A stretch of DNA of 64,000 nucleotides from Syntrophobacteraceae bacterium (GTDB lineage Bacteria; Desulfobacterota; Syntrophobacteria; Syntrophobacterales; Syntrophobacteraceae). The translations under genes and the position numbers were made by a program. Positions 1 through 64,000 of this stretch are shown piece after piece (position 1 is the first letter of the stretch; every line of letters starts with the position of its first letter). The notes beneath the pieces are model-generated. The model was not told the origin of the DNA. It did no database searches and worked only from the letters and a program-made list of their open reading frames with translations. The stretch spans positions 1 through 64,000 of the forward strand of contig JALOOX010000005.1 in NCBI GenBank assembly GCA_025454175.1, given 5' to 3'.

Positions 1-110
1 AAATCTATAGAAAAAACAGACTTTATTACGTACAGCTTGCCATTCTCTTGAAACCGGCAAAGCCCAACATATGAACCGGATCCCTTGAGCGAGGCATCAT
101 CATCAATGGA

Positions 111-460
111 TCAAGCTGCAGTCCCATCTCGCGACGAGGATCTATGAAAATGCCGCCTGTTGTACGCTACGAGGACCTTCGCTCCACCCAGGCGACTGAG
201 AGCTCTTAACTCTTTTGAGAACAGGGCATGGCCGCAAGATCAGAATTCTGAGGGGAAGAGAGGCTCAATCAGATGGCTGCGTATTGGAATCGCCTCGACC
301 GAAACGCGTTTGATGTTCTTCAGCATCCGGTAAGCATCTTCATACTCTTTGAGGTACCGACCAGCTTTCGAGCTCTCGGGCATCCTCCTTCCACTTCTCA
401 AGGTCTAGTGTGTCCCTCGCGATCTGACCGCAACAGATGCCCGTTCCAAACACTCTTTGA
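111..460 (-). pseudogene. Degenerate PIN-domain-like gene remnant
   Basis: Reading the minus strand gives protein-like segments that do not form one open frame. One frame carries DLEKWKEDARELE. A second frame then carries YLKEYEDAYRMLKNIKR and continues, across an in-frame TGA, into ALFSKELRALSRLGGAKVL and AYNRRHF before a terminal stop at 111. The final piece resembles the 'DA-h-AtAl-lGa-vLvTyNrrHF' end of VapC-like PIN nucleases. At least one frameshift and one stop break it, so it cannot be functional as read. The PIN assignment is by eye and weak; an unrelated decayed gene is possible. No antitoxin gene is visible, and the rest of the first 456 bases holds nothing else I can support. Confidence 0.3.
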
Positions 461-485
461 CAATCAAACAGCCAGAAGCTAGTAT
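457..485 (+). promoter_or_regulatory. Sigma70-type promoter of the thi operon
   Basis: A perfect -35 hexamer TTGACA lies at 457-462, followed after 17 bases by TAGTAT at 480-485 (four of six matches to TATAAT). Transcription would begin near 491-493, immediately before the P1 strand of the TPP riboswitch. The placement is what is expected for a riboswitch-controlled leader. Confidence 0.7.
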
Positions 486-494
486 TAATGGTCA

Positions 495-578
495 CAGCCG
501 TTGGGGGTGCCTGTAAAACAGGCTGAGAAAAGACCCTATGCACCTGATCTGGGTAGTTCCAGCGGAGGGAAATGGCTG
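495..578 (+). promoter_or_regulatory. TPP riboswitch (THI element)
   Basis: The leader carries the conserved THI-box blocks in order: GGGGTGCC, GGCTGAGAA, ACCC, CACCTGATCTGGG, then CCAGCGGAGGGAAA. P1 can form between CAGCC (495-499) and GGCTG (574-578). It lies just downstream of a strong promoter and about 210 bases before thiF, with an intrinsic terminator right after it, so it should shut off thiFGHSE by premature termination when thiamine pyrophosphate is bound. CTGAAAA (576-582) can pair with TTTTCAG (594-600); this possible antiterminator would compete with P1. Confidence 0.95.
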
Positions 579-598
579 AAAAGGCGCTTCGTTTTTTC

Positions 599-630
599 AG
601 ACCGCTTCCTCTTGGATTCGGTCTTTTTTT
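599..630 (+). terminator. Intrinsic terminator of the TPP riboswitch
   Basis: AGACCG (599-604) pairs with CGGTCT (619-624) around a 14-base loop and is followed by a run of T. It is the expression platform for the TPP aptamer just upstream. Its stem is only six base pairs, so efficiency may be moderate. Confidence 0.7.
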
Positions 631-668
631 GTTTTGGAATTAGGCACTTAGGCGAATGTTAAAATAGT

Positions 669-709
669 CCGACAAGGACTGGACAACACCAGCGTAGGGA
701 AACGGTCGG
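669..709 (+). promoter_or_regulatory. Second riboswitch-like element resembling the 3' half of a TPP aptamer
   Basis: CCGAC (669-673) pairs with GTCGG (705-709), enclosing a CTGG/CCAG hairpin (679-692) followed by CGTAGGGAAACGG. The inner sequence lines up almost base for base with the P4/P5 half of the TPP riboswitch 120 bases upstream (CTGG, six bases, CCAGCG, one base, AGGGAAA). The pyrimidine-sensing P2/P3 arm is absent. It sits in the thi leader before its own terminator, so it is probably regulatory. A small thiS-motif (HMP-PP) riboswitch or a decayed duplicate TPP aptamer are the two readings; I cannot decide between them from memory. Confidence 0.6.
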
Positions 710-743
710 CGCGCGAGATTCAGCGCATCCGAGTTGTTTTGAC

Positions 744-772
744 GCTTCCCCTGTGCGGGAAGCTTTTTTTTT
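744..772 (+). terminator. Intrinsic terminator in the thi leader
   Basis: GCTTCCC (744-750) and GGGAAGC (757-763) form a perfect 7-bp stem with a CTGTGC loop, followed by an uninterrupted run of T. It is the second terminator of the thi leader and ends just before the ribosome binding site of thiF. Transcription into thiF must read through it, so it is probably controlled by the short element at 669-709. Confidence 0.85.
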
Positions 773-789
773 GAGGAGAACGGGAGCGC

Positions 790-1560
790 ATTCTTTTCCG
801 CCGAAATCTCCTCATCGAGGACATGGGAGAGGCCGGCCAGCTGGCGCTTCTCGGGAGCAGGGTTCTCCTGGTCGGTCTGGGCGGTCTGGGCAGTCCGGCC
901 CTCCTGTACCTGACGGCGGCCGGAGTCGGATCGATCGGGATCATGGACATGGATCGGGTGGAGCTCTCCAATTTGCAGAGGCAGGTTCTTTACGGCGAAG
1001 GGGATCTCGGAAGCGATAAGACTTCCCGTGCTCGGGCCAGGGCCATGCAGATCCGCTCAGATGCGGAAGTGCAGGTTCACCAGGGCCGAATCTCCGAGGC
1101 CAACGCCCGGCAGATCATCGCCGGATATGATTTTGTCATTGAAGCCACGGACAACCGGGAATCGAAGTTCGTGGTGAACGATGCCTGCGTGGCACTGAAT
1201 ATCGCCTTCTCCCACGCCGGTGTGAGCGAACTGCAGGGGCAGACCATGACGGTCCTTCCCGGGAGAGGCCCCTGCGTGCGCTGCGTTTTTGGCGATGTTC
1301 CCGACCTTGAAGCCGGGCGTGAAGGGGAGGAGCGGGGGATTCTGGGTCCCGTCGCCGGGGTTGTGGGTGCGATCCAGGCCCTCGAGGCCATCAAATACCT
1401 GGTGGGCTTCGGGGAGCTGCTCGTCGGACGTCTCCTGACCTGGGATGCCGGGAGGATGGAATTCAGGCGTGTGCCGCTCCCCGCCGAGCCCAGTTGCGGA
1501 GTGTGCGGGAAATTGCTCGACGGAGCGGAATACGAGAAACGTGGCTTCAGAAACCAGTAA
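790..1560 (+). CDS. thiF: ThiS adenylyltransferase ThiF (E1-like)
   Basis: An E1-like enzyme that adenylates the C-terminal glycine of the sulfur carrier ThiS for thiazole synthesis. The nucleotide-binding GLGGLGSP loop, the [14 protein letters not shown] segment with its acidic and arginine residues, and DKT are present. Two CxxC pairs (CVRC and CGVC) fit the structural zinc site. The first ATG, at 823, would cut off the conserved N-terminal stretch: the same frame upstream reads FRRNLLIED before MGEAGQ, matching the usual RxSRNLL..EiGeeGQ start of ThiF/MoeB. Only an ATT (790) follows a good GAGGAG site (773-778), so I chose it; 823 is the conservative alternative. The stop lies inside a heptamer repeat. 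It heads the thi operon. Confidence 0.88.
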
Positions 1561-1596
1561 CCAGAAACCAGGAACTAGGAACCAGGAACCAGAAAC
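1548..1596 (+). repeat. Tandem heptamer array (CAGAAAC/CAGGAAC type)
   Basis: Seven consecutive 7-base units: CAGAAAC, CAGTAAC, CAGAAAC, CAGGAAC, TAGGAAC, CAGGAAC, CAGAAAC. The second unit supplies the TAA stop of thiF, so the array lies across the gene end and fills the thiF-thiG gap. A related array of AACCAGA units is found at 16416-16440. Confidence 0.85.
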
Positions 1597-1618
1597 CCCT
1601 TTCAAGGGACAACATCCA

Positions 1619-2395
1619 ATGCTCGACACACCTTTGGTCATTGCGGGCAGGTCTTTTCGGACCCGTCTTCTTCTGGGCACCGGGAAATTCGCGTCATCGA
1701 GCGTCATGCGGGAGGCCATCGAGGCTTCGGGTGCCGAGATCGTGACGGTTGCCCTGCGGAGGGTCGAGCTCGAGAATCCCGAGGACACGATCTTGAGTGT
1801 CATCGACACGCAGCGGTTTCTGCTGCTGCCCAACACTTCGGGGGCGAGGGATGCCGGAGAGGCGGTCAGGCTGGCGCGGCTGGCCAGGGCGGCCGGCTGC
1901 GAGCCCTGGGTCAAGCTCGAGGTGACGCCCGATCCCCACTACCTGCTGCCCGATCCCGTCGAGACCCTCAAGGCGGCGGAGATCCTGGTGAAAGAGGGTT
2001 TCGTCGTGCTTCCGTACATCCACGCCGATCCCGTTCTGGCCAGGCGGCTGGAGGATGTTGGCGTGGCCACGGTGATGCCCCTCGGGAGTCCCATCGGCTC
2101 CAACCGGGGCATCAGGACCCGGGATTCCATAGAGATCATCATCGAGAAGGCCGGAATTCCCGTGGTGGTGGACGCGGGGCTTGGGGCCCCGTCCCACGCC
2201 GCCGAAGCCCTCGAGATGGGGGCCGATGCCGTCCTGGTCAATACGGCCATCGCCGTGGCTCGTGACCCCGTGGCCATGGCCCGTGCGTTCAAGAAGGGGG
2301 TCGAGGCCGGGCGCGAGGCTTACCTGGCGGGTCTTGGAGCTTCGAGGAAGACGGCCGAAGCGTCGAGCCCCCTAACCGGTTTTTTGAGAACATGA
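1619..2395 (+). CDS. thiG: Thiazole synthase ThiG
   Basis: Condenses 1-deoxyxylulose-5-phosphate, dehydroglycine (from ThiH) and ThiS-thiocarboxylate sulfur into the thiazole of thiamine. The 258-residue length is normal. Visible marks are the N-terminal [16 protein letters not shown] segment, the Schiff-base lysine at about residue 99 in EPWVKLEV, the [11 protein letters not shown] phosphate-binding loop and the [18 protein letters not shown]-like region followed by VLVNTAIA. The ATG at 1619 is set by homology; the frame is open further upstream through the heptamer array, which should not be translated as part of ThiG. The spacing to thiH is three bases. Confidence 0.97.
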
Positions 2396-2398
2396 GCC

Positions 2399-3529
2399 AT
2401 GAGCTTCCATGAAATTCTGAAGTCTTATCGATGGGATGATGTCGGCCGGGACATCCTGGCCCGCGACGCCGACGATGTGCGCCGATCACTGGCGGCCCGC
2501 AATCCCGCTCCCCAGGACCTGCTTCCTCTGCTGTCGCCGGCGGCCGAGCCCTTCCTGGAGGAGATGGCTCAGCGGGCCCATCGACTGACGGAGCAGCGCT
2601 TCGGGCGTGTCATCAACCTGTTCGCTCCCGTCTATGTCTCCAACGAGTGCATCAATTCGTGCGTGTATTGTGGATTCAACCGGGTGAACCCCGTGAGCCG
2701 CCTCACGCTGACTCCCCGGCAGGTGGCTGTCGAAGGGCGGCATCTTCACGATGCGGGTTTTCGACATGTGCTCCTGGTCTCTGGAGAGAACCCCCACGTG
2801 GTCACGCTGGAATACCTGACCTGGGTGGTGGACCTGCTGCGCCCCCTGTTTTCTTCCATTTCCATCGAGATCTATCCGCTCGAGGCGGAGGAATACGAGG
2901 AGCTCATCGACCACGGCGTCGACGGACTGGTGATTTACCAGGAGACCTACGACGAAGCCCGATACCCGGAATTCCACCCCGGGGGGCGGAAAAAGGACTT
3001 CCACTGGCGCCTCGAGACCCCCGAGCGGGGAGGGAAGGCGGGGTTTCGGAGGCTTGGGATCGGGGCGCTGCTGGGACTCGGAGACTGGCGGGTGGAGGGC
3101 TTTTTCCTGGGTCTCCATGCGCGCTATCTCCTGAAAAATTTCTGGAAGTCCCAGGTAACGATCTCATTTCCTCGACTGAAGCCCGCGGTGGGCGGGTTTG
3201 CGCCGCCTCACCCCGTGGGCGATGCCCAGCTCGTGCAGCTCCTCGTGGCCCTCCGGCTCTTTCTTCCCGATGTGGGATTCACGCTCTCGACGCGGGAGCC
3301 TCCCCATTTGCGGGACCACCTGATTCCCCTGGGTGTGACTTCCATGAGCGCCGGCTCGAGCACCGAGCCCGGAGGGTACACGCACACCCGCGAGGCTGGG
3401 GCTCAGTTTGAGGTTGCCGACGAGCGATCGCCGGCGGAGATCGCCGAGCTCATCCGGCGAAAAGGGTACGAACCGGTGTGGAAGGACTGGGATCCCGCGT
3501 TTCTCGAACGGGAAGCGGTGAACCGTTGA
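2399..3529 (+). CDS. thiH: 2-iminoacetate (dehydroglycine) synthase ThiH
   Basis: A radical SAM enzyme that cleaves tyrosine to p-cresol and dehydroglycine, the nitrogen donor for ThiG. The CxxxCxxC cluster motif is at C84, C88 and C91 (CINSCVYC), followed by GFNR, and the SGENPH and SAGSSTEPGGY regions typical of ThiH are present. Its 376 residues match the family. The use of ThiH rather than the oxygen-dependent ThiO fits an anaerobe. It follows thiG at three bases and is probably co-translated. Confidence 0.97.
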   Translation: MSFHEILKSYRWDDVGRDILARDADDVRRSLAARNPAPQDLLPLLSPAAEPFLEEMAQRAHRLTEQRFGRVINLFAPVYVSNECINSCVYCGFNRVNPVSRLTLTPRQVAVEGRHLHDAGFRHVLLVSGENPHVVTLEYLTWVVDLLRPLFSSISIEIYPLEAEEYEELIDHGVDGLVIYQETYDEARYPEFHPGGRKKDFHWRLETPERGGKAGFRRLGIGALLGLGDWRVEGFFLGLHARYLLKNFWKSQVTISFPRLKPAVGGFAPPHPVGDAQLVQLLVALRLFLPDVGFTLSTREPPHLRDHLIPLGVTSMSAGSSTEPGGYTHTREAGAQFEVADERSPAEIAELIRRKGYEPVWKDWDPAFLEREAVNR

Positions 3530-3610
3530 GAGTCTTGTGCACTGCGTTGGCAAGGACATGCTTACGGTGTGGATGGCCTTGGCGACGTTGAAGGACAGGG
3601 TGAGAGATCG

Positions 3611-3811
3611 ATGCGCATCGCGGTGAACGGGAAAGAGATGCAGTTTGAAGGTCCGTTGAGCGTCACCGGGCTCCTGGAATCCCTCGGGGTGAACCCCAGG
3701 GCCGTTGTGGTGGAGCGGAACCTGACCATCCTGGACCGGGACCGTTTCAGCGGGGAAGCCGTCCAGGATGGGGATTCCATCGAGATCATTCGGTTTGTGG
3801 GGGGTGGCTGA
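3611..3811 (+). CDS. thiS: Sulfur carrier protein ThiS
   Basis: A 66-residue ubiquitin-like protein ending in GGG; the terminal Gly-Gly is the site adenylated by ThiF and converted to a thiocarboxylate for ThiG. The MRIAVNGKEM start and the DGDSIEIIRFVGGG end are characteristic. The open frame extends to 3569, but the ATG at 3611 matches the family start. It lies between thiH and thiE, about 80 bases after thiH. Confidence 0.96.
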   Translation: MRIAVNGKEMQFEGPLSVTGLLESLGVNPRAVVVERNLTILDRDRFSGEAVQDGDSIEIIRFVGGG

Positions 3812-3879
3812 GCCGGGTCGGACACGGCCCGATGCCGTTGGGTGTCCATAACTTCTGGAGAGCGGATCGAGGTGAGCCC

Positions 3880-4533
3880 ATGAATCGACTGATTCGAAAA
3901 ACGATGTTCGATGCCGTGGACCTCTACCCGGTGACCTGTGAGAAGCTCTCGGCGGGGCGTTCGAACTTCGATGTGCTGGAGGGTGTGGTCCGCGGCGGGG
4001 CGAGGATCATCCAGCTGAGGGAAAAGGAGGCCACGAGCCGCGAGCTTTATGATATGGCGGTCCGCTTCCGCGAGATCACCTCACAGGCGGGCGTCCTCCT
4101 CATCATCAACGACCGGCTGGACATCGCCCTGGCCGTCGATGCCGACGGTGTCCATCTGGGGCAGGAGGATCTTCCCCTCGATGTCGCACGGAAGCTCGGA
4201 CCGGAGCTGATCATCGGCGCCTCGACCCATTCGCTGGAGGAGGCCCTGCGTGCACGGGACTCGGGGGCGGATTACGTGAACATCGGCCCCATATTTCCGA
4301 CGAGCACCAAGGCCGGGGTCAGGGACTTCCTCGGGCCTGAAGCCATTTCCGCCATCAGCCCCCATCTCGGAATTCCCTTCACCGTCATGGGCGGCATCCA
4401 TGCGCAAAACCTCGATAAAGTCCTGCATCATGGGGCTCGAAAGGTCGCCATGGTCACCGAGATCACCCAGGCTCCCGACATTGCCCAAAGGGTCCGCACC
4501 CTGCGAAGCCGAATCCTGGAACAGCAGGCCTGA
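3880..4533 (+). CDS. thiE: Thiamine phosphate synthase ThiE
   Basis: Joins HMP-pyrophosphate to the thiazole phosphate to give thiamine phosphate. About 217 residues with the REKEAT, VHLGQEDLP, GASTHS, IGPIFPTSTK and VMGGI motifs that line the TIM-barrel active site. The frame is open from 3832, but the ATG at 3880 follows a GAGGTGAG site (3869-3876) and fits the family length. It is the last gene of the thi operon. No thiC or thiD is in the window, so HMP-PP supply must be encoded elsewhere. Confidence 0.95.
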   Translation: MNRLIRKTMFDAVDLYPVTCEKLSAGRSNFDVLEGVVRGGARIIQLREKEATSRELYDMAVRFREITSQAGVLLIINDRLDIALAVDADGVHLGQEDLPLDVARKLGPELIIGASTHSLEEALRARDSGADYVNIGPIFPTSTKAGVRDFLGPEAISAISPHLGIPFTVMGGIHAQNLDKVLHHGARKVAMVTEITQAPDIAQRVRTLRSRILEQQA

Positions 4534-4545
4534 ACCTTCTCCACC

Positions 4546-5607
4546 TTAAACCGTCTGATCGAAGTGCCGACGGAAGAGCTCTGCCAGGACCTCGGGACGA
4601 CGGACGATGATCTCGTTTCGGAGGAGCTTCTGGAAGTAGTAGTCGTCCGTGCGGTGGTGAGGCATGAGGTTCTGGCGGTTGACGAACCGCAGCATGCAAC
4701 GGAATTCGGGGGTGCTCCCGCCGAGCGGGCCGCTGAAGCAGGAGAAATTGAAGGTGGAGCAGCCCATTTCGTGGCAGCCCCGCAGGAGGCCCGACAGCCC
4801 TTCGGCCATGGCCCGCAGGTCGTCCTCCGTCCATTGCAGGAAATGCTCCCGACGGGTCCAGATGGCGTTCACCTCGTGGACGCCGACGGGCGAAAACGCC
4901 GTGATCCAGCGGCTGTCCCCCATGGCCGCGATGTTGCGCAGCCCTTCCGTCCATTCCGCATCCACGAGATCGAGCCAATAATTGCTTCCATTCCTCACGG
5001 CGTAGTCCCGGCTGGCTTCGAGCAGCAGTCGGTGATGCGTTCCGGGCTGCGGTGAGCCGAGGACCTGCAGGTGCGGGTGTACGACGCTGGCGCCCGCCGG
5101 CGGAAGGTAGTTTGCGTTGATGGTGTAAAAGGCCATTTCGGGGTTGGCCGCATGGCAGCGGACGATGAAGTCCAAGGATGCGACGAGGGCGTCGTAGAGC
5201 AGGGACGGCGGGAAATCCTTAAGCTCTCGGTAATGGAGGTCACCCACCATGACGACGGCGTGGTGAGCCGCCAGAGGAAAGAGATTCGGAAAGAGCACCG
5301 CCTCTCCGCGTACGAGGCGCCCTTCGGGAATGAGCTCCGAGGGGTAACGCGGCGTCGTTTCCTTCCAGCGGCCGTCACACAGAAAACAGGTCTTGAGGGT
5401 TTCCTCCGCCCGTTCCGCGGCGTAAGCCCGATCGGTTTCCGGAAAAAGAATGGAGACCTTGTCTTCCAGGGCGCTGTTGAAGATGCTCTGGTGGCCCGTC
5501 AGAGGGTCCACGCGCACTTCAATGTCCTGGGCAGTCAACTGCCCTCCGTGGAGTGGATTGTGAAACGTCGCCTGCTGATGCCACTGAGTGAACGCGATCT
5601 TCCGCAT
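4546..5607 (-). CDS. GalT-like nucleotidyltransferase of the HIT superfamily
   Basis: A 353-residue protein related to galactose-1-phosphate uridylyltransferases. It has the HxHxQ nucleotidyl-transfer motif (H177, H179, Q181 in VHPHLQ), an upstream CxxC (C74, C77) that could hold zinc, and the LFPNLFPLAAHHAVV segment. It probably transfers a nucleoside monophosphate to or from a sugar phosphate, but the substrate cannot be read from sequence, so I do not name it galT. It starts at an ATG after AGGAGAGG, 17 bases behind the amphi-Trp/XXXCH gene, and converges on thiE with a 12-base gap. No other Leloir-pathway gene is nearby. Confidence 0.75.
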   Translation of the reverse strand: MRKIAFTQWHQQATFHNPLHGGQLTAQDIEVRVDPLTGHQSIFNSALEDKVSILFPETDRAYAAERAEETLKTCFLCDGRWKETTPRYPSELIPEGRLVRGEAVLFPNLFPLAAHHAVVMVGDLHYRELKDFPPSLLYDALVASLDFIVRCHAANPEMAFYTINANYLPPAGASVVHPHLQVLGSPQPGTHHRLLLEASRDYAVRNGSNYWLDLVDAEWTEGLRNIAAMGDSRWITAFSPVGVHEVNAIWTRREHFLQWTEDDLRAMAEGLSGLLRGCHEMGCSTFNFSCFSGPLGGSTPEFRCMLRFVNRQNLMPHHRTDDYYFQKLLRNEIIVRRPEVLAELFRRHFDQTV

Positions 5608-5624
5608 GAATCTGGACTCCTCTC

Positions 5625-6161
5625 CTATTTATAGTCCCTGTGGCAGTTGACCATTCGGGTCTGCAGGTCCTGGATCTCATGGATGACCGCCTCGCGGTGG
5701 CCATCCCGGGCAGACCGGATGAGGTTTTCCATGTGTCCCAGGTATTCGCGGGCCGCTCGATCCCATTCCGGTTCGGCATGGGCCGTGAACGCCCGGGAGA
5801 GTCTTTCGAATTCGTCGAGCAGTGGGCTGTCGGGCATGGCGTCCTCGTTGACAGCCTGCTTGAGAGCGCGAAACGTCCGGGCCAGCTCCTTCTTGACCTG
5901 TTTGAAGCTGGATGGAAGCAGGCCCTCTTGACGTGGATCGACTGCCGGTTCACGGCCTTCAGGCGCAGGCAGGCGCCACTCGAGCTTGCATGTGGCTCCG
6001 TGCTTCTTCACCTTCAGGCTCAGCCGCGCTTCAAGGTCTTCGGGCACCTTTATCGATTGGGGGCCGAAGGGAAAACCTCCTTTGCGCACCTGCTCCGCCA
6101 TGTCCTGGAGGCAGTCGGCCAGTTGCGCTCTCCCATGAAGCCATTGGATCTTCTTGCCCAT
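5625..6161 (-). CDS. Amphi-Trp / XXXCH-type small protein
   Basis: 178 residues of unknown function. The N-terminal part (about 1-70), with regularly spaced basic and hydrophobic residues and a KLEWRLPAP end, resembles the small amphi-Trp domain. The C-terminal helical part ends in MVNCHRDYK, matching the Cys-His end that names the XXXCH domain, known mainly from Desulfovibrio-like bacteria in the uncharacterised GAK gene set. No signal peptide is visible. A GGAGG site precedes the ATG. It is followed at 17 bases by the GalT-like gene, so the two probably work together. The family assignment is from memory and should be confirmed by HMM search. Confidence 0.6.
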   Translation of the reverse strand: MGKKIQWLHGRAQLADCLQDMAEQVRKGGFPFGPQSIKVPEDLEARLSLKVKKHGATCKLEWRLPAPEGREPAVDPRQEGLLPSSFKQVKKELARTFRALKQAVNEDAMPDSPLLDEFERLSRAFTAHAEPEWDRAAREYLGHMENLIRSARDGHREAVIHEIQDLQTRMVNCHRDYK

Positions 6162-6221
6162 GTTTCCTCCAACCTCAGTCTCGGAAAGTCATCACATTTC
6201 TTCAGGTGAGCCCCGTTGGCG

Positions 6222-7790
6222 TCACTCCGGAGCGGACTGGTGCTCCGGGGCCGACGCATCAACCATTATAATGCCTTCGGTCGGCGAAGCACCCGAGGGC
6301 AGCAGGAGGCAGAAGAACAAGCTCAGAAGGGATGCGGCCAAGGTGCACCAGAAGACCATCTCTACCCCTTGGCCCACGGCCTCCCGCAGGGCGCCGAGCA
6401 CGGTTGGGGAAACGCTCTGCTGGAAGCGCGGGTCCAGGAGGCTCTCCATGTTCCGGCTGAGCCGCATCCCCAGGTCCGCGGGGAGCTCCAGGGGCTCGGA
6501 AGACCGGCCGAGATCTCCCAGTGCACGACCCAGCTGAAGACTCACCAGACTCCCGCATACCCCGATCCCGATGGTTCCGCCCAATGTTCGCGCAAACTGC
6601 TGCGCTGATGTGGAAACTCCCAGGTTCGATTCGTCGAGGCTGTTCTGAACCGCCAGCAGGGTGGCGATGGAGACGAATCCCATGCCCGTTCCCGCCAGTG
6701 CCAGTGCCGCCGAGCACTCGGCCAGGGATGTGGAGCTTGAAAACAGGAGCATCCAGGCAGAGGCCGCCGCAAGCATGAGGGAGCCCAGGATGGCCAGGAG
6801 TTTTTCACGCCGTCGATTGACCAGGCGACCGCAGAGGAAGGCCCCCACCGACCAGGCGAGGCTCAGGGAGACCAGGGTGATGCCGAGCTCGGCGGGCGTC
6901 CGCCCCAGTGCACCCTGAATGTACAGGGGGGCGTAGGCCGAAAGGGAGAATATGGCCACGCTGCTGAAGAAGGCCGAGCCGTTGGCCATGCTGAACCCGC
7001 GTATGCCGAAGAACTGCAAATCCAGGAGAGGCTCCCTGGCCCGCCGTTCGGCGTAGAGGAACCCCGAGCCCGCCGCGGCCGTCACCAGGAAAAGGCCCGC
7101 CATCTCGATGGAAAGCCAGGAGTACTCTCTGCCGCCCAGCATGCAGGCCACCAGGAGAGCAATAACCGACGTCGAGAGGGTGGCCGCCCCGAGAAAATCG
7201 ATGGGCGCCTCCGTCTTCTTTTTGCGTGTATCCCGCAGGAACACGAGGATGCCGAGGAGCGCGAGTCCACCCAGCGGCAGGTTGATGTAAAAGATCCATC
7301 GCCAGGAAAGCCAGGTGATGAGAAACCCGCCCAGAGCCGGCCCGAGGATGCTGGCCAGACCCCAGACGAAACTGATGAGCCCCATCATCTTGCCCCGCTC
7401 GTCGGGCGCGGAATGATCGGAGACGACAATGTAAGCCAGGGCGAAGGTGCCTCCGGCCCCAATCCCCTGAAACGCCCGAAAGGCGATGAAATGGGTCATG
7501 TTTCCAACGACGCCGGCAAGCACCGAGCTGATGATGAAGACCGAAATGGCGACGATGTAGAGCGCTCTGCTGCTGAAGAGGTCGCACAGTTTGCCGAATA
7601 TGGGCAGGGAAACAGCCCGCGTGAGGAGATAGGACGAAAAAGCCCAGCTGTAGAGGTGAAGCCCGCCGACGTCAGCCACGATGGTGGGCATGGCCGCCCC
7701 CACCACGAGGGCATCCAGCGCTCCGAGGAAGAGGGCGAGCATCACGGCGGCAAAAAGAAAGAATCGGCCGGTTCTGCTGAGGTCTGTCAA
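6222..7790 (-). CDS. MFS multidrug exporter, DHA2 (EmrB/QacA) type
   Basis: 522 residues with about 14 hydrophobic segments, the length and topology of DHA2 drug:H+ antiporters. The N-terminal LFLGALDALVVGAAMPTI segment with its membrane-embedded aspartate, the RAFQGIGAGG motif of helix 4/5 and the GPALGGFL motif C are all present. It acts in the inner membrane; the exported compound is unknown. It is the first gene of a minus-strand run (this gene, then the amphi-Trp protein at 60 bases, then the GalT-like gene). No TetR/MarR regulator or EmrA partner is adjacent. Confidence 0.88.
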   Translation of the reverse strand: MTDLSRTGRFFLFAAVMLALFLGALDALVVGAAMPTIVADVGGLHLYSWAFSSYLLTRAVSLPIFGKLCDLFSSRALYIVAISVFIISSVLAGVVGNMTHFIAFRAFQGIGAGGTFALAYIVVSDHSAPDERGKMMGLISFVWGLASILGPALGGFLITWLSWRWIFYINLPLGGLALLGILVFLRDTRKKKTEAPIDFLGAATLSTSVIALLVACMLGGREYSWLSIEMAGLFLVTAAAGSGFLYAERRAREPLLDLQFFGIRGFSMANGSAFFSSVAIFSLSAYAPLYIQGALGRTPAELGITLVSLSLAWSVGAFLCGRLVNRRREKLLAILGSLMLAAASAWMLLFSSSTSLAECSAALALAGTGMGFVSIATLLAVQNSLDESNLGVSTSAQQFARTLGGTIGIGVCGSLVSLQLGRALGDLGRSSEPLELPADLGMRLSRNMESLLDPRFQQSVSPTVLGALREAVGQGVEMVFWCTLAASLLSLFFCLLLPSGASPTEGIIMVDASAPEHQSAPE

Positions 7791-8208
7791 GCGTTCCCCC
7801 GTGGGGCTTCAGCGTTCGAAAGTCCATTATCGAGAGCAACCGGGGGCGGCTTCGCCCCACGACGAGGCAGACGCCTGTCCCGGCCCCGACCTCAAGCCTG
7901 ATGCCGCCTGGGAGAGTCTACACCGCATGCTCCCCTCCAGTCGTGTGAAAGGGTTCATGCCACGTTGGTCGACACCCTGCAAGCATCATTTTAAATCTTC
8001 TTCCCTGTATGTTAAGGTGAATTCAACAGTGTCCGCCGAGGCAGCGCGCGCGGCCCGTTTCCTGGCAGCGGCCGGCGGTTTCGGAATCCCCCAGGCTACA
8101 CAAGCGGCCTCCTTGTTCACCGCCCGCGGTCCTGTTGTCGTTCGGATGCCGTGCCCCCGAGAACCGCCGCCGTCCTGATGTCCAACACAAAGGAAGAGGG
8201 TATCCACA
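7791..8208. other. Divergent intergenic region
   Basis: This gene-free gap separates the minus-strand exporter from the plus-strand flavin reductase gene and must hold both promoters. A GGGGCG-GCTT-CGCCCC hairpin lies at 7843-7858 without a T run. The stretch around 7985-8030 is AT-rich and is the likeliest promoter site, but I see no clear -35/-10 pair or operator. Confidence 0.5.
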
Positions 8209-8748
8209 ATGAGTCCCCAAATGGATCGTCGAGCTTTTCGCGACCTGAGCTATGGTCTTTACCTCGTCACTTCCATGGATGGAGACCGCCTGAATGGCCA
8301 GGTGGTGAACACCGTGATCCAGGTCACCTCGGACCCGGCACGCGTCGCGGTCATCATCAACAAGAAGAACCTCACCCATGATTTCATCTCCAGGAGCCGG
8401 GTCTTCGGGGTCACGGTGCTGGAGCAATCCGCTCCCATGGCCTTTTTCGGGCCCTTCGGGTTCCGCTCCGGCAGGGATGTCGAAAAGCTGTCCAGGGTGG
8501 AGTACAAACTGGGAACAACGGGATGTCCCCTGGTGACCGGGCATGCCTTGTCGGTCCTGGAAGCCCGGGTGCTCGACCAGATCGACCTGGGGACACACAC
8601 CATCTTCATTGGCGATGTGGTGAGCTCGGAGGTCCTGAAATCGGGACGACCCCTCACTTATCAGTACTACCATGAGGAGCTCAAGGGGAAATCGCCTCCG
8701 TCAGCGCCCACCTTCGAGCCTCCGGCGCAAGAGCAGCCAAAGGCATGA
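8209..8748 (+). CDS. Flavin reductase-like FMN-binding split-barrel protein
   Basis: 179 residues of the flavin reductase-like family. Typical elements are GLYLVTSMDG, the NTVIQVTSDPARVAV strand pair, NLTHDFI and the GTHTIFIGDVVSSE strand. The C-terminal TYQYYHEELKG segment resembles the linker of high-molecular-weight rubredoxins, but no rubredoxin domain follows. It may reduce flavin or act in diflavin electron transfer; the partner is unknown. The ATG follows a GGAAGAGG site. The next gene starts 15 bases downstream. Confidence 0.82.
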   Translation: MSPQMDRRAFRDLSYGLYLVTSMDGDRLNGQVVNTVIQVTSDPARVAVIINKKNLTHDFISRSRVFGVTVLEQSAPMAFFGPFGFRSGRDVEKLSRVEYKLGTTGCPLVTGHALSVLEARVLDQIDLGTHTIFIGDVVSSEVLKSGRPLTYQYYHEELKGKSPPSAPTFEPPAQEQPKA

Positions 8749-8763
8749 GGAGGCTCTGGAGGG

Positions 8764-10227
8764 ATGCAAATCGAAGCTTTTTTCCAGTCGCTTCTGAACC
8801 TTTGCCCACCGTGGAAGGTGGAGACGGTCATCGTCGATGCGGGGTTGGGCCCCGTCAATGTTCACGTGGCCTGGGAGCCATCGTCTCCGGTGCGTTGTCC
8901 GCAATGTGACCGCATCGGCAGCCTGCGGGGTTTTTCGGCGGCGAGGGTGTGGAAGCACCTGGATGCCTGCGGCAGGGAAACCCTTGTGAGCGCCGGCCTG
9001 CCCGTGGTGGATTGCAGGGACCACGGATGCCGGGAGGTCCCTCCACCCTGGGCTGCACCCGGTTCGGAAATGACACTGGAGCTGGAGCGGAGGGTTGCCG
9101 TCATGGCCGAGGAAATGGGCGATCCGAGAAAGGTCGCCCGTCTTCTCGGCATCGACGCGGTTTCGGTCCGCCGGGCCCTGCGGAGGACCAGGGGAAAAGA
9201 TGCGGGGCGAGACTTCGCCACGGGCAGCGGGCTCGGGGCCCCTGCACCGGAAGTCTCGTCGCCTGCGCCAAGGCAGCTGTCGCTCTTCGACCAGGGTGAC
9301 ATGTCCTTCGTCAATGCGGGCATCGCGTTTCTGAAGAATCTCGAATTCGACCAGTCCCTGGATGCCTTCAGCCGCCACAGGAGTGTCTTCCCCAGAGGCT
9401 ACGATGTCACGCCGCTCATGACCGTTGCCCGGTTCCTGCTCGACGGGCTCCAGGTCGTCCCCGCCGAGGCTTCCCGGTATGCGGAGCACCTCTTCGGCCT
9501 CTGGAAGGCTTGCGAGAAGCGTGTGGCTGAAGGAGACCTTCCAAGACTCCATGGCCAGTCCGAGCTGAAAGAGGCTTTCCTCGGTCGCATCATGGGGGAG
9601 GTAGAGGAGGCAGGCCTTCAAGAGGCCGTCTATCTGCCGGGTGGTCTGCCCCTGGCGAGGATTCTTCTCGAGGCCGGCCAGGTCGACCAGGCCGTGTCGA
9701 ACCTTCAGGCGGCCATCGTCGCGCATCCCCAGGACGCCATCCTTCACACCTGCCTCGGAGATGCCTGGTGGCACCGGGGCGAAGTGCGCGTCGCACGGCG
9801 GTGCTATTTCGAAGCCGGCATTGTCGATTCGGTCGGGATCGAGTGGGGCGGCGTCGCCGACGCGGACCTGAGCGACCTGGAAGCGGACCTGCTCCTGGAA
9901 TACGGAGGGGACGCCAGGATCGCACGGGCCTGGCTCCCCAGCCACGCCCGCATCGAAGGACTCTTCGAGCGCAGGGTGGCTCGACTCCACAATGGTTTGC
10001 AGGAACTGGTCAAGGACTATTCGAGCGTCGAAAATTCGGTGGCCCGGAGCGCCGACCCTGTGGCCCGGGCTCGCCTTTTTCTGCTGGGACTCGTTCTATG
10101 CGAGAATTCCGAGGACCTGAGATTCGTCGGAAGGATCGACCCCATTCAGATTCGTCGCGCCATGAAGCTGGCCAATGCGGACCTGTTTGACGATTTCCTC
10201 CAAAGGATTGTCCGGGAAGGAGGATGA
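8764..10227 (+). CDS. ISL3-transposase-type DNA-binding domain fused to TPR-like repeats
   Basis: 487 residues. Residues 40-140 match the N-terminal region of ISL3-family transposases: a CPQC zinc-binding pair (C45, C48), RVWKHLD, then CRDHGC (C84, H87), PPPW, and a helix-turn-helix around 106-140 (KVARLLGIDAVSVRRALRR). The DDE catalytic domain is absent. After a Pro/Ser-rich linker (145-172), residues 175-487 form TPR-like helical pairs, for example LARILLEAGQVDQAVSNLQ. There is no sign of decay: one long frame with a GAGGAGG site. It overlaps the following histidine kinase by ATGA. I infer a domesticated transposase domain turned regulator or scaffold; the function is unknown. Confidence 0.75.
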   Translation: MQIEAFFQSLLNLCPPWKVETVIVDAGLGPVNVHVAWEPSSPVRCPQCDRIGSLRGFSAARVWKHLDACGRETLVSAGLPVVDCRDHGCREVPPPWAAPGSEMTLELERRVAVMAEEMGDPRKVARLLGIDAVSVRRALRRTRGKDAGRDFATGSGLGAPAPEVSSPAPRQLSLFDQGDMSFVNAGIAFLKNLEFDQSLDAFSRHRSVFPRGYDVTPLMTVARFLLDGLQVVPAEASRYAEHLFGLWKACEKRVAEGDLPRLHGQSELKEAFLGRIMGEVEEAGLQEAVYLPGGLPLARILLEAGQVDQAVSNLQAAIVAHPQDAILHTCLGDAWWHRGEVRVARRCYFEAGIVDSVGIEWGGVADADLSDLEADLLLEYGGDARIARAWLPSHARIEGLFERRVARLHNGLQELVKDYSSVENSVARSADPVARARLFLLGLVLCENSEDLRFVGRIDPIQIRRAMKLANADLFDDFLQRIVREGG

Positions 10228-12770
10228 AGGCCGGAGAAGCTCAGGACATCCATAAGCGTGGAGCCATGATGACCATGCAGAACTGTTCGTCGAAGGGCAG
10301 GTTTGCCGAACCCTTCTCATCCCCGCTGAGGATCACCCTGATCTACGTTCTTGTGGGGTCACTCTGGATTCTGCTCTCGGACGAAATCCTGGGGCTCCTG
10401 GTCCACGATCCGGCAGTGATGACGCGAGTGGCCATGTTCAAGGGCTGGGGCTATGTCGCCGCGACGGGCTGGATGCTCCATGTGCTCATCAGCCGCGTGG
10501 TGTCGCGGGCGGAGCACTCCGAGGCGGGGGCCCGGTTGAGCGAAGTCCGGTACCGTGAGCTGGTGGAAAACGCCAACAGCATCATTCTCCGAATGGATGT
10601 CACCGGGCGCATCAGCTACATCAATCGGTTTGCCGAGGAATTTTTTGGATATGGCGCCGAGGAGATCCTGGGGCGGAATGTGGTGGGGACCATCGTGCCC
10701 GAGGTGGACCGTGCGGGGCGGAACCTGCGGGAGATGATCGAGGACATCGGCCGCAATCCCGAGCGGTACGTGAACAACGTCAACGAAAACAGGCGCAGGG
10801 ACGGGGAGAGCGTCTGGATCCTGTGGACCAATAAGCCCATACGGGACGACCGCGGTCAGGTCGTTGAGATCCTCTGTATCGGCAGCGACATGACCGTGCG
10901 GAAGCAATCGGAGGAAATGCTCGAGCGCTATGAGCTTCTGGCGGCCCACAGCCGGGACATCATCCTGTTCATGCGCCGGGAGGACGGCCGAATCCTCGAA
11001 GCCAACCGTGCGGCGGAGAAGGCTTACGGGTACAGCCGGGAGCAACTGCTGGGTCTCGGCATTCACGACCTGCGGGCTCCGGAAACGCGTGGGACCATCC
11101 CCGAGCAGATGGCGCGGGCGGACGAAGAGGGCGGCCTGTTCGAAACGGATCACCGTCGCTCCGACGGCAGCACCTTCCCGGTGGAGGTGAGCTCGAGGGG
11201 GGAGACCATCGGGGGGGTTCGCACACTCATCAGCGTGGTGCGGGACATCACCGAGCGCCGGCAGGCCGAAGCGGACCTGCGGGCCCACGAGGAGCGGCTG
11301 CGGCTGGCCCTGGAGGCCACGCATCAGGGGTGGTTCGACCTGCGGGTCGGGACGGGTGAAGTGATCGTCAGCCCGGAGTACTTCCGCATCATCGGGTATG
11401 AGCCCCAGGAATTCACCGCCACCGTGGACGGATGGATTGCCGCGATACATCCCGACGACCGGGATGCCGTGGTGAGGGCCTACCGTGACTGCCTGGAGTC
11501 GGGGGAAACCGGGAGCATGGAGTACCGTCGCCAGACCAAGACGGGTGGCTGGAAATGGATCCGCTCCATCGGAAGGGTCGTTGAATACGATTCCGCGAAG
11601 AGACCCCTGAGAATGATCGGCACCCACACCGACATCTCCGAGCGCAAGAAGGTGGAGGAGGCTCTGCAGGAGAGCCAGGAGAGGTTCAGGGAGTTGGCCG
11701 AGCTGCTGCCCGAGAGCATCTTCGAAATGGATCCGGATGGGAATCTTGCGTTTGTGAATCAAAAGGCCTTCGACCTCTTCGGCTATTCCAGGGACGATTT
11801 CGAGGCGGGCTTGAACTGCATGGACATGCTCTCCCCCGAGGAGCGCCAGAGGGCGGGGGAGAATATCGGGAGAATCATGCGGGGAGAGAAGATCGGCCAC
11901 ACCGAGTACAGGATGCTGAAAAAGGACGGAACTGCCTTTCTCGCGGCTTTGCGGTCGAGTCCCATATATCGAAACGGCAGGCCGGTGGGCCTGAGGGGTG
12001 TAGTTATCGACATGACGGAATCCAGGATGCTCGAGGCCCAGCTGCGGCAGGCGGCCAAGATGGAGGCCGTCGGCACGCTGGCAGGAGGAATCGCTCATGA
12101 TTTCAATAATCTGCTCCAGGCCATCCATGGGTTCGCCGAGCTTCTGATCCTGAAAAGGGGCGAGCACGGGGCCGGAGATCGGGAGCTCAAGGAAATCTGC
12201 ACCGCGGCCCGGAGGGGAGGCGAGCTCACCCGCCAGCTGCTCGCATTCAGCCGCAAGATGGAGTCCCATCTGGAGCCGGTGGAGCTCAACCGGGTCCTCG
12301 GGGATGTGCGAAGACTGCTGGAGCGGACCATCCCCAAAATGATCAGCATCGAGCTGCAACTGGCCGAGGACCTTCCCAGGGTGCATGCGGACGCCTCGCA
12401 GATGGAGCAGATCCTGATGAATCTGACGCTCAACGCGAGAGATGCCATGCCTGAGGGCGGCAGACTGTCCATCGAGACGAAGTCTTTCCTGCTGGATGCG
12501 ACGACGTGGCGCGGCGGGCCGGACCTGCCGCCCGGCCGCTATGTGCGGCTCACCGTCTCGGACACGGGGCAGGGAATGGACGGGGCCACCCTGGAGCACA
12601 TCTTCGACCCGTTCTTCACCACCAAGGAGGTGGGCAAGGGCACCGGTCTCGGCCTGGCCATGGTCTACGGCATCGTCCAGAACCATCACGGGCACGTCCT
12701 GTGCCGGAGCGAGCCGGGCCGGGGAACATCCTTTGAAATCTATCTGCCCGCCATCGAAAGCGAAGCGTGA
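10224..12770 (+). CDS. Membrane-anchored multi-PAS sensor histidine kinase
   Basis: 848 residues. Two N-terminal membrane helices (about 36-60 and 76-93) are followed by four PAS domains (about 105-225, 228-345, 352-470 and 480-600), the third with PAC-like TDISERK at its end. The HisKA box GGIAHDFNN places the phosphoaccepting histidine near residue 625. The HATPase has NARDAMP (N box), DTGQGM and [12 protein letters not shown]. No receiver domain follows and no response regulator gene is adjacent. Its ATG overlaps the stop of the ISL3-TPR gene, so the two are translationally coupled; ATGs at 10266 and 10269 are less favoured alternatives. Confidence 0.9.
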
Positions 12771-12854
12771 TAGCGCAGGGACGCGAAGGATGATACTCTC
12801 GATGTGGGGGGTGAAGCTTCCCGGACAAACGGGGCAAAGCCGCGGAGGACGGTC

Positions 12855-14279
12855 ATGGACAGGTTGCGAGTCGGGGTCAGGGACCCGGTTCTGGTCCTTC
12901 CCGGGGCGGGGGACAAGCTGAGCCATCTGAAAGCGGGGGACGTGGTCCGCGGCCGGGTGGTGAAAGTGCTGGCCTCGGGCGAGATGAGCCTCCGCATCGG
13001 AGGGGCATTGGTGCAGGCCAGGTCCGCCGGCCCTGTTCCCGTGGGTGCGGGCATCCTGTTTCGGGTTCTGGGGCAGGAGGGAGCGCAGGCCGGCGCAGGG
13101 CTTCGGCTGCAGGTCCTTCAGATGGTGGACGGTCCCGAAGCTGGCTCGCCGGGTCGAAGCGGGGCGCGGGAACCCGGCGCGATACCCTTGTCCAGCCCCG
13201 CGGGCGATCCTGCGACGGAAACGATTCGGAGCCTGGCCCGGGAACTGGCGGCTCAGGCGCCGCTGAAAAGCGGTCAGGGTGAGGACCTTGCCGCAACCCT
13301 CCGACAGCTCCTCAAGGCCCTGCCTGACGATCCGGCATCGCTCCCGCCGGAGCTTCGGCATCATCTGCTCGGCCTTCTGCGGTCCAGGCTCAGGGAGACG
13401 GAGCAGAGCATCCAGCGGCGCGCCGCTCGACTTTTGGGCGATTCGGCCGTCCAGGAGCTGCCTGAGCTCCCGGAGCTTTCGGAGCTTCCCGAGTCCGCCC
13501 ATCCGCCGCGCGCAAGGCCTCCCCTTTTTGCCGAGGCCGAGAAGATCCTGCAGATTCCATTGAAGGCCCTGCTTCAGGATACGGGCGTGGGCCTCGAGTC
13601 CAAGCTGAAAGCCCTTGCCCGGGCACTCCTTGCCGAAGACGGATCGAGCCCGGAGGGCGAATGGACCCCCGGTTCTCAAGGGAGCCCACCTGCCGGGCAC
13701 ACCCTCCTGGGGAACGATCTCAAGGCAAGGCTCCTGCAACTGCGTCAGTGGCTCCAGGATCACGAAGCCGCAGCCCCGGACTCCCCGGCAGACGCCGGAG
13801 CTGCCGCCGGGAGGGCTTCGGGTGAGGCGACCGACCGGTTGGAGAGGCTTCTTCCCGCGGTGGAAGGGCTGCTCCGGGATATCGAGACCTTCCAGCTCCT
13901 CTCGAAGCTCACCAGCTCCTTCTGCACTTTCCTGCCCCTGCTCTGGAAGGGCCTCAGGGAGGGTGACATCGCCTTCAAGCGAGGCCGGGCCGGAGGAGGG
14001 GACCCAATCCACTATTGCGTTCTGAACCTGGATTTCGAGAGCCTGGGGAAGGTGACCATTGTGGCCATGATGCAGGGTGGGGATTTCTTCCTGTCCTTCA
14101 AGTCGGACCGGCAGGGGCTGCAATCGGCCCTGAGCGGCAGCGCTCATGAGCTTGAGGAGATGTTTCTCCAGGAGGGGCTGCGTCTCGGGGGGATCAGCTT
14201 CGTTGCGGCTGATGACCCCCGTTTGACCCCGTTTGAAAGACTCGATGCCTTCGAGAGTGTCCTGAACCTCAAGATTTGA
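12855..14279 (+). CDS. FliK-like hook-length control family protein
   Basis: 474 residues. The N-terminal part (LRVGVRDPV..., GDVVRGRVVKVLASGEMSLRIGG) is a small beta domain. The centre (about 100-330) is rich in Gly, Pro, Ala and Leu and poorly conserved. The last 120 residues (FLPLLWKGLREGDIAFKRG, DFESLGKVTIVAMM, FFLSFKSDR) match the C-terminal domain of FliK-like proteins. The pairing with an FlhB-C-like gene 16 bases downstream mirrors the ylqG-ylqH pair of Bacillus, which supports a link to a flagellar or type III export gate. The ATG at 12855 follows GGAGGA; the frame is open from 12804. Confidence 0.7.
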   Translation: MDRLRVGVRDPVLVLPGAGDKLSHLKAGDVVRGRVVKVLASGEMSLRIGGALVQARSAGPVPVGAGILFRVLGQEGAQAGAGLRLQVLQMVDGPEAGSPGRSGAREPGAIPLSSPAGDPATETIRSLARELAAQAPLKSGQGEDLAATLRQLLKALPDDPASLPPELRHHLLGLLRSRLRETEQSIQRRAARLLGDSAVQELPELPELSELPESAHPPRARPPLFAEAEKILQIPLKALLQDTGVGLESKLKALARALLAEDGSSPEGEWTPGSQGSPPAGHTLLGNDLKARLLQLRQWLQDHEAAAPDSPADAGAAAGRASGEATDRLERLLPAVEGLLRDIETFQLLSKLTSSFCTFLPLLWKGLREGDIAFKRGRAGGGDPIHYCVLNLDFESLGKVTIVAMMQGGDFFLSFKSDRQGLQSALSGSAHELEEMFLQEGLRLGGISFVAADDPRLTPFERLDAFESVLNLKI

Positions 14280-14295
14280 ATCCCTGGAGAAGCCC

Positions 14296-14571
14296 GTGAC
14301 AGAAAAGATGAGAAAGGCCGCGGTCCTGAAGTACAAGCACCAGATCGATCGGGCTCCGAAGCTCATCGCCAAGGGCAAGGGGGCCGTCGCCGACCGTATC
14401 CTGGAGCTGGCCCGCAAGCACCGCATCCCCATCGAGAGGGATCCGGCTCTCGTCGAGGTCCTGAGCCAGCTCGACATCGACCAGGAGATCCCACCCGATC
14501 TCTATCGGGCCGTTGCGCAAGTGCTGGCCTACGTCTATCGTGTGACCCGGAAGCTGGAAGGTGCGGGATGA
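14296..14571 (+). CDS. FlhB C-terminal-domain-like protein
   Basis: A free-standing 91-residue copy of the cytoplasmic C-terminal domain of FlhB (FhlB/YlqH type). KAAVLKY, APKLIAKGKGAVADRILELA, IPIERDPALVEVL and EIPPDLYRAVAQVLAYVY align with the region of FlhB after its NPTH autocleavage site. NPTH itself and the membrane domain are absent. It starts with GTG after a GGAGA site. It follows the FliK-like gene at 16 bases; in full systems FliK and FlhB-C set the export substrate switch. No flagellar genes lie in the window. Confidence 0.85.
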   Translation: MTEKMRKAAVLKYKHQIDRAPKLIAKGKGAVADRILELARKHRIPIERDPALVEVLSQLDIDQEIPPDLYRAVAQVLAYVYRVTRKLEGAG

Positions 14572-14586
14572 TCCAGGGGGTGAAGC

Positions 14587-15768
14587 ATGAGCCCTGACCG
14601 CGGGACGCTTCAAGATGGCGAATTGCCGACGCTGGCCGCCGGACGCTTTTCTCCCGGGCACCGCATCGTTGAGGTGAGACCGCTGGGGAACGGTCACATC
14701 AACGACACTTACCTGGTGGTCAGGGAATCCGAGGAGGAGCCCCGCTTCGTTCTGCAGCGCATCAACGGGCGGGTCTTCCGCGACCCGGCGAGCGTCGTCA
14801 TGAACATGCGGAAGGTGACGGATCACGGGCGCAGTCGGCTGAAACAGCTCACGGCGGCTGCGCCGGGTCTGCGATTCGAGCTTCCCCGGATGCTGACGGC
14901 GGAAGACGGCCGGGATCACTGGGTCGACACTGATGGAGGAACTTGGCGGGCCATCAGCTTCATCGAGAATTCACGATCCTTCGATGCCGTCCAGGGCCCG
15001 GATCACGCCAGGGAAATCGGGAGGGCATTGGGGCTCTTCCACACGGCCATGAGCGATCTTCCCGCCGATTCGCTGCTGGACACTCTGCCGGGATTCCACA
15101 TCACTCCGAGGGTTCTGAGCCACTACGACGAGGTGCTCTCGAAGGCTCCGCCCCCCGATCTTCCGGAGGTGGCCCACTGCTGTCGATTCGTGGGCCGTCG
15201 GAGGAAATGGGCCGGCGTGCTCGAGGATGCCAGGGCCCGGGGCAGGCTGCTGCCCCGCACCATCCATGGCGATCCCAAGGTGAGCAACGTCATGATCGAT
15301 GAATCGACCTGGCGCGCGGCCGGCCTCGTGGATCTCGACACGGTGAAGCCCGGGCTGGTGCACTATGACATCGGCGACTGCCTGCGCTCGAGCTGCAACC
15401 CCCTGGGGGGTGAGGCGCGGGACTGGGAGGCTGTCCGATTCGAGCCGGACCTCTGCCGTGCCGCTCTCGAGGGCTATTTCGAATGGGCTGGGCGCTTTCT
15501 CACGCCGGACGACATCGATCATCTTTACGATGCCATCCGGCTCATTGCCTTCGAGCTCGGTGCTCGATTCCTGACCGACTACCTCGAGGGCAACGTCTAC
15601 TTCAAGGTGGCCCACCCCCGGCACAACCTGGCCAGGGCCTTCGTCCAGTTCAGGCTCACCGAAAGCATCGAGCTCCAGGAGGCGGCCATTCGGAAGATCA
15701 TCGGTGAGCTGGTCTCATCCAGCCTCGCCCGAGGGAGGTCGCGGGAAGGTTTCCATCCGCGGCTTTAA
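14587..15768 (+). CDS. Phosphotransferase of the APH/choline-kinase fold (NahK-like)
   Basis: 393 residues with the aminoglycoside phosphotransferase fold. GNGHINDTYLV forms the nucleotide loop, FVLQRIN carries the strand lysine/arginine region, and the catalytic HGDPKVSNVM (from about residue 226) and DLDTVKPGLVHYDIGD motifs are intact. The overall pattern is closest to bacterial N-acetylhexosamine or similar sugar kinases rather than drug-resistance enzymes, but the substrate is not determined. The ATG lies 15 bases after the FlhB-C-like gene. Its last 54 bases overlap the convergent FMN reductase gene. Confidence 0.78.
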   Translation: MSPDRGTLQDGELPTLAAGRFSPGHRIVEVRPLGNGHINDTYLVVRESEEEPRFVLQRINGRVFRDPASVVMNMRKVTDHGRSRLKQLTAAAPGLRFELPRMLTAEDGRDHWVDTDGGTWRAISFIENSRSFDAVQGPDHAREIGRALGLFHTAMSDLPADSLLDTLPGFHITPRVLSHYDEVLSKAPPPDLPEVAHCCRFVGRRRKWAGVLEDARARGRLLPRTIHGDPKVSNVMIDESTWRAAGLVDLDTVKPGLVHYDIGDCLRSSCNPLGGEARDWEAVRFEPDLCRAALEGYFEWAGRFLTPDDIDHLYDAIRLIAFELGARFLTDYLEGNVYFKVAHPRHNLARAFVQFRLTESIELQEAAIRKIIGELVSSSLARGRSREGFHPRL

Positions 15769-16332
15769 GGTCTCGCCGAGCCAGGCGATGGTCTCGCCGA
15801 GGTGAAGCATGTTGCGCAACCCCTCGTCATCCTTGAGCACGTCCCCCCTGTCCATGCCGTATCCCATGTTCCAGTAGATGGATCCGGGCACGATCATCCC
15901 CGACATGAGGAACATGTGGTTGATGGTGTCGAACACATGGGTGGCTCCACCCCGCCGCACCGCCACCACCGCTGCTCCGATCTTCCCGAGAAAAGCCCGG
16001 TCATTGGCCAGGGAAACGAGCCCGGAGCGGTCGATGAGGGCCTTGAGCTCGGCAGTCACGTCGGTGAAATAGGTGGGGGAGCCGAAGATCATGGCATCGG
16101 CCTCCAGGAGCTTTTCCATGCAGTCGTTGAAGACGTCGTCCTTGACGGAGCAACGACGGTCCTTGTTCTCGAAGCATTTGTAGCAGGCGATGCATCCGCG
16201 GATGTTGCGGGCTCCCACCTGAATGAGCTCCGTCTGCCATCCGGCCGCTTCCAGGGGCTCCAGCACTTTCCGCAGAAGAATCTCCGTGTTCCCTCCCTTT
16301 CGGGGACTTCCATTGATGGCGACAGCCTTCAT
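15715..16332 (-). CDS. NADPH-dependent FMN reductase / iron-sulfur flavoprotein-type protein
   Basis: 205 residues of the flavodoxin-like FMN reductase family. The phosphate-binding loop INGSPRKGGNTE is at the N-terminus. CIACYKCFENKDRRC looks like the compact cysteine cluster of iron-sulfur flavoproteins (Isf). GSPTYFTDVTAELKALIDR and AVRRGGATHVFDTI contact the flavin. It probably reduces flavin or quinones in the cytoplasm. The ATG at 16332 follows a GGAGGGAAGG site; the open frame beyond it runs through a heptamer repeat and is not coding. The 3' end overlaps the convergent kinase gene. Confidence 0.85.
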   Translation of the reverse strand: MKAVAINGSPRKGGNTEILLRKVLEPLEAAGWQTELIQVGARNIRGCIACYKCFENKDRRCSVKDDVFNDCMEKLLEADAMIFGSPTYFTDVTAELKALIDRSGLVSLANDRAFLGKIGAAVVAVRRGGATHVFDTINHMFLMSGMIVPGSIYWNMGYGMDRGDVLKDDEGLRNMLHLGETIAWLGETLKPRMETFPRPPSGEAG

Positions 16333-16415
16333 CCTTCCCTCCACGAATTCCATCAGGTGCGTCTCTGAAAAACCATGGGGCGAAGCCCAACCCCGTTGAA
16401 CAAGGCCCATAATCC

Positions 16416-16440
16416 AACCAGAAACCAGAAACCAGAAACC
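16416..16440 (+). repeat. AACCAGA heptamer array
   Basis: Three exact AACCAGA units plus AACC, in the gap between trkH and the FMN reductase gene. The unit matches that of the array at 1548-1596, pointing to a family of such arrays dispersed through the genome. Confidence 0.8.
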
Positions 16441-16453
16441 GGTCCACCCGGCC

Positions 16454-17902
16454 TCATTTGCGCCAGAACTCGGGCACGAACAGCACGATGACGGTGTAGA
16501 TCTCCAGCCGGCCGAGGAGCATGCAGAGCGAGAGCAGCAGCTTGGCGAGGTCCGGCAGGTGGGCGTAGTTGTCCACCGGCCCCACTTCCCCCAGGCCCGG
16601 GCCGACATTCCCGATGGTGGCCGCCACGGCGGAAAACGAGGTGACCACGTCCACGCCCATGCCGGCCAGGAGGAACGCGGACACGATGAAAAGCCCCAGG
16701 TACAGGATGAAGAACCCCCAGATGCTCCGGGCGATCTCCTCCGACACCAGGCGGCCTCCCAGCTTCAGATGCTTGACGGATCGGGGATGGATCAGGTGCA
16801 TGAGCTCGACGTGAACGTGCTTGAGCAGCACCATGATGCGCATGCATTTCATGCCGCCACCCGTCGAGCCGGCACAGCCCCCGAGGAACATGCAGAAGAG
16901 CAGAATGGCCTGCGGCAGGGGTGGCCATTTCTCGTAGTCGGCCGTGGCGTATCCCGTGGTCGTGATGATGGAGACCACCTGAAAGGCCGAGTATCGGAGC
17001 GAGTCCACCAGGCTGTCATAAACGCTGCCGTAGTTGCTTCCCGTTGAGATGAGGATGAATATCATGACAACATAGACGAAGAACCGGAGCTCCGGGTCAC
17101 GCCACAAAGCAGAGGGCTTCCCCGTCAGGGCCAGGTAGTGGAGGGCGAAGTTCATGCCGGATATCAGCATGAAGACGGTGATCACGACATCGATGTAAGC
17201 GCTGCCGTAGTGCCCCACCGAGGCGTTCTTCGTTGAAAATCCTCCGGTGGCCATGGTGCCGAAAGTGTGACAGAGGGAATCGAAGAGGTCCATGCCTCCC
17301 AGCATCAGGAGGATGGTTTCGATCACCGAGAAAATGAAATAGACCTTCCAGAGGATAATGGCCGTATCGCGGATTCGGGGCTTCAGCTTGTCCGCCACGG
17401 GACCGGGAACTTCCGCCCTGTAAAGCTGCATGCCGCCAACTCCCAGGAACGGCAGAATGGCCAGCGAGAAGACGATGATCCCCATGCCGCCCAGCCAGTG
17501 GGTGAGGCTTCGCCAAAGGAGGATTCCCTGGGGGACTTTTTCGACGTCTCTGAAGACTGAAGCCCCCGTGGTGGTGAAACCCGACACCGACTCGAACACC
17601 GAGTCCGCGAAGGAGTCGAAGACGCCCGCGAAATGGAATGGCAGCGCCCCCACGAGACAGGCCCCGATCCAGCCGAGGGCCACGATGGCCATGCCCTCCC
17701 GGTGAGTGACCACCTGGACTTTTTCGGAGCGAAACACGACAAAAAGCGCCATTCCCAGGCCGAGGCTCAGCAGCAGAGCCTTGAGGAGCGCCGAAACGCT
17801 GTCCTCCTGGCGGGCGAGGGCAAATGCGATGGGCAGGATCAGCGTGAGTCCCAGGCAGGAGATGAGGGCTCCGATGGAACGAAGCACATAGCGCCAGCGC
17901 AT
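16454..17902 (-). CDS. trkH: Potassium uptake protein TrkH
   Basis: Membrane channel subunit of the Trk potassium uptake system. 482 residues with about ten hydrophobic segments and four pore repeats. SVSGFTTTGASVF is the first selectivity segment and TFGTMATGGFST, SIITTTGYATADY and GGCAGSTGGGMK give the others. GGMGIIVFSLAILPFLGVGGMQL is also characteristic. Its ATG follows the TAG stop of trkA with no gap, so the two are co-translated. The end of the gene is 14 bases from a heptamer array. Confidence 0.95.
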   Translation of the reverse strand: MRWRYVLRSIGALISCLGLTLILPIAFALARQEDSVSALLKALLLSLGLGMALFVVFRSEKVQVVTHREGMAIVALGWIGACLVGALPFHFAGVFDSFADSVFESVSGFTTTGASVFRDVEKVPQGILLWRSLTHWLGGMGIIVFSLAILPFLGVGGMQLYRAEVPGPVADKLKPRIRDTAIILWKVYFIFSVIETILLMLGGMDLFDSLCHTFGTMATGGFSTKNASVGHYGSAYIDVVITVFMLISGMNFALHYLALTGKPSALWRDPELRFFVYVVMIFILISTGSNYGSVYDSLVDSLRYSAFQVVSIITTTGYATADYEKWPPLPQAILLFCMFLGGCAGSTGGGMKCMRIMVLLKHVHVELMHLIHPRSVKHLKLGGRLVSEEIARSIWGFFILYLGLFIVSAFLLAGMGVDVVTSFSAVAATIGNVGPGLGEVGPVDNYAHLPDLAKLLLSLCMLLGRLEIYTVIVLFVPEFWRK

Positions 17903-19267
17903 CTAAAAATACTCCAGCTTGACCATGAGCTCGCGCTCGACGCGGGGAATGGCCTTGCGCGTGGCCAGGATGATGACGCGATCCTGGGGTTGGATGACGG
18001 TATCGCCGCTTGGAATCAGGCTCTTGTCACCCCTGAGGGCGGCGATGACGAGGGCGCCGCTCGGGAATTTCATGTCCTTGAGCGGTCTCCCCACGATCCC
18101 TGAATGCTCTTGTGCCACAGCTTCGAGGACCTCCGCCTCCTCACCTTTCAGGGTGACGGCAGAGAGGACCTTGCCACGGCGAATGTGACGAAGAATCGTG
18201 TTGACGGCTGAGAGGCGAGGACTGACGATGTTTCCCAGTCCGATGGCCCTGGCTATGGGCATGTAGGCGATCTTGTTGATGCGCGTGATGGTCCTGCGGG
18301 CTCCCAGCTGGCGGGCCAGCAGCGAGGAGAGTATGTTGTTCTCCTCGTCCCCGGTGACGGAGATGACCACGTCCATGCCCTGGATGTTCTCTTCTTCCAG
18401 GAGCTCCTGGTCGGTCCCGTCCCCGTTCAGGATGATGGTGTGATCCAGCTTCTCGGCCAGGGCTTCGCACTTCTCGCGGTCCTTTTCGATGAGCCGCACG
18501 TGAAGGGAGCTCTTCTCCAGTCTCGTGGCCAGGCCGAGACCTATGTTCCCGCCGCCGATGATGAGGACATTCCGGATGGAAACGGGCCCGCTGCCGAAAA
18601 CCTCAAGGACCTGGCTCATCTCGGGTTTTTCACAGACGCAGTAGATCAGGTCCCCGGATCGAACATGACTCTTTCCCGTCGGGATGATGAGCCGGTTCTG
18701 GCGGATGATGGCCGCCACGATGAAGCGCAGGTCGCCGGTCTTTTTCCTGAGCTCGATGAGGTCCTTGCCGACGGCCGGACAGTCTTCGTGGATCCGAATG
18801 CCGACCAGCTGAATTCGACCGTCCGCGAATTCGCTGATCTCCTCGGCGTTGGGAACTCTCATGAGCTTTTCGAGGATCTTGACGACCTCGAGGTCAGGGC
18901 TGATGATGTGCTCGATGTCGAGGAACCTCTCGATGAGCTCCGGGCGATAATGAGTGTAATCCGTATTGCGGATCCTCACCAGCTTGACCATTCCCGGGGC
19001 CATGGCATCGGCGAAAAGGGACGCCACCAGGTTCGTCTCGTCGCTGTCGGTCACGGCCAGAAACGTCTCAGCATCCCGAACCCCCGCTTCGTCCAGGATG
19101 CGGGGGTTGCTCCCGGAGCCCTGAACAGTCTTGACGTCAAGCAGCTCGGCGAAACGCTTCAGGACCTCGGGATTCCTGTCGATGACGACCACTTCCTTGC
19201 TCTCCGACGCCAGTCGGTGAGCAATGTGGAACCCGACCTCACCTCCTCCCACGATGACCACTTTCAA
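17903..19267 (-). CDS. trkA: Trk potassium uptake regulatory subunit TrkA
   Basis: Peripheral NAD(H)-binding subunit that gates TrkH. 454 residues with two RCK_N/RCK_C tandems: the first Rossmann loop is VIVGGGEVGFHIA with VIDRNPE, the second is LIIGGGNIGLGLA with IEKDRE. The preferred start is a TTG at 19267 after GGGGAGGA, because the protein should begin immediately before KVVIVGGG. That TTG overlaps the TGA stop of the upstream GGDEF/EAL gene (TTGA), so trkA translation appears coupled to the signalling gene. trkH follows directly. Confidence 0.95.
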   Translation of the reverse strand: MKVVIVGGGEVGFHIAHRLASESKEVVVIDRNPEVLKRFAELLDVKTVQGSGSNPRILDEAGVRDAETFLAVTDSDETNLVASLFADAMAPGMVKLVRIRNTDYTHYRPELIERFLDIEHIISPDLEVVKILEKLMRVPNAEEISEFADGRIQLVGIRIHEDCPAVGKDLIELRKKTGDLRFIVAAIIRQNRLIIPTGKSHVRSGDLIYCVCEKPEMSQVLEVFGSGPVSIRNVLIIGGGNIGLGLATRLEKSSLHVRLIEKDREKCEALAEKLDHTIILNGDGTDQELLEEENIQGMDVVISVTGDEENNILSSLLARQLGARRTITRINKIAYMPIARAIGLGNIVSPRLSAVNTILRHIRRGKVLSAVTLKGEEAEVLEAVAQEHSGIVGRPLKDMKFPSGALVIAALRGDKSLIPSGDTVIQPQDRVIILATRKAIPRVERELMVKLEYF

Positions 19268-21912
19268 ACAGCATCCTCCCCTGTACTGGGCCAGCCCCGA
19301 GGCTCGCGGCACTCAGACTCCCACCCGCGTCGGCATAGATTCTCGATATCCGGCGCCGGCATGGGCACTCCCAGAAGGAACCCCTGACCCACTTCGCAGC
19401 CGATCTCGTTCAAGTACCTGAATTGCCCGTCACTTTCGATGCCTTCGGCCAGAAGCCGCACCCCAAGACTGGCCGCCAGAGAGACAAAGGTCCGTATGAG
19501 CGTCCGGGAGCGCGTGGAGAAATCTCCGAGCTGCTCGATCTCCTTGATGAAAGACTGGTCAATTTTGAGACAGTCCACGGGAAGCCGCTGGAGGTAACTC
19601 AGCGAGGAGTAGCCGTTTCCAAAATCATCTATGGCCACCGAGACCCCCAGCCCGCGAACCTGCTCAAGCAGACCGGCCACCACGTCCATATCCTTCATGA
19701 GGACGCTTTCGGTGATTTCGATCTCGAGCCATCGAGGATCCAGACCAGTCTCGCCCAGGATGCCGGCGATCTCGTCCACGAACCCGGGATGGACCACCTG
19801 CAAGGCGGAGACATTGACGGCGATGCGGAATGGAGGATATCCCGCCTCCTGCCACGCCTTGTTCTGCTCGCAAGCCCTGCGCAGCACCCAGCTGCCGATG
19901 GGCATGATCAGGCCCGTCTCCTCGGCTATGGGGATGAACCGGGCCGGAGGGATTCTTCCCCGCTCCGGATGGTCCCAGCGAAGGAGGACCTCGACGCCGT
20001 CCACTCCCTTGCTCGCCAGGTTGAACTGCGGCTGGAAGAAGAGCTCGAACTCCTCGCGCTCCAGGGCCTTCCTGAGATCATTCTCGATCTCGAGTCGTTC
20101 GACGACCAGGGCATTCATCTCCTCCGAGTAGTAGCGAAACCGGTTTCCGCCCTCGTTCTTGGCGGAATACATGGCGATGTCCGCGCATTTGTGAAGGGTC
20201 GGAGCGTCCAGGCCGTGATCCGGGAAGACGCTTATGCCGAGGCTGGCCCCGATGTGAAGCCGACGGCCTTCGATGGTGAAGGGGGTCACCAGGGAGGTCA
20301 GGATCCGCTGGGCGGCCTTGGAGACATCGGCGAAATCGAGGACACGGTTGAGGATCACCATGAACTCGTCACCACCCATGCGGGCAAGGGTGTCGCTTTT
20401 GCGCGTGCAGCCCTGGAGCCGTTCGGCCACCTGGCGCAGCAGGATGTCTCCGGTCTGGTGGCCGAGCGAGTCGTTGATGTGCTTGAATCGATCCAGATCG
20501 ATATAAATGAGGGCCGTTCTCTCCCGATGGCGGTTGCAGCGTGCCAGGGCGCCCTCGAGGCGATCCGAGGCCAGCAGGCGGTTGGGAAGTCCCGTCAGTA
20601 CATCGTGGTGGGCCAGGTGAGCCAGCCGTTCCGTCAGGGTTCTTTGCTCGATGGCTATGGCCGCGAGCTTTCCGGTCATCTCCAGAAGCTGGCGGTCAGT
20701 CCCCTGGTGAGCGTGGGGCTCGTGGTGCAGCATCGAAATGGTCCCAAGGACCTGCCCCTTGCCGGAGAAGATGGGGATGGACAGGCAGGCGTGGAGTCCA
20801 TGCTTCAAGGCCCTCCGGCAGAAGTCGGCCGCGAATGGGTTTCTTGCCCGAAAGTCCGCGGCTGCGACGGCATCTCCAAAATGAGCAGCCAGGGTGGAAG
20901 GATTCCCCTCGGCGCCGACCGACTGGTCATGGAAGCTTTCCATAACGAATTCAGGAAGTTCTGACGCGGCTCCGACGACCAGTCGACCCTCCCGAAGCAG
21001 GGAAATGACACACGCAGTCCTGGGCCGCTGGTTCCAGACCAGCAGGATGAGCCTGGCCAGGATATCTTCCAGTGGATCGTTGCCGATAACCATCTGCAGG
21101 GCTTCGTTCCTGTCGATTTCCAACTGCTCGACCCGCTTTCTCTCGCTGATGTCCTGGATGGCTCCGGACACGCGGTAGGGCGGATCCGCATCGAGGTCCA
21201 TGACCTGAATTCGATGATGAACTTCCGTCCGGGTACCGTCCCGGGAGAGCAGACGATGATCCATGCGCGACGAACGGCCCCGGAGCATGGCGTCCTCGAT
21301 GGCCCGCTGAACGGCCGGACGATCCTCCGGATGAACGCTGCCCAGGAGGTCCTCCATGTCCAGCACGGAATCCACGCCCCCAAAACCGCAGATGCGTTGA
21401 GTTTCCCTGGAGCAGACAAATCTCGAACGGGCCGGATCAAGCTCCCAGCTGCCGAGCAGCGCGATCTGCTGAGCCTGCTCGAGGCTCTCTCGGCTCCTTC
21501 GCAGCTCCTCGTTGAACCGGCTGGCTCTCAACATGTAGCGGACCCGCTCGGTGAGGATGATCCAGTTGATGGGCTTGGTGACAAAATCCGTTGCACCGAC
21601 TTCGTAGGCCCTGTTGATGGAGTCGATGTCGTCGACGCCGGTGACCATGAGGATGGGAACGTGCCTGCCTCCCGGATGCTGCCGCAGGGCGGCGCAGGTC
21701 TCGAAGCCGTCCATGCCGGGCATCACCACGTCAAGCAGCACGGCGTCGGGGTTGCTCTGGTGGAAAACCTCGATGGCCGTCTCACCGTCGGAGGCTTCAA
21801 CCGCCGCGAACCCACCCCTTTCGACGCAAGCCTTGAGGAGCATTCGCATGGGAGCATCATCATCAACGATGAGGACCAGGCCACTGGAATGGAAGGAGGG
21901 CGCGTCCGCCAT
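19264..21912 (-). CDS. Response regulator with PAS, GAF, GGDEF and EAL domains
   Basis: 882 residues for cyclic-di-GMP turnover. An N-terminal receiver domain (about 10-130) has the acidic pocket VDDDAP, D61 in LLDVVMPGMDG and TKP with the switch lysine. A PAS domain (about 150-270) ends at DISERKR, a GAF domain (about 280-430) follows, then GGDEF with an intact GGDEF motif, then EAL with EVLLRW in place of EALLRW and an intact DDFGNGYSSL loop, so both activities are possible. The Hpt gene ends one base upstream and is its likely phosphodonor or partner. trkA overlaps its stop codon. Confidence 0.93.
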   Translation of the reverse strand: MADAPSFHSSGLVLIVDDDAPMRMLLKACVERGGFAAVEASDGETAIEVFHQSNPDAVLLDVVMPGMDGFETCAALRQHPGGRHVPILMVTGVDDIDSINRAYEVGATDFVTKPINWIILTERVRYMLRASRFNEELRRSRESLEQAQQIALLGSWELDPARSRFVCSRETQRICGFGGVDSVLDMEDLLGSVHPEDRPAVQRAIEDAMLRGRSSRMDHRLLSRDGTRTEVHHRIQVMDLDADPPYRVSGAIQDISERKRVEQLEIDRNEALQMVIGNDPLEDILARLILLVWNQRPRTACVISLLREGRLVVGAASELPEFVMESFHDQSVGAEGNPSTLAAHFGDAVAAADFRARNPFAADFCRRALKHGLHACLSIPIFSGKGQVLGTISMLHHEPHAHQGTDRQLLEMTGKLAAIAIEQRTLTERLAHLAHHDVLTGLPNRLLASDRLEGALARCNRHRERTALIYIDLDRFKHINDSLGHQTGDILLRQVAERLQGCTRKSDTLARMGGDEFMVILNRVLDFADVSKAAQRILTSLVTPFTIEGRRLHIGASLGISVFPDHGLDAPTLHKCADIAMYSAKNEGGNRFRYYSEEMNALVVERLEIENDLRKALEREEFELFFQPQFNLASKGVDGVEVLLRWDHPERGRIPPARFIPIAEETGLIMPIGSWVLRRACEQNKAWQEAGYPPFRIAVNVSALQVVHPGFVDEIAGILGETGLDPRWLEIEITESVLMKDMDVVAGLLEQVRGLGVSVAIDDFGNGYSSLSYLQRLPVDCLKIDQSFIKEIEQLGDFSTRSRTLIRTFVSLAASLGVRLLAEGIESDGQFRYLNEIGCEVGQGFLLGVPMPAPDIENLCRRGWESECREPRGWPSTGEDAV

Positions 21913-21913
21913 G

Positions 21914-22321
21914 TCAAAGACCTTCGGTCATTCGAGCCAGGGCGATGCAGACCTGACGGAATTCAGCCTGCATCCTTTCGGAGAGCTCGCGGGCCCCATG
22001 GAGGGACCCCTGCCGACCGACGGTCTCCAATTGTCTGCATGTCTCGGAAAGCTCCATGGCGCCAACCGTGGCACTGCTCGATTTGAGAGAATGGGCAGCG
22101 CGAAAGACCACTTCGGCATCACCCGCCTCCAGTGCAGCGGTGATCCGCAAAATGAGCTCAGGGCTTTTCTCCATGAAAAGCTCGATGATCTTTTTGAGAA
22201 GGCCGGTGGCTCCTTGAGGGTCCAGAGAGCTGATGCTGTTGAGCTTGCTGAAATCCAGGAGCACGGGGTCGTCGCTCGAACGATCCCCGGAGTCCCCCCC
22301 ATGATGATGACCCAGGTTCAT
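21914..22321 (-). CDS. Histidine phosphotransfer (Hpt) domain protein
   Basis: A single Hpt domain of about 135 residues. The phosphorylatable histidine is H77 in AAHSLKSSSATVGA. The N-terminus carries a His-rich GHHHGGD stretch of unknown meaning. It lacks any kinase domain and so relays phosphoryl groups between a kinase and a receiver, most likely the receiver of the next gene, which starts one base after its stop. The ATG at 22321 follows GGGAGTG; the frame is open from 22408. Confidence 0.9.
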   Translation of the reverse strand: MNLGHHHGGDSGDRSSDDPVLLDFSKLNSISSLDPQGATGLLKKIIELFMEKSPELILRITAALEAGDAEVVFRAAHSLKSSSATVGAMELSETCRQLETVGRQGSLHGARELSERMQAEFRQVCIALARMTEGL

Positions 22322-22350
22322 GTTGATCACTCCCAGCTTATGCAGGAATC

Positions 22351-23403
22351 TCAGTTCACGCCGGCTCGAGCCGGTCTTTGTTTCAGAAGATAATGAGAGA
22401 CCAGCCACTCCTCACCGTTTCCATGGGCGAAAAGCTCCGCGCAGGCCATCATGAAAATGCGCCAGCGCTGAAGCCATATCCTGGCCGAAAGACCGCCATG
22501 GACGCCGGCCAGGACAGGAAGGATCGCCTCGCGCCGAACATCAATGTTGCCAAGCCAGGCCTCGAGGGTCGTGGCGTAGTGCTTTCCGTTCACTCGCCAG
22601 TGCCCCTCGACGAGAAGATCCCTCTGCAGGTAGAGAAGCAGCGAGTCCGACGGCATCATGCCGCCCGTGAAGAAATAGCGTCCCATCCAGTTGTCCTCGC
22701 CCTCGGATTCAAACAGGTAGGGCGAGGTGAGATGACTGAAGATGTGGATGAAGAGCTTCCCGCCGGGCTTCAGCCATCGGGAGATTCTACCCAGAAGCTT
22801 TTCCCAATTCCGCATGTGCTCGAACATCTCGATGCTCACGACACGGTCGAAAAGGCCGTCGGTGCTGAACCGGTTCATGTCCGCCGTCCGCACTTCAACC
22901 TGCGAAAGGCCGCCCTCGCGCGCCATCGAGCGAATGGTCTCCGCCTGGGGCCGCGAATTGGATACCGCCAGAATTCGACAGCGTGGGTATTTCTCCGCAA
23001 TCCAGAGAGACAGTGCCCCCCATCCGCATCCCAGCTCGAGCACGTCCATCCCGTCCTCGATCCCGGCCCTGCGGCAGGTGAGGTCCAGCATGGCCTCTTC
23101 GGCATCATCCAGCGATCGGACTCCACGGGGCCAATAGCAGCTGCTGTATTTCAGGCGCTTTCCCAGAACCAACCTGAAGAAATCCGGCGGCATCTCGTAG
23201 TGCTGCTCGTTCGGTCTTTGCGGAGACGGGGCGACGGGACTCCGCCTCATTTCCTCCAGAAATCGCTGCAGGGATTCCAGCTGTGCCTCGGTGCTCCCGA
23301 CCGGGATAGAGCGCAGTCTGCGTCCATGGAGCCCCCTGATGCCGGCCCGGATCAGCTGGTCGGGCATAAGCCCCAGGTCCGCAAGGCGAATCAACGATTT
23401 CAT
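22351..23403 (-). CDS. Cyclopropane-fatty-acyl-phospholipid synthase-like methyltransferase
   Basis: 350 residues of the CFA synthase/mycolic-acid-cyclase-like SAM methyltransferase family. The [12 protein letters not shown] entry, YSSCYWPRG, the SAM loop [17 protein letters not shown] and [11 protein letters not shown] are characteristic. It may modify unsaturated lipids or a small molecule. Its ATG overlaps the stop of the DUF1295 membrane gene (ATGA). That pairing recurs in bacterial lipid-modification operons and suggests that the two act on the same hydrophobic substrate. The longer open frame upstream is a shadow of the DUF1295 gene. Confidence 0.85.
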
Positions 23404-24182
23404 TCCTTGGACTTTCCTGGCGGTCCCGGGAAAAACGCGTTGGTGGTCCTCACGTAGTCCACATACTCCGGTCGACGCCCGGCAATGGTTTTCTCCGTCA
23501 AGGCGACTCCGGAGACCCTCAGAAGCAAAAAGAGGATAGTGATGGGTCCGACGATGGTCCAGAGATTTCGGGGATCGGCCATGGCGATGAGAAAGATACC
23601 CCACCACACCAGGGATTCGCCAAAGTAGTTGGGGTGCCGCGACCAGGCCCAGAGACCGCTTCTCATGACCCTGGAGCGGTTGGCGGGATCGGATTTGAAC
23701 CGGGCAAGCTGCCAGTCGGCCACGGCCTCCCACGAGAACCCCACCAGCCAGACCGCCATGCCGAAAAAATCCCAGATGACCGGCTGCTGAGGATGCGGGC
23801 TGCCGAGGGCCGCCTGGACGGGCAGTGATATGACCCAAAGGAGTATCCCCTGAAGCCCGAAGACACTGAAAAGACTGACCCACCAGAATCGGCCCCCGTG
23901 CTGCTCCCTCATGGCGCGGTATCTTGGGTCCTCGCCCTTGCCCCGATTCCGCAGCCCGATGTGCAGGGAAAGCCTGGCCCCCCAATAGCTGGTGGCCAGG
24001 AGGATCAGCCACTTCCGAAACCAGTAGCCATCCGCTTGATGGAATGTGATCCACGCAATGAGGACGAAACCGCTCCCCCAGAAGATGTCGGCAATGCTCG
24101 CGTCCCGCTTGACAATGCTCGCCAGCCAGAGCAGGACCATCGCCGCCAGGATCACGACCAGATTTTCAACGTACAGGCTCAT
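23400..24182 (-). CDS. DUF1295 / steroid 5-alpha-reductase-like membrane protein
   Basis: 260 residues with six or more hydrophobic helices. The conserved C-terminal segment [23 protein letters not shown] matches the DUF1295/steroid-reductase/ICMT-like superfamily, and GARLSLHI is also typical. Members reduce double bonds or methylate lipids; the activity here is unknown. The ATG at 24182 begins MSLYVEN, with GAGGA about 12 bases upstream. It is coupled (ATGA) to the CFA-like methyltransferase gene. Confidence 0.85.
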
Positions 24183-24242
24183 GGAGATTTCCTCGTTACC
24201 CGCCCGATCTTCCACTCAGGGAAAAGCGGCCGCCAATGCTTC

Positions 24243-24890
24243 TCATCCGCTTCCCAGGACGATGGTGGCATCGGTCACCGTGGGCCCCCGCGAGCCCATG
24301 ATCACGGGGTTGAGGTCCATCTCGTCGATGTCGGGGCGGCTCAACACAAAGTCGGCCGCCTGGAGCAGAAAGTGGACGACATTTTCCTCATCCACGGGCG
24401 GAAGGTTGCGGAATCCGCCCCGGATTCGGGGCCAGCTCCCGAGCTCCGAAAGCATTTCGTGAAAGTCCGCCGCGCGGGACGGCAGCAGGCGGAAGGCCAC
24501 ATCCCTGAACAGCTCGAGGGACGTTCCCCCAAGCCCGAAGCTCAGCACCGGTCCGAACTGAGGGTGACGCTGAAAGCCCACGAAAACCTCCGCCCCCAAT
24601 CCGGCCATGGGCTCGAGAATCAGCACCGCATCCGGATCGAGCCTGCCCCGGAGGTCATGAAGCTTTGTGAATGCCTCCGCCAGTTCCGTCTCGTCACCGA
24701 TGCCCAGGATTACCCCGCCGATTTCCGTTTTATGGGTGTGGATCGCCGATGAAAACTTGAGGACCACCGGGTACCCCAGGATGGCTGCCTCCTTCACGGC
24801 TTCTTCGGTGGAATTCACGATCGACAGGGGAATCATGGGAATTCCCGCGGCGGAGAGCATTCGGTTTGCCTCGTGCTCGGGAAGAATCAT
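24243..24890 (-). CDS. Acyl-CoA synthetase (ADP-forming), beta subunit (ATP-grasp)
   Basis: 215 residues of the ATP-grasp beta subunit of ADP-forming acetyl/acyl-CoA synthetases. It begins with LPEHEANRMLSAAGIPM, followed by GYPVVLKFSSAIHTHKTEIGGV, where the conserved HKT/EGGV-type phosphate loop lies, and ends with EMDLNPVIM. With the overlapping alpha-subunit gene upstream (ATGA) it should interconvert acyl-CoA + ADP + phosphate with acid + CoA + ATP. The substrate is unknown. Confidence 0.9.
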   Translation of the reverse strand: MILPEHEANRMLSAAGIPMIPLSIVNSTEEAVKEAAILGYPVVLKFSSAIHTHKTEIGGVILGIGDETELAEAFTKLHDLRGRLDPDAVLILEPMAGLGAEVFVGFQRHPQFGPVLSFGLGGTSLELFRDVAFRLLPSRAADFHEMLSELGSWPRIRGGFRNLPPVDEENVVHFLLQAADFVLSRPDIDEMDLNPVIMGSRGPTVTDATIVLGSG

Positions 24891-26290
24891 TGCAGGCCCT
24901 CCCTTTTCAGGTAACGGTGCCGAAACAGCAAAGCGTTCAGCGCTGTCGCCCCGTCCTCGGGGGTGAGATAGGAGCAGATCCCCCGGGATGCCAGGGTCTC
25001 GCTGAAGGGTTCGGCTTCGGACCGGGTGGCCAGGTTCACCACAACAATGCACTTGTTCCCATGGCGGCGAGAAAGCTCCTCGATCTCCACCACGGGCACC
25101 CGGATCATGGGATTGTAGTTCCAGATGACCAGGTAGGCATCGAAATCCTCATCCAGCACCGTCTCCAGCACGGGTACATAGTTTTTGGGCAGGAAGCCGG
25201 GTCCCGTCAAATCGATGGGATTCTGGATTTCGACGGGAGTCTTCTCTCCGATGATGGAAGAAATCCTGGCCTTGATTTCGGGCCGCAAATCAGGCAGCTC
25301 CCAGCCGCTTCCCACCAGTTTGTCCATGGCCACGATACAGGGACCCGCCGTGAATGTGAGGGCGCACAGCCGATTTCCCGCCGGGGGCCGGACCATGCTC
25401 AGTGCCTTGGCTGCCACGGCCGCGTCCCAGGATGAATCGACTTCAAAGGCTCCGGCCTGGCGGAACATGGCCCTGTAGAGCTCGTACTCCCCGGTCAGGC
25501 TGCCCGTGTGAGTCGCCGTGGCTTTGGAAACAGCCTCATGCTTTCCAGCCTTGTAGACCACCACCGGCCTGGTCGGGATGGTATTCCGAAGGGCCTCGTA
25601 AAGGAGCCGCGGGTTCTCGATTCCTTCAATGAACAGCAGGAAGACGCCCGCCCGATCATCATCCCTCAGGGCATCGAGATAGTCCGGGAAATCCAGTACC
25701 GTGCGATTCCCCACCCCGATGAAATGGCTCAGCCCGCACTGGAGCCCCGCGAGTGAATACCCCATGGTCAGCCCGACGCCGCCGCTCTGGGAGATGACGG
25801 CCACAGGCCCCGGCGCCGCTTTCAGATGCCAGAAGATGCCGTGCAGACCGTGGGCGAAAGTTGAAAAGCCCAGGGTATTGGGGCCGATCACCACCATGTC
25901 GTGCTCGAAGGCGATCTGGCGAAGGCGGTCGTTGAGCGCCTGCCCCCCGTGCCCCACTTCCCGAAAACCGCCGGCCACGATGGTGATTCCAGGAATGCCG
26001 AGTCGGCCCGCCTTCTCGGCCATTTCGACGGCCAGGTGCTGGTTCAGGAGCAGAATGGCCAGGTCCGGCAGCGGGTCCAGGCTATCGAGATCCGGATAGC
26101 ACTTGTGGGAGAGAATCTCCCTGTACTTGGGGTTCACGGGGAGCACTTCCCCCTGGAATCCGGCTGTGAGCAGATTGTGGAGGGGACCCATGCCCACGGA
26201 GAGCTGCTCCTGGGAGGCCCCCACGATGGCCACCCTCCTGGCATTGAGAGCCCGTTTCAGATTTTCCCGCATGCGCGGCGAAAGCGGCAT
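24887..26290 (-). CDS. Acyl-CoA synthetase (ADP-forming), alpha subunit
   Basis: 467 residues. A CoA-binding Rossmann domain (VAIVGASQE, VLPVNPKY) is followed by succinyl-CoA-ligase-like flavodoxin domains (VAVISQSGGVGL). The phosphohistidine is in ATHTGSLTGE near residue 261. It forms the enzyme with the overlapping beta-subunit gene and could conserve ATP at the end of acid-producing fermentation or activate acids for syntrophic oxidation. The second ATG (26290) is chosen because the first (26299) abuts the GAGGAGG ribosome binding site. Confidence 0.92.
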   Translation of the reverse strand: MPLSPRMRENLKRALNARRVAIVGASQEQLSVGMGPLHNLLTAGFQGEVLPVNPKYREILSHKCYPDLDSLDPLPDLAILLLNQHLAVEMAEKAGRLGIPGITIVAGGFREVGHGGQALNDRLRQIAFEHDMVVIGPNTLGFSTFAHGLHGIFWHLKAAPGPVAVISQSGGVGLTMGYSLAGLQCGLSHFIGVGNRTVLDFPDYLDALRDDDRAGVFLLFIEGIENPRLLYEALRNTIPTRPVVVYKAGKHEAVSKATATHTGSLTGEYELYRAMFRQAGAFEVDSSWDAAVAAKALSMVRPPAGNRLCALTFTAGPCIVAMDKLVGSGWELPDLRPEIKARISSIIGEKTPVEIQNPIDLTGPGFLPKNYVPVLETVLDEDFDAYLVIWNYNPMIRVPVVEIEELSRRHGNKCIVVVNLATRSEAEPFSETLASRGICSYLTPEDGATALNALLFRHRYLKREGLQ

Positions 26291-26329
26291 ATGCTGCATC
26301 CTCCTCAGCTGGTGTTGACGTCGTTCGAT

Positions 26330-27778
26330 TCAAAGGCCGGGATACTGTGAACTGTTCCTCCAGGACATGCAGTGGCTGGGACGCAGCGGATCGCAGACGG
26401 TTCGACCCGATCGGGCTTCATTCACGGAGTCTAAAATAGCCATATGGGCCGATCGGTCAATGGGATATCGAGAGGCGATGACGAATGCCAGGACATTGCA
26501 GCAGGAGGGAACCAGCGCATAGAGCACGCGCAGCATCCAGCGGACTTCCTCGGATTGTGGGACGTTCGGCACGTATCCGGACCTCCCCAGAAGCCAGAGT
26601 GCGATCCCCACTCCCATGGCCGCCGCCAGCTTCTTGGATACCGACCAGAAACCCACATAGAGACCCTCCCTCCGTTGTCCCGAGATGAGCTCGTCGTAAT
26701 CGATGACGTCCGCCTGCATGGCCGAGGGCAGGGCGAGGGTTGCCCCGAAGCCGATTCCGGAGATGAAGACGAGCAGTCCATAGATGTGTCCGTCGCCAGG
26801 TCCGAGGAAGAACACGGCCACGAAGGCCCCCGTGTTCACGACCATGGAGGTCAGCCAGGCTTCCTTCTTGCCCCATCTTCCGGATACCAGCACCCAGGCC
26901 GGCAGGCAAACGATTCCCGTGGCGAAGTAGATGAGGAGGAACAGATCCGCGTGGGGCGATTCCAGAACATACTGAACATAGTAGAGGATCAGGGTGGCCG
27001 GCAGGTTGCTCCCGAACGCCGACACCGTGTACGAGAGGAGCAGAATCACGAACGGCCGGTTGCCCAGAACATCCCGAAAGGCGCCCAGGAGCGGACCCGC
27101 GTTGTTCCCGTCGATGCGGGCCGGCTGCTCCCTGATGACGGAGATGCACCACAGGCAGGATGCCATGAGCAGCGGAGCGTAAGCCATGGAGATCCAGAAG
27201 AATTTGGAGCGCTCGCCTTCCGCTCCGGCATCCAGTCCCGCCAGCCAGGAGACCAGCGCGGGCGAGCTGGCGGCCACCAGGGTCCCCAGGATGAGGGCTC
27301 CGTCACGATAGCTGAAGAGCCCCGTGCGCTCGTCGAAGCTCGACGTGATTTCGGGACCCAGCGCTTCGTAGGGGACCTGCACCACTGTCCAGAACAGGAA
27401 GAGCAGGAAGATCCAGATACCGAACCAGGCCGCACCTCCCGTACCCGGCCCGGCGGGTGGATTGAAGAGGAAGAGTATTGAGACGGAAAGCGCAAGCGAG
27501 CCCAGTGCAATGAGGGGCCGCCTCCTTCCCCAGCGCGTTCTCCAACGGTCGGAAAGGAAGCCCAGCACCGGATCCGAAAAAGCGTCGAAGATGCGAACGG
27601 AGAAGATCAGGAACCCGATGGTCCCCAGGGAAACCCCAACGACGTCGGTGTAGAATTTCGGAATGTACACGTAGACGGGAATCCCGACGATGGCGAGGGT
27701 GAAGGCCGGCGCGGCATAGGCGAGCTTTCTCGCCAGGGGGAGCCGTTCATCGGGTGGCTGAGGCTTGTGGGCGGCCAT
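26330..27778 (-). CDS. GPH-family (MelB-like) sugar:cation symporter
   Basis: 482 residues with twelve predicted membrane helices. The RIFDAFSDPVLGFLSDRWRTRWGRRRP segment carries the cation-binding aspartates and loop motif of the glycoside-pentoside-hexuronide family. It would import a sugar, glycoside or organic sulfonate with Na+ or H+ across the inner membrane. The ATG at 27778 starts MAAHKPQ, eight bases after the stop of the DUF1499 gene. No catabolic enzymes for a sugar are next to it. Confidence 0.85.
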   Translation of the reverse strand: MAAHKPQPPDERLPLARKLAYAAPAFTLAIVGIPVYVYIPKFYTDVVGVSLGTIGFLIFSVRIFDAFSDPVLGFLSDRWRTRWGRRRPLIALGSLALSVSILFLFNPPAGPGTGGAAWFGIWIFLLFLFWTVVQVPYEALGPEITSSFDERTGLFSYRDGALILGTLVAASSPALVSWLAGLDAGAEGERSKFFWISMAYAPLLMASCLWCISVIREQPARIDGNNAGPLLGAFRDVLGNRPFVILLLSYTVSAFGSNLPATLILYYVQYVLESPHADLFLLIYFATGIVCLPAWVLVSGRWGKKEAWLTSMVVNTGAFVAVFFLGPGDGHIYGLLVFISGIGFGATLALPSAMQADVIDYDELISGQRREGLYVGFWSVSKKLAAAMGVGIALWLLGRSGYVPNVPQSEEVRWMLRVLYALVPSCCNVLAFVIASRYPIDRSAHMAILDSVNEARSGRTVCDPLRPSHCMSWRNSSQYPGL

Positions 27779-27786
27779 GTGGAGCC

Positions 27787-28254
27787 TCAAACAGCCCGCT
27801 GCTGACAATGATGGATCATGAGCTGCCGGACCTTCTCAAGCCGCCTTCGGTTTTCTCCCAGATCCCAGTAACCCACCCGGGAAGCCGATCGCATTTGGAT
27901 GACCGCGGCCCCGGCGTCCAGCTCGAAGCTCACATCGTCCACGAATCCAAGTCTTGTTCGAAACTCCGCCTCGATGGACTGGGCGTCGGATGATACAATC
28001 CGTGTCCGCTTCATCGCCATGATGACCCGCTTCAGACATTCCATGGCCTCCCCGGAAGACCCCTGGATAACAAGAGGGGCAATGGCCCGCCCCCCTTGCT
28101 CGCTCCTGCTGGATACGCAGTTGGGCGAATCGGGGCAGGGGAGCAGGCGGCTTCCGTCGGGCGGCGAAGCGGTTGACTGAACCGCGGCCGGATTGAGGGC
28201 AGACCAGCACACGGCCATGAGGCAAGCGGAGATCAGAAGACGAATCGGCTCCAT
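27787..28254 (-). CDS. DUF1499 family protein
   Basis: 155 residues. A short N-terminal hydrophobic segment (LLISACLMAVCW) looks like a signal peptide or anchor. The body has the DUF1499 pattern: LLPCPDSPNCVSSRS near the start, IVSSDAQSIEAEFRTRLGFVDDVSFEL and SASRVGYWDLGENRRRLEKVR at the end. The function of the family is not established. The ATG at 28254 follows GGAG; another ATG at 28272 is possible. It precedes the symporter gene. Confidence 0.8.
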   Translation of the reverse strand: MEPIRLLISACLMAVCWSALNPAAVQSTASPPDGSRLLPCPDSPNCVSSRSEQGGRAIAPLVIQGSSGEAMECLKRVIMAMKRTRIVSSDAQSIEAEFRTRLGFVDDVSFELDAGAAVIQMRSASRVGYWDLGENRRRLEKVRQLMIHHCQQRAV

Positions 28255-28520
28255 GAATATTGCTCCAAACATATTCCACCGAGGAAGCTGCAGGTTTCTG
28301 GAGTCAGGTTTTGCTCTCAACCATCACGACGGGTCAACCCGGTCCCCGGCCCCGCGAATGTCCACTCGGCCACGGATCGGAAATCCCCTGGCAACACCCC
28401 GAAGGTAAACACCCCCGGCTGAATTGTCTTCCATCCACATCGGCCCGGTGGACTCTCAAACCGGGTGAGCAAGGCAAGAAGACCACCTCTCCGCAGCCCC
28501 CTGTCCACCCTCGGCTTCCG

Positions 28521-30182
28521 TCAAGGCGACGTTTGGGCTCCGGGACCTTCCGTGTCCTGGAGCATGCGCTCGACGCGCTCCTGGGAAGGTCTTTCCTGGT
28601 CCGAAGCACTTCTTCCCCGCTGACGCCTCTCGAGGGCTGACTGCGGCTTTCGGCAGGCGCGGACCATTTCCTTCACGTCCTCGTCGTCGGGGGAAATGAG
28701 CAGGTAACGCTCGAAATAGACCATGGCACTGGCGCAGTTTTTCTGGTCCGAATATTTCCTCCCGGCTTCCCTGTAGAAATCCTTCATCTCCTCGATGCGC
28801 TCCCTGGCCACCCGGTTGCCGGGATCCAGCGCCAGAATCGTCTGGTATATGGCATAGGCGTTCTGACCGATGGGGGTGGTGTACCGCCTTGCGGCAAAAT
28901 GCTCGTCCGCCCTGGCCATCAGCTGATCCAGTGGGAGCTCGGTGACATTCTCCTTCTGATAAACGCTCCAGATATGGCTCAGGGCTCGCTGAGCCTCGTC
29001 AAAGAAGGGGCTGTCCTCGGTTATGGAGGAGAACTCGCGAAGGGCACCCATGGGATCGCCGCCGATTTCCAGTTGCTGACCGTGCTGCAGTCTGAGCTGA
29101 TCGAGACGTGCCTGGACCGCGTCGGCTGCCTTTTCCGCTCCGTGCTTGGCGAGAAAGTCACTCAGGACGCCTCGAGCTTCGGCAACCTTGCCTTCGGGCG
29201 CCAGCTGGTCCGCTTCCGCGAGGGTGATCCTCGCCAGCAGGTCCAGGGCTCCCTCCCGGGTCTCCTCCGAAAGGGCTTCGGACAAGAACCGGCTCAGGCG
29301 GGCCTGGATGCCGGAGGTCTCACCGGAGGTCCACAGCCTGGTGATTTCCTGGAGCTCCTGCTTCTGCCTCCAGGGCACATATGTGCCGTGAAAACCGAAG
29401 TAGGCTGCCCCCGCGAGGACAGCCAGGGCAAGGCACGCCCAGGCGAAGGCAGCCCCTCTCCTCCGTTTGACGATGATCCGCTCCTCCGTGGGCCTGCGGT
29501 CCTCTTCCCGATCGGAGACGAAGGTTATCCTGAAAGGGCCGACACCGATTTCATCGCCCGCATAAAGCTGATGGTCCGTCACATCCCTCTGGTTCAGGAA
29601 AAGGGGGTTCGTCTCGCTGATCCGGACCAGGCGGAAATGGTCTCCCCTTTTCTCGATGCGCGCGTGCCTGCGTGAAACGGCCGCGTCCGCCAGCCGCACG
29701 TCGACATCATGGGCTCGACCCAGGACCGCGGCGGCATCGGAGAGAGGATGTATCCTCGAGTCGCCGTCGGGGTCCAGAACCAGGAGGCGGGGTCCCCGGT
29801 CCTCCGGGATTCGCGGCGCCTGGAAGAGGGCTGTCATCTCGACGTCCTGCTCGACATCGTCGGGCATGAGATCCCCGAAAACGTCCACCGCGGGCGATTC
29901 CAGGCGAAAGACCAGCTGAGTCTTGCCGAGCAGGATCATGTCCCCATCCCTCAGGACCGACCTGTCCGTGGTCTCGGCGTTGACCAGGATGGGATTGCCC
30001 CCGATATTCTGGATGACCACCTGATCTCCGTCCCTGTAAATCCTGGCCTGGCGCCGGGAAATGTATGGGTCGTCCAGCCGGATGTCGCAGGTCTCGGACC
30101 GCCCCACAATGACCTCGGACAGTTCGAGAACATGGCTGACACCAGGATCCTTGCCGTGGATCAGTCGTCCGTAGGGTTTCAC
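28521..30182 (-). CDS. Double-FHA membrane protein with C-terminal TPR-like region
   Basis: 553 residues. The first FHA domain (about 20-95: VGRSETCDIRLDDPYISRRQ) and a second (about 130-210: VLGRAHDVDVRLADAAVSRRH) would bind phosphothreonine peptides. A single membrane helix lies near 235-255 (AWACLALAVLAGAAYFGF), followed by a helical TPR-like region. GTG is the start, after GGAGGAA, and overlaps the stop of the methyltransferase gene. It is the last gene of the VgrG cluster. FHA proteins are known regulators of type VI secretion. Its first FHA domain is clearly paralogous to that of the gene at 34812-35303. Confidence 0.88.
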   Translation of the reverse strand: MKPYGRLIHGKDPGVSHVLELSEVIVGRSETCDIRLDDPYISRRQARIYRDGDQVVIQNIGGNPILVNAETTDRSVLRDGDMILLGKTQLVFRLESPAVDVFGDLMPDDVEQDVEMTALFQAPRIPEDRGPRLLVLDPDGDSRIHPLSDAAAVLGRAHDVDVRLADAAVSRRHARIEKRGDHFRLVRISETNPLFLNQRDVTDHQLYAGDEIGVGPFRITFVSDREEDRRPTEERIIVKRRRGAAFAWACLALAVLAGAAYFGFHGTYVPWRQKQELQEITRLWTSGETSGIQARLSRFLSEALSEETREGALDLLARITLAEADQLAPEGKVAEARGVLSDFLAKHGAEKAADAVQARLDQLRLQHGQQLEIGGDPMGALREFSSITEDSPFFDEAQRALSHIWSVYQKENVTELPLDQLMARADEHFAARRYTTPIGQNAYAIYQTILALDPGNRVARERIEEMKDFYREAGRKYSDQKNCASAMVYFERYLLISPDDEDVKEMVRACRKPQSALERRQRGRSASDQERPSQERVERMLQDTEGPGAQTSP

Positions 30183-31723
30183 GAAAAGTCTTCCTCCGAT
30201 GAAAGCTCCGGGTCCCCCAATGAGTCGGAAGGCTCGAGAAAGCCGGACTCGACAAGATTTCCGACCAGGGTGAGCACGGGCTCGATGAGAGAGTCCCGAT
30301 CGACTTCCAGACTCGCAGCCAATGCAGAAGCCAGTTCTCCCAGGGGACGCGACCCGTCGCACCGGGCCAGCAGATTGGCGGCGGCCACATCGACCCGAAT
30401 GGAGTGGGCCAGGCCCGAGGTCCGGGTCAGACGCACCTCGATCTCTTCCCAACCATCCCGCGACGGCTGAAACGTCTGCTCCAGCCTGGTATCCGGGTTG
30501 AGCCGAAAGGCCGATGCAAGCCATCGCTCCCGGTCCCCAGCCTTTTGGAGCCAGTCGCGGGCCGTGAACGCATGAAGGATGTCACGGCCGCAGGGACCGA
30601 TCATCTTTTCCGGAGCATCGTCGGCCCGAAACCAATGATTGCTCCCCGACCTGCGCCTCATGGTGATGAGGCCCGCCCCCACGGAGTCGATCCCCTGGCG
30701 CTCGTAGTACGCCATCCACTCATGGAAACGCTCAACGAGCCGCTCGGGCTGGTGATGCTCGGTGTGCTGAATCCAGGTGGACGCGTAAGTCGCGGCGTCC
30801 CGGGTCTCCGAGCGCAGGACCCAGACGTCGCACCCACTGCCTTGAAACCAGCCGGCCAGCCGCTCCCGCCAGTCCTGGCCGGCGAACTGGCACCAGTTGC
30901 ACAGCACCTGGCAAAATCCCCCTTCACGAAGATAAGCCGGCGCCGTCTTCACGATGGACCGGCACATCTCATCGCCGATCATGCCGCCATCCCTGTAAGT
31001 ATACTGGTTTTCAGGGGAGATCACGAAGGGAGGATTGGAGACTATGAGGTCAAAGCGACGGCCATCGGCGGGTTTGAAGCGGTCGCCCACCGCCGCCTGG
31101 ACGTTGTCGAGGCCGTTGAGCCCGGCGTTGAACGCGGTGAATCGGACGGCCCTGGGATTCAAATCCACGGCGAGCACGGTTTCACTGTGACGCGCCGCCA
31201 GGAGCCCCTGGATGCCACAGCCGCAGCCCAGATCCAGGGTGGCCCGTGACGGGCTCCGCACCGTGAGGTTGGCCAGCGTGTGGGAGCTCCGCCCAATTCC
31301 CATGACATAGTCCCGATGGTCAGGGGTCTTCAACCTGCGGGGGAGGTCGAAGGCAAGGAGCATCTCCTGGAACGGGATGATCCTCACGGTGCCCAGGGCT
31401 TCGTCCCCGCTGATCTCAACGAGGCCCGACCGGAGCAGTGCGCCGGGCTCCAGGGGATGCACGGCCGCCTCGAGGGAATCCATGGAAACCGGGACTTCCA
31501 TGAGGAAGATGCGAACCAGGGTTTCAAGAGGACTTCCTCCACCCGTGCGACGGAGGAGCAGCGGCAGGTCCGTCCCCCGGAGGGATGGGAAATCCTTCAG
31601 CCCGAGAAGGTCCAGAATGGAGGAATCCCGATAGCCTGCACGGTCAAGGGCGTCGCGCAGCTTCAGGATATCCCCATGCCTCTTAAAGCTCGGGAATCTC
31701 TCGTTGGTGTCCATGGATGCCAC
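30179..31723 (-). CDS. Class I SAM methyltransferase with winged-helix C-terminus
   Basis: 514 residues. The N-terminal part (1-150) is helical, then a SAM-binding Rossmann fold with TLDLGCGCGIQGLLAARHS and the catalytic NPPF of HemK/RsmC-type N-methyltransferases (IVSNPPFVIS). The last 80 residues (DGSRPLGELASALAASL) look like a winged-helix or PqqD-like domain. The target is unknown; protein glutamine or rRNA are possible. The start is a GTG directly after the HEAT-gene stop, with an ATG at 31714 as alternative. Its position inside the vgrG operon suggests an effector, a modifier of an effector, or a spike-associated factor. Confidence 0.8.
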   Translation of the reverse strand: MASMDTNERFPSFKRHGDILKLRDALDRAGYRDSSILDLLGLKDFPSLRGTDLPLLLRRTGGGSPLETLVRIFLMEVPVSMDSLEAAVHPLEPGALLRSGLVEISGDEALGTVRIIPFQEMLLAFDLPRRLKTPDHRDYVMGIGRSSHTLANLTVRSPSRATLDLGCGCGIQGLLAARHSETVLAVDLNPRAVRFTAFNAGLNGLDNVQAAVGDRFKPADGRRFDLIVSNPPFVISPENQYTYRDGGMIGDEMCRSIVKTAPAYLREGGFCQVLCNWCQFAGQDWRERLAGWFQGSGCDVWVLRSETRDAATYASTWIQHTEHHQPERLVERFHEWMAYYERQGIDSVGAGLITMRRRSGSNHWFRADDAPEKMIGPCGRDILHAFTARDWLQKAGDRERWLASAFRLNPDTRLEQTFQPSRDGWEEIEVRLTRTSGLAHSIRVDVAAANLLARCDGSRPLGELASALAASLEVDRDSLIEPVLTLVGNLVESGFLEPSDSLGDPELSSEEDFS

Positions 31724-32734
31724 TCATGCATGCCCCACGTCGATCCGTTGCTCGGCGGCGCGGGCCATGGATTGCAAGGGGCCTTCCCCGGTTCCCTGCA
31801 GCTCCCGGATCCTCGCCAGGGCTGCGCCTGCCCTCGGCCCCAGGTGGGCCAGCGCCATTATGGCCGCCCCCCGCACATCGGCTTCCGAGTCATCCAACCG
31901 CTGGATGAGCAGGGGGACTGCCTGAGCCGGATCCACTACGATTCTTGCCAGGGTGACGACCGCCGCCGCTCGAACGGGAGCGTGCGGGTCCTCGAGGGCC
32001 CCCGTGATGGCTTCAAGCAGAGGCATGGCGGCTTCACCAAGATCCGCCAGGTGCTGGAGACTCGCTTCACGGAGCCGCGGGTCCTCTCCGGCCAGGTGCA
32101 TCCCCAGGATGGGCAGAAAGCGCGCCGAATCCCCGGTGATGCCGGCCTGGGCCGCCGCACAGGCCAGGGCGACCCGAGGCGGGGGCTGCGAATCATCCAG
32201 CGCCTGCAAATCGTCCAGCGCGTCGGAAGCTTCGGCTCCGATGCCTGCCAGTACCTTCAGGGCGGCCAGCATCGCCGTCTCCCCGGGGGCGAAGATGAGC
32301 GGCCGGAGGCAGGGGACCGCAGCTTCGCCCAGCCTTCCAAGGGCGGCTCCCGCATGCCATCGCAGCACCTCGTCCTCCGATTCCAGGCAGCCAGCCAGGG
32401 GCACTGCCGCCTCCACAGCCGGCGGGCTCATGCGGGCCAGCGCCGATGCGGCGGCACCTCGAACAGCCATCGGCTGATCCACGTGAAGGGCTGAGATGAG
32501 TGGCGGGCCCGCCTCCCCGCCGCAGCGCGGAAGGGCCTCAACCGCCAGGATCCTGATGCCGGGATCCGGATCCTCAAGTCCCTCGGCAAGGGCCGCCGCC
32601 ACTCCCTCCGGGAGCACGTCGACCATCAAACATTCGGCCATGGCCGCCAGCCGGATTCCGTGCTCCACGTCCCTCAGTCGCGAGGCGAGGGTAGAGCGTT
32701 CGGGCGATGCCGCCTGGTTTGACTCGCTCATCAT
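31724..32734 (-). CDS. HEAT-repeat protein
   Basis: About 336 residues made of roughly eight HEAT-type helical pairs, for example GLEDPDPGIRILAVEALPRCG, LIQRLDDSEADVRGAAIMALAHLG. No catalytic motif, signal or membrane segment. The start is one of two ATGs (32734 or 32731) overlapping the vgrG stop (ATGATGA), so it is translated with VgrG. A role as an adaptor or chaperone for VgrG cargo is inferred from position only. Confidence 0.82.
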   Translation of the reverse strand: MMSESNQAASPERSTLASRLRDVEHGIRLAAMAECLMVDVLPEGVAAALAEGLEDPDPGIRILAVEALPRCGGEAGPPLISALHVDQPMAVRGAAASALARMSPPAVEAAVPLAGCLESEDEVLRWHAGAALGRLGEAAVPCLRPLIFAPGETAMLAALKVLAGIGAEASDALDDLQALDDSQPPPRVALACAAAQAGITGDSARFLPILGMHLAGEDPRLREASLQHLADLGEAAMPLLEAITGALEDPHAPVRAAAVVTLARIVVDPAQAVPLLIQRLDDSEADVRGAAIMALAHLGPRAGAALARIRELQGTGEGPLQSMARAAEQRIDVGHA

Positions 32735-34647
32735 ACGATGTTCCCGACACCCGGCGAGTATGACGGGGACACGACTCCCACCGATGCGACGAGGGAGGTG
32801 CACTGGACCACTCCGGCCACCGAAAGGATGGCCGTGGTGAACGTGATGCTGCCCGCCGATACGGTGACGCTCGGGGCCGTGACGGAGACGGGACTGGCCG
32901 CGGTGATGGATATGGAGCCCGCCGAGGTGACGGTGAGGCCGGAGGGCCCGATGGTCACGTCGGCGCCCTTGAGCCAGTTGATGGTGACCGCCTGCATGAC
33001 CGTGGTGTCCTTCTTGCCCTGAACCGTCTCGGTGGAATTGTTCATGACGGTGGCCGTCCGGTCATGCTTGATGGTATGGCTTTGATCGTTCTCCACCTCG
33101 ATGGTCCGATCCTTCTGGGCGTGAACGTATATCTCCTCCTGCCCCTTCTTGTCCTCGAAACGGATTTCGTTGAAGCCCCCGCCGCCGATGGTCGAGTCGG
33201 ATTTCACGGTGGACCGGGTCTTTTCTCCCGGAAGGTCCAGGGGAGGCTGGTTGGATTGATGGTAAACACAGCCGATGACCAGGGGACGGTCGGGATTGCC
33301 TTCCAGGAAGGCCACGATCACTTCCTGCCCGATGCGTGGGATGAAGACGGCGCCCCACTGGGGTCCGGCCCAGACCTGGCCCACCCTGATCCAGCAGGAG
33401 CTGTTTTCATCCTTTTTTCCCTTGCGGTCCCAGTGGAACTGCACCTTGATGCGGCCGAGCTCGTCGGTGTGGATTTCCTCGCCTCCCGGCCCCACCACAA
33501 CGGCCGTCTGGGTCCCATGCACCACGGGCTTGGGGGTGCGCCGTTCCGGTCGAAAGGGTACGTCGATGGGAATGCACGCGAACCGATTCGTGTACGAGGC
33601 CCCTCCCAGCCCCTGCCCCCCCGGAAAGTTGGCTCCCTCGCTTGCCTCGTGCTCAAGCTCCGTCAGCACGTAGGCCCGGTTGTTCCAGTCGTTCCGGTAG
33701 TGGTCCTTGAGGGTGAACCGATAACCCGAGGTGAACGCCCGGCAGTTGCTGGTACCCTCGATGGTGGTGATGCGGGCCTCCTCCTCCTCCATGCGGACGG
33801 TGGTCAGGCGCTCTCCGCGCCCCTTGTTCGGATAAAGCCCGGGGAAATCGTACACCTCGCGCTCGCCCTGTCCGAGAGCCTGCCGGCTCGACACACTGCT
33901 TTTGAGGTCCGTATTGGGCATGCTGTAGTTGTAGTCGTTGAGGGTCACCTTGGCCGGTTTCACTTCCTGAGATTTGACCAGGCCCTGGATGACGTCCTCC
34001 TCGAGGTCCATTCCCGAGCTGATCTGGTAGCGGGCGTATTCCTGGTGGGGGCAGTTCCTGTGCTCCGACGGTGAGTCCGCCAGGATCAGAGTGTGCCGGC
34101 CGCGCTCGTGCTGGAAGTAATAGTAGATGCCCTCTTCCTCCATGAGTCGGGAGACGAAATTGAAGTGGGTCTCCCGGAACTGAACGCAATAATCCCTCTT
34201 GTCGTAACTGCCGCTCAACTTGATCCTGAAATCGTTGAAGCCGCCCTCTCTGAAGACCTTCTCGATGATGTCGGGCGCGTTGAGCTCCTGGAAGATGCGC
34301 ACATCCGCCGTGTGCTGAAGCAGCGAGAGCCAGGGCACCATGGTGGCCGCGTAGTGTGAGAAACGTGGATCGCTGCCCGTTTCGCCGCCGCCGCCGCGCC
34401 CCTGGGAAAAACGGGAGACGATGCCGTTGAAGAGCCGCTCCTGCCCATTGGCCAGGACCAGGGAAACGGTCACGTTCTTGCCGATGATACTCTTGAAGGC
34501 GATGCCGTGATTCTCCGAAATGAGACTCAGCTCGAAGCTGAAACGGGAGGAGACGGCCTCCCTGCCCCTGAAGCCCGTGAGCAGCAGGACATCTTTTCCC
34601 AGGGGGGTTTCGATGGCCATCAGTCTGTTCTCTTGAGTCAGCGCCAT
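32731..34647 (-). CDS. vgrG: Type VI secretion spike protein VgrG
   Basis: 638 residues. The gp27-like region (about 1-380) includes RFSFELSLISEN, YCVQFRETHFNFVSRLMEEEGIYYYF and SGYRFTLKDH. The gp5/OB-fold region has DELGRIKVQFHWDR, CWIRVGQVWAGPQWGAVFIPRIGQEVIVAFLEGNPDRPLVIG, diagnostic of VgrG. A C-terminal beta-helix of short repeats (TIEVENDQSHTIKHDRTATV) forms the spike, followed by a Val/Ser/Thr-rich tail of about 90 residues with no recognisable toxin domain. RBS AGGTGA. No Hcp, sheath, TssK or ClpV gene is in the window, so it is an orphan or auxiliary spike. Confidence 0.95.
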   Translation of the reverse strand: MALTQENRLMAIETPLGKDVLLLTGFRGREAVSSRFSFELSLISENHGIAFKSIIGKNVTVSLVLANGQERLFNGIVSRFSQGRGGGGETGSDPRFSHYAATMVPWLSLLQHTADVRIFQELNAPDIIEKVFREGGFNDFRIKLSGSYDKRDYCVQFRETHFNFVSRLMEEEGIYYYFQHERGRHTLILADSPSEHRNCPHQEYARYQISSGMDLEEDVIQGLVKSQEVKPAKVTLNDYNYSMPNTDLKSSVSSRQALGQGEREVYDFPGLYPNKGRGERLTTVRMEEEEARITTIEGTSNCRAFTSGYRFTLKDHYRNDWNNRAYVLTELEHEASEGANFPGGQGLGGASYTNRFACIPIDVPFRPERRTPKPVVHGTQTAVVVGPGGEEIHTDELGRIKVQFHWDRKGKKDENSSCWIRVGQVWAGPQWGAVFIPRIGQEVIVAFLEGNPDRPLVIGCVYHQSNQPPLDLPGEKTRSTVKSDSTIGGGGFNEIRFEDKKGQEEIYVHAQKDRTIEVENDQSHTIKHDRTATVMNNSTETVQGKKDTTVMQAVTINWLKGADVTIGPSGLTVTSAGSISITAASPVSVTAPSVTVSAGSITFTTAILSVAGVVQCTSLVASVGVVSPSYSPGVGNIV

Positions 34648-34811
34648 GGGGTCACCTTTTATTGAGTTTACGGCCGATCATCCTCCAGTTCAGCCTGCGT
34701 GCGGAGTTACCGGGAAGATGTCCTTCCGAGAACAGCGCCCGTCCCCATCCTCCGGACGGAGCTCCGGGCCGCTGGATCGTCGATATCCCTGGCCCGAGCC
34801 CGTTCAACCCC

Positions 34812-35303
34812 CTAAAAAGCCCGGAAGATGATATAGGAGAGAGCCATGAGCAGAATCAGCAGGAAGGCGACCCAGGCGGGCTTCTCCCTCCAAACGGGCC
34901 TTCCGGTGGAGACCTGCTGGGGGACGGACTTCAAAGCCTGGTGCTCGGGCAGCAGGAAGGTCATTTCGGGGTCGAGAGCCGATTCATCGAAATCGGCCGC
35001 CTGCTTTGGATGTGACGATTTCAACTGGAAAACCACCTGCGTCTTGCCAAAAAGGATCATGTCCCCACTCCGCAAGGTGGATTTTTCGATGCACTCGCCG
35101 TTGAGCAGGATTGGATTGCGGCCCAGGTTCTCGATGAACACGTCTCCCTGGTCCAGAAAAATCCTGGCCTGGCGCCGGGAAACGTAAGGGTCGTCCAGGT
35201 GAATGTCGCAGCTCTCGGATCGACCGATGACGGTTTCGGGCTCCTCGAGCTCATAGAAGACTTCATGATTCCGGCCGAGGACCAATCGTCCGAATGGATT
35301 CAC
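34812..35303 (-). CDS. Single FHA-domain, tail-anchored protein
   Basis: 163 residues. An N-terminal FHA domain (about 18-90: IGRSESCDIHLDDPYVSRRQ) is followed by a linker and one C-terminal membrane helix (AWVAFLLILLMALSYIIF), so the FHA domain faces the cytoplasm. GTG start after GGGAGG, giving the same layout as the larger FHA gene of this cluster; an ATG at 35330 is possible. It lies between vgrG and the SEC-C protein gene, 164 bases before vgrG. Confidence 0.85.
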   Translation of the reverse strand: MNPFGRLVLGRNHEVFYELEEPETVIGRSESCDIHLDDPYVSRRQARIFLDQGDVFIENLGRNPILLNGECIEKSTLRSGDMILFGKTQVVFQLKSSHPKQAADFDESALDPEMTFLLPEHQALKSVPQQVSTGRPVWREKPAWVAFLLILLMALSYIIFRAF

Positions 35304-35492
35304 TGATCGTTGTCCTCCCTGGATGTTCATCCGGGCAACCTTGGCGAAGCTCCATCCCCCGGGCACCAGCAACCCACACAAACCGGCACGCCAGGCGGAT
35401 GGCGATGTGTCTTTGTTGTGCACGGAAGGGAAAACAGAGACCGCTTCGCCAAACCTCTCATTCCCGCACCTTATAACGACACGATGATTTTT

Positions 35493-37964
35493 TCATGCAT
35501 TTTTTGGGAGATCCGGAGGCCTGACCATGCAGCAGAGCTTGTATTTCTTCCCGCTTCCGCAGGGGCACGGCCGATTCTTGGGGTATTCCGTCGATTCGAT
35601 TTGAAAGCGTACCTTCACCGGTGCTTCCTCGGGATGGATACCCAGGCTCCGGGCCAGCTCACGCCTCTTTTCCCGAACGGCCTTCTTGAACTGCCGCGAG
35701 TCCTTGGCCGTATAGAGCCGGCCGTCGGACAGGCCCTTGTAGCAGCGATCGATCCAGTCGTAAGCGTCAGCCAGCCTGCCCTCGGAATGATCGAGCCGCG
35801 CAAGCCCCGCCATGGCCTCCATTGCCCGCGGATCGAGGTCCAGGGCTTTCAGGAAAGCGCGCCGTGCCCTGGAAAACACCTTCACGTATTCATAGAATTT
35901 CCCCAGGACGACCTGGGCCTGGGGCTGGGTGGCGTTGCGCAGCGCCGCCTCGGAATTCTCCCTTTCCAGCTCCACCAGTGACACCGGCTTTCCCTCTTGC
36001 CCTGCCATGTCGACATGCTTCACAGGGTAGTACGGAGGCGGGCTCACCTTGGACCGATGGAGCGCCATCAGTTTCAACGATTCCGCCGTGATCTGGGCCA
36101 GGGTTTCGCGCGTCACGGTAAAGTCGTTCAAGGCTTGGCAGTTCTTGCACCTCAGATCGTCGCAGATCACCAGGCCATGCTGATAAGGAGATCCCTCGGG
36201 AGCCTCCGTATCCAGCTCTGTCTTTCGATGAGGGTGCAGATGCACCTCTCTGACCGCATAGGTGTACTTCCTGCCGCATTGCCTGCAGCCGAGGTCCAGG
36301 TCAACCCGGTCGGGCCAGTCGCGGAACCCCCGGGTCAGAAGGGCCTCCTGCCGTTGAAGCATGCGCTCGTGCTCGGCGACCTCGCGCTCGAGCTCCGTCA
36401 TGAGCTCCGCCGTGCGCTGATGGATCCGGCAGAGCCTCAGAATGACCCGGGCCGTGCTCCATTCTCCCGGGCGATATTCTTTCTCCAGGAGCGGTAGAAA
36501 TGCATCGGAGCCCATGTCCTCCAGCGCCTGAAGGAGGGATGCCGATTCTTCCTCGAAAAGCTTCGGGAATCGCTTGAGGACCTCGTCCACGCCGCCACGC
36601 GTCGGGTGCGCCGAGATGACCCTGAGGGCCAGGGATCGCTCCTGACCCGCGGTGGAATCGAGCAGGTGAGCCACCGGTGGCGTGCTCTTCCGACCGATTC
36701 GCTTGAGGGCCCTCTCGGCCACCTCGAAAAGCGAATTCTCCCTGAAGCGCTGGAGGGCGTGGACAATGGCCGCGGCGCCGTCGGCTTCACCCATGAGCCC
36801 AAGCATCTCCACGGCCTGAAAGGTCTTCCAGGAGAAAGGTCCCGTTTTCAGCGTGTCGACCAGTTCCTCCCCGAGCCCGGAGCCCGAGGCATCCCGGACG
36901 ACGGACTCCAGCAGGGCAGGCTCGATGAGCCTCAGGAAATGCTCCGTGAGGACGAACGCCCGACGCTGCTCCCACGGTGCATCAACGGAAGGGGTCGGGA
37001 ATTCCTGTTCGCTGCATCCGGTGATGAGGGCGCATAGACCGAGGGCGGCGAGGGCATGGGATTCCTCCGAGCTGGCTTTGCAGCGGTTTTGCCCCTCGAG
37101 GCAGCTGAGAGCCATGTCCCTCTGAAACCCAAGCAGACAGTCGAGATGTTCGATCGCATGGCGCAGATGCTCCCAGGCCATGGAGACGTTCTCGGGTCGA
37201 AGCACATCGAGGAAGGGACGGATCTCGCCGAGGATCTCATCCCTGGGTTGACGGGCAGCTCGGCTCCCGGCCGCCTGGAGAAGGAGATCCATGCGGGCGG
37301 CCAGATGCTTCTGGACTCCCTCGATATTTCCAAAGAGGAGATCCGAGGGGTTCAGGAGAGGGTCGGTCCTGTGAGTCAGGATCTGCATGGCGTTGCGCCG
37401 TCGGGACTCATCCTGCCCCGGATCCGTGAAGAGGTTCACCAGGGTGTCGATGTCCTCCCGCTTCCGGTGGGAGAGGAGTGCATCGTAATAGGTCATCCAG
37501 AGGGAGCTTCGCCTCTCCGCCATGCTCGTCTCGGTGGCCTTGAGCATATCGTAGGCCTTTTCGCCCGGCGTGACGCCGAGGGTCCCGATCATGGCGGCGA
37601 TCTGGTCCGGGGTCAGAGGCTGGTTTTGCAGGATTCTCTCCTGAATCCATGAAGCCGCGTCCACGACCTTCCAGGTGCCTGCAACCCGTATGGCGAGGGC
37701 AGAAACCTCGGGGTCCCCCGAAAGGAAGAGCGCTCTCACGTGAGGATTCAGGTCCGGGTCGGGAGGTGATGCCTGCAAAAGGTGATTGAGGGCCGCCTTC
37801 GCGGCGGAAGAGCTCGAACCGTCAAGCCATTTCGGCATCCATGCCTTGCAGAAAGAGGGATAGAGCCGAAGGAGGGCGGACACCGCCCAGGACTGGACTT
37901 CGGGGTGGGGAGAGGATGCCTGGCCCTCCAACGCTGATTCCGACCAAATCAAACTGTCATCCAT
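35493..37964 (-). CDS. HEAT / zinc-ribbon / TPR / SEC-C protein
   Basis: 823 residues. The first 500 residues are helical HEAT-like repeats (for example ENSLFEVAERALKRIGRKS). A zinc-ribbon-like region follows (CRQCGRKYTYAVREVHL ... CKNCQALNDF), then TPR-like helices (VFSRARRAFLKALDLDP), and a C-terminal SEC-C zinc motif, CPCGSGKKYKLCC, as in SecA and many accessory proteins. There is no signal peptide or membrane segment. It heads the FHA-VgrG cluster with a 189-base gap to the FHA gene. The function is unknown; a large adaptor is likely. Confidence 0.8.
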   Translation of the reverse strand: MDDSLIWSESALEGQASSPHPEVQSWAVSALLRLYPSFCKAWMPKWLDGSSSSAAKAALNHLLQASPPDPDLNPHVRALFLSGDPEVSALAIRVAGTWKVVDAASWIQERILQNQPLTPDQIAAMIGTLGVTPGEKAYDMLKATETSMAERRSSLWMTYYDALLSHRKREDIDTLVNLFTDPGQDESRRRNAMQILTHRTDPLLNPSDLLFGNIEGVQKHLAARMDLLLQAAGSRAARQPRDEILGEIRPFLDVLRPENVSMAWEHLRHAIEHLDCLLGFQRDMALSCLEGQNRCKASSEESHALAALGLCALITGCSEQEFPTPSVDAPWEQRRAFVLTEHFLRLIEPALLESVVRDASGSGLGEELVDTLKTGPFSWKTFQAVEMLGLMGEADGAAAIVHALQRFRENSLFEVAERALKRIGRKSTPPVAHLLDSTAGQERSLALRVISAHPTRGGVDEVLKRFPKLFEEESASLLQALEDMGSDAFLPLLEKEYRPGEWSTARVILRLCRIHQRTAELMTELEREVAEHERMLQRQEALLTRGFRDWPDRVDLDLGCRQCGRKYTYAVREVHLHPHRKTELDTEAPEGSPYQHGLVICDDLRCKNCQALNDFTVTRETLAQITAESLKLMALHRSKVSPPPYYPVKHVDMAGQEGKPVSLVELERENSEAALRNATQPQAQVVLGKFYEYVKVFSRARRAFLKALDLDPRAMEAMAGLARLDHSEGRLADAYDWIDRCYKGLSDGRLYTAKDSRQFKKAVREKRRELARSLGIHPEEAPVKVRFQIESTEYPKNRPCPCGSGKKYKLCCMVRPPDLPKNA

Positions 37965-38109
37965 ACGGGTGTCTCGCTTCCTTCATTGTGGGTTCACACA
38001 TGGCGTGCCCGCTGGCCTGCGAGCATCACGAGATAGTCTCTAAAGGCTCCGGGTGTCAAGGTGTTCCGTGCGGGACCCGCCGGCTGGGAATGCCTTGCCG
38101 GTTCAGTTC

Positions 38110-38141
38110 AAAAAAAGAGCAGGCTCCGGCGGAGCCTGCTC
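38110..38141 (-). terminator. Strong intrinsic terminator (minus strand)
   Basis: An 11-bp perfect stem GAGCAGGCTCC/GGAGCCTGCTC (38117-38127 with 38131-38141), a three-base loop and a run of seven A on the plus strand, that is U on the minus-strand transcript. It lies 22 bases after the stop of the 105-residue gene at 38164-38481. Confidence 0.93.
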
Positions 38142-38163
38142 GTGACGTCGGCAGCTGGATGGG

Positions 38164-38481
38164 CTAGGCGGCCTGATGGAATTCCCGCTTGGGCTCGTGG
38201 TAGATCGGTCCGCTCATCTCCTCGAAGTTGAAGTTGGCGAAGACGCGGTGTCCGTTGTAATCAAGCACTCTCAAGTCATCCGTCTCGTGAAGGTCGCCCA
38301 TGACCACCGAAAAATGGGTGCCATAAGCGTCCTTGACTCTCTCCCAGTCCAGCTCATACCCGATAAACTCGCTGATCCCCTTGGCTCCCAGCTTCTTCAC
38401 CAGGTCCGGATGGGTCAGGGAGTCGTAAGAGGTCAGGATCAGAATCGGTCCCGTGCCGGTGACGATGATTCCCGCTTTCAT
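38164..38481 (-). CDS. Small conserved hypothetical protein
   Basis: 105 residues starting MKAGIIVTGTGPILILTS at an ATG with GGAGG seven bases upstream. Conserved-looking parts are VKKLGAKGISEFIGYEL, MGDLHETDDLRVLDYNGHRVF and EMSGPIYHEPK. I recognise no named family or catalytic motif. It has no membrane segment and appears cytoplasmic. It is followed by a strong terminator and has a long leader, so it is probably a single-gene unit. Confidence 0.75.
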   Translation of the reverse strand: MKAGIIVTGTGPILILTSYDSLTHPDLVKKLGAKGISEFIGYELDWERVKDAYGTHFSVVMGDLHETDDLRVLDYNGHRVFANFNFEEMSGPIYHEPKREFHQAA

Positions 38482-38904
38482 GACAAAACCTCCGAATATG
38501 CCGCGGCTCGCTCCCGACGAAGTAACGCCGGAACCTTGCCGTCGGACTGTCCGCGCCCACGGCCCGAAGGCGGCGCGAACAGGGTTGATGGTGTTGGGTG
38601 GGCTCATGGCCCTATGGGAGCTGCATCTCCGATGCAAATGCCACTGTTCCAGGCTCATGGAAATGTCAGCCATTAACGAGGCAAGCGATACATCACCTGC
38701 ATTTCTATATTAATCACAGCGCCGGCACTCGGCATCTTCCCGCTCAGGACGCAGCCTTGTCCCTCCCGGCATCCGGCCTCGGACCTGTGACCTGAATCGA
38801 GCGATCAGATCTCGGGAGGAAGCCGTGTCAGCCCTGGATGACGTTCAGCGGATGTACCGTTTGCCTGCTGTCAAAAACCTCCATGCAGCCAAGCGAAGTC
38901 TGCG
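38482..38904. other. Intergenic region upstream of the 105-residue gene
   Basis: The gap holds the promoter of the small conserved gene. An AT-rich stretch near 38695-38715 is a plausible promoter site on the minus strand, but no clear -35/-10 pair stands out. Open frames here are short and without protein-like composition. Confidence 0.45.
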
Positions 38905-39771
38905 TCAGCGGCTGACCCAGAGGGTGGCCTTCTCCAGGGTCTGGAGCAGCTCCAGGCTCTTTGAGCCCATGAATGGCTTCCGAAGCGACGACTCCCTGCC
39001 GATGCCGCGTCGTCCGACGGCGACGACGGCATATCGGTTTTCGGCGGCCTCCCCGCGGACGGCCGCGGCAACATCGGAATCCCGAACCACCCGGACCCTG
39101 ATTCGCTCTTCGGCCACGCCGATTTCCAGGAGCTTCCGCCTGGCGGGCTCCATGACAGTCTCCACGTTCTCAACGGTCCCATCGTCCACGTGCAAAAGTC
39201 CGATGCCGTGCTGTTCCTCGTTTCCCACCATGAGCCCCACGACTTCCAGCATCCTCAGGGCGGGCTCCGATCCGTCAACGCAGACCAGCACATCCTTGAG
39301 ACCTCTCTCCGGACGTCTGCACACCCACAAGGGGAAATCGATCTCCAGGTCCATGGTGGCCTCGGAAACCCAGGGGTGGAAGACTTTCTCGAAGATGGAG
39401 TAGCCCCGGCGCCCCAGAACGATGGCGTCATAGCTCCCCTGGATGGCTTCTTCGATCATGTCCCCGATCATCCCGTAACGCTTGGGCATGAGCTTCGTGC
39501 TGATCTGATGCGCCTGAAAATCCTCGTTGAGGAGGATGGTCCTGCCGGCATCCAGGGCTTTCCGACCCTTTTTCATGTAGATTTCGGACAGAGCCGAATC
39601 CATCTCGCGCACCCTCAGGCTCTCTCCCAGGTCCATGGATTCGAAGTGCGGGGCCACATGGAGCAGGGTCAATGTCATGTCCCGCCGGTTGTTGAAAAAA
39701 GTGGCGACGAACCGCACACCATAGAGCGAGTCCGGGTCGTCGCCAACGGTGATCAGGAGCTTCCTTCCCAT
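38905..39771 (-). CDS. Tandem universal stress protein
   Basis: 288 residues with two UspA domains. The first (about 1-140) starts KLLITVGDDPDSLYGVRFVA and includes YDAIVLGRRGYSIFEKVF; the second starts DVLVCVDGSEPALRMLEVVG and ends YAVVAVGRRGIGRESSLRKPFMGSKSLELLQ, where the second G-x-G/S loop is only partly conserved. Such proteins bind ATP and respond to stress. The start MGRKLL (39771) is preferred over 39780. It is last in the run behind the acyl-CoA synthetase/dehydrogenase operon, 67 bases after the AhpD-like gene. Confidence 0.88.
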   Translation of the reverse strand: MGRKLLITVGDDPDSLYGVRFVATFFNNRRDMTLTLLHVAPHFESMDLGESLRVREMDSALSEIYMKKGRKALDAGRTILLNEDFQAHQISTKLMPKRYGMIGDMIEEAIQGSYDAIVLGRRGYSIFEKVFHPWVSEATMDLEIDFPLWVCRRPERGLKDVLVCVDGSEPALRMLEVVGLMVGNEEQHGIGLLHVDDGTVENVETVMEPARRKLLEIGVAEERIRVRVVRDSDVAAAVRGEAAENRYAVVAVGRRGIGRESSLRKPFMGSKSLELLQTLEKATLWVSR

Positions 39772-39838
39772 GGCAATCACCTTCCATCCTCATGGAACAT
39801 CCAGATGAGAAGCGACCTGGTCGGCTTGCACGGTTTCG

Positions 39839-40207
39839 TCAAGCCGAACCGCCCGGAGCCAGGCCGCCTGCTTCAAACTGGTCCAGGGCCTCGAGGGCCT
39901 CGCATCCGTAAACCATGGCGGGACCCCCGCCCATGAGGATGGCGACGCCCACGGTCTCCATGATCTCCTCCCGGGTGGCGCCGGCGCGGATGGCGTCGTG
40001 CACGTGATAGGCGATGCATCCGTCGCAGCGCACGGTCACGGCGATGGCCAGGGCGATGAGCTGCTTGACCTTCTGGCTGAGAGCCCCCTCCGCCGAGGCC
40101 GCCACCCTCAACTGGGTGAACCCGGACATGGTGCCGCGCACCTCCCGGGCCAGCTTGGCGGAGAGCTTCTGCAAGTGCTCGTAATACTTGGGATAGTCCT
40201 TGTGCAT
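39839..40207 (-). CDS. Carboxymuconolactone decarboxylase / AhpD-like protein
   Basis: 122 residues with the CMD fold. The redox motif CDGCIAYHVHDAIRAGATREEIMET contains the CxxC and downstream histidine of AhpD-type peroxidase partners. AhpD uses the lipoyl arm of 2-oxo-acid dehydrogenase E2 as reductant, and a lipoyl-bearing E2 is encoded just upstream, so a lipoyl-linked antioxidant role is a reasonable inference. The ATG at 40207 follows AGGAAGG. Confidence 0.9.
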   Translation of the reverse strand: MHKDYPKYYEHLQKLSAKLAREVRGTMSGFTQLRVAASAEGALSQKVKQLIALAIAVTVRCDGCIAYHVHDAIRAGATREEIMETVGVAILMGGGPAMVYGCEALEALDQFEAGGLAPGGSA

Positions 40208-40310
40208 GTCTTTTCGCCTTCCTTTCTTCCTGATGCGCACCGGTCCCGGTACCGCCCGGGACAATCCCTTGACCGTTTCCAAGCTCGCCGGCGAAGCCGG
40301 CAGATGCGGT

Positions 40311-40556
40311 TCAGGCCACGCGGGAAGCCAGGTAGCGGGTCAATTCCGCAAGAGTGTTGAGCTGCCCGTAGTCGGATTCGGGAATGGTCACCCCGAGCTC
40401 CTCGTGGAGCTGAATGAAGAAGTTCAGAGCATCGAATGAGTCGATATCGAGGGCCCTTCGAATATTCTCATCGGGCGAGAGGCCGGTCGGGTCAGCCTCT
40501 GGAGCGATGCGTCCGAGGAGCTTGAAGATCGTCTGAAGAATCATTTCTTCCTTCAT
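40311..40556 (-). CDS. Acyl carrier protein
   Basis: 81 residues with the ACP fold. The phosphopantetheine serine is S40 in [12 protein letters not shown], a DSF variant of the usual DSL. Acidic helices ([14 protein letters not shown]) are typical. Its ATG overlaps the E2 stop codon (ATGA), so it is co-translated with a 2-oxo-acid dehydrogenase, not with fatty-acid synthesis genes. It is probably specialised: it may carry an acyl group handed over from the dehydrogenase, or lipoic acid precursors. Confidence 0.9.
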
Positions 40557-41830
40557 AATCTGGACGGCTCCTGAAGATGGCGGTTGAGGGCATCGAGAAA
40601 CTGGGCGCCCCGACGGCCGTCGGTGGCACGGTGATCCGCCGACAGTGTAGCGGAGAGCACGGGCCGCACGGCGAGCATGCCGTTTTCGGCCCAGGGCTGC
40701 TCCACGATCTTGCCAAAGCCGACCAGGGCCACCTGGGGCGGGTAGATGACTCCGAACACCGTCTCGACCCCCAGGTCTCCCAGGCTGGTCACGCTGATGG
40801 TGGCCTCGGTGAGCTCGGAGCCGCGCAAGCCCCCGGCTCGCGTTCGCGTGATGAGATCGCGCAGGGCCTCCATGAGCTCGTCCAGGCTCATCAGGTCGGC
40901 ACCCAGGATGGCCGGAACAATGAGGCCGCCCTGCCTGAGCGAAATGGCGAAGCCGATGTTGATGGCTTCCCGGGGCTCATGGCGGTCGTCGATCCAGTAT
41001 CCGTTCAGCTCGGGCACATCCTGGAGAGCCATGGCCACGGCACGGATGAGCGGCACCACGGGAAGCAGCCGCTCCTTGATGGAGCGTTTGAGATTTTCAG
41101 CCTCCAGCCAGCGCAGCGTGCGGCTCATGTCGATCTTCGTCTGAAGATGGTAGTGCGGAATCTCCCTGTTGGAACGGGCCATGGCGGCTGCGATGGCGCG
41201 CCGCATGGCCGCGGCTTGATCGCGAGGGGCCGGCCGCTCCAGGGTGGGCAGTGCCGGTGCCACAGGCTCCATCGCTTCCCCGGCGGGTGGTCCCTTGACA
41301 GGAGCCTCCGGCGCGGGGGATTCCGCCGCCAGGGCGTGCCGCACATCCGCCGCGCGGACGGCGCCCTCGGGGCCGGTGCCGCGAAGGAGCCCGAGGTCCA
41401 CCGAGTGCTCGGCGGCAAGTTTTCGGGCATAAGGCGAGGCCTTGATGCGCTCGCCCGGCACCGATGGAGTGGCCGAAGAGGCCGGGGAGACCCGCTGCGG
41501 CGGTTCAGGGCCCGGCTGCGGCGGAGGGACCGCTTCGACGGGTGGAGCACCGGGAAGTCGGACCCCCTCCGCTTCTCCCGTCGAGACCTCCACGGCTTCC
41601 GTCCGGATGACCGCCAGGACCGTCCCGACGGGGACCTTTTTTCCCGGCTGGACCAGCAGCGCCTCGACAATCCCGTCCTCGAACACCTCCACCTCGATGG
41701 CGGCCTTGTCCGTGTCCACCACGGCGATGACATCCCTGCGCTTCACACGATCCCCCGGCTTCACCCGCCATTCGAGGAGCGTGCCCTCCTGCATGTCGGA
41801 GCCCAGACTGGGCATGAGGAATTCAGCCAT
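40553..41830 (-). CDS. 2-oxo-acid / acetoin dehydrogenase E2 (dihydrolipoamide acyltransferase)
   Basis: 425 residues. One lipoyl domain with the modified lysine K42 ([15 protein letters not shown]), a Pro/Ala linker, a peripheral-subunit-binding domain ([23 protein letters not shown]) and the catalytic domain ending [16 protein letters not shown], with the HxxxDG active site. The ATG overlaps the E1 beta stop by eight bases. E1 alpha and E1 beta precede it and ACP follows. No E3 (lipoamide dehydrogenase) gene is adjacent. Confidence 0.93.
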
Positions 41831-42830
41831 TGGTCCGCACCATCCTTCTCGCGATGTCCACGATCTTGTCCACCTGGGGCAGGGCCGCATCCTCGAGGTG
41901 CCTGGCGTACGGCATGGGGACTTCGGCGCTGCAGAGGCGCTCGACGGGCGCATCCAGCTCATAGAAGGCGCCCTCCATGATCCGGGCGCTGATCTCGGCC
42001 GATATGCTGCCGCTGCGCCATCCCTCGTCCACGATGAGGGCGCGGTGGGTCCTGGCCACGGACTCGAGGAAGGTCTTCTCGTCCAGCGGTCGCAAGGTGC
42101 GGAGGTCGATGACCTCGGCTTCGATGCCTTCCTTCGAGAGGATGTCCGCGGCTTCCAGCGCCTTGATGAGGCTCGCCGAATAGCTGATGATGGAGATGTC
42201 GCTCCCTGGTCGCCGCACCCGGGCGAGGTCGATGTCGACGGGTCCCGCATCCCGGGGCAGGAATCCCTCCATGTTGTAGAGGCCGCTGTTTTCGAAGATG
42301 AGCACCGGGTCAGGGTCCTCGAGGGCGGTCCAGAGCATGCCGAGGGCATCCTCGACGGTGGCCGGGCTCAGCACGCGGATGCCCGGGATGTGGGCGTACC
42401 AGCCCTCGAGGGAGCGGGAGTGCTGGGCCGCCACCTGCCGGCCTCCGCCCGTGGCCATCCTGATGACGATGGGCACGTTGAACAACCCTCCGGACATGTG
42501 GAGGTAGACGGCTGCGTTGTTCACGATCTGGTCCGCGGCCAGGAGGCTGAAGTTGCACGTCATGACCTCCACGATGGGCCGCATGCCGCCGAGGGCCGCC
42601 CCGATCCCCGCACCCACGAACCCGGACTCCGAGAGCGGCGTGTCCCGGATCCGCTCGGGACCGAACTCTTCCAGCAGCCCCTTGCTCACGGCGAAACAGC
42701 CTCCGTAGCGGCCCACGTCCTCGCCCATGAGGAATACCCGCTCGTCCTTTCTCATGGCCTCGCGCATGGCCTCCCGGACGGCCTCCCGGTAGGTCAGCTT
42801 CCGCATCGACTCCACACTTGCGCTCATCAT
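41823..42830 (-). CDS. 2-oxo-acid / acetoin dehydrogenase E1 beta
   Basis: 335 residues of the E1 beta/transketolase-C family. [51 protein letters not shown], the ADQIVNNAA segment and the C-terminal [14 protein letters not shown] are diagnostic. It forms the alpha2-beta2 TPP enzyme with the E1 alpha gene, whose stop it overlaps (ATGATGA). The start is 42830 or 42827. Pyruvate, branched-chain oxo acids or acetoin are possible substrates. Confidence 0.94.
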
Positions 42831-43834
42831 GCCGTCCTCCGCTCCGACATCACAAAACGGGTCAGGTCCTCCAGGGGCTCCCAGGTGCAGGCCTCGGCGA
42901 AGGCCACGGCCTCGTCGATCTCCCGGGCGACCTCCCGCTCGATCCTCGCCAGGTCAGAGTCACTCATCAGTCCCTCGGCTCTCAGCCTTTGAGTGAACGT
43001 CTCGATGGGGCATCGCTTCTTCCACTCCTCCACCTCGGCCCTGGTCCGGTAGAGCTCCGGGTCGAACATGGAATGGGCTCGAAAGCGGTAGGTGCGGCAT
43101 TCGAGAAAGCAGGGACCCTCGCCGGACCGGACGGCCTCGACGGCGCTCCTGGCCGCCGCCTCCACGGCCAGCACGTCCATGCCGTCCACGGCTGCCGAGA
43201 CCACGTCGTAGCTGGCCGCCTTTCGGGCCAGGTCCGTCACCGCCTCCGAATACTTCAGCGCGGTCCCCATGGCGTAGAGGTTGTTCTCGCAGAGGAACAG
43301 CACCGGCAGCTTCCACAGGGAGGCGAGATTCATGCTTTCGTGGAATTCACCTTCGGCCACGGCGCCATCGCCGAAAAAACAGCAGGTGACCCGCGGGCGG
43401 TTCTGCATCTTGTCCGCGAGAGCCAGCCCCACGGCGAGGGGGATGCCGCCCCCCACGATGGCGTTGCCCCCGTAGAACCGGGTCTTGTCGTCGAACAGGT
43501 GCATGGAGCCGCCCCGGCCGCGGCTGCAGCCTTCCTGCTTCCCGTACATTTCCGCCAGGATGCAGCCGGCGGAAACACCGCGGATGAGCGCATGGCCGTG
43601 CTCCCGGTAAGTGGCCACGACGGCGTCCTCGGGCGTCAGCGCCTCGAGCACTCCCACGGCCACCGCCTCCTCGCCGTCGTAGAGGTGCAGGAAGCCGCGA
43701 ATCTTCGTGGCGGTGTACAGCTCCGCGCACTTCTCCTCAAGCCGCCGGATGCGGATCATGGCATGCAGCAGGTGCAGTCCATGATCGCGGTCCAGGGCTG
43801 AAGCCTTCCTTTTCCCCGCGCGCTTCGTTTTCAT
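42827..43834 (-). CDS. 2-oxo-acid / acetoin dehydrogenase E1 alpha
   Basis: 335 residues. The TPP-Mg motif is [17 protein letters not shown]...CENN, with [22 protein letters not shown] and [12 protein letters not shown] also typical of the E1 alpha family. The compact length fits acetoin- or pyruvate-type complexes. It overlaps the upstream acyl-CoA synthetase gene (ATGA) and the downstream E1 beta gene. Acetoin operons of other bacteria can also contain acetyl-CoA synthetase (acoE-like), which would favour acetoin, but this is inference. Confidence 0.94.
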
Positions 43835-45591
43835 TCGGCAGTCTCCAGTGTCGAGAGATCCCCCTCGGGCAGGCCCAGCTCGCGCGCCTTGAGCAGGCGT
43901 CGCATGATCTTGCCGGCCTTGTTCTTGGGCAGGTTGTGCTGAAACTCGATTTCCTTGGGCGCCACGGCGGACCCCAGCCGCTTGCGGGCAAAGCCGATAA
44001 GCTCCAGGCGGAGCTCATCCCCCGGGGTATAGCCGGTCTTCAGGGCCACAAACGCCTTCACCACCTCGCCGATGAGAGGGTCCGGCTTGCCGATGACCCC
44101 GGCTTCGGCCACGGCAGGGTGCTCCATGAGGGTGCTCTCGACTTCGAACGGTCCCACCATGTGCCCTGAAGTCTTGATGATGTCGTCGGCGCGGCCGACG
44201 AACCAGAAGTAGCCGTCGGCATCGCGCCGGGCCAGGTCCCCTGTCAGGTACCAGCCTCCGACGAAGCACTTCCGGTAGCGCTCCTCGTCGTGGAGATAGG
44301 CGCGAAACATGGAAGGCCACCCAGGGCGCAGGGCCAGCTCACCCTGAGCTCCCGGCTCGTCGATGACTTCGACACCGCCATCCTCGATCCTGTGGACGAT
44401 GGCGGCCTCGATGCCGGGAAGGGGCCGTCCCATGGATCCGGGACGGATTTCCATGGAGAGAAAATTGGCGATCATAATGCCCCCCGTCTCGGTCTGCCAC
44501 CAGTTGTCGTGTATGGGGTGGCCGAGGGCGGTCTCACCCCAGACCACCGCCTCGGGGTTGAGGGGCTCGCCGACGCTGTGGACAAGCCGCAGGCGGCTGA
44601 GATCGCGCTTCCGGCGGGGCTCGACACCCAGCCGCATGAGCCTTCGGATGGCCGTGGGCGCGGTGTACCACACCGTGACCCTCTCGAGCTCCAGAAGGCC
44701 GCACCAGCGCTCGGCGTCGAAGTCGGCTTCATCCACGATGTTGGTGATGCCGTGGAGCAGGGGCGCGATGATCCCGTAGGAAGTCCCCGTGACCCAGCCC
44801 GGATCCGCCGTGCACCAGAAGACATCGCGCGGGTGAAAGTCCATGACGTATTTGCCCGTCATGTAGTGGATCAGCAGGGCCTGGTGCACGTGGACGGCCC
44901 CCTTGGGCAGCCCCGTGGTGCCGCTCGTGAAGTGGAGGAGCGCCCGGTCCTCGGGGTCCGTGGGGGGAATGCGAAATTCGTCGGAGGATTCGGACATGAG
45001 CCTTGGAAGCGACCACAGGCCATCTCCCGGATGGTCCTCGACGTCGACCAGGAGCACGTGATGGAGGCCGGGGAGGGCTTCCCTCCGTCCACTGACCTTT
45101 TGGCGATACTGGCGATCCGTGGTAACCAGGACCCGGGCGTCTCCCCGGCTGAGACGCTGAAAGACCGGTTCGGGGCCGAAGGCCGAAAAGAGAGGGCAGA
45201 AGACGCTCGTGCTCTTCAAGACGCCCAGGGCCCCCCAGTAGAGCTCGGGAATTCGGCCGGCCAGCGCGCAGACGGTATCGCCCTTTCCGACCCCGAGGTT
45301 TCGCAGGACGTTGGCGAAGCGGTTGGTCAAGGCCTTGAGCTCTCCGTAGCTGAAATCGCGGACAGACCCATCGCTTCCGAGCCAGCGCAGGGCCAGGTGG
45401 TCACGGAGCGGCCCGGCGGCATGGCGGTCCACGGCCTCGTGGGCGATATTCAGGCCTTCATCGCCGGGAAGTCCATCCAGCTCACGGCGGACCTCATCCC
45501 AGGAGAACGCGCCATGGGTCTGTTCATAGTCCGTCAAGTGGGGTGGGACGGTCCACGAATGTGGTGATTTCCTGATGGGCGTCCAAAGCAA
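43831..45591 (-). CDS. AMP-forming acetyl/acyl-CoA synthetase (AcsA-like)
   Basis: 586 residues of the adenylate-forming family. The P-loop is [15 protein letters not shown]; further motifs are [44 protein letters not shown] and the C-terminal catalytic lysine in [18 protein letters not shown]. It activates acetate or a related acid to its CoA ester. The start is TTG (45591), supported by GGAGG six to seven bases upstream and by family length. It heads the overlapping run acsA-like, E1 alpha, E1 beta, E2, ACP. Confidence 0.92.
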
Positions 45592-46207
45592 GGGCCACCT
45601 CCACTCTGCTCGTTGAACCGGGCGGACTTGTTCGGGCTATCGTCTCTCGCGGGAAGTCCCTTGCCCCCGGTTTCCGGGTTCTGGTCGAGCTTCCCGTCTG
45701 ACGGTTCAGGGTGGCCCGAGGTGGGCCGTGAGGGGCTGCAGTAAAAAGTTGTAGGTTTGTGGTTTCCAATAGCGCCGACAGAGGCTGTAACATGCTTTAC
45801 TCATTTAAACTAATGTCTCTATGAAAGCTGTCCATAGGCTCGGCCACTCATTTGAGAGGATTTTCTCATGCACAATCCGAACAGCCCGGGACGGCTCGAT
45901 GGACCGAGTGCCCGTGATGAGCCGTGATGAGCCGTGAGGTGGCGAGCTTTCGCTTGAAACCGGAAGCCGGACACCTCAAACCATGGTTGATGCGGTTGGA
46001 AGAGCTCATTTTGACAGGTTGCAGGCGTCCTGGACGCTCCCCAATTCCGATGCAACCGTTTGCAGGCGCTAAATATCTGCTGCTTATAACGGATCAGGGG
46101 GACCTTGCCTATATCCGCCCAAAGAAGCAGAAACAAGGAGCCGGAGTGTTACGGAAATTGGCAGCGCCAATTCAGTGGTCCCCCAAATTCGGTACAATCA
46201 GGATTTT
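45592..46207. other. Intergenic region with short direct repeats
   Basis: This 0.6-kb gap lies between the start of the acyl-CoA synthetase operon and the end of the AT-rich orphan gene. It should contain the operon promoter on the minus strand, perhaps in the AT-rich part near 45800-45830. A ten-base unit GATGAGCCGT is repeated in tandem near 45914-45940. Open frames are short and not protein-like. Confidence 0.5.
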
Positions 46208-46837
46208 TTATTCGTTCTTGATATGTGCCTCAATTTCGATACGAAATCCATTTCTCTCAATATTATTGGTGTAGTCTTTCATATGAAATACATCAACACA
46301 AAGGTCAATTTCCTTCATAGATGTGAAACAGCGATTAAAAGGTTGTTTTGCATCAGCATTCCAGCCAGGTTCTCTCATCAATCGCAGAAGAATCTGTGTC
46401 CACGGACCATTCGGGTCGAGCTCATCGGATATGAATGGGGAGCCAAAAGAGTAATATCCAAGTTTGCTTTCTGGAAGCCGGGTAGCTAAATCAAGCCAGT
46501 AGGGAGAGATGATCAGGGATGGAACTGGTGTTGTTGAAAACTCCACCTTATTATATCTAGTGGGGGAGCCTTCGTTATCGTTCCATAGTCTTATTTCGTG
46601 ATCCTGCTTGAGAAGGTACACTGCCCATGCGTCGTTCCTTCCCAGTTGCAGGGAGATAGAAGATGGCCCGGAAGTATTCAAGCCAAGTATTCCTGCAATG
46701 GAAATGGCTGCCTCTCCGGAAATAAGAATCCTCTTTTCGACCGCATTGGGGAATCGAGCCCCGTATACAGATACGGCCAGGACCGTGCCAACGAGGAATA
46801 CCGCGGTCACTATTCTGATGGCCATCATCTCAATCAT
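46208..46837 (-). CDS. AT-rich orphan protein with N-terminal signal/anchor
   Basis: About 209 residues, unrecognised. It begins MIEMMAIRIVTAVFLVGTVLAVSVYGARF, a signal peptide or membrane anchor, followed by a probable extracytoplasmic domain with WAVYLLKQDHEIRLWN, LIISPYWLDLATRLPESKLGYYSFG and a C-terminal GFRIEIEAHIKNE. The DNA is visibly richer in A and T than the neighbouring genes, which suggests recent transfer. The ATG at 46837 is preceded by a weak GGTAAG; the frame is open upstream to 46924. It stands alone between two gaps and may be a domain fragment of a larger protein. Confidence 0.6.
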   Translation of the reverse strand: MIEMMAIRIVTAVFLVGTVLAVSVYGARFPNAVEKRILISGEAAISIAGILGLNTSGPSSISLQLGRNDAWAVYLLKQDHEIRLWNDNEGSPTRYNKVEFSTTPVPSLIISPYWLDLATRLPESKLGYYSFGSPFISDELDPNGPWTQILLRLMREPGWNADAKQPFNRCFTSMKEIDLCVDVFHMKDYTNNIERNGFRIEIEAHIKNE

Positions 46838-47298
46838 GGGTCTTACCTTTGTAATCAGCGACTTCGGTATGCAATCCGCTGGATGGGTTGGGTCGCGCTC
46901 ACTCGGCGTTGGGGCATCGTGCACTGACGTTGCGCGCTGTCAGAGCCAAAGCAATCATGGCAAGGACCAGAACCATGGGGGCCGTTTCCTTGCCGCGCCC
47001 GAGCCTGCTCCCCCGGCGACAGTCATTTGTCCATTCTTTCTCCCTCCACCTCGGGCCTGCGCGTGCCAGAGCGCATGTTGACGAGCTTGTCGAGCAGATC
47101 GAGTCAGAACGGCGCGCCGAGGGACAACGCAAGCGCAGTGACCATCCCTCCGGTGCATGACCGGTGTCGGGCACACCCGTCGGCCGGGCTTGCACACGAG
47201 CCGGCGCCGCACGCCGGCCTGCAGGTTGCCGTGCCCCGGTTCGGCAGTTGGCGGCTGATTCCGTCAGCGCACGGAAGTGCAGATTTCCTTGCTTCCCG
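46838..47298. other. Intergenic region downstream of the DUF6603 operon
   Basis: No gene can be supported. Several short frames cross it on both strands, one ending in a hydrophobic segment, but none has a ribosome binding site or family-like sequence. Hairpin-prone GCCGGC repeats occur near 47200-47220, without a T run. The composition shifts here from AT-rich to GC-rich, so it may be the edge of the 47-64 kb region. Confidence 0.45.
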
Positions 47299-48426
47299 TC
47301 AATCGATGATGGTCAGCTCACAGGTGCGGTTTGGATGTTTGTAGTCGTTCCAGATCAGCAACTGCATGCCCTTTTCCTTGTCGCCCAGATCACGATACTG
47401 AGAATAAGTCCCATCCGTGAAAAAACAGGTGTTCCAAATGCCCCTGACATGCTGAGTTTTCCCGTCCCCGTCGACCCCCGATGCGTCGCTTTCTCCGCTG
47501 CTCGCCCGCCAGTGGCCGTCCACCTTCGAGTAGTATAAAAGACCCGAGCGTGAGGCGCTCTCCGTATTGCTGTCGCTGCTCCACCGCGTCATGGCCAGGC
47601 GAAGCTCACACCCATCCGGGTCCCCACACAGGTCCTCGATCACGCTTTGCGGGATTGTCCTGGTTCGCCCGCCGTAAACGGGCGCGGTCAATGAAAGGTG
47701 GTAACGAGGAAGGAGATCGGCGGTCGTTTCGGCCTGGTCGTCCCTCTGGTAGCGGCCCCGGGAGCTCAGCTCGCCCCGTACACGGGCATTGCCGTTGACC
47801 TCCAGCTTCGCCTCGGGGGTCGTCGTCCCAATCCCGACATTGCCGCCGTTCATGATCACACTGCCGTTCGGAAGCACCGACAGCCAGGAGGTCGAATTGG
47901 CCGGGTCGGTAACATTGAAAGCAGTATTCCCGTCGGTCGGCGTGACAACAAGGTGCTGATTCTTCTCCGCACCGCGATTGATGCCGACGCTTCCGTTGAA
48001 GCGGCTGTCTCCCGTCACTTCCAGCCTCGCGGTGGGGTTTGCCGTTCCGATGCCGACGCTGTCCGAGGTCGTGAGCGAGCCTTGTATGGTGGTGCTCGAA
48101 AGGGTGCTGCCATCCGAGACGTTCAACCGTCCCGCAACATCCAGCGTTGCCTTCGGCGCACTCGTTCCGATGCCGACATTGCCGGTCGAGTCGATGAACA
48201 AGGCGTCGAAAGCGCCCTGACCATAAAGGTGTCCGCCGGCGGCCAGCAGTCCCAGCAGCGCAATCAGGGCGGCGATCACGCCCCTGGAAGATCGCCGGGA
48301 CGCACCGGGAAACGCGCCCGTTCGCGACTCGACCGGCCTGGCTTCGAGGACCCGCAGCCTGTCGTGGAGTGCCTGTATTTCCGCTCGAAGCTCCTCTGCC
48401 AGCATTTGAGAAGGATCGTCCTTCAT
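47299..48426 (-). CDS. Membrane-anchored phage-fibre-like repeat protein
   Basis: 375 residues. A short coiled coil (EELRAEIQALHDRLRVLEA), then one membrane helix near 50-70 (GVIAALIALLGLLAAGG), then a LFIDSTGNVGIGTSAP repeat region with three VGIGT..P..LEV.G units of the kind found in phage tail fibres and adhesins, and a C-terminal domain (about 235-375) with four or more cysteines (CGDPDGCEL, CFF, CEL). It should face the periplasm or cell exterior. It is the last gene of the DUF6603 operon and a paralogue, in its N-terminal third, of the next gene upstream. Confidence 0.75.
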   Translation of the reverse strand: MKDDPSQMLAEELRAEIQALHDRLRVLEARPVESRTGAFPGASRRSSRGVIAALIALLGLLAAGGHLYGQGAFDALFIDSTGNVGIGTSAPKATLDVAGRLNVSDGSTLSSTTIQGSLTTSDSVGIGTANPTARLEVTGDSRFNGSVGINRGAEKNQHLVVTPTDGNTAFNVTDPANSTSWLSVLPNGSVIMNGGNVGIGTTTPEAKLEVNGNARVRGELSSRGRYQRDDQAETTADLLPRYHLSLTAPVYGGRTRTIPQSVIEDLCGDPDGCELRLAMTRWSSDSNTESASRSGLLYYSKVDGHWRASSGESDASGVDGDGKTQHVRGIWNTCFFTDGTYSQYRDLGDKEKGMQLLIWNDYKHPNRTCELTIID

Positions 48427-48537
48427 CGCTTTTCTCCTGGATCACGGTATGGCACGGAAGGGAACGAGGCATCGCCCAAGCACGTGACACGGAGAGCCAT
48501 TGTCTCTTCCGCGCGGTGCTTTTCCACTTGCCTGCCC

Positions 48538-49338
48538 TCACGGGCTGGTGGATGTGGGAAGTCTCATGATGAATGCCAGCGCGAAGAAGGGGGGCCTGTT
48601 TTCATGGGCCTGCCCCCCACCCTGATTATTGATGCTTATCGACACCGCATGATCGTGGGCGGGAAAATCCGCGGCCGGCCCCCTGGCAGGGGTCGTCGCT
48701 GTTACCAATCCCGCTTTTCTTGCAACGTTGTCAATGGTTAGCGGTCTCTCGGTGCCGGTTGGCGTTGTCCTGGATTCGACCCTGCCTCCGTGATCGTGCG
48801 TGGGCATTTGATCCACAGTCAGCGTGACACTGGGCAGACCTCCCGTTGCTCCCATCTCGTACGAGCTTCCGGCCGCAACCACGAACCTGTCACGCAGGTC
48901 GGGAGACTGGTTGTTTCCGTTGCACAGTTGCCACCCCTCATAGGGAGTCTGCTTTCGCCCCATGCCCTCATTGTCGAAGGAAGCATTGAGATCCCCGTAA
49001 AACATGGCGATCGCCCCTGGCGGAAGCATCCCGATCCCCTTGATGGCTCCGGCGACATCCAGCATTTCCCCGGGGTTCATTTTCCCGATGCCGACCCGGC
49101 CGCTTGAGTCGATGAACATCGCATCGCCACCCTGGCCGTAAAGCAGGCCGCCCGCGGCCAGCAGCCCCACCAGAGCCGCCACGACGACCGTCACCCTCCC
49201 GGGATGTCGCCAGCGAGGGCTGGAAGCCCGGCTTCCACTCGATTCCTCCCGATTGGCCTCCAGGAATTGAAGCTGCTCACGAAGCACCGCCAGCTCATCT
49301 CCAAGCCTGGCAAAATCGTTGCGCGGTTGATCCATCAT
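48538..49338 (-). CDS. Membrane-anchored phage tail-collar-like protein
   Basis: 266 residues. Layout: coiled coil (LGDELAVLREQLQFLEAN), membrane helix (VTVVVAALVGLLAAGGLLYG), a single MFIDSSGRVGIGKMNP repeat, then a tail-collar-type head with PPGAIAMFYGDL, GWQLCNGNNQSPDLRDRFVVAAG, PTHDHGG and ENRPPFFALAFIMRL, the signature of phage tail collar/microcystin-dependent-protein folds. The ATG at 49338 follows GGGAGGG. The N-terminal third is shared with the gene at 47299-48426; only the head differs. Confidence 0.85.
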   Translation of the reverse strand: MMDQPRNDFARLGDELAVLREQLQFLEANREESSGSRASSPRWRHPGRVTVVVAALVGLLAAGGLLYGQGGDAMFIDSSGRVGIGKMNPGEMLDVAGAIKGIGMLPPGAIAMFYGDLNASFDNEGMGRKQTPYEGWQLCNGNNQSPDLRDRFVVAAGSSYEMGATGGLPSVTLTVDQMPTHDHGGRVESRTTPTGTERPLTIDNVARKAGLVTATTPARGPAADFPAHDHAVSISINNQGGGQAHENRPPFFALAFIMRLPTSTSP

Positions 49339-49383
49339 GGCGGTTGTCCCTCCCTTGCCCGGGCAAATCCCCCTCAGGCACAC

Positions 49384-51399
49384 TCAGAATCCGGTTCGAG
49401 CGGCAAGGCTCGCCCCCGATCGAACCGTGAAGCCTCTGGCGAAGCCGATGCCGTCCCGAGCCTGAAAGATGCTCTGTGAGCCTGCTTCCAGGGTTACGCC
49501 GCCGACTGACAATGTTCCTTCCGCTCGATACACGGTACGGGGTTTGATGTCCTCCTGCCTCAGCGTCACATTGGCCTCGGCGTAGCCCGGCTTGAAAGCG
49601 AAGAGGGCGCCTCCGTTCTTGTTGTTGGCCCACAGAGTCCCGTCCGGCCCCACCATGAGGCGGATGAACTGCTCGGGTCTTTCGGTCGACTCATCGGACC
49701 GCTCCTTGATTCCGGCGCTCAACGGGATTCTTTCAAACAAACGCTTTCCGTCGGAACGGTATCCGTGCAAGTAACCGTTGTCCCAGAAGTAAAGATGATC
49801 GGCCCCGTCCGCGACAAGATTGCTGGTCGTTTTCAACTTGTCTTCACAGCTGGTGACATCGGCCCCGCCCATTCGATCGTACCGGTGACCCTGCAGGCAA
49901 TTGTCCTGAATGGAATAGACATACCCATTGGAGCCGAGCACCGGCTGCGGGAGCAGCGTTCCGGCCGCACTCCAGATTCGCCGGTCGGTCGTATACCCCC
50001 AAATGTTGCCCCGGTTGTCCGAGCCGCTGAAGTCGGAAAAGACCATCACGCTGCCGGCGGGACCGGCCAGGGGCACATGATGGTATTCCCACGGCCTGTC
50101 TTTCTGGTCGCCGAGCGGAACGGTCCGCTGATCCGAAGGGTTGGCAACGTCAATGGCCACGGCTCCAGCCGGAATCTGGGCGAAGATCCTTCTCCCATCC
50201 GGGCTCACCGTGATCGTACTGATCTTCTCCTGCCCCGATCCGAACGGCCCCGCCTTGAGAAAGGGTCTGAGACTCGGCGTAAGCCCATGAACATGACTCA
50301 AGTCCTTTTCGGCCAGAGCGAGGAAAAGACTGCCGTCATGGCCCAGGGTCAGGTCGGTGAAGGGCGCGAGCTTCCTGTCCTCCCCCAGGTCGTATTCGTG
50401 CAAATGCTTCCCCAGTTGATTGAGATCGTAGGCGGCAATTCGATCCTCCGTCACCACGTAGAGGACGCCGTTCGCGCTGATGACCGGAGAACGCTCGACG
50501 GTCCCTTTGCCGATGGAGCTCCGCCACCGCTCCGCGCCTTTGAAATCGAGACAGAACAGAACCTTCTGCTCCTCGAACTTGCCGAGGAGGTAGAGGTTGC
50601 CCCGGTAGATCAAGGGATAGTCCGCGATACTCCCGGTTTTTCCATCGACTTCCGGGAGGGGGATCCTGACAAGGCGGAAAGTGGTCGGAGCGCGAAAGGG
50701 AATCCACGGGCTCCGACCCGTATGCTCGGGGTTCTGCTGGTGCTGCGTCCAGCCGGCGGATTCGAGCAGCCCCGGCGGCTCCGGTTTGTATTCGATGACC
50801 AGTCGCGGAATGTTCGAAGGGTTCCGGGGTGAGCCCGTATCATGGCTTGAGTAAAACAGGCTGCTCGCTTTGCTGGAGATGGTACGCAGGCGCAGCGTGA
50901 GCTTCTTGTCACCGGCATACTCGCTGGTGACGGCCTTGAGGAGCCCGGCACCGGCGCTGAGCGCCACGTCGTTTTTCTTCGACTCGGCGGCTGAGAGCGT
51001 CGAGAGCGACACGATCTCCGGAGCATCTTTCACCGGCGTCAAATCGTCGTTGGCGAGCTGCCCTTTCACAAGGACCAGTGGACCGCCGCTGTCGGGGTTC
51101 CCGGCGGGCTTGTACTGAAGCTCCTTGGCCACGATTCTCAGGGTGCAGCGTACAAAATCGGATTCCTTCAGCCCCGGGGGAAGCCGGCTCAGATCGAATT
51201 GCAGGAAAACGTCCCTGACGGGGTTGTTCTGAATCCAGAGGGGGGCTGCATCGCCCCCTTTTGAGGAAATCGCGTCCGTCTTCTCCTGAGTCGGCAAAAG
51301 CGTCATTGTCCGCTGGAGCCCGTCCTGCGCGGTAGCGGCTCCCCCCGCGAGCACGCCGGCAAGCGCCAGGAGCCAGAAGATCCACTGCTTTCTTTTCAT
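49384..51399 (-). CDS. Secreted beta-propeller protein of the DUF6603 operon
   Basis: 671 residues. A clear signal peptide (MKRKQWIFWLLALAGVLAGGAATAQ) is followed by a DNRLRE/beta-sandwich-like domain (VFLQFDLSRLPPGLKESDFV ... LRIVAKE) and a PQQ-like beta-propeller of WD-type strands (SPVISANGVLYVVTEDRIAAYDL, LTLGHDGSLFLAL, VGPDGTLWANN). The C-terminal 60 residues (GGVTLEAGSQSIFQA, GFTVRSGASLAAR) resemble short autotransporter- or adhesin-like beta tails. It is exported and 45 bases before the tail-collar gene. The function is unknown. Confidence 0.75.
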   Translation of the reverse strand: MKRKQWIFWLLALAGVLAGGAATAQDGLQRTMTLLPTQEKTDAISSKGGDAAPLWIQNNPVRDVFLQFDLSRLPPGLKESDFVRCTLRIVAKELQYKPAGNPDSGGPLVLVKGQLANDDLTPVKDAPEIVSLSTLSAAESKKNDVALSAGAGLLKAVTSEYAGDKKLTLRLRTISSKASSLFYSSHDTGSPRNPSNIPRLVIEYKPEPPGLLESAGWTQHQQNPEHTGRSPWIPFRAPTTFRLVRIPLPEVDGKTGSIADYPLIYRGNLYLLGKFEEQKVLFCLDFKGAERWRSSIGKGTVERSPVISANGVLYVVTEDRIAAYDLNQLGKHLHEYDLGEDRKLAPFTDLTLGHDGSLFLALAEKDLSHVHGLTPSLRPFLKAGPFGSGQEKISTITVSPDGRRIFAQIPAGAVAIDVANPSDQRTVPLGDQKDRPWEYHHVPLAGPAGSVMVFSDFSGSDNRGNIWGYTTDRRIWSAAGTLLPQPVLGSNGYVYSIQDNCLQGHRYDRMGGADVTSCEDKLKTTSNLVADGADHLYFWDNGYLHGYRSDGKRLFERIPLSAGIKERSDESTERPEQFIRLMVGPDGTLWANNKNGGALFAFKPGYAEANVTLRQEDIKPRTVYRAEGTLSVGGVTLEAGSQSIFQARDGIGFARGFTVRSGASLAARTGF

Positions 51400-51431
51400 C
51401 GCTCCCTCCGGTTGAAAGGGGGTGTTCTCAC

Positions 51432-53222
51432 CTACCGGGTCCATTGCGGCACGTAGATTTTCATGACCGGGTTGACCGACTCGTAGCTCAGCGCCCTGGC
51501 AATGAGCAGCCTGTCCCTGAACGCCACCACTTGATAGCTGAAGGTGGTGTCCCCCCCCCAACCCTTGAGACCTTCACAGGGAAAGGCTTCCCACACGTTG
51601 GTCGAAGGATTCACAAGGCAATAGACCAGCGGTTCGACGCTTTGACTCTTGTCCGCGGCAATGGTCTTGAACTTGCCGAACAGGTGCAGGCGGCCTCTGA
51701 AAACCTGCAGGCAGGACGCAATGGGCTTTCTCGACGCAACCCCGGCATTGATAACGGTCAATTCCACTTCTTCCCATTTCCAGACCCTCTGGTTCTCTTC
51801 GTTCTTTTCGAATTGATAAACCCATGCGTCATCGTACAACTGGTCGGAGAAAGGCTCTTCCGCACCGCCGTAGAGCCAGATCCGGTCATGAAAAACGGTC
51901 GGGTTGAGGAGACAGCGCTTCTTCCGGGGCACAGTCCCCGCGGGAGCCCATGCTTTTTGGGTGATATCGAGGGTCCAGATGTCATCGAGTGCATTCCCCG
52001 CTTCATCGCGCCCGCCCAGGACCCAGATCTTTCCTTGAAACGCCAGGACGGCGTGCCCCATGCGGGAAGGCCACGGCGCGGCTTCCCAGGGCTCCCATCT
52101 CCCTTGCCTTGGGTCGAGGCTCCACACGCCATTGGAGCACCGCTCGGGAGCGGGGTCGATCTGGCTTCCGCCGATGAGCCATATCCGATCATCAAAGTAG
52201 ACGCCGGGGCTGGTGGCGAAACCCGCCGGGATGGAGCAGCCCGCCTCACCGGGGACGGAAGAAGGCACCAGCTTCCAGGGACCGAAAGGATTCAGTGTCT
52301 CGAATAGAAAGGCCCTTTCCATGCCCCGGAAGGTAAAGCGAAAGACCGCATAGAGCTTGATGTCATTGGCATTCAGCAAGAGCGTGGGCTCGAGGTCGCA
52401 GTGCCCTCTCCGCTTGAGCTCCCTCACGTCGTCTTCGTTTTCCGGTCTGGGGTACCCGGGATCACCTTCATGAAGGGAGTTTCTTGCGCCGTACCAGCCG
52501 GGCTGGAGGATCCCCAAGGACAGCGTCCGCTCGATGGGCTTGCTCCCGTCGTAACCCCTCAGGAGAAACTTGACACCGGCCGTGCCGAGGTGGATCTCCT
52601 TGGAGCCCTCTTCCGTCGAAAAATCAGCACGAAGCGGATTTGCGACGCCGATCTGATAGAGTCCAAGGTTGGTCAACTGATGGGTGCGCCATTTCAAGGT
52701 GACCGTGTCGCCAGGGCAGTTTTGCACCCCCTCCTCGGGATCCGAAATGAAATAAATGATGTCGGGAGTATCCGATTCCTTCACCACGGTCAGCTTCTGT
52801 GAGCCACCGGACAGGTCCGTCTCGAAGCTCAGCAGGGCCTCTCCCGGGGAGGTCATGGAAACGACATTCGCGAGAGCGATTTCCAGGAGTCCGCCGGCAG
52901 ACAGCAGCATGTCGCCGTAGGAGTATATCTTGAGCCCAAACGTGTCCCCGCCCGGGAAATCCCAGTCGCAATGCCAATGATCGGGCTTCGTGATCGTGCA
53001 GTCCCGCGCATCCTCCTTGTTTGAAAAAAGAGCGCCGGCCGCCTGCCCCAGGGTTCCTTTCAGCCAGAAATCGGGTGGCTTCCTGGTGCTCGAAACGATC
53101 GCCTCCCCGAAGTTTGTAATCTGGAGCTTCAGCTCGTTGGGAGGTTGGGGATTTGCGCCGACCCGCAGGGCATGTCCCCCGGCAGTCGTCAATGCCGCCT
53201 TTAGGTCAATTGACTGCGCCAT
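51432..53222 (-). CDS. Kelch-repeat beta-propeller protein
   Basis: 596 residues. An N-terminal beta domain (1-150), an Ig-like part with PGDTVTLKW near 170, then five or six Kelch repeats in the C-terminal half (YFDDRIWLIGG, AFQGKIWVLGGRDEAGN, FHDRIWLYGGAEE, VFRGRLHLFGKFK). There is no signal peptide, so it is either cytoplasmic or exported by an unusual route. The ATG at 53222 follows GAGAGG, 40 bases after the giant gene. Kelch propellers bind proteins or glycans; the partner is unknown. Confidence 0.8.
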   Translation of the reverse strand: MAQSIDLKAALTTAGGHALRVGANPQPPNELKLQITNFGEAIVSSTRKPPDFWLKGTLGQAAGALFSNKEDARDCTITKPDHWHCDWDFPGGDTFGLKIYSYGDMLLSAGGLLEIALANVVSMTSPGEALLSFETDLSGGSQKLTVVKESDTPDIIYFISDPEEGVQNCPGDTVTLKWRTHQLTNLGLYQIGVANPLRADFSTEEGSKEIHLGTAGVKFLLRGYDGSKPIERTLSLGILQPGWYGARNSLHEGDPGYPRPENEDDVRELKRRGHCDLEPTLLLNANDIKLYAVFRFTFRGMERAFLFETLNPFGPWKLVPSSVPGEAGCSIPAGFATSPGVYFDDRIWLIGGSQIDPAPERCSNGVWSLDPRQGRWEPWEAAPWPSRMGHAVLAFQGKIWVLGGRDEAGNALDDIWTLDITQKAWAPAGTVPRKKRCLLNPTVFHDRIWLYGGAEEPFSDQLYDDAWVYQFEKNEENQRVWKWEEVELTVINAGVASRKPIASCLQVFRGRLHLFGKFKTIAADKSQSVEPLVYCLVNPSTNVWEAFPCEGLKGWGGDTTFSYQVVAFRDRLLIARALSYESVNPVMKIYVPQWTR

Positions 53223-53262
53223 CTTGCGGTTCCTCTCGAAAGCAGCACCTGGTGAACAAGCC

Positions 53263-56200
53263 TCAAGCTTCAGGAGCCTTCTCAGGTCTTTCAACCACTA
53301 TTTTGATGGACTTCGACCTGGCGGCGGGGCGCGGCTCCTTCTCGCCGGCCGCCTTTTCCTCTCGACCGCGCGCAGCCAGTGTCAACAGGGTATCGCCCTC
53401 CACCTGCATCGAGTATTGCGTGGGCAGGGGGTGGCGCCGAGTCATGAAAAGAATGGATTTTTCATCCTTGAGCTCGATCTCCTCCGCTCCGGTCACCGAC
53501 CACGACAGGGTGATCGAATCGCCGGGCGCCACGTCGAAACGGTCGGGAGCGGTATTCTCCGTCTCCGCACCGGCCTGCCTGCCCTCTTCCTCGACGCGGT
53601 TTTTCCCCTTCACCGTAAAGACGCGAATCGACAGCGGGGCGGTGACCAGCTTGAGCCAGCCCTCGGCTATCCGCGGCGGGGGATCATGAAACCGTCCCTG
53701 CTCCTTCTGCACGTCGACGATGGGCTCCTCCCGCCACACCCTGACGTCTGGATGATGCGTCCAGGACCACTGCCCGTACAGGTCCGAAGGCTGAGGCATT
53801 CGGATTTCCCTGTCGCTTTCCGGGGTGACGATGGGCCCGCTAAAAAACACCACCTGCCTGGTCTCCAGTGTCTCCGTGATGTCGCCATGGGGCATGGAAA
53901 ACCTTGTCCGCGGAAGGATGCCGCTGGTGGCACAGACTCCGGCGGTGGGGTCCATGAGAAGCGTCAGATCCAGCGGTTGCGCCATGGAGACCAGAGGTGC
54001 GAAGCGGTACCGGCTGTAGTCGTCGCTGAGCCCCTCGAGACCCCAAGCCGGATAAAAGCGAGTGTAGTCCTGGTTCAGGAAAAACCCCATCAGGCCGTCA
54101 TCGCCCAGCCAGAGCCCGTTCCATTTCCGGCGGTCACCCAGTCGCAACGGAAGCTCCAGCGATTCGATGCCGCCGGTTGGACCTCCTTGCGGGTCTTCCC
54201 ATCCCTGGGCGCTCGCCGGCCGGCCGTCCACTTCAAGCCGGATGGAGGCACGCACGAGAGCGAGGGGTTTTCCGATCAACAGGGCCAGATTCGCATTCTG
54301 CGTCGAGCCCGCCGCAAGTCTGCAAGAAAGGGCCTCGTTCATCCTCTCGAGCAAATCCGAGAATCTCTTCCCGCTTCCCTCCTCCATGGACAGCAGTCCC
54401 TTGAGAAAGGCGCGCAGATGGGGATTCGCATTGGCGTGCTCGGCAAGCGGATCCTCAATCTTCTTTCCGGGCCTGCCGAAGAAGAAACGGTCGCTCCCCG
54501 GAATGTCGACCCAGTGAAAACTCTCGATGGGATCCCTCGAAGCACCGACACCTTCCCGCCAGGATTTCTTTTGAACCCCCTGCAAGGCGCCCAGGGCGTA
54601 GCCCCCGGCGTCGTAAATCATCAGCGCTTTGTCGAGGAAGTTGGGAAGGATCCATCCGCAGACCGGGCTGAGCTCCTCGTTCTCCCCAAGCTCGTCGTCG
54701 GCTGCCGCGGCAGCCCCCCACCGCTCGGCGGGAAGCCACTGGATGGAAAGACGGGCCGGTTGGGCCAGGCGCGGCTGGAGCCGCACCATGCCGTCGGAGC
54801 CGCGCAACCGTTGAGCACTGACCGTGCGAAGCCCGTTGACGCGGTCTTCTTCCTCGAGCTTCAAGAACTGCCCGAAGGCGTCGATGATCCAGAGTTTTTC
54901 GAGTTTCAGGCGTCCGGCGCGAACCGGAAAAAATCCCCCCCCCATCGACGGGGCCAGCCAATCGACGTCCCGTACCGCATCGTAAACCGGGGAGAACTGA
55001 GGCCCCTCTTCCCCCTTGCCCGGTTCGAGGGGCCGCAATTCCAGATGGCTCCGGCGCATGAGGAGCTGATCGGTGAACCCGCCGAGGCTCTGGCAGAGAA
55101 TACTCATGGAATGGATGGCGGTCTGAAGGGTCTGCAACGACCTGTCGTCATGTGCCAGGTTGACCTGACGCAACCGTTCGCTCAAATGCAGCCCGGCGCT
55201 GGGGGTCAGAATGGTCGTCCCGCTGTAGGTCACCTTTTTCTCATGGGATCCGTCTTCCCGGGCTTTCCAGACATAATCGCAGCCCACCAGATCCCATTCA
55301 TGCAGGGCGTGCCGGGTATCGGCCGAGTCAGGAGCCCAGCCCACCTGCCATTGAAGAAAAAGCGGGAGCCAGGGATTTCCTTTCCAGGTATTCACCATGA
55401 CCGGTGAAGGAAACCGCCCCACCAGCTCCCAGGCAGTCTGTTCCCTTTCCCAGCGAAGCCGAGGGGTTTCGATCTCCGGATTACGCGCCTCGCTCCATAC
55501 CTGTTCCAGATAGAAATCGATCAGGAGATGCGCCAGTGATGCGGATTCCCTGGTGTGGTCCCGACCCGGGTCGTTTTGTTCGTAAACCGTCGTCATGATG
55601 TGGAGGGCCCTTTTGAAGTCGAGGGACAGCAAAAGAGCTTCACGGAACAGGTCGCCGGCTTCCGAAGGAACAGTGCCCTCTCGAATTGAGCCGAAGGGGT
55701 TTGCCCATTGGGCATCGATCTCCGAGGGGCCAAACTCCAGATCCTTTATCTTCGCAAAGGGAACCGTCACCCTGATACCCGCTATCTCCTCTCCGCTCAG
55801 GCGGCAGAGCAGCCGCCCATCGGAACGGAAGCGGCCGTCTCCGCCATGGCGCGGAGACCTCCGAAATGCGTCTCCGGCCAGAAGTACCACAGGGTCGTTG
55901 GGGCGGTGAAATTCCGGCTCGTCAAACCGTTTGAGCCGCCACCCGGGGAGAAAGGCTTCCAGTGCCTCCTGAATTCGATCTCCATCGGAGCCTGCCGGGA
56001 GTCCCTTCTCCTGCATCTTTTCCAGCCCGGTGATCTCGTCACTGAGAGCGGCGACCTCCTGCCGGAGCCCCGTCATTCGCCGGGTCAAACGATCCTCGCG
56101 CTCCCGTTGGTCAGCCCGCCCCTCCGCCTGGTTGAGAACAGTCTTGTACCAGGTCGCGTAAATCTCGCTTCGCAGGGAATCCCTCTCCCTTTTGAATTGG

Positions 56201-57576
56201 TTGATCCGCCGCTGCCGGATGTTCAAGCGCTCGAGCATCAACCGGATCTCTCCCGGGATCGGGGGGGATCGGTCTTCGGGGGAGCCGCCGAAGGCGGGAC
56301 GATCCTCCTGCATCAGGTCCCAGCGGACCCCGCGAACAAACGGCCGAAAGGACCGCTCGTGCACCTTTGCCTCGACGGTCGAATCGCCTCCCGGCTTTTC
56401 CAGCTCGGTCAAGAGGTCGTACTGAAAAAGCGCCAGCAGTCTCGCCAGGTTGGCCAAATCCCCTTCGAATTCCTGCCCAAACAACGCGGCAAGGGCTTCC
56501 ACCGCGGTGTCGGCAACGGCGATGCGAAAGGGCCTGCCGAGCGGCACTCCGCTTTCGACGGTGCCGCTCCATTTCACTCCCCCAACCATTCCGTGACAGA
56601 GAATGCCGGAGGGGAGCGCCTTTTCGAGGCCGGCGATCTCGATACGGAGCGCGTCATGCTCTTCCCGGGTCTTGGCTATGTTATCCCGCAGCTCCGCAAT
56701 GGCCCGACGCATGTCGTTTTTCCGCGCCGAATCCTGTAGTCGTGCCAGCTGCTCCCTGGCTTCCTGAAGGTGGTCGCCCAATTCTCTCGCCCTGCTCGCC
56801 TTTTCCCACACGAGGAGCAAGCCGGGGCAAATCCATCGCTCCTTATCCAGAAATGTCTCCAGTGCAACAGCCGCACCGCCCGAGGACCCGTCGGCCAGGG
56901 ACTGTCGGAGTGGGTCTTCGGAGGGGTTCGAATACCAGCCGACCACCAGGTAACTCAAATCCGCGTCGCCGCGAACACCGGCGAAATCCTGATCATGAAA
57001 GCCCAGAATGCCTTTGCAGGCCGGATAGTAGGCGGCGAAGGCCGAGTCACCGTAACCGACGGCGGTAATCCGCATTCGCGGTGCGGAGCTTTCCCCTGGC
57101 CACCGGCTCAGTTCGAAGGTTCTTCCGACGAAGACGGAATAGTCCTCGGCCTTCTTGAGCACTCCGGAGTCGAGTGTCGGCCAGACGTTGGCGTTGGGAT
57201 CGCCGGTTATGGTGTCGCTCTCAATGATCCAGGCTCTGCTGCTCAACTCCAGCGGCTGTCCGGGATCGGCTTGATCCCAGAAGCGCACGACCAGCCACCG
57301 GTTCGGGATGTGAGGAAACTCCGGCACGCCGCTTTCGTTGTCGGCAACGCCGTGGGTCAACCCATCCGGCAGTGCCCAGTGCAGATGAACGCCGGGCTTG
57401 TGGAGGCCCTGGCTTGGGCTGAGCTCGGGTTTTTCAAGCTGCTGACCAAGAACCCGGTCTCCGCGCCAAATCCCCTGAAAGTCGGGTTTCAGGTTGACCC
57501 ACTGGCCACCGGTGGAAGATTCCCCCACAGCCAGGGCCTCGACGTGGATCGGAACCAGCAGACGCGGATCGTTCAT
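53263..57576 (-). CDS. Giant coiled-coil and Ig-like protein of the DUF6603 operon
   Basis: 1437 residues, unrecognised. The start MNDPRLLVPIHVEALAVG and LHWALPDGLTHG define a conserved-looking N-terminal region. Two coiled-coil stretches lie at about 260-330 (EQLARLQDSARKNDM, IAKTREEHDALR) and 470-570 (RLNIRQRRINQFKRERDSLR). A long mixed domain follows (LAPSMGGGFFPVRAGRLK, LLMDPTAGVCATSGILP). The C-terminus has an Ig-like PGDSITLSWSVTGAEEIEL module like that of the Kelch neighbour. No signal peptide or membrane helix. It overlaps the upstream gene by ATGA. It may be a scaffold or measuring component of the assembly. Confidence 0.7.
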   Translation of the reverse strand: MNDPRLLVPIHVEALAVGESSTGGQWVNLKPDFQGIWRGDRVLGQQLEKPELSPSQGLHKPGVHLHWALPDGLTHGVADNESGVPEFPHIPNRWLVVRFWDQADPGQPLELSSRAWIIESDTITGDPNANVWPTLDSGVLKKAEDYSVFVGRTFELSRWPGESSAPRMRITAVGYGDSAFAAYYPACKGILGFHDQDFAGVRGDADLSYLVVGWYSNPSEDPLRQSLADGSSGGAAVALETFLDKERWICPGLLLVWEKASRARELGDHLQEAREQLARLQDSARKNDMRRAIAELRDNIAKTREEHDALRIEIAGLEKALPSGILCHGMVGGVKWSGTVESGVPLGRPFRIAVADTAVEALAALFGQEFEGDLANLARLLALFQYDLLTELEKPGGDSTVEAKVHERSFRPFVRGVRWDLMQEDRPAFGGSPEDRSPPIPGEIRLMLERLNIRQRRINQFKRERDSLRSEIYATWYKTVLNQAEGRADQREREDRLTRRMTGLRQEVAALSDEITGLEKMQEKGLPAGSDGDRIQEALEAFLPGWRLKRFDEPEFHRPNDPVVLLAGDAFRRSPRHGGDGRFRSDGRLLCRLSGEEIAGIRVTVPFAKIKDLEFGPSEIDAQWANPFGSIREGTVPSEAGDLFREALLLSLDFKRALHIMTTVYEQNDPGRDHTRESASLAHLLIDFYLEQVWSEARNPEIETPRLRWEREQTAWELVGRFPSPVMVNTWKGNPWLPLFLQWQVGWAPDSADTRHALHEWDLVGCDYVWKAREDGSHEKKVTYSGTTILTPSAGLHLSERLRQVNLAHDDRSLQTLQTAIHSMSILCQSLGGFTDQLLMRRSHLELRPLEPGKGEEGPQFSPVYDAVRDVDWLAPSMGGGFFPVRAGRLKLEKLWIIDAFGQFLKLEEEDRVNGLRTVSAQRLRGSDGMVRLQPRLAQPARLSIQWLPAERWGAAAAADDELGENEELSPVCGWILPNFLDKALMIYDAGGYALGALQGVQKKSWREGVGASRDPIESFHWVDIPGSDRFFFGRPGKKIEDPLAEHANANPHLRAFLKGLLSMEEGSGKRFSDLLERMNEALSCRLAAGSTQNANLALLIGKPLALVRASIRLEVDGRPASAQGWEDPQGGPTGGIESLELPLRLGDRRKWNGLWLGDDGLMGFFLNQDYTRFYPAWGLEGLSDDYSRYRFAPLVSMAQPLDLTLLMDPTAGVCATSGILPRTRFSMPHGDITETLETRQVVFFSGPIVTPESDREIRMPQPSDLYGQWSWTHHPDVRVWREEPIVDVQKEQGRFHDPPPRIAEGWLKLVTAPLSIRVFTVKGKNRVEEEGRQAGAETENTAPDRFDVAPGDSITLSWSVTGAEEIELKDEKSILFMTRRHPLPTQYSMQVEGDTLLTLAARGREEKAAGEKEPRPAARSKSIKIVVERPEKAPEA

Positions 57577-58583
57577 TGTGACGCTCTGTCCCTTGTTCGA
57601 ACGTTCCTGATGTTGGGTTTGCAGGTGAATTCTCCGGCAGCCTCGATCATCTCGACGGCGAATTCCGCGGAGGTGAATGAGTCGTTCTTCAGCTCGCCCG
57701 CACCCCGCAGCAAGTCTTTCATCGCGTCGGCCGCCGCCGCTACCCGGATCACACCTGGATACTCCTGGTCGCGCAGCAGTTTGCTCCCCGCAAGATCGAT
57801 CGTAAGCCCGGGCAGGACCTGACCCGCCCGGTTGGGATCCTTGTGCCCCAGCTCACGGAGCGTCTTGGTGTAGGCCCCTTTTTCCGGCGTGAGCCCGAAA
57901 TGAAGACCTTCCCGAGGTTGCCGTATCACGAGCTGCGCGATAACCCCGTTGAAGATGCAGAGCATCACGTCCCCGGAAAGCTGCTCGATCCGCAGGGGTT
58001 TCAGCGGAACGACGTCTTCCTCGATCCCGGCCTTCCGTTTGTCATTGAGATCCTCCGGTGGCCCACTCTCTATCTCTCTGCCGGACAGGCTTCCGTAAGC
58101 CAGCACTTCCAGCCCGCGCCAGCCCTCGACCACCGCGGATCGCAGCAGGAACCCGGTCAACGGCCAGTTCAGGCAGCATTCCTCCGAAGGCAGAGCGACG
58201 CCTTCGTACTGAAGCCGCAGGCGGTCACGGACGGATGCGGCTTCTTGATTGGCGGCGCTTGCCCGGTCTTTCCCCCAGGGCTGATTCGGCTGCACCCACT
58301 GGTTCATCGCCCGGTCCATGACGGCATCCCCGTAACCGTTGCTGCCGATGCTGCACGCACCCTGCACCAGGCATTGAATCCAGATGGGATCGACAAAGAA
58401 GAAGCGAAGGGATTCCGGAGGCAGCATCGGCTCCTCCGGAATGAGGTAATGGAAGGGCACGCCATACAGAAGCACGAGTCGCCCGAGCCACGAGGACACT
58501 TCGCCGAGAGTCTCCTCGAGGAGGGCTTCGGGCAGCTCCCCGACTTCGTTTTCGAATCGTTTCAGATCGAAATCAGTCATCAT
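57573..58583 (-). CDS. Conserved protein of the DUF6603 operon (336 aa)
   Basis: 336 residues, unrecognised. Mostly helical at the N-terminus (FENEVGELPEALLEETLGEVSSWLG), then LRFFFVDPIWIQCLVQGACSIG, CCLNWPLTGFLLRSAVVEGWRGLEVLAYG and VMLCIFNGVIAQLVIRQPREGLHFG, a beta-rich stretch. No catalytic motif, signal or anchor. It starts at an ATG overlapping the 3' end of the 486-residue gene by 11 bases and overlaps the giant gene by ATGA, so the three are translated together. Confidence 0.7.
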   Translation of the reverse strand: MMTDFDLKRFENEVGELPEALLEETLGEVSSWLGRLVLLYGVPFHYLIPEEPMLPPESLRFFFVDPIWIQCLVQGACSIGSNGYGDAVMDRAMNQWVQPNQPWGKDRASAANQEAASVRDRLRLQYEGVALPSEECCLNWPLTGFLLRSAVVEGWRGLEVLAYGSLSGREIESGPPEDLNDKRKAGIEEDVVPLKPLRIEQLSGDVMLCIFNGVIAQLVIRQPREGLHFGLTPEKGAYTKTLRELGHKDPNRAGQVLPGLTIDLAGSKLLRDQEYPGVIRVAAAADAMKDLLRGAGELKNDSFTSAEFAVEMIEAAGEFTCKPNIRNVRTRDRASQ

Positions 58584-60033
58584 TCACCGACGAGGAAGAT
58601 GAAGTCGGAACAGCTTTCAGCAGCCTTTCGCCAAGGCCTTTGCTCAAGGTGCTCATCAGGCTTTGCTCGAGGCAACCGCCTCGCTCCAGATCGAGCGCTT
58701 TTCTCATGGTGCTCACCTCCGAGCGGCGCAAGCCCTCCTCGGCCTCCTGCCGCAGCACTTTTCTCGCCCGGCTCAAGGCGAGGGCAAAGCTGTGGTTTTG
58801 CAGCGCGAGGAGGCGGCCGAGCTGCCAGGCAGCCGCGTATGTCACGTCGAAAAGCCCCGTGTCCGGGTCGTAGCGCAGGAGCTCGTCGGCGCAGGAAGCC
58901 GTTTCCTGAATCTGTCTCGGCTTGTCGTGGTTGAGGGGAGCCAGAGGCCCCCGGTACCACGACACGGTTCTTTCTCCCTGTCGCATGATGTGGTTGAAGG
59001 CGGTGTAACCTCGGGCGTAGGCTGCATTGACGATGTCTTGAGCCTCCGTCGACTGGTCGCTGTAGGGAGAAAAGGGGAGATGCAGGGAGTCCAAAGTCAA
59101 ACCTTTCATGTGTCCCTTGAAATCGTTTGAGCCCTCGCACTTGAAACCCCAGGCACCCAGTACAGCCAAACGGACATGTTGACCCGACCTCGGTTGCCAG
59201 CTTTCCTCCAAACGATCCCGGTGCCCTTCAAGGGAAACGAGGAGGGCGCGGTGATCCTTGCCCGGTTGAGGAAGACGATTCCCCACCACCAGGGAAAACC
59301 AGCCCCTGTCGTTGACCGCCTGCACTTCCTTTTCGCCGGTGTCCATCTGGCGCACATGGGCCAGGTAGGGCAAATCCTCGATGCGGGGCGCGACGGCCTT
59401 GAAAAGCTCGGCCGGAAGATCCAGGGCCAGGCAGAAATCGTTCTTGTACCGGTTCTCCTCGTCGCTTCCCATGGCGGAAGGGGGTTGTCCCAGGTCCGGA
59501 GCCAGGACACTTCCCGGAGGCTCCTTTTCGGGATGGGGAAACAGGAGGCTGTCCCCACCCTTGCTCGCAACGGGCAGCGAGCGGACTTCATGTTTGCGAC
59601 TCGTCGTCCGGCCGGTTGAGTCGGGAATCAGCAGCTCGTCCTCCTGCACCAGCAGCAGCCCCATCCACGGAGGGAAGGGCTGCCCGAGCTTCGGCGGCCG
59701 GCCGTCCAGGGTCCGCTCCCAGGGGAGGGTTCGTCGAGTGAGCACGACATGGGGCAGCGTGTTGTCGTATCGGCCCGATGGATTGGCGGGAGGGTAGACC
59801 GAATGGATGTCGGCGGGGTCGAGGGTGAAGCGCGGAGCATCCACGGCGAAATGGAGCTCGGCTGTGTAAGGGTCGGCATTCCAGGGGATCTCCGTCTGCT
59901 CCGATTCCTTGACAACCTGTCTCGCAATCGCTGTGTACCCGCCCGCGACAAGGGGCGGATGGCAGGCCTCGACGAACTGGATCTGACCGGCTTTCACGGA
60001 AACAGGAGGGTCGTATTCGATTTCGTCAATCAT
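58573..60033 (-). CDS. Conserved protein of the DUF6603 operon (486 aa)
   Basis: 486 residues, unrecognised. A beta-rich N-terminal half (MIDEIEYDPPVSVKAGQIQF, PYTAELHFAVDAPRF, PWMGLLLVQEDELLIPDS) is followed by RGYTAFNHIMRQGERTVSWYRGPL and a helical C-terminus (LGRLLALQNHSFALALSRARKVLRQ) ending in a Ser-rich tail. No signal peptide. It lies 14 bases after the DUF6603 gene and overlaps the 336-residue gene by 11 bases. It may be a structural component of the same assembly. Confidence 0.7.
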   Translation of the reverse strand: MIDEIEYDPPVSVKAGQIQFVEACHPPLVAGGYTAIARQVVKESEQTEIPWNADPYTAELHFAVDAPRFTLDPADIHSVYPPANPSGRYDNTLPHVVLTRRTLPWERTLDGRPPKLGQPFPPWMGLLLVQEDELLIPDSTGRTTSRKHEVRSLPVASKGGDSLLFPHPEKEPPGSVLAPDLGQPPSAMGSDEENRYKNDFCLALDLPAELFKAVAPRIEDLPYLAHVRQMDTGEKEVQAVNDRGWFSLVVGNRLPQPGKDHRALLVSLEGHRDRLEESWQPRSGQHVRLAVLGAWGFKCEGSNDFKGHMKGLTLDSLHLPFSPYSDQSTEAQDIVNAAYARGYTAFNHIMRQGERTVSWYRGPLAPLNHDKPRQIQETASCADELLRYDPDTGLFDVTYAAAWQLGRLLALQNHSFALALSRARKVLRQEAEEGLRRSEVSTMRKALDLERGGCLEQSLMSTLSKGLGERLLKAVPTSSSSSVNDD

Positions 60034-60047
60034 GGTGGCCCCTTGCT

Positions 60048-62987
60048 CTACGTTTCGAGATAGCCTCTGGGGGGATACTGGCCGGCACGCGCCATCGCCG
60101 GCATATCCTGAAAAAGGTATTCCGCGTTTTCCGCCAGATGTTCGAGGGCAACATCTTCCGGCTTCATGATGTTTCGGCCGGTTGCCGCCAGATGGTGGAG
60201 TATGCCCGCCCGCCTGGCTTTAACTTCCCGCGCCATGACGGTGTTGCCGAGGGTCTTGTCTCCGAAGGCGGGCAGGGCGGCCCCGGGCCTTGCGGTGATC
60301 CAGTCGAATTCCCGTGAAAAGCGGTCGCAGGCAAGCACGCGCAAATCGAAAACCGGCGTTTCCCAGGGGCGGGGGCCGGGCCGGGTCCGGATTTCGATCC
60401 CGACCAGGGCACCGTCGATCATCTGGTCGTCGGGAGGTCTTCGACGATCCAGGGGATCGTTGCCCCACAGGGCGAGGGGCACGCTTGTCGTCACGATGGA
60501 AAAGCTGAGATACCGCTGCAAATACGCTCTGGCATCCGGAGAGGCAGACGTATTGCCGTCGGGCTCGAGGGTGACTTCCAGGGCCGAGTGAAGAGAGGAT
60601 CGATTCATCGGCCTGACGCCAAGCGTCGTGGGCCGGCCTTTGATCGTGGGTTGGGGAAAGGCGCTGAATTCACTGTCGTTGAATCGCGCGACGGTGGCCG
60701 GCACCAGGGTGAGCGCACGCAGAACCAGTTTTTGGGGCGAGACGACCGAGACCGTTTGTTCACCGACCCGGCTCTCTTTGATCAGACCCTCGGTGACCGT
60801 GACCGTCGCAACCTTGGGGTTCGGCAGGAATGCCCTGGCGAAGGATTTCTCGGGGCTGTCGGATTCCCAGAGCAGCGGCGGCGGCGTGCGCTTCGCTGTG
60901 CCAAAGGCGATCTCGATGGTCACGACATACAGGGAAACCCTGGCTTTGCCGCCCAGAGGCGGCCCGTGCAGCGCCACGGACGCGCTCAGCTCAACCGACA
61001 GGTTGATCCGGATCACGCCGATCCTCAACCGCAGCGCGACGCCGATGGACACGCCGATGGCGACATCGTAGAAGAGGGGCTTCCACTGAACGAGAAAGTC
61101 GGCCTGAGCGACAAACCAGGCCCTGATCCCCCCCAGTTGAAAGACGATGCTGAGACCCCCGCCCGCCATAATGGCCGACGGGCACAGCGCGAAGTAACAA
61201 AAGCCACGAATGGCAACGGTTTCGCCGACCTTGCACGAAAACTCGACCAGGTCCGGTTTGGGGTAGTGCGCCGGCGGCTTGAATCGTGGGTGATAGCCGC
61301 CGATGGAGACGACGAAATCACCCTGGTGCTCGCCGCCAAACCACGCGTAGAAGGCGAATCCGCCCCGCAGCTTGAAGTCCTTTCGCAGGACATGGGAATT
61401 CTCCGTCAGCCTGGCTTCAAAGCCCAACAGCCCGTTCGAGGGCGCGATGACCACCTTGAATGCCAGCTCCGCGAAAGCGATGGCGAAGCTCTCGTCTCCC
61501 CCGGGCAAGGGTTTGGGGACGCGAAGGGTCGAAATGCCGAGCAGCGCGATCTCCAACTGTGTCCCGAAGGAAATGGAAAGGAGGGCAAAGGAGTCGATCT
61601 GGCCGAAGGAGGTGAACTTCACGCCCGCCGCAACCCAATAGCTGCCCTGGGAGGGGTATATGTATTCGTCGAGCTTCCGGCTGACCTTGCTCAGATCGAG
61701 ATCCGCGCCGAGATAGGTGGGATCCGTTGCCGCCCTGATCAGGGGGAAGTGATGGACCTCGTTGATGGTCGGGAGCTTGAGAACCCGATTGACGCCGAAG
61801 CCGCCGGCCAGCCCCATGACGAAAAAAAACGCGGGGCCGCCCAGCTCTTTTTGAAGTGCCGCGAAGATGAAGAGGGACGGAGCTCCGTTCAGGTTGGCGT
61901 ATGAGCCGAGAGCGGAAATGGTGAAGATCGAGGTTTGAACGAGCAGAACCCCGTCCAGCTGCAGCGGCTCGTCTCGGGTCTTGATGAGGCCCCCGCTGAT
62001 CAGCAGCGGTCCCTTGACGAGGGCGATGGAGGCGCCGTCCAGGTGGAATTGCAGATTTTCCCAGATCTCTTTGGGCCTGGAACGGAACTGGTTGATCGGA
62101 TAGCTCAATCCCAGACCCTGCAGCGACAGGCTCAAAACACTCAGCCGCAGCCCCGCGTCCAATCGAATCCCGATGCGCGGAGCCTCGTAGCTCAAACCGA
62201 CTCGACGCACGTTCAATGGACCAATGAGCTTGTTCGTGTCAATCCAATGCGTCGATCCCTTGGCCAGGGCTTCCTCAGCCTTTTCGGCGGCCGCGGCGCC
62301 GTCTTTCGGCGTGTCTTCAGCTTCCTCGGCAACCTGGCTTGCAGCCTGCGGAGCCCTAAGCTGATCCAGCAGGTTGACACCGCCCACGCGAATCTCGGCG
62401 GAAACGCTCACACCCTTGGGGAAATGGCGGCCCGTTGCCCGGGAAGCCACCGGCGCGGGCAGAGTCGCGTCCTGAAAACCGTCGCCGCTGAAGAACGGTG
62501 CATCCTCAAAGCGTTCGGTGGCGTAATAGACACCGAGATTGCCGATACACAGGTCACCGATGAGCCCGGAAAGAAAGTTCCTCGGCAAGGTGAGCCGGTC
62601 GGAGCGCAAGTCCACGCCGACGACGAAGCCGCCTTTGTCCCCCAGCCTCTTGAGCAGGGCGAACTGGCAATGGGCGCCGCCGAATTGGATCAGAAGACCA
62701 ACCTGTACGGTGCTGGCGGCCCCCTTTCGATAGGCCGCTCCCAGTTTTTCCAGGACAATGTCGGCACCTTGAGGGGATCCGGCCAGCTGTCCGAGGACGC
62801 CGGCCGCCTCGCCGTAGTCGGCCCCCAGGTCACCGAGCAGGTCAAACAGGGATGCATTGAGCGTCACGCAGCCGGAGATCTGCGTGAGGACGCCGTCCTC
62901 CATCGTGCCGACCAACGTGACCGGTCTCCGGGCGACGCGGCCCCGCAGGATCAGCTCGGTGCCCTCGACAATCCTCGAGTCAGTCAT
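60048..62987 (-). CDS. DUF6603-domain protein
   Basis: 979 residues, very rich in beta strands. The central and C-terminal parts match DUF6603 as I remember it: LFIFAALQKELGGPAFFFVMGLAGGFGVNRVLKLP, a FPLIRAA-like segment, QGSYWVAAGVKFTSFGQIDSFALLSISFG, a long run of amphipathic strands (FLVQWKPLFYDVAIGVSIGV) and a helical tail. No signal peptide is visible. The N-terminal part (LPRNFLSGLIGDLCIGNLGVYYAT) is echoed in the 207-residue protein encoded 60 bases upstream. The family has no established function. It looks like a repetitive beta barrel or solenoid; a core shell protein of the operon's assembly is a guess. Confidence 0.72.
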   Translation of the reverse strand: MTDSRIVEGTELILRGRVARRPVTLVGTMEDGVLTQISGCVTLNASLFDLLGDLGADYGEAAGVLGQLAGSPQGADIVLEKLGAAYRKGAASTVQVGLLIQFGGAHCQFALLKRLGDKGGFVVGVDLRSDRLTLPRNFLSGLIGDLCIGNLGVYYATERFEDAPFFSGDGFQDATLPAPVASRATGRHFPKGVSVSAEIRVGGVNLLDQLRAPQAASQVAEEAEDTPKDGAAAAEKAEEALAKGSTHWIDTNKLIGPLNVRRVGLSYEAPRIGIRLDAGLRLSVLSLSLQGLGLSYPINQFRSRPKEIWENLQFHLDGASIALVKGPLLISGGLIKTRDEPLQLDGVLLVQTSIFTISALGSYANLNGAPSLFIFAALQKELGGPAFFFVMGLAGGFGVNRVLKLPTINEVHHFPLIRAATDPTYLGADLDLSKVSRKLDEYIYPSQGSYWVAAGVKFTSFGQIDSFALLSISFGTQLEIALLGISTLRVPKPLPGGDESFAIAFAELAFKVVIAPSNGLLGFEARLTENSHVLRKDFKLRGGFAFYAWFGGEHQGDFVVSIGGYHPRFKPPAHYPKPDLVEFSCKVGETVAIRGFCYFALCPSAIMAGGGLSIVFQLGGIRAWFVAQADFLVQWKPLFYDVAIGVSIGVALRLRIGVIRINLSVELSASVALHGPPLGGKARVSLYVVTIEIAFGTAKRTPPPLLWESDSPEKSFARAFLPNPKVATVTVTEGLIKESRVGEQTVSVVSPQKLVLRALTLVPATVARFNDSEFSAFPQPTIKGRPTTLGVRPMNRSSLHSALEVTLEPDGNTSASPDARAYLQRYLSFSIVTTSVPLALWGNDPLDRRRPPDDQMIDGALVGIEIRTRPGPRPWETPVFDLRVLACDRFSREFDWITARPGAALPAFGDKTLGNTVMAREVKARRAGILHHLAATGRNIMKPEDVALEHLAENAEYLFQDMPAMARAGQYPPRGYLET

Positions 62988-63047
62988 AAGCCGTTCTTCC
63001 CCGCGGGAATGCGGGAGGGGGTCGAGCCCCTTCCCGGATTGGGTCGC

Positions 63048-63671
63048 TCACGCTGACAGTTCCGCGGCATACTTCTGCAGTACCGAAAACTTGTCCGCCC
63101 CGCATCGGAACACTCTCAGCGCCACACCCTCGATGTCGAACAGCTCCACAATGTCTTGGTCGTCATCCCCAAACAGGCTGGTGAACAGACCTTTGTTGAA
63201 CTGCAGCGTGAACATCATGAGAAGCGGACCGTTATTAGCGGTGTAGTAAAAGGCGTTGCAGGCAACACGGGTGTCCTTGAGCAGCTTATCCAGCGGCTCT
63301 GGAAGCGTCACACCCTTTTTCTCCAGAACTTTCCGCAGCTTGTCGAGCTCCAGGCTGATCGGCCTGGTGATGTAGACGGGGGAAGTACCGGCCTTGACTC
63401 CTTCAAAATCGGGAACCATGAGAACAGAAGGGCCGCCTGAGCTCCTGACGCGAACCGCAATCCCGACATGGGTCCCTCCATCCAGAAGCGCTTCCGATCC
63501 CGATGTGACGTTCACCGCCGGGACGGGCAAAGATATCCTGGGCTCGTCACCGGAAGCTTCACCTCCTTTCAATTCCTTATCCTTGGCCGTCGCATCCCGG
63601 GGTTTTGGGGGAGCCTGGGGTTTTTTGGGATCCGGCTGACTCACCTCTTGGGACTCGTCTTCTTTTGCCAT
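63048..63671 (-). CDS. First gene of the DUF6603 operon (207 aa)
   Basis: 207 residues. A charged, proline-rich, probably disordered N-terminus (about 1-55: DPKKPQAPPKPRDATAKDKE) is followed by a compact domain with VYITRPISLELDKLRKVLEK, LPEPLDKLLKDTRVACNAFYYT and LLMMFTLQFNKGLFTSLFG. The LP..L..L..D..I...FYYT pattern recurs at the N-terminus of the DUF6603 protein, so it may be a stand-alone copy of that module. The ATG at 63671 follows an excellent AGGAGG site eight bases upstream. It leads the operon. Confidence 0.72.
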   Translation of the reverse strand: MAKEDESQEVSQPDPKKPQAPPKPRDATAKDKELKGGEASGDEPRISLPVPAVNVTSGSEALLDGGTHVGIAVRVRSSGGPSVLMVPDFEGVKAGTSPVYITRPISLELDKLRKVLEKKGVTLPEPLDKLLKDTRVACNAFYYTANNGPLLMMFTLQFNKGLFTSLFGDDDQDIVELFDIEGVALRVFRCGADKFSVLQKYAAELSA

Positions 63672-64000
63672 GCTCTCATCCTCCTGAAATTTCTCAAATG
63701 TTTCCATCTCCAGGTTTCCGGTTGCAGACCGTGCGGCACCTTGCCTCCTTGGCCGTCCGGGGCATCGCGAAGGCACAACACAAAAGCGCTGACACCAAGA
63801 ATCATGTGAGTGACAAGAATTGAGCAGGCCGAATCGAACGGAGCCCTTCGGCGTCAGGTATGCTGATTAAGAGTGGAAATAGTACTTTCAAATCTCACCA
63901 CCAAGACACCAAGGCACCAAGAATCCTTGGTGCCTTGGTGTCTTGGTGGTGAAATGGTGGTTTGAGAGAACGCAACATTCAAACCTTAATCGGTATAGCT
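63672..64000. other. Leader of the DUF6603 operon and window end
   Basis: The stretch upstream of the 207-residue gene should hold the operon promoter on the minus strand. The most AT-rich part is 63860-63895. A long palindrome (63895-63952) lies inside it. No further gene is visible to the end of the window. Confidence 0.5.
63895..63952. repeat. Long palindrome built from CACCAAG units
   Basis: A 27-bp perfect inverted repeat (63895-63921 with 63926-63952) around a four-base AATC loop. Each arm is itself a short array of CACCAAG-type units (CACCACCAAG, ACACCAAG, GCACCAAG). No T run follows, so it is not a simple terminator. The type resembles dispersed REP-like intergenic repeats seen in many bacterial genomes. 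Confidence 0.9.

What the first reader, a model, noticed from the sequence alone, without database searches (positions are those of the whole stretch)
495..772. Tandem attenuators in the thi leader: TPP riboswitch plus a half-TPP-like element
Seen: a full TPP aptamer with terminator, then a compact two-helix element whose core repeats the P4/P5 half of the TPP aptamer, then a second terminator just before thiF. Known: the thiS-motif (HMP-PP) riboswitch is small and sits upstream of thiazole genes, though its aptamer is embedded in the terminator, which is not evident here. Inferred: two-input control by TPP and a precursor, or a decayed duplicate.
Basis: partly seen in the sequence, partly recalled or inferred. 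Interest (0 to 1): 0.72.

Follow-up and report, generated by a model that had tools for sequence, protein, structure and literature searches.

The report
TPP riboswitch plus truncated second copy
A thiamine-gene leader carries one intact vitamin-B1 (TPP) riboswitch followed by the back half of a second TPP riboswitch that has lost its ligand-gripping front half; it looks like an evolutionary leftover, not a new sensor, and a complete version of that second switch sits at the end of another contig of the same assembly.

Summary
Observation confirmed. 493-587 is a TPP aptamer (72.5 bits) with a terminator, and 679-709 repeats the P4/P5 half of a TPP aptamer, followed by a terminator (743-772) abutting thiF. 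The two-input reading is not supported. Window 679-777 is identical to the last 99 bases of contig C97 of the same assembly, where it forms the 3' half of a complete TPP riboswitch (71.2 bits) with its own promoter. Most relatives have a single such riboswitch, its terminator abutting thiF. The element is therefore a 5'-truncated TPP riboswitch: it lacks P2/P3 (the pyrimidine sensor) and the 5' strands of P1 and P4. Among 26 family genomes the window's is the only intact orphan half. The tandem order is supported by synteny: the left flank aligns collinearly in G001 and G002, and a degenerate P4/P5 core lies at the same place in G002. The second terminator is conserved in neither. Exactly 99-base overlaps join other contig ends too, so C97 meeting C15 at 679 is an assembly-graph fork: two alleles, or two copies. 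An assembly artefact at 678/679 is not fully excluded. HMP-PP membership is unlikely, though no covariance model was available. Most likely a non-sensing relic; low interest.

The parts
457..485 (+). promoter-like site TTGACA-17-TAGTAT upstream of the first TPP riboswitch
   Evidence: read in the sequence; the same hexamers and order in G001; homology to G001 begins at 438
493..587 (+). complete TPP aptamer (TPP1)
   Evidence: Rfam RF00059, 72.5 bits; groups with G001 and G002 leaders, support 0.93
599..636 (+). terminator 1 (CAGACCG...CGGTCTTTTTTTG); its 5' arm is complementary to the 3' strand of the aptamer (antiterminator)
   Evidence: fold -13.9 kcal/mol and duplex -15.9 kcal/mol; conserved in G001 and G002
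637..678 (+). spacer, not TPP-like, collinear with the spacer of G001 and G002
   Evidence: anchored alignment of 636-678: z=3.65 against G001, 2.23 against G002
679..709 (+). orphan 3' half of a TPP aptamer (P5, 3' strands of P4 and P1); no P2/P3, no 5' strands of P1 and P4
   Evidence: identical to the 3' half of the full TPP aptamer at C97:25139-25233
743..772 (+). terminator 2 of the truncated riboswitch, U-tract abutting the thiF frame
   Evidence: identical on C97; not conserved in G001/G002
778..1560 (+). thiF frame (first in-frame ATG at 823; homology to relatives starts near 781)
1622..4533 (+). rest of the thi operon: thiG-like (1621-2395, named from sequence), thiH, thiS, thiE
   Evidence: NCBIfam TIGR02351 (thiH), TIGR01683 (thiS), TIGR00693 (thiE) above cut-off; thiG read from sequence and position only

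Best explanation
The leader has one working TPP OFF-switch (TPP1 with terminator 1). The second element is the 3' half of another TPP riboswitch, the kind that sits alone in front of thiF in most of the family. It has lost its 5' half, so it has no pyrimidine-sensor arm and cannot form P1 or P4, and should not bind TPP or a precursor in the usual way. Shown: the sequence identity, the truncation, the loss of P2/P3, the collinear place in two relatives. Inferred: that what remains acts at most as a fixed, ligand-independent attenuator (terminator 2 is predicted to form at equilibrium) and is decaying.
For: Window 679-777 equals the 3' half and terminator of a complete TPP riboswitch on C97. Nine relatives read in full have one TPP riboswitch with its terminator abutting or close to the thiF start. 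C97's aptamer groups with those, TPP1 with G001/G002. Spacer and core are collinear in G001/G002: 636-678 z=3.65 and 2.23; core 679-710 z=3.35 in G002, 1.19 in G001; terminator 2 z 0.02 and -0.89. Of the exact CCAGCGTAGGGAA matches in 26 family genomes, only the window's is an orphan half; the one other match outside a TPP hit lies in a reading frame. Predicted probability of the terminator-2 stem is at least 0.95. The pyrimidine-sensor arm is P2-J2/3-P3 and the pyrophosphate arm P4-J4/5-P5, and switching needs both (PMC4112796).
Against: The 3' half and terminator are unusually pristine in this genome, which a long-decayed relic would not be; the fork with C97 may explain that (recent exchange, or a second allele). 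The G001/G002 support rests on short alignments of two genomes, and the right part alone is not significant against G001 (p=0.07-0.17).
Confidence: 0.8

Rival explanations
1. The junction at 678/679 is an assembly artefact or minority allele: the real leader is ykuD - promoter - complete TPP2 - thiF (C97 running into C15:679), and the 678 bases at the start of C15 belong elsewhere or to another strain.
For: C97 ends in exactly 99 bases identical to window 679-777, and other contig ends of this assembly overlap by exactly 99, so C97 and C15 1-678 are two branches entering the same path. ykuD lies upstream of thiF in G001 too. The left branch is only 678 bases long and ends blind.
Against: The left branch is orthologous to the thiF leader of G001 (79%) and G002 (86%), where it also precedes thiF, and the spacer left of the junction is collinear with theirs. 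A graph assembler does not join sequences at a point where they share nothing, so reads should cross the junction (general knowledge of such assemblers).
Confidence: 0.13
2. A TPP / HMP-PP (thiS-motif) tandem: a NOT-TPP AND precursor logic gate, as in Clostridium.
For: Position after a TPP riboswitch with terminator, before thiazole genes, as in 20-30% of thiS motifs (PMC6429828, PMC6478431).
Against: The similarity is to TPP P4/P5, explained to the base by the full copy on C97. In HMP-PP switches the aptamer is embedded in the terminator and its hairpin loop is conserved; terminator 2 is not conserved here. Described from Firmicutes and Actinobacteria. No Rfam match, but Rfam seems to hold no such model, so this last point is weak.
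Confidence: 0.03
3. A new, reduced sensor: the lone pyrophosphate-sensor arm (P4/P5) with the outer helix 669-673/705-709 controls terminator 2 in response to pyrophosphate, HMP-PP or thiazole phosphate.
For: P5, the 3' strand of P4 and terminator 2 are intact; a degenerate core remains in G002; the 3' strand can pair with the terminator's 5' arm (-11.2 kcal/mol).
Against: Only one intact case in 26 family genomes; core decayed in G001; no conservation of the outer helix shown; minimum-energy folds do not favour the two-helix form.
Confidence: 0.04

Closest known systems
TPP riboswitch (THI element, Rfam RF00059)
   Same: 493-587 is a complete member; 679-709 is its P4/P5 half letter for letter as on C97
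   Different: the second element lacks the 5' strands of P1 and P4 and all of P2/P3, and is not recognised by the model
Tandem TPP-TPP riboswitches (213 representatives in tandem, PMC9481103; also before thiF/thiG/thiS in Bacillota, PMC12452182)
   Same: two TPP-derived units with their own terminators before a thi operon
   Different: here the second unit is truncated, so no pseudo-cooperative response is expected
HMP-PP riboswitch (thiS motif), tandem with TPP riboswitches (PMC6478431)
   Same: second attenuator after a TPP riboswitch, before thiazole genes
   Different: no terminator-embedded conserved aptamer; sequence is TPP-derived; described from other phyla

Membership tests
TPP riboswitch (first element, 493-587) | covariance-model score above the gathering score | tested here: met
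   72.5 against 54.3 bits
TPP riboswitch (second element, 664-712) | P2/P3 pyrimidine-sensor arm with the CUGAGA motif | tested here: not met
   absent upstream of 679
TPP riboswitch (second element, 664-712) | P4/P5 pyrophosphate-sensor arm | tested here: inconclusive
   P5 and the 3' strand of P4 are present; the 5' strand of P4 (ACCUGAU) is replaced by CAAGGA
TPP riboswitch (second element, 664-712) | covariance-model match | tested here: not met
   no TPP match at E up to 10 in 664-775
HMP-PP riboswitch (thiS motif) | aptamer embedded in the terminator, conserved terminator loop | tested here: not met
   terminator 2 (743-772) not conserved in G001 or G002 (z 0.02 and -0.89)
HMP-PP riboswitch (thiS motif) | match to the published consensus or covariance model | not testable with these tools
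   no such family surfaced in Rfam 15, not even in 15 ThiF loci, nearly all from Clostridia; the figure with the consensus is not held
HMP-PP riboswitch (thiS motif) | binds HMP-PP and suppresses termination | not testable with these tools
   needs in-line probing or transcription assays

The most novel reading that the evidence does not exclude
The lone P4/P5 half, wrapped by the new outer helix, is a minimal pyrophosphate- or precursor-responsive attenuator working in series with a full TPP riboswitch.
Probability: 0.03. Interest if true: 0.75.

Novelty: new member of a known kind. Interest (0 to 1): 0.2.

Why it matters
It shows how a tandem riboswitch arrangement can lose its second sensor while keeping the terminator, and it warns that 'half-riboswitch' elements in metagenome contigs should be checked against the other contigs of the same assembly before a new sensor class is proposed.

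Tried and rejected
Rfam with gathering and lax thresholds over 400-1000 and 664-775: only chance matches besides TPP (THF-II 17 bits on the terminator hairpin, asX2, RyhB). A simple chimera, with C15 1-678 unrelated to thiF, was rejected because 438-637 is the thiF leader in G001 and G002. A mobile insertion splitting TPP2, suggested by about 4 kb between ykuD and TPP1 in G001, was not supported: those genes (a transporter-like and a hydrolase-like frame) were not found in G000, although that search had no positive control. A direct repeat flanking C15 1-678 within one genome: no further contig with the repeat was found, so neither shown nor excluded. ORFs in 160-540 gave no convincing Pfam match. 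A regular expression and one script failed for technical reasons.

Full report
What is there. The window is the first 64,000 bases of contig C15 of a 163-contig assembly, G000. At 493-587 lies a complete TPP aptamer, 72.5 bits, behind a promoter-like TTGACA-17-TAGTAT (457-485) and before a terminator (about 599-636). The operon behind it holds a ThiF-like protein, a thiG-like frame (named from sequence only), thiH, thiS and thiE. CTGGACAACACCAGCGTAGGGAAACGG (679-705) matches the P4/P5 part of relatives' TPP riboswitches at 85-96% over 25-28 bases, and those matches begin at about 678-679. Terminator 2 is at 743-772.

What the half element is. The decisive match is inside the same assembly: window 679-777 is identical to the last 99 bases of contig C97, where those bases are the 3' half and terminator of a complete TPP riboswitch (C97:25139-25233, 71.2 bits) with its own promoter behind a ykuD-like gene (named from sequence). 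Nine other members of the family read here have one such riboswitch in front of thiF, its terminator abutting or close to the start codon. In a small tree of 13 aptamers C97's groups with those of G004 and G012, weakly, while the window's first aptamer groups with G001's and G002's (support 0.93). The element is thus a TPP riboswitch without its 5' half: no P2/P3, no 5' strands of P1 and P4. TPP riboswitches grip the pyrimidine with P2-J2/3-P3 and the pyrophosphate with P4-J4/5-P5, and both are needed for switching (PMC4112796). A canonical response is therefore not expected (inference).

Is the tandem real? In G000 other contig termini overlap by exactly 99 bases (C3/C2, C20/C102, C122/C88, from about 143 termini sampled). 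The 99-base identity is therefore most likely the overlap length of the assembly graph, and C97 and C15 1-678 are two branches that both run into C15:679. The shared stretch may be longer than 99 bases in reality. Two alleles in the sampled population, or two copies in one genome, would give this. No other contig carries the stretch.

Synteny speaks for the tandem branch. G001 (same genus) and G002 (same family) have a riboswitch orthologous to the window's first one directly in front of thiF (79% over 438-637 and 86% over 494-630), with a spacer of similar length. In anchored alignments, with the stretch under test shuffled, the window's 636-678 aligns with G001 (z=3.65) and G002 (z=2.23), and the P4/P5 core 679-710 with G002 (z=3.35) but hardly with G001 (z=1.19). 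Terminator 2 is conserved in neither. So a half-TPP remnant probably stood there in the common ancestor and has decayed differently. This rests on short alignments of two genomes.

Is it a conserved element? In 26 genomes of the family, every exact CCAGCGTAGGGAA lies in a full TPP riboswitch except the window's half and one match in G015 that lies in an open reading frame. The element alone gives no TPP match. There is no sign of a class of orphan halves.

How it most likely works. The first riboswitch is an ordinary OFF-switch: the 3' strand of its aptamer can pair with the 5' arm of terminator 1 (-15.9 kcal/mol), the usual antiterminator exchange. In two relatives with a single switch the same duplex is stronger (-19.6 and -20.3). 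In the half element the 3' strand can still pair with terminator 2's 5' arm (-11.2), but at equilibrium terminator 2 is predicted to form with probability 0.95 or more. With no aptamer to gate it, the remnant should act at most as a fixed partial attenuator. This is inference from equilibrium folding; co-transcriptional folding was not modelled.

Comparison with known systems. Tandem TPP riboswitches are well known (213 representatives, PMC9481103; before thiF, thiG and thiS in Bacillota, PMC12452182). TPP/HMP-PP tandems are known too (PMC6478431), with the HMP-PP aptamer embedded in the terminator and members in Firmicutes and Actinobacteria (PMC6429828). The element here fails that architecture as far as it could be tested. 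No thiS-motif model surfaced in Rfam, even in 15 ThiF loci, nearly all from Clostridia, so a model-based test was not possible.

Verdict. Ordinary in kind, with a useful lesson about checking sister contigs.

Noticed in passing
G000 C97:24356-25293 and C15:1-777: Two branches of the assembly (ykuD - complete TPP riboswitch; C15 1-678 with TPP1) run into the same thi operon at window 679, suggesting two leader alleles in the population or a second copy.
   Followed up: partly
window 772-823: The thiF frame has no ATG/GTG/TTG at the expected place: relatives start right after the terminator U-tract or shortly behind it, here TGA (772-774) is followed in frame by [11 protein letters not shown]..., and the first ATG is at 823, inside the conserved N-terminus. 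A small deletion relative to G001, another start codon or a sequence error are possible.
   Followed up: partly
window 1548-1600: AACCAGGAACCAG-type repeat between thiF and thiG that recurs at more than 35 places in this genome.
   Followed up: no
window 5628-6161 (-): Protein with a 'GAK system XXXCH domain' (TIGR04358, 46.9 bits).
   Followed up: no
G001:C31:26132-29854: About 4 kb of genes in the opposite direction between ykuD and the TPP riboswitch of the same-genus genome, with no DNA match in G000.
   Followed up: partly

Follow-up and report, generated by a model that had tools for sequence, protein, structure and literature searches.

Gene Architecture and Genomic Setting

The analyzed window, the first 64,000 nucleotides of contig JALOOX010000005.1 from a Syntrophobacteraceae bacterium, contains on its plus strand an intact open reading frame of 487 codons (positions 8764–10227) in which the DNA-binding head of an ISL3 transposase (residues 42–141) is joined to a TPR-type alpha-solenoid (residues 177–487) within a single 487-aa protein; the start codon is preceded, 10 nucleotides upstream, by a ribosome-binding-site-like GGAGG (8749–8753, plus strand), consistent with the one intact frame and good ribosome binding site that the sequence-only reading had described. 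The head consists of a zinc ribbon (aa 42–87; 8887–9024; Pfam PF14690, Zn_ribbon_ISL3, E 1.4e-5), also recognizable in the alignment, and a helix-turn-helix (aa 93–141; 9040–9186; Pfam PF13542, HTH_Tnp_ISL3, E 1.3e-6) with helices at residues 102–118, 121–128, and 132–146. A variable, disordered linker with high column entropy follows (aa 144–170; 9193–9273); it leads to the pentapeptide QLSLF (aa 171–175; 9274–9288), a motif of the beta-clamp-binding type that marks the fusion junction, and then to the solenoid (9292–10224), which is matched by TPR_16 at residues 297–345 (E 3e-8) and has 16 helices in the structural model. All three Pfam matches lie above the gathering score. An AlphaFold model built with 11 sequences (mean pLDDT 80) is a confident two-domain structure that proceeds from a small mixed head through the three helices of the helix-turn-helix region and a disordered stretch (residues 144–176, pLDDT <50) to an all-helical solenoid that extends to the C-terminus.

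A flavin-reductase-like gene (8209–8748, plus strand; Pfam Flavin_Reduct) ends 15 nucleotides before the fusion gene and is not conserved as its partner. On the downstream side, a PAS histidine kinase gene (10224–12770, plus strand) is a neighbor in the source genome only; its first ATG overlaps the TGA stop codon of the fusion (as ATGA), which raises the possibility of translational coupling between the two genes in this genome. Farther downstream (12804–14571), genes for a FliK-like protein and a 91-aa FlhB-tail-like protein form a pair that is conserved, at a distance from the fusion gene, in three other genomes (G008, G011, and G015). On the minus strand, a 1372-aa open frame (10359–14477) lies opposite the genes for the histidine kinase and the FliK-like protein and is probably a by-product of high-GC codon use. 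No Rfam RNA and no convincing promoter or terminator were found near the fusion gene. A conserved operon was considered and rejected, as the locus differs between genera and the FliK/FlhB neighbors are found with no fusion beside them in G008, G011, and G015; among the loci compared, no conserved operon partner pointing to replication and no regulon- or signal-like neighbor was found. Three g7 genomes (G017, G022, and G023) do share their fusion neighbors, including a downstream GNAT acetyltransferase gene, which indicates vertical inheritance of the fusion within g7. Directly upstream of the fusion in G025, a gene (L033, 7350–7829) resembles, by eye, a REP-associated tyrosine (Y1) transposase.

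Absence of Transposase Function

The NCBIfam model for ISL3 transposases (NF033550) aligned with the protein only over positions 4–111 of the 370-position profile, and its score of 43 bits falls short of the cut-off (180); the catalytic part is therefore absent. The source genome lacks the ISL3 DDE domain (PF01610) throughout and has only this one ISL3 zinc ribbon, so that the ISL3 head is present in single copy, and no IS-like terminal inverted repeats were found around the fusion gene, where only short, chance-like pairs occur inside genes. The proposal that an ISL3 zinc and helix-turn-helix region lacking a DDE domain had been fused to TPR repeats is in this way borne out by Pfam, by NCBIfam, and by the genome-wide absence of the DDE domain. 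Like ISL3 transposases, the fusion carries an N-terminal zinc ribbon and helix-turn-helix, with approximately 30–34% identity to plasmid-borne ISL3 elements over residues 1–200 or less; unlike them, it has no DDE domain, no detectable terminal repeats, and no multiple or mobile copies, and it is joined to a TPR solenoid. Identification as an ISL3 transposase was rejected on these grounds; the gene encodes a host protein that is unable to transpose. A downstream DDE remnant, which together with a fusion unique to this genome had been named as the sign of an accidental fusion, was likewise rejected, since no ISL3 DDE domain exists anywhere in the genome and other copies of the fusion exist.

Relatives and Single Origin of the Fusion

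A search for full-length relatives in 60 related genomes recovered the same fusion in six of them (G025, G024, G023, G022, G017, and G006), at 36–43% identity to the window copy. Together with the latter, these constitute seven intact frames of 487–566 aa that share 36–72% identity; an eighth copy, in G015, is split by a contig break, and a ninth, in G020 (L098, G020:C251, 8160–9157), has decayed through the loss of approximately 460 bp, which takes in the end of the helix-turn-helix, the QxxLF pentapeptide, and the initial helices of the TPR part. All copies are confined to one family, the Syntrophobacteraceae, where about 9 of 26 genomes carry the fusion; the one congener searched (G001, 88% complete) is without it. 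This patchy presence indicates that the fusion is dispensable.

The TPR region, from residue 170 onward, is also encoded on its own, as a protein of approximately 320 aa, in genomes from other classes of the phylum, with a patchy distribution (17 of 395 genomes sampled); no plasmid-borne relatives of it were found. One such homologue was modeled as an all-helical solenoid with pLDDT 89 and pTM 0.84. The free-standing proteins begin with M..EQLSLFG..., and their start aligns exactly with the RQLSLFDQ at the fusion junction. In a tree of ISL3 heads, eight fusion heads form one clade (support 99/99) apart from 19 transposase heads, with the window copy on a long branch; in the TPR tree, the fusions group together (89/99; recovered in 90% of bootstrap trees) among the free-standing forms. 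The simplest history, well supported by these comparisons, would be that an ISL3 head was added once to an older, free-standing TPR protein; this direction, from insertion sequence to host protein, follows from a recipient that already existed on its own with its own N-terminal QxxLF. The sequence-only reading had postulated capture of a transposon DNA-binding module for a new cellular role. The capture itself is upheld by seven intact fusions within one family, a single head clade (99/99), and dN/dS below 1, whereas the recipient turns out to have existed beforehand in free-standing form; that the TPR part is an older independent protein whose start marks the junction exactly had not been part of that reading.

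A few free-standing TPR genes and one fusion copy occur in repair- or CRISPR-related settings. In L100 (G391:C19, 776–10665), recC, recB, and recD are followed, 63 bp downstream and on the same strand, by a free-standing TPR gene, an arrangement that suggests a repair-linked operon. In L102 (G081:C7, 3790–4740), the TPR gene lies between cas3 and cas1/cas2/cas4 of a type I CRISPR-cas locus; another free-standing gene (L101, G232:C8, 9741–10706) and the G015 fusion (L116, G015:C261, 9319–9463) each precede a co-oriented type I cas operon, one by 1.5 kb and one by 0.65 kb. Three of approximately 27 TPR-module genes are thus located at type I cas loci, against approximately 0.2 expected within 12 kb (an expectation estimated from 28 cas1 places in 27 genomes), a count that was made post hoc. 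Genomic context yields hints only.

Selective Constraint

Ratios of nonsynonymous to synonymous change were calculated by the Nei-Gojobori method for the two least diverged pairs, G022/G023 and G022/G017; other pairs were saturated at synonymous sites. The dN/dS ratio of the head was approximately 0.38 (G022/G023) and 0.36 (G022/G017), and that of the TPR part approximately 0.13 and 0.19, respectively; in round terms, about 0.4 for the head and 0.13–0.2 for the TPR part. Both parts are under purifying selection. The presumed zinc ligands C45, C48, C84, and H87 are invariant in the alignment of all seven intact fusions; these invariant positions, together with dN/dS values well below 1, exclude a recent accident. 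Since the fusion has been maintained by natural selection across the family, it represents a real cellular gene.

The Junction Motif

The junction pentapeptides of the seven fusions are QLSLF (the window copy and three others), QLNLF, QASLF, and QLPLF; motif positions 1, 4, and 5 (Q171, L174, and F175) are invariant in all seven, and the preceding linker columns vary widely. The motif QxxLF is present in each of the 11 close free-standing homologues whose N-terminus is intact and in five of nine distant ones (QLPLF, QLTLF, and three instances of QLDLF); the other four distant homologues have QLDVF in one case and PTLF in three, all from one family. The sequence QL[S/D]LF, and more generally QxxLF, is the commonest bacterial clamp-binding motif, in which positions 1, 4, and 5 are critical (PMC12309361), and the form QLxLF serves transposases and repair enzymes that bind the clamp (PMC4549789). 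Within the same genomes, Y-family polymerases carry QMSLF (source genome), QLPLF (G022), QASLF (G006), and QLSLF (G025). The strict pattern QL[SD]LF occurred 12 times in 296 neighboring open reading frames (111,169 aa), each time in a member of this protein family. Across the source genome, the pattern QL[S/D/A/E/Y]LF gave 16 matches at the DNA level versus 30 for a reversed-pattern control; by eye, most of the 16 look spurious or antisense, the exceptions being the matches in the fusion gene and in an HdrC-like gene (QLALF).

In the models of both the fusion and the free-standing form, the motif lies within flexible sequence of low confidence; in the latter, residues 1–7 have pLDDT <50 and the first helix starts at residue 7. 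In sequence, in setting, and in conservation, the junction motif matches what is expected of a clamp-binding peptide, from which we infer clamp binding. As a caveat, conservation extends to residues beside the motif, N184 among them, and QxxLF could serve the fold rather than the clamp, in a purely structural role as solenoid cap, because it directly precedes the first TPR helix.

Comparison with Known Systems

NprR, PlcR, and MalT are regulators that combine a DNA-binding head with a TPR solenoid. The fusion shares this layout; it differs in that its head is an ISL3 zinc ribbon and helix-turn-helix, and in the absence of a significant fold match. With clamp-binding proteins such as PolC, DnaE, Y-family polymerases, and Hda, it has in common a canonical pentapeptide in a flexible segment beside a folded domain; in the fusion, however, this domain is a TPR solenoid in which no enzyme can be recognized, and clamp binding is predicted from the motif. 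Hda carries its clamp-binding peptide, QLSLPL, at the N-terminus, the position that the motif also occupies in the free-standing TPR form. Beta-clamp-binding transposases (IS1634 and others; PMC4549789) likewise carry a peptide of the clamp-binding type within the same protein as a DNA-binding part; their motif is almost always C-terminal and belongs to an active transposase (PMC4549789), whereas the fusion received its motif along with the TPR partner and lacks catalysis.

Proposed Function and Alternatives

Domain content, a single fusion event, selective constraint, an exact junction, motif conservation, and linker disorder are all directly evidenced. The best reading, which we consider to have about an even chance of being correct, is that of a non-transposing TPR adaptor tethered to the sliding clamp and equipped with a captured ISL3 head that recognizes DNA sites. 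The old free-standing TPR scaffold would carry QxxLF as an N-terminal peptide for binding the sliding clamp (DnaN); when the ISL3 zinc ribbon and helix-turn-helix were joined once in front of it, in the Syntrophobacteraceae, this peptide came to lie in the linker. There it could dock the protein on the beta clamp, leaving the TPR solenoid to hold a partner and the ISL3 head to guide the whole assembly to, or keep it at, specific sites on double-stranded DNA; binding to DNA, like the identity of the partner and of the sites, is something we infer.

The main rival to the clamp-tethered adaptor, unlikely in our estimate and still to be taken seriously, is a one-component transcription regulator whose ISL3 head binds operators and whose TPR part senses a peptide or protein signal, with QxxLF capping the solenoid without any clamp binding. 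A helix-turn-helix combined with TPR repeats is a common regulator architecture, and the window gene is flanked by flavin reductase and histidine kinase genes; yet no conserved neighbor resembles a regulon or signal gene, and neither Pfam nor NCBIfam matched the protein to RRNPP/MalT-type regulators. Rap and NprR do appear among the fold matches, but these are non-significant, as no match was found at E ≤ 0.001. The older free-standing form, moreover, retains QxxLF despite having no DNA-binding domain.

Two further readings were considered. It is improbable that the protein is an antagonist of insertion sequences, its head still recognizing ISL3 terminal repeats and thereby blocking ISL3 transposition in the cell; the head is transposase-derived and retains all presumed zinc ligands, but an ISL3 DDE element that could be antagonized is missing from the source genome and from most carriers. 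Of the seven genomes whose fusion is intact, six have no ISL3 DDE domains and only G025 does; G015, with its contig-split fusion, has others; the source genome also has no other ISL3 zinc ribbon, and the known elements with the most similar heads are only about one-third identical. Least credible, and contradicted by the selection data, is a functionless chance fusion in frame that is drifting toward loss: patchy presence, the missing middle (approximately 460 bp) of the G020 copy, and the long branch of the window copy are compatible with it, but seven intact frames of 487–566 aa with 36–72% identity, dN/dS values of 0.13–0.4, and invariant zinc ligands and motif argue against it.

Cases in which a transposase DNA-binding domain has been domesticated are known; a published description of this fusion, or of a TPR clamp client, was not found in the open-licence literature searched. 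For bacterial transposons, a domesticated DNA-binding head is rarely encountered in a form that reveals the recipient, the precise junction, and a single origin together, as is the case here. Somewhat more tentatively than for the fusion protein itself, the Desulfobacterota may harbor a family of sliding-clamp-tethered TPR adaptors, one lineage of which captured a transposon head and became a replication-coupled, site-aimed factor. If QxxLF binds DnaN, TPR scaffolds would join the clamp clients, and the fusion would represent a new, testable way of coupling a site-specific DNA binder to replication.
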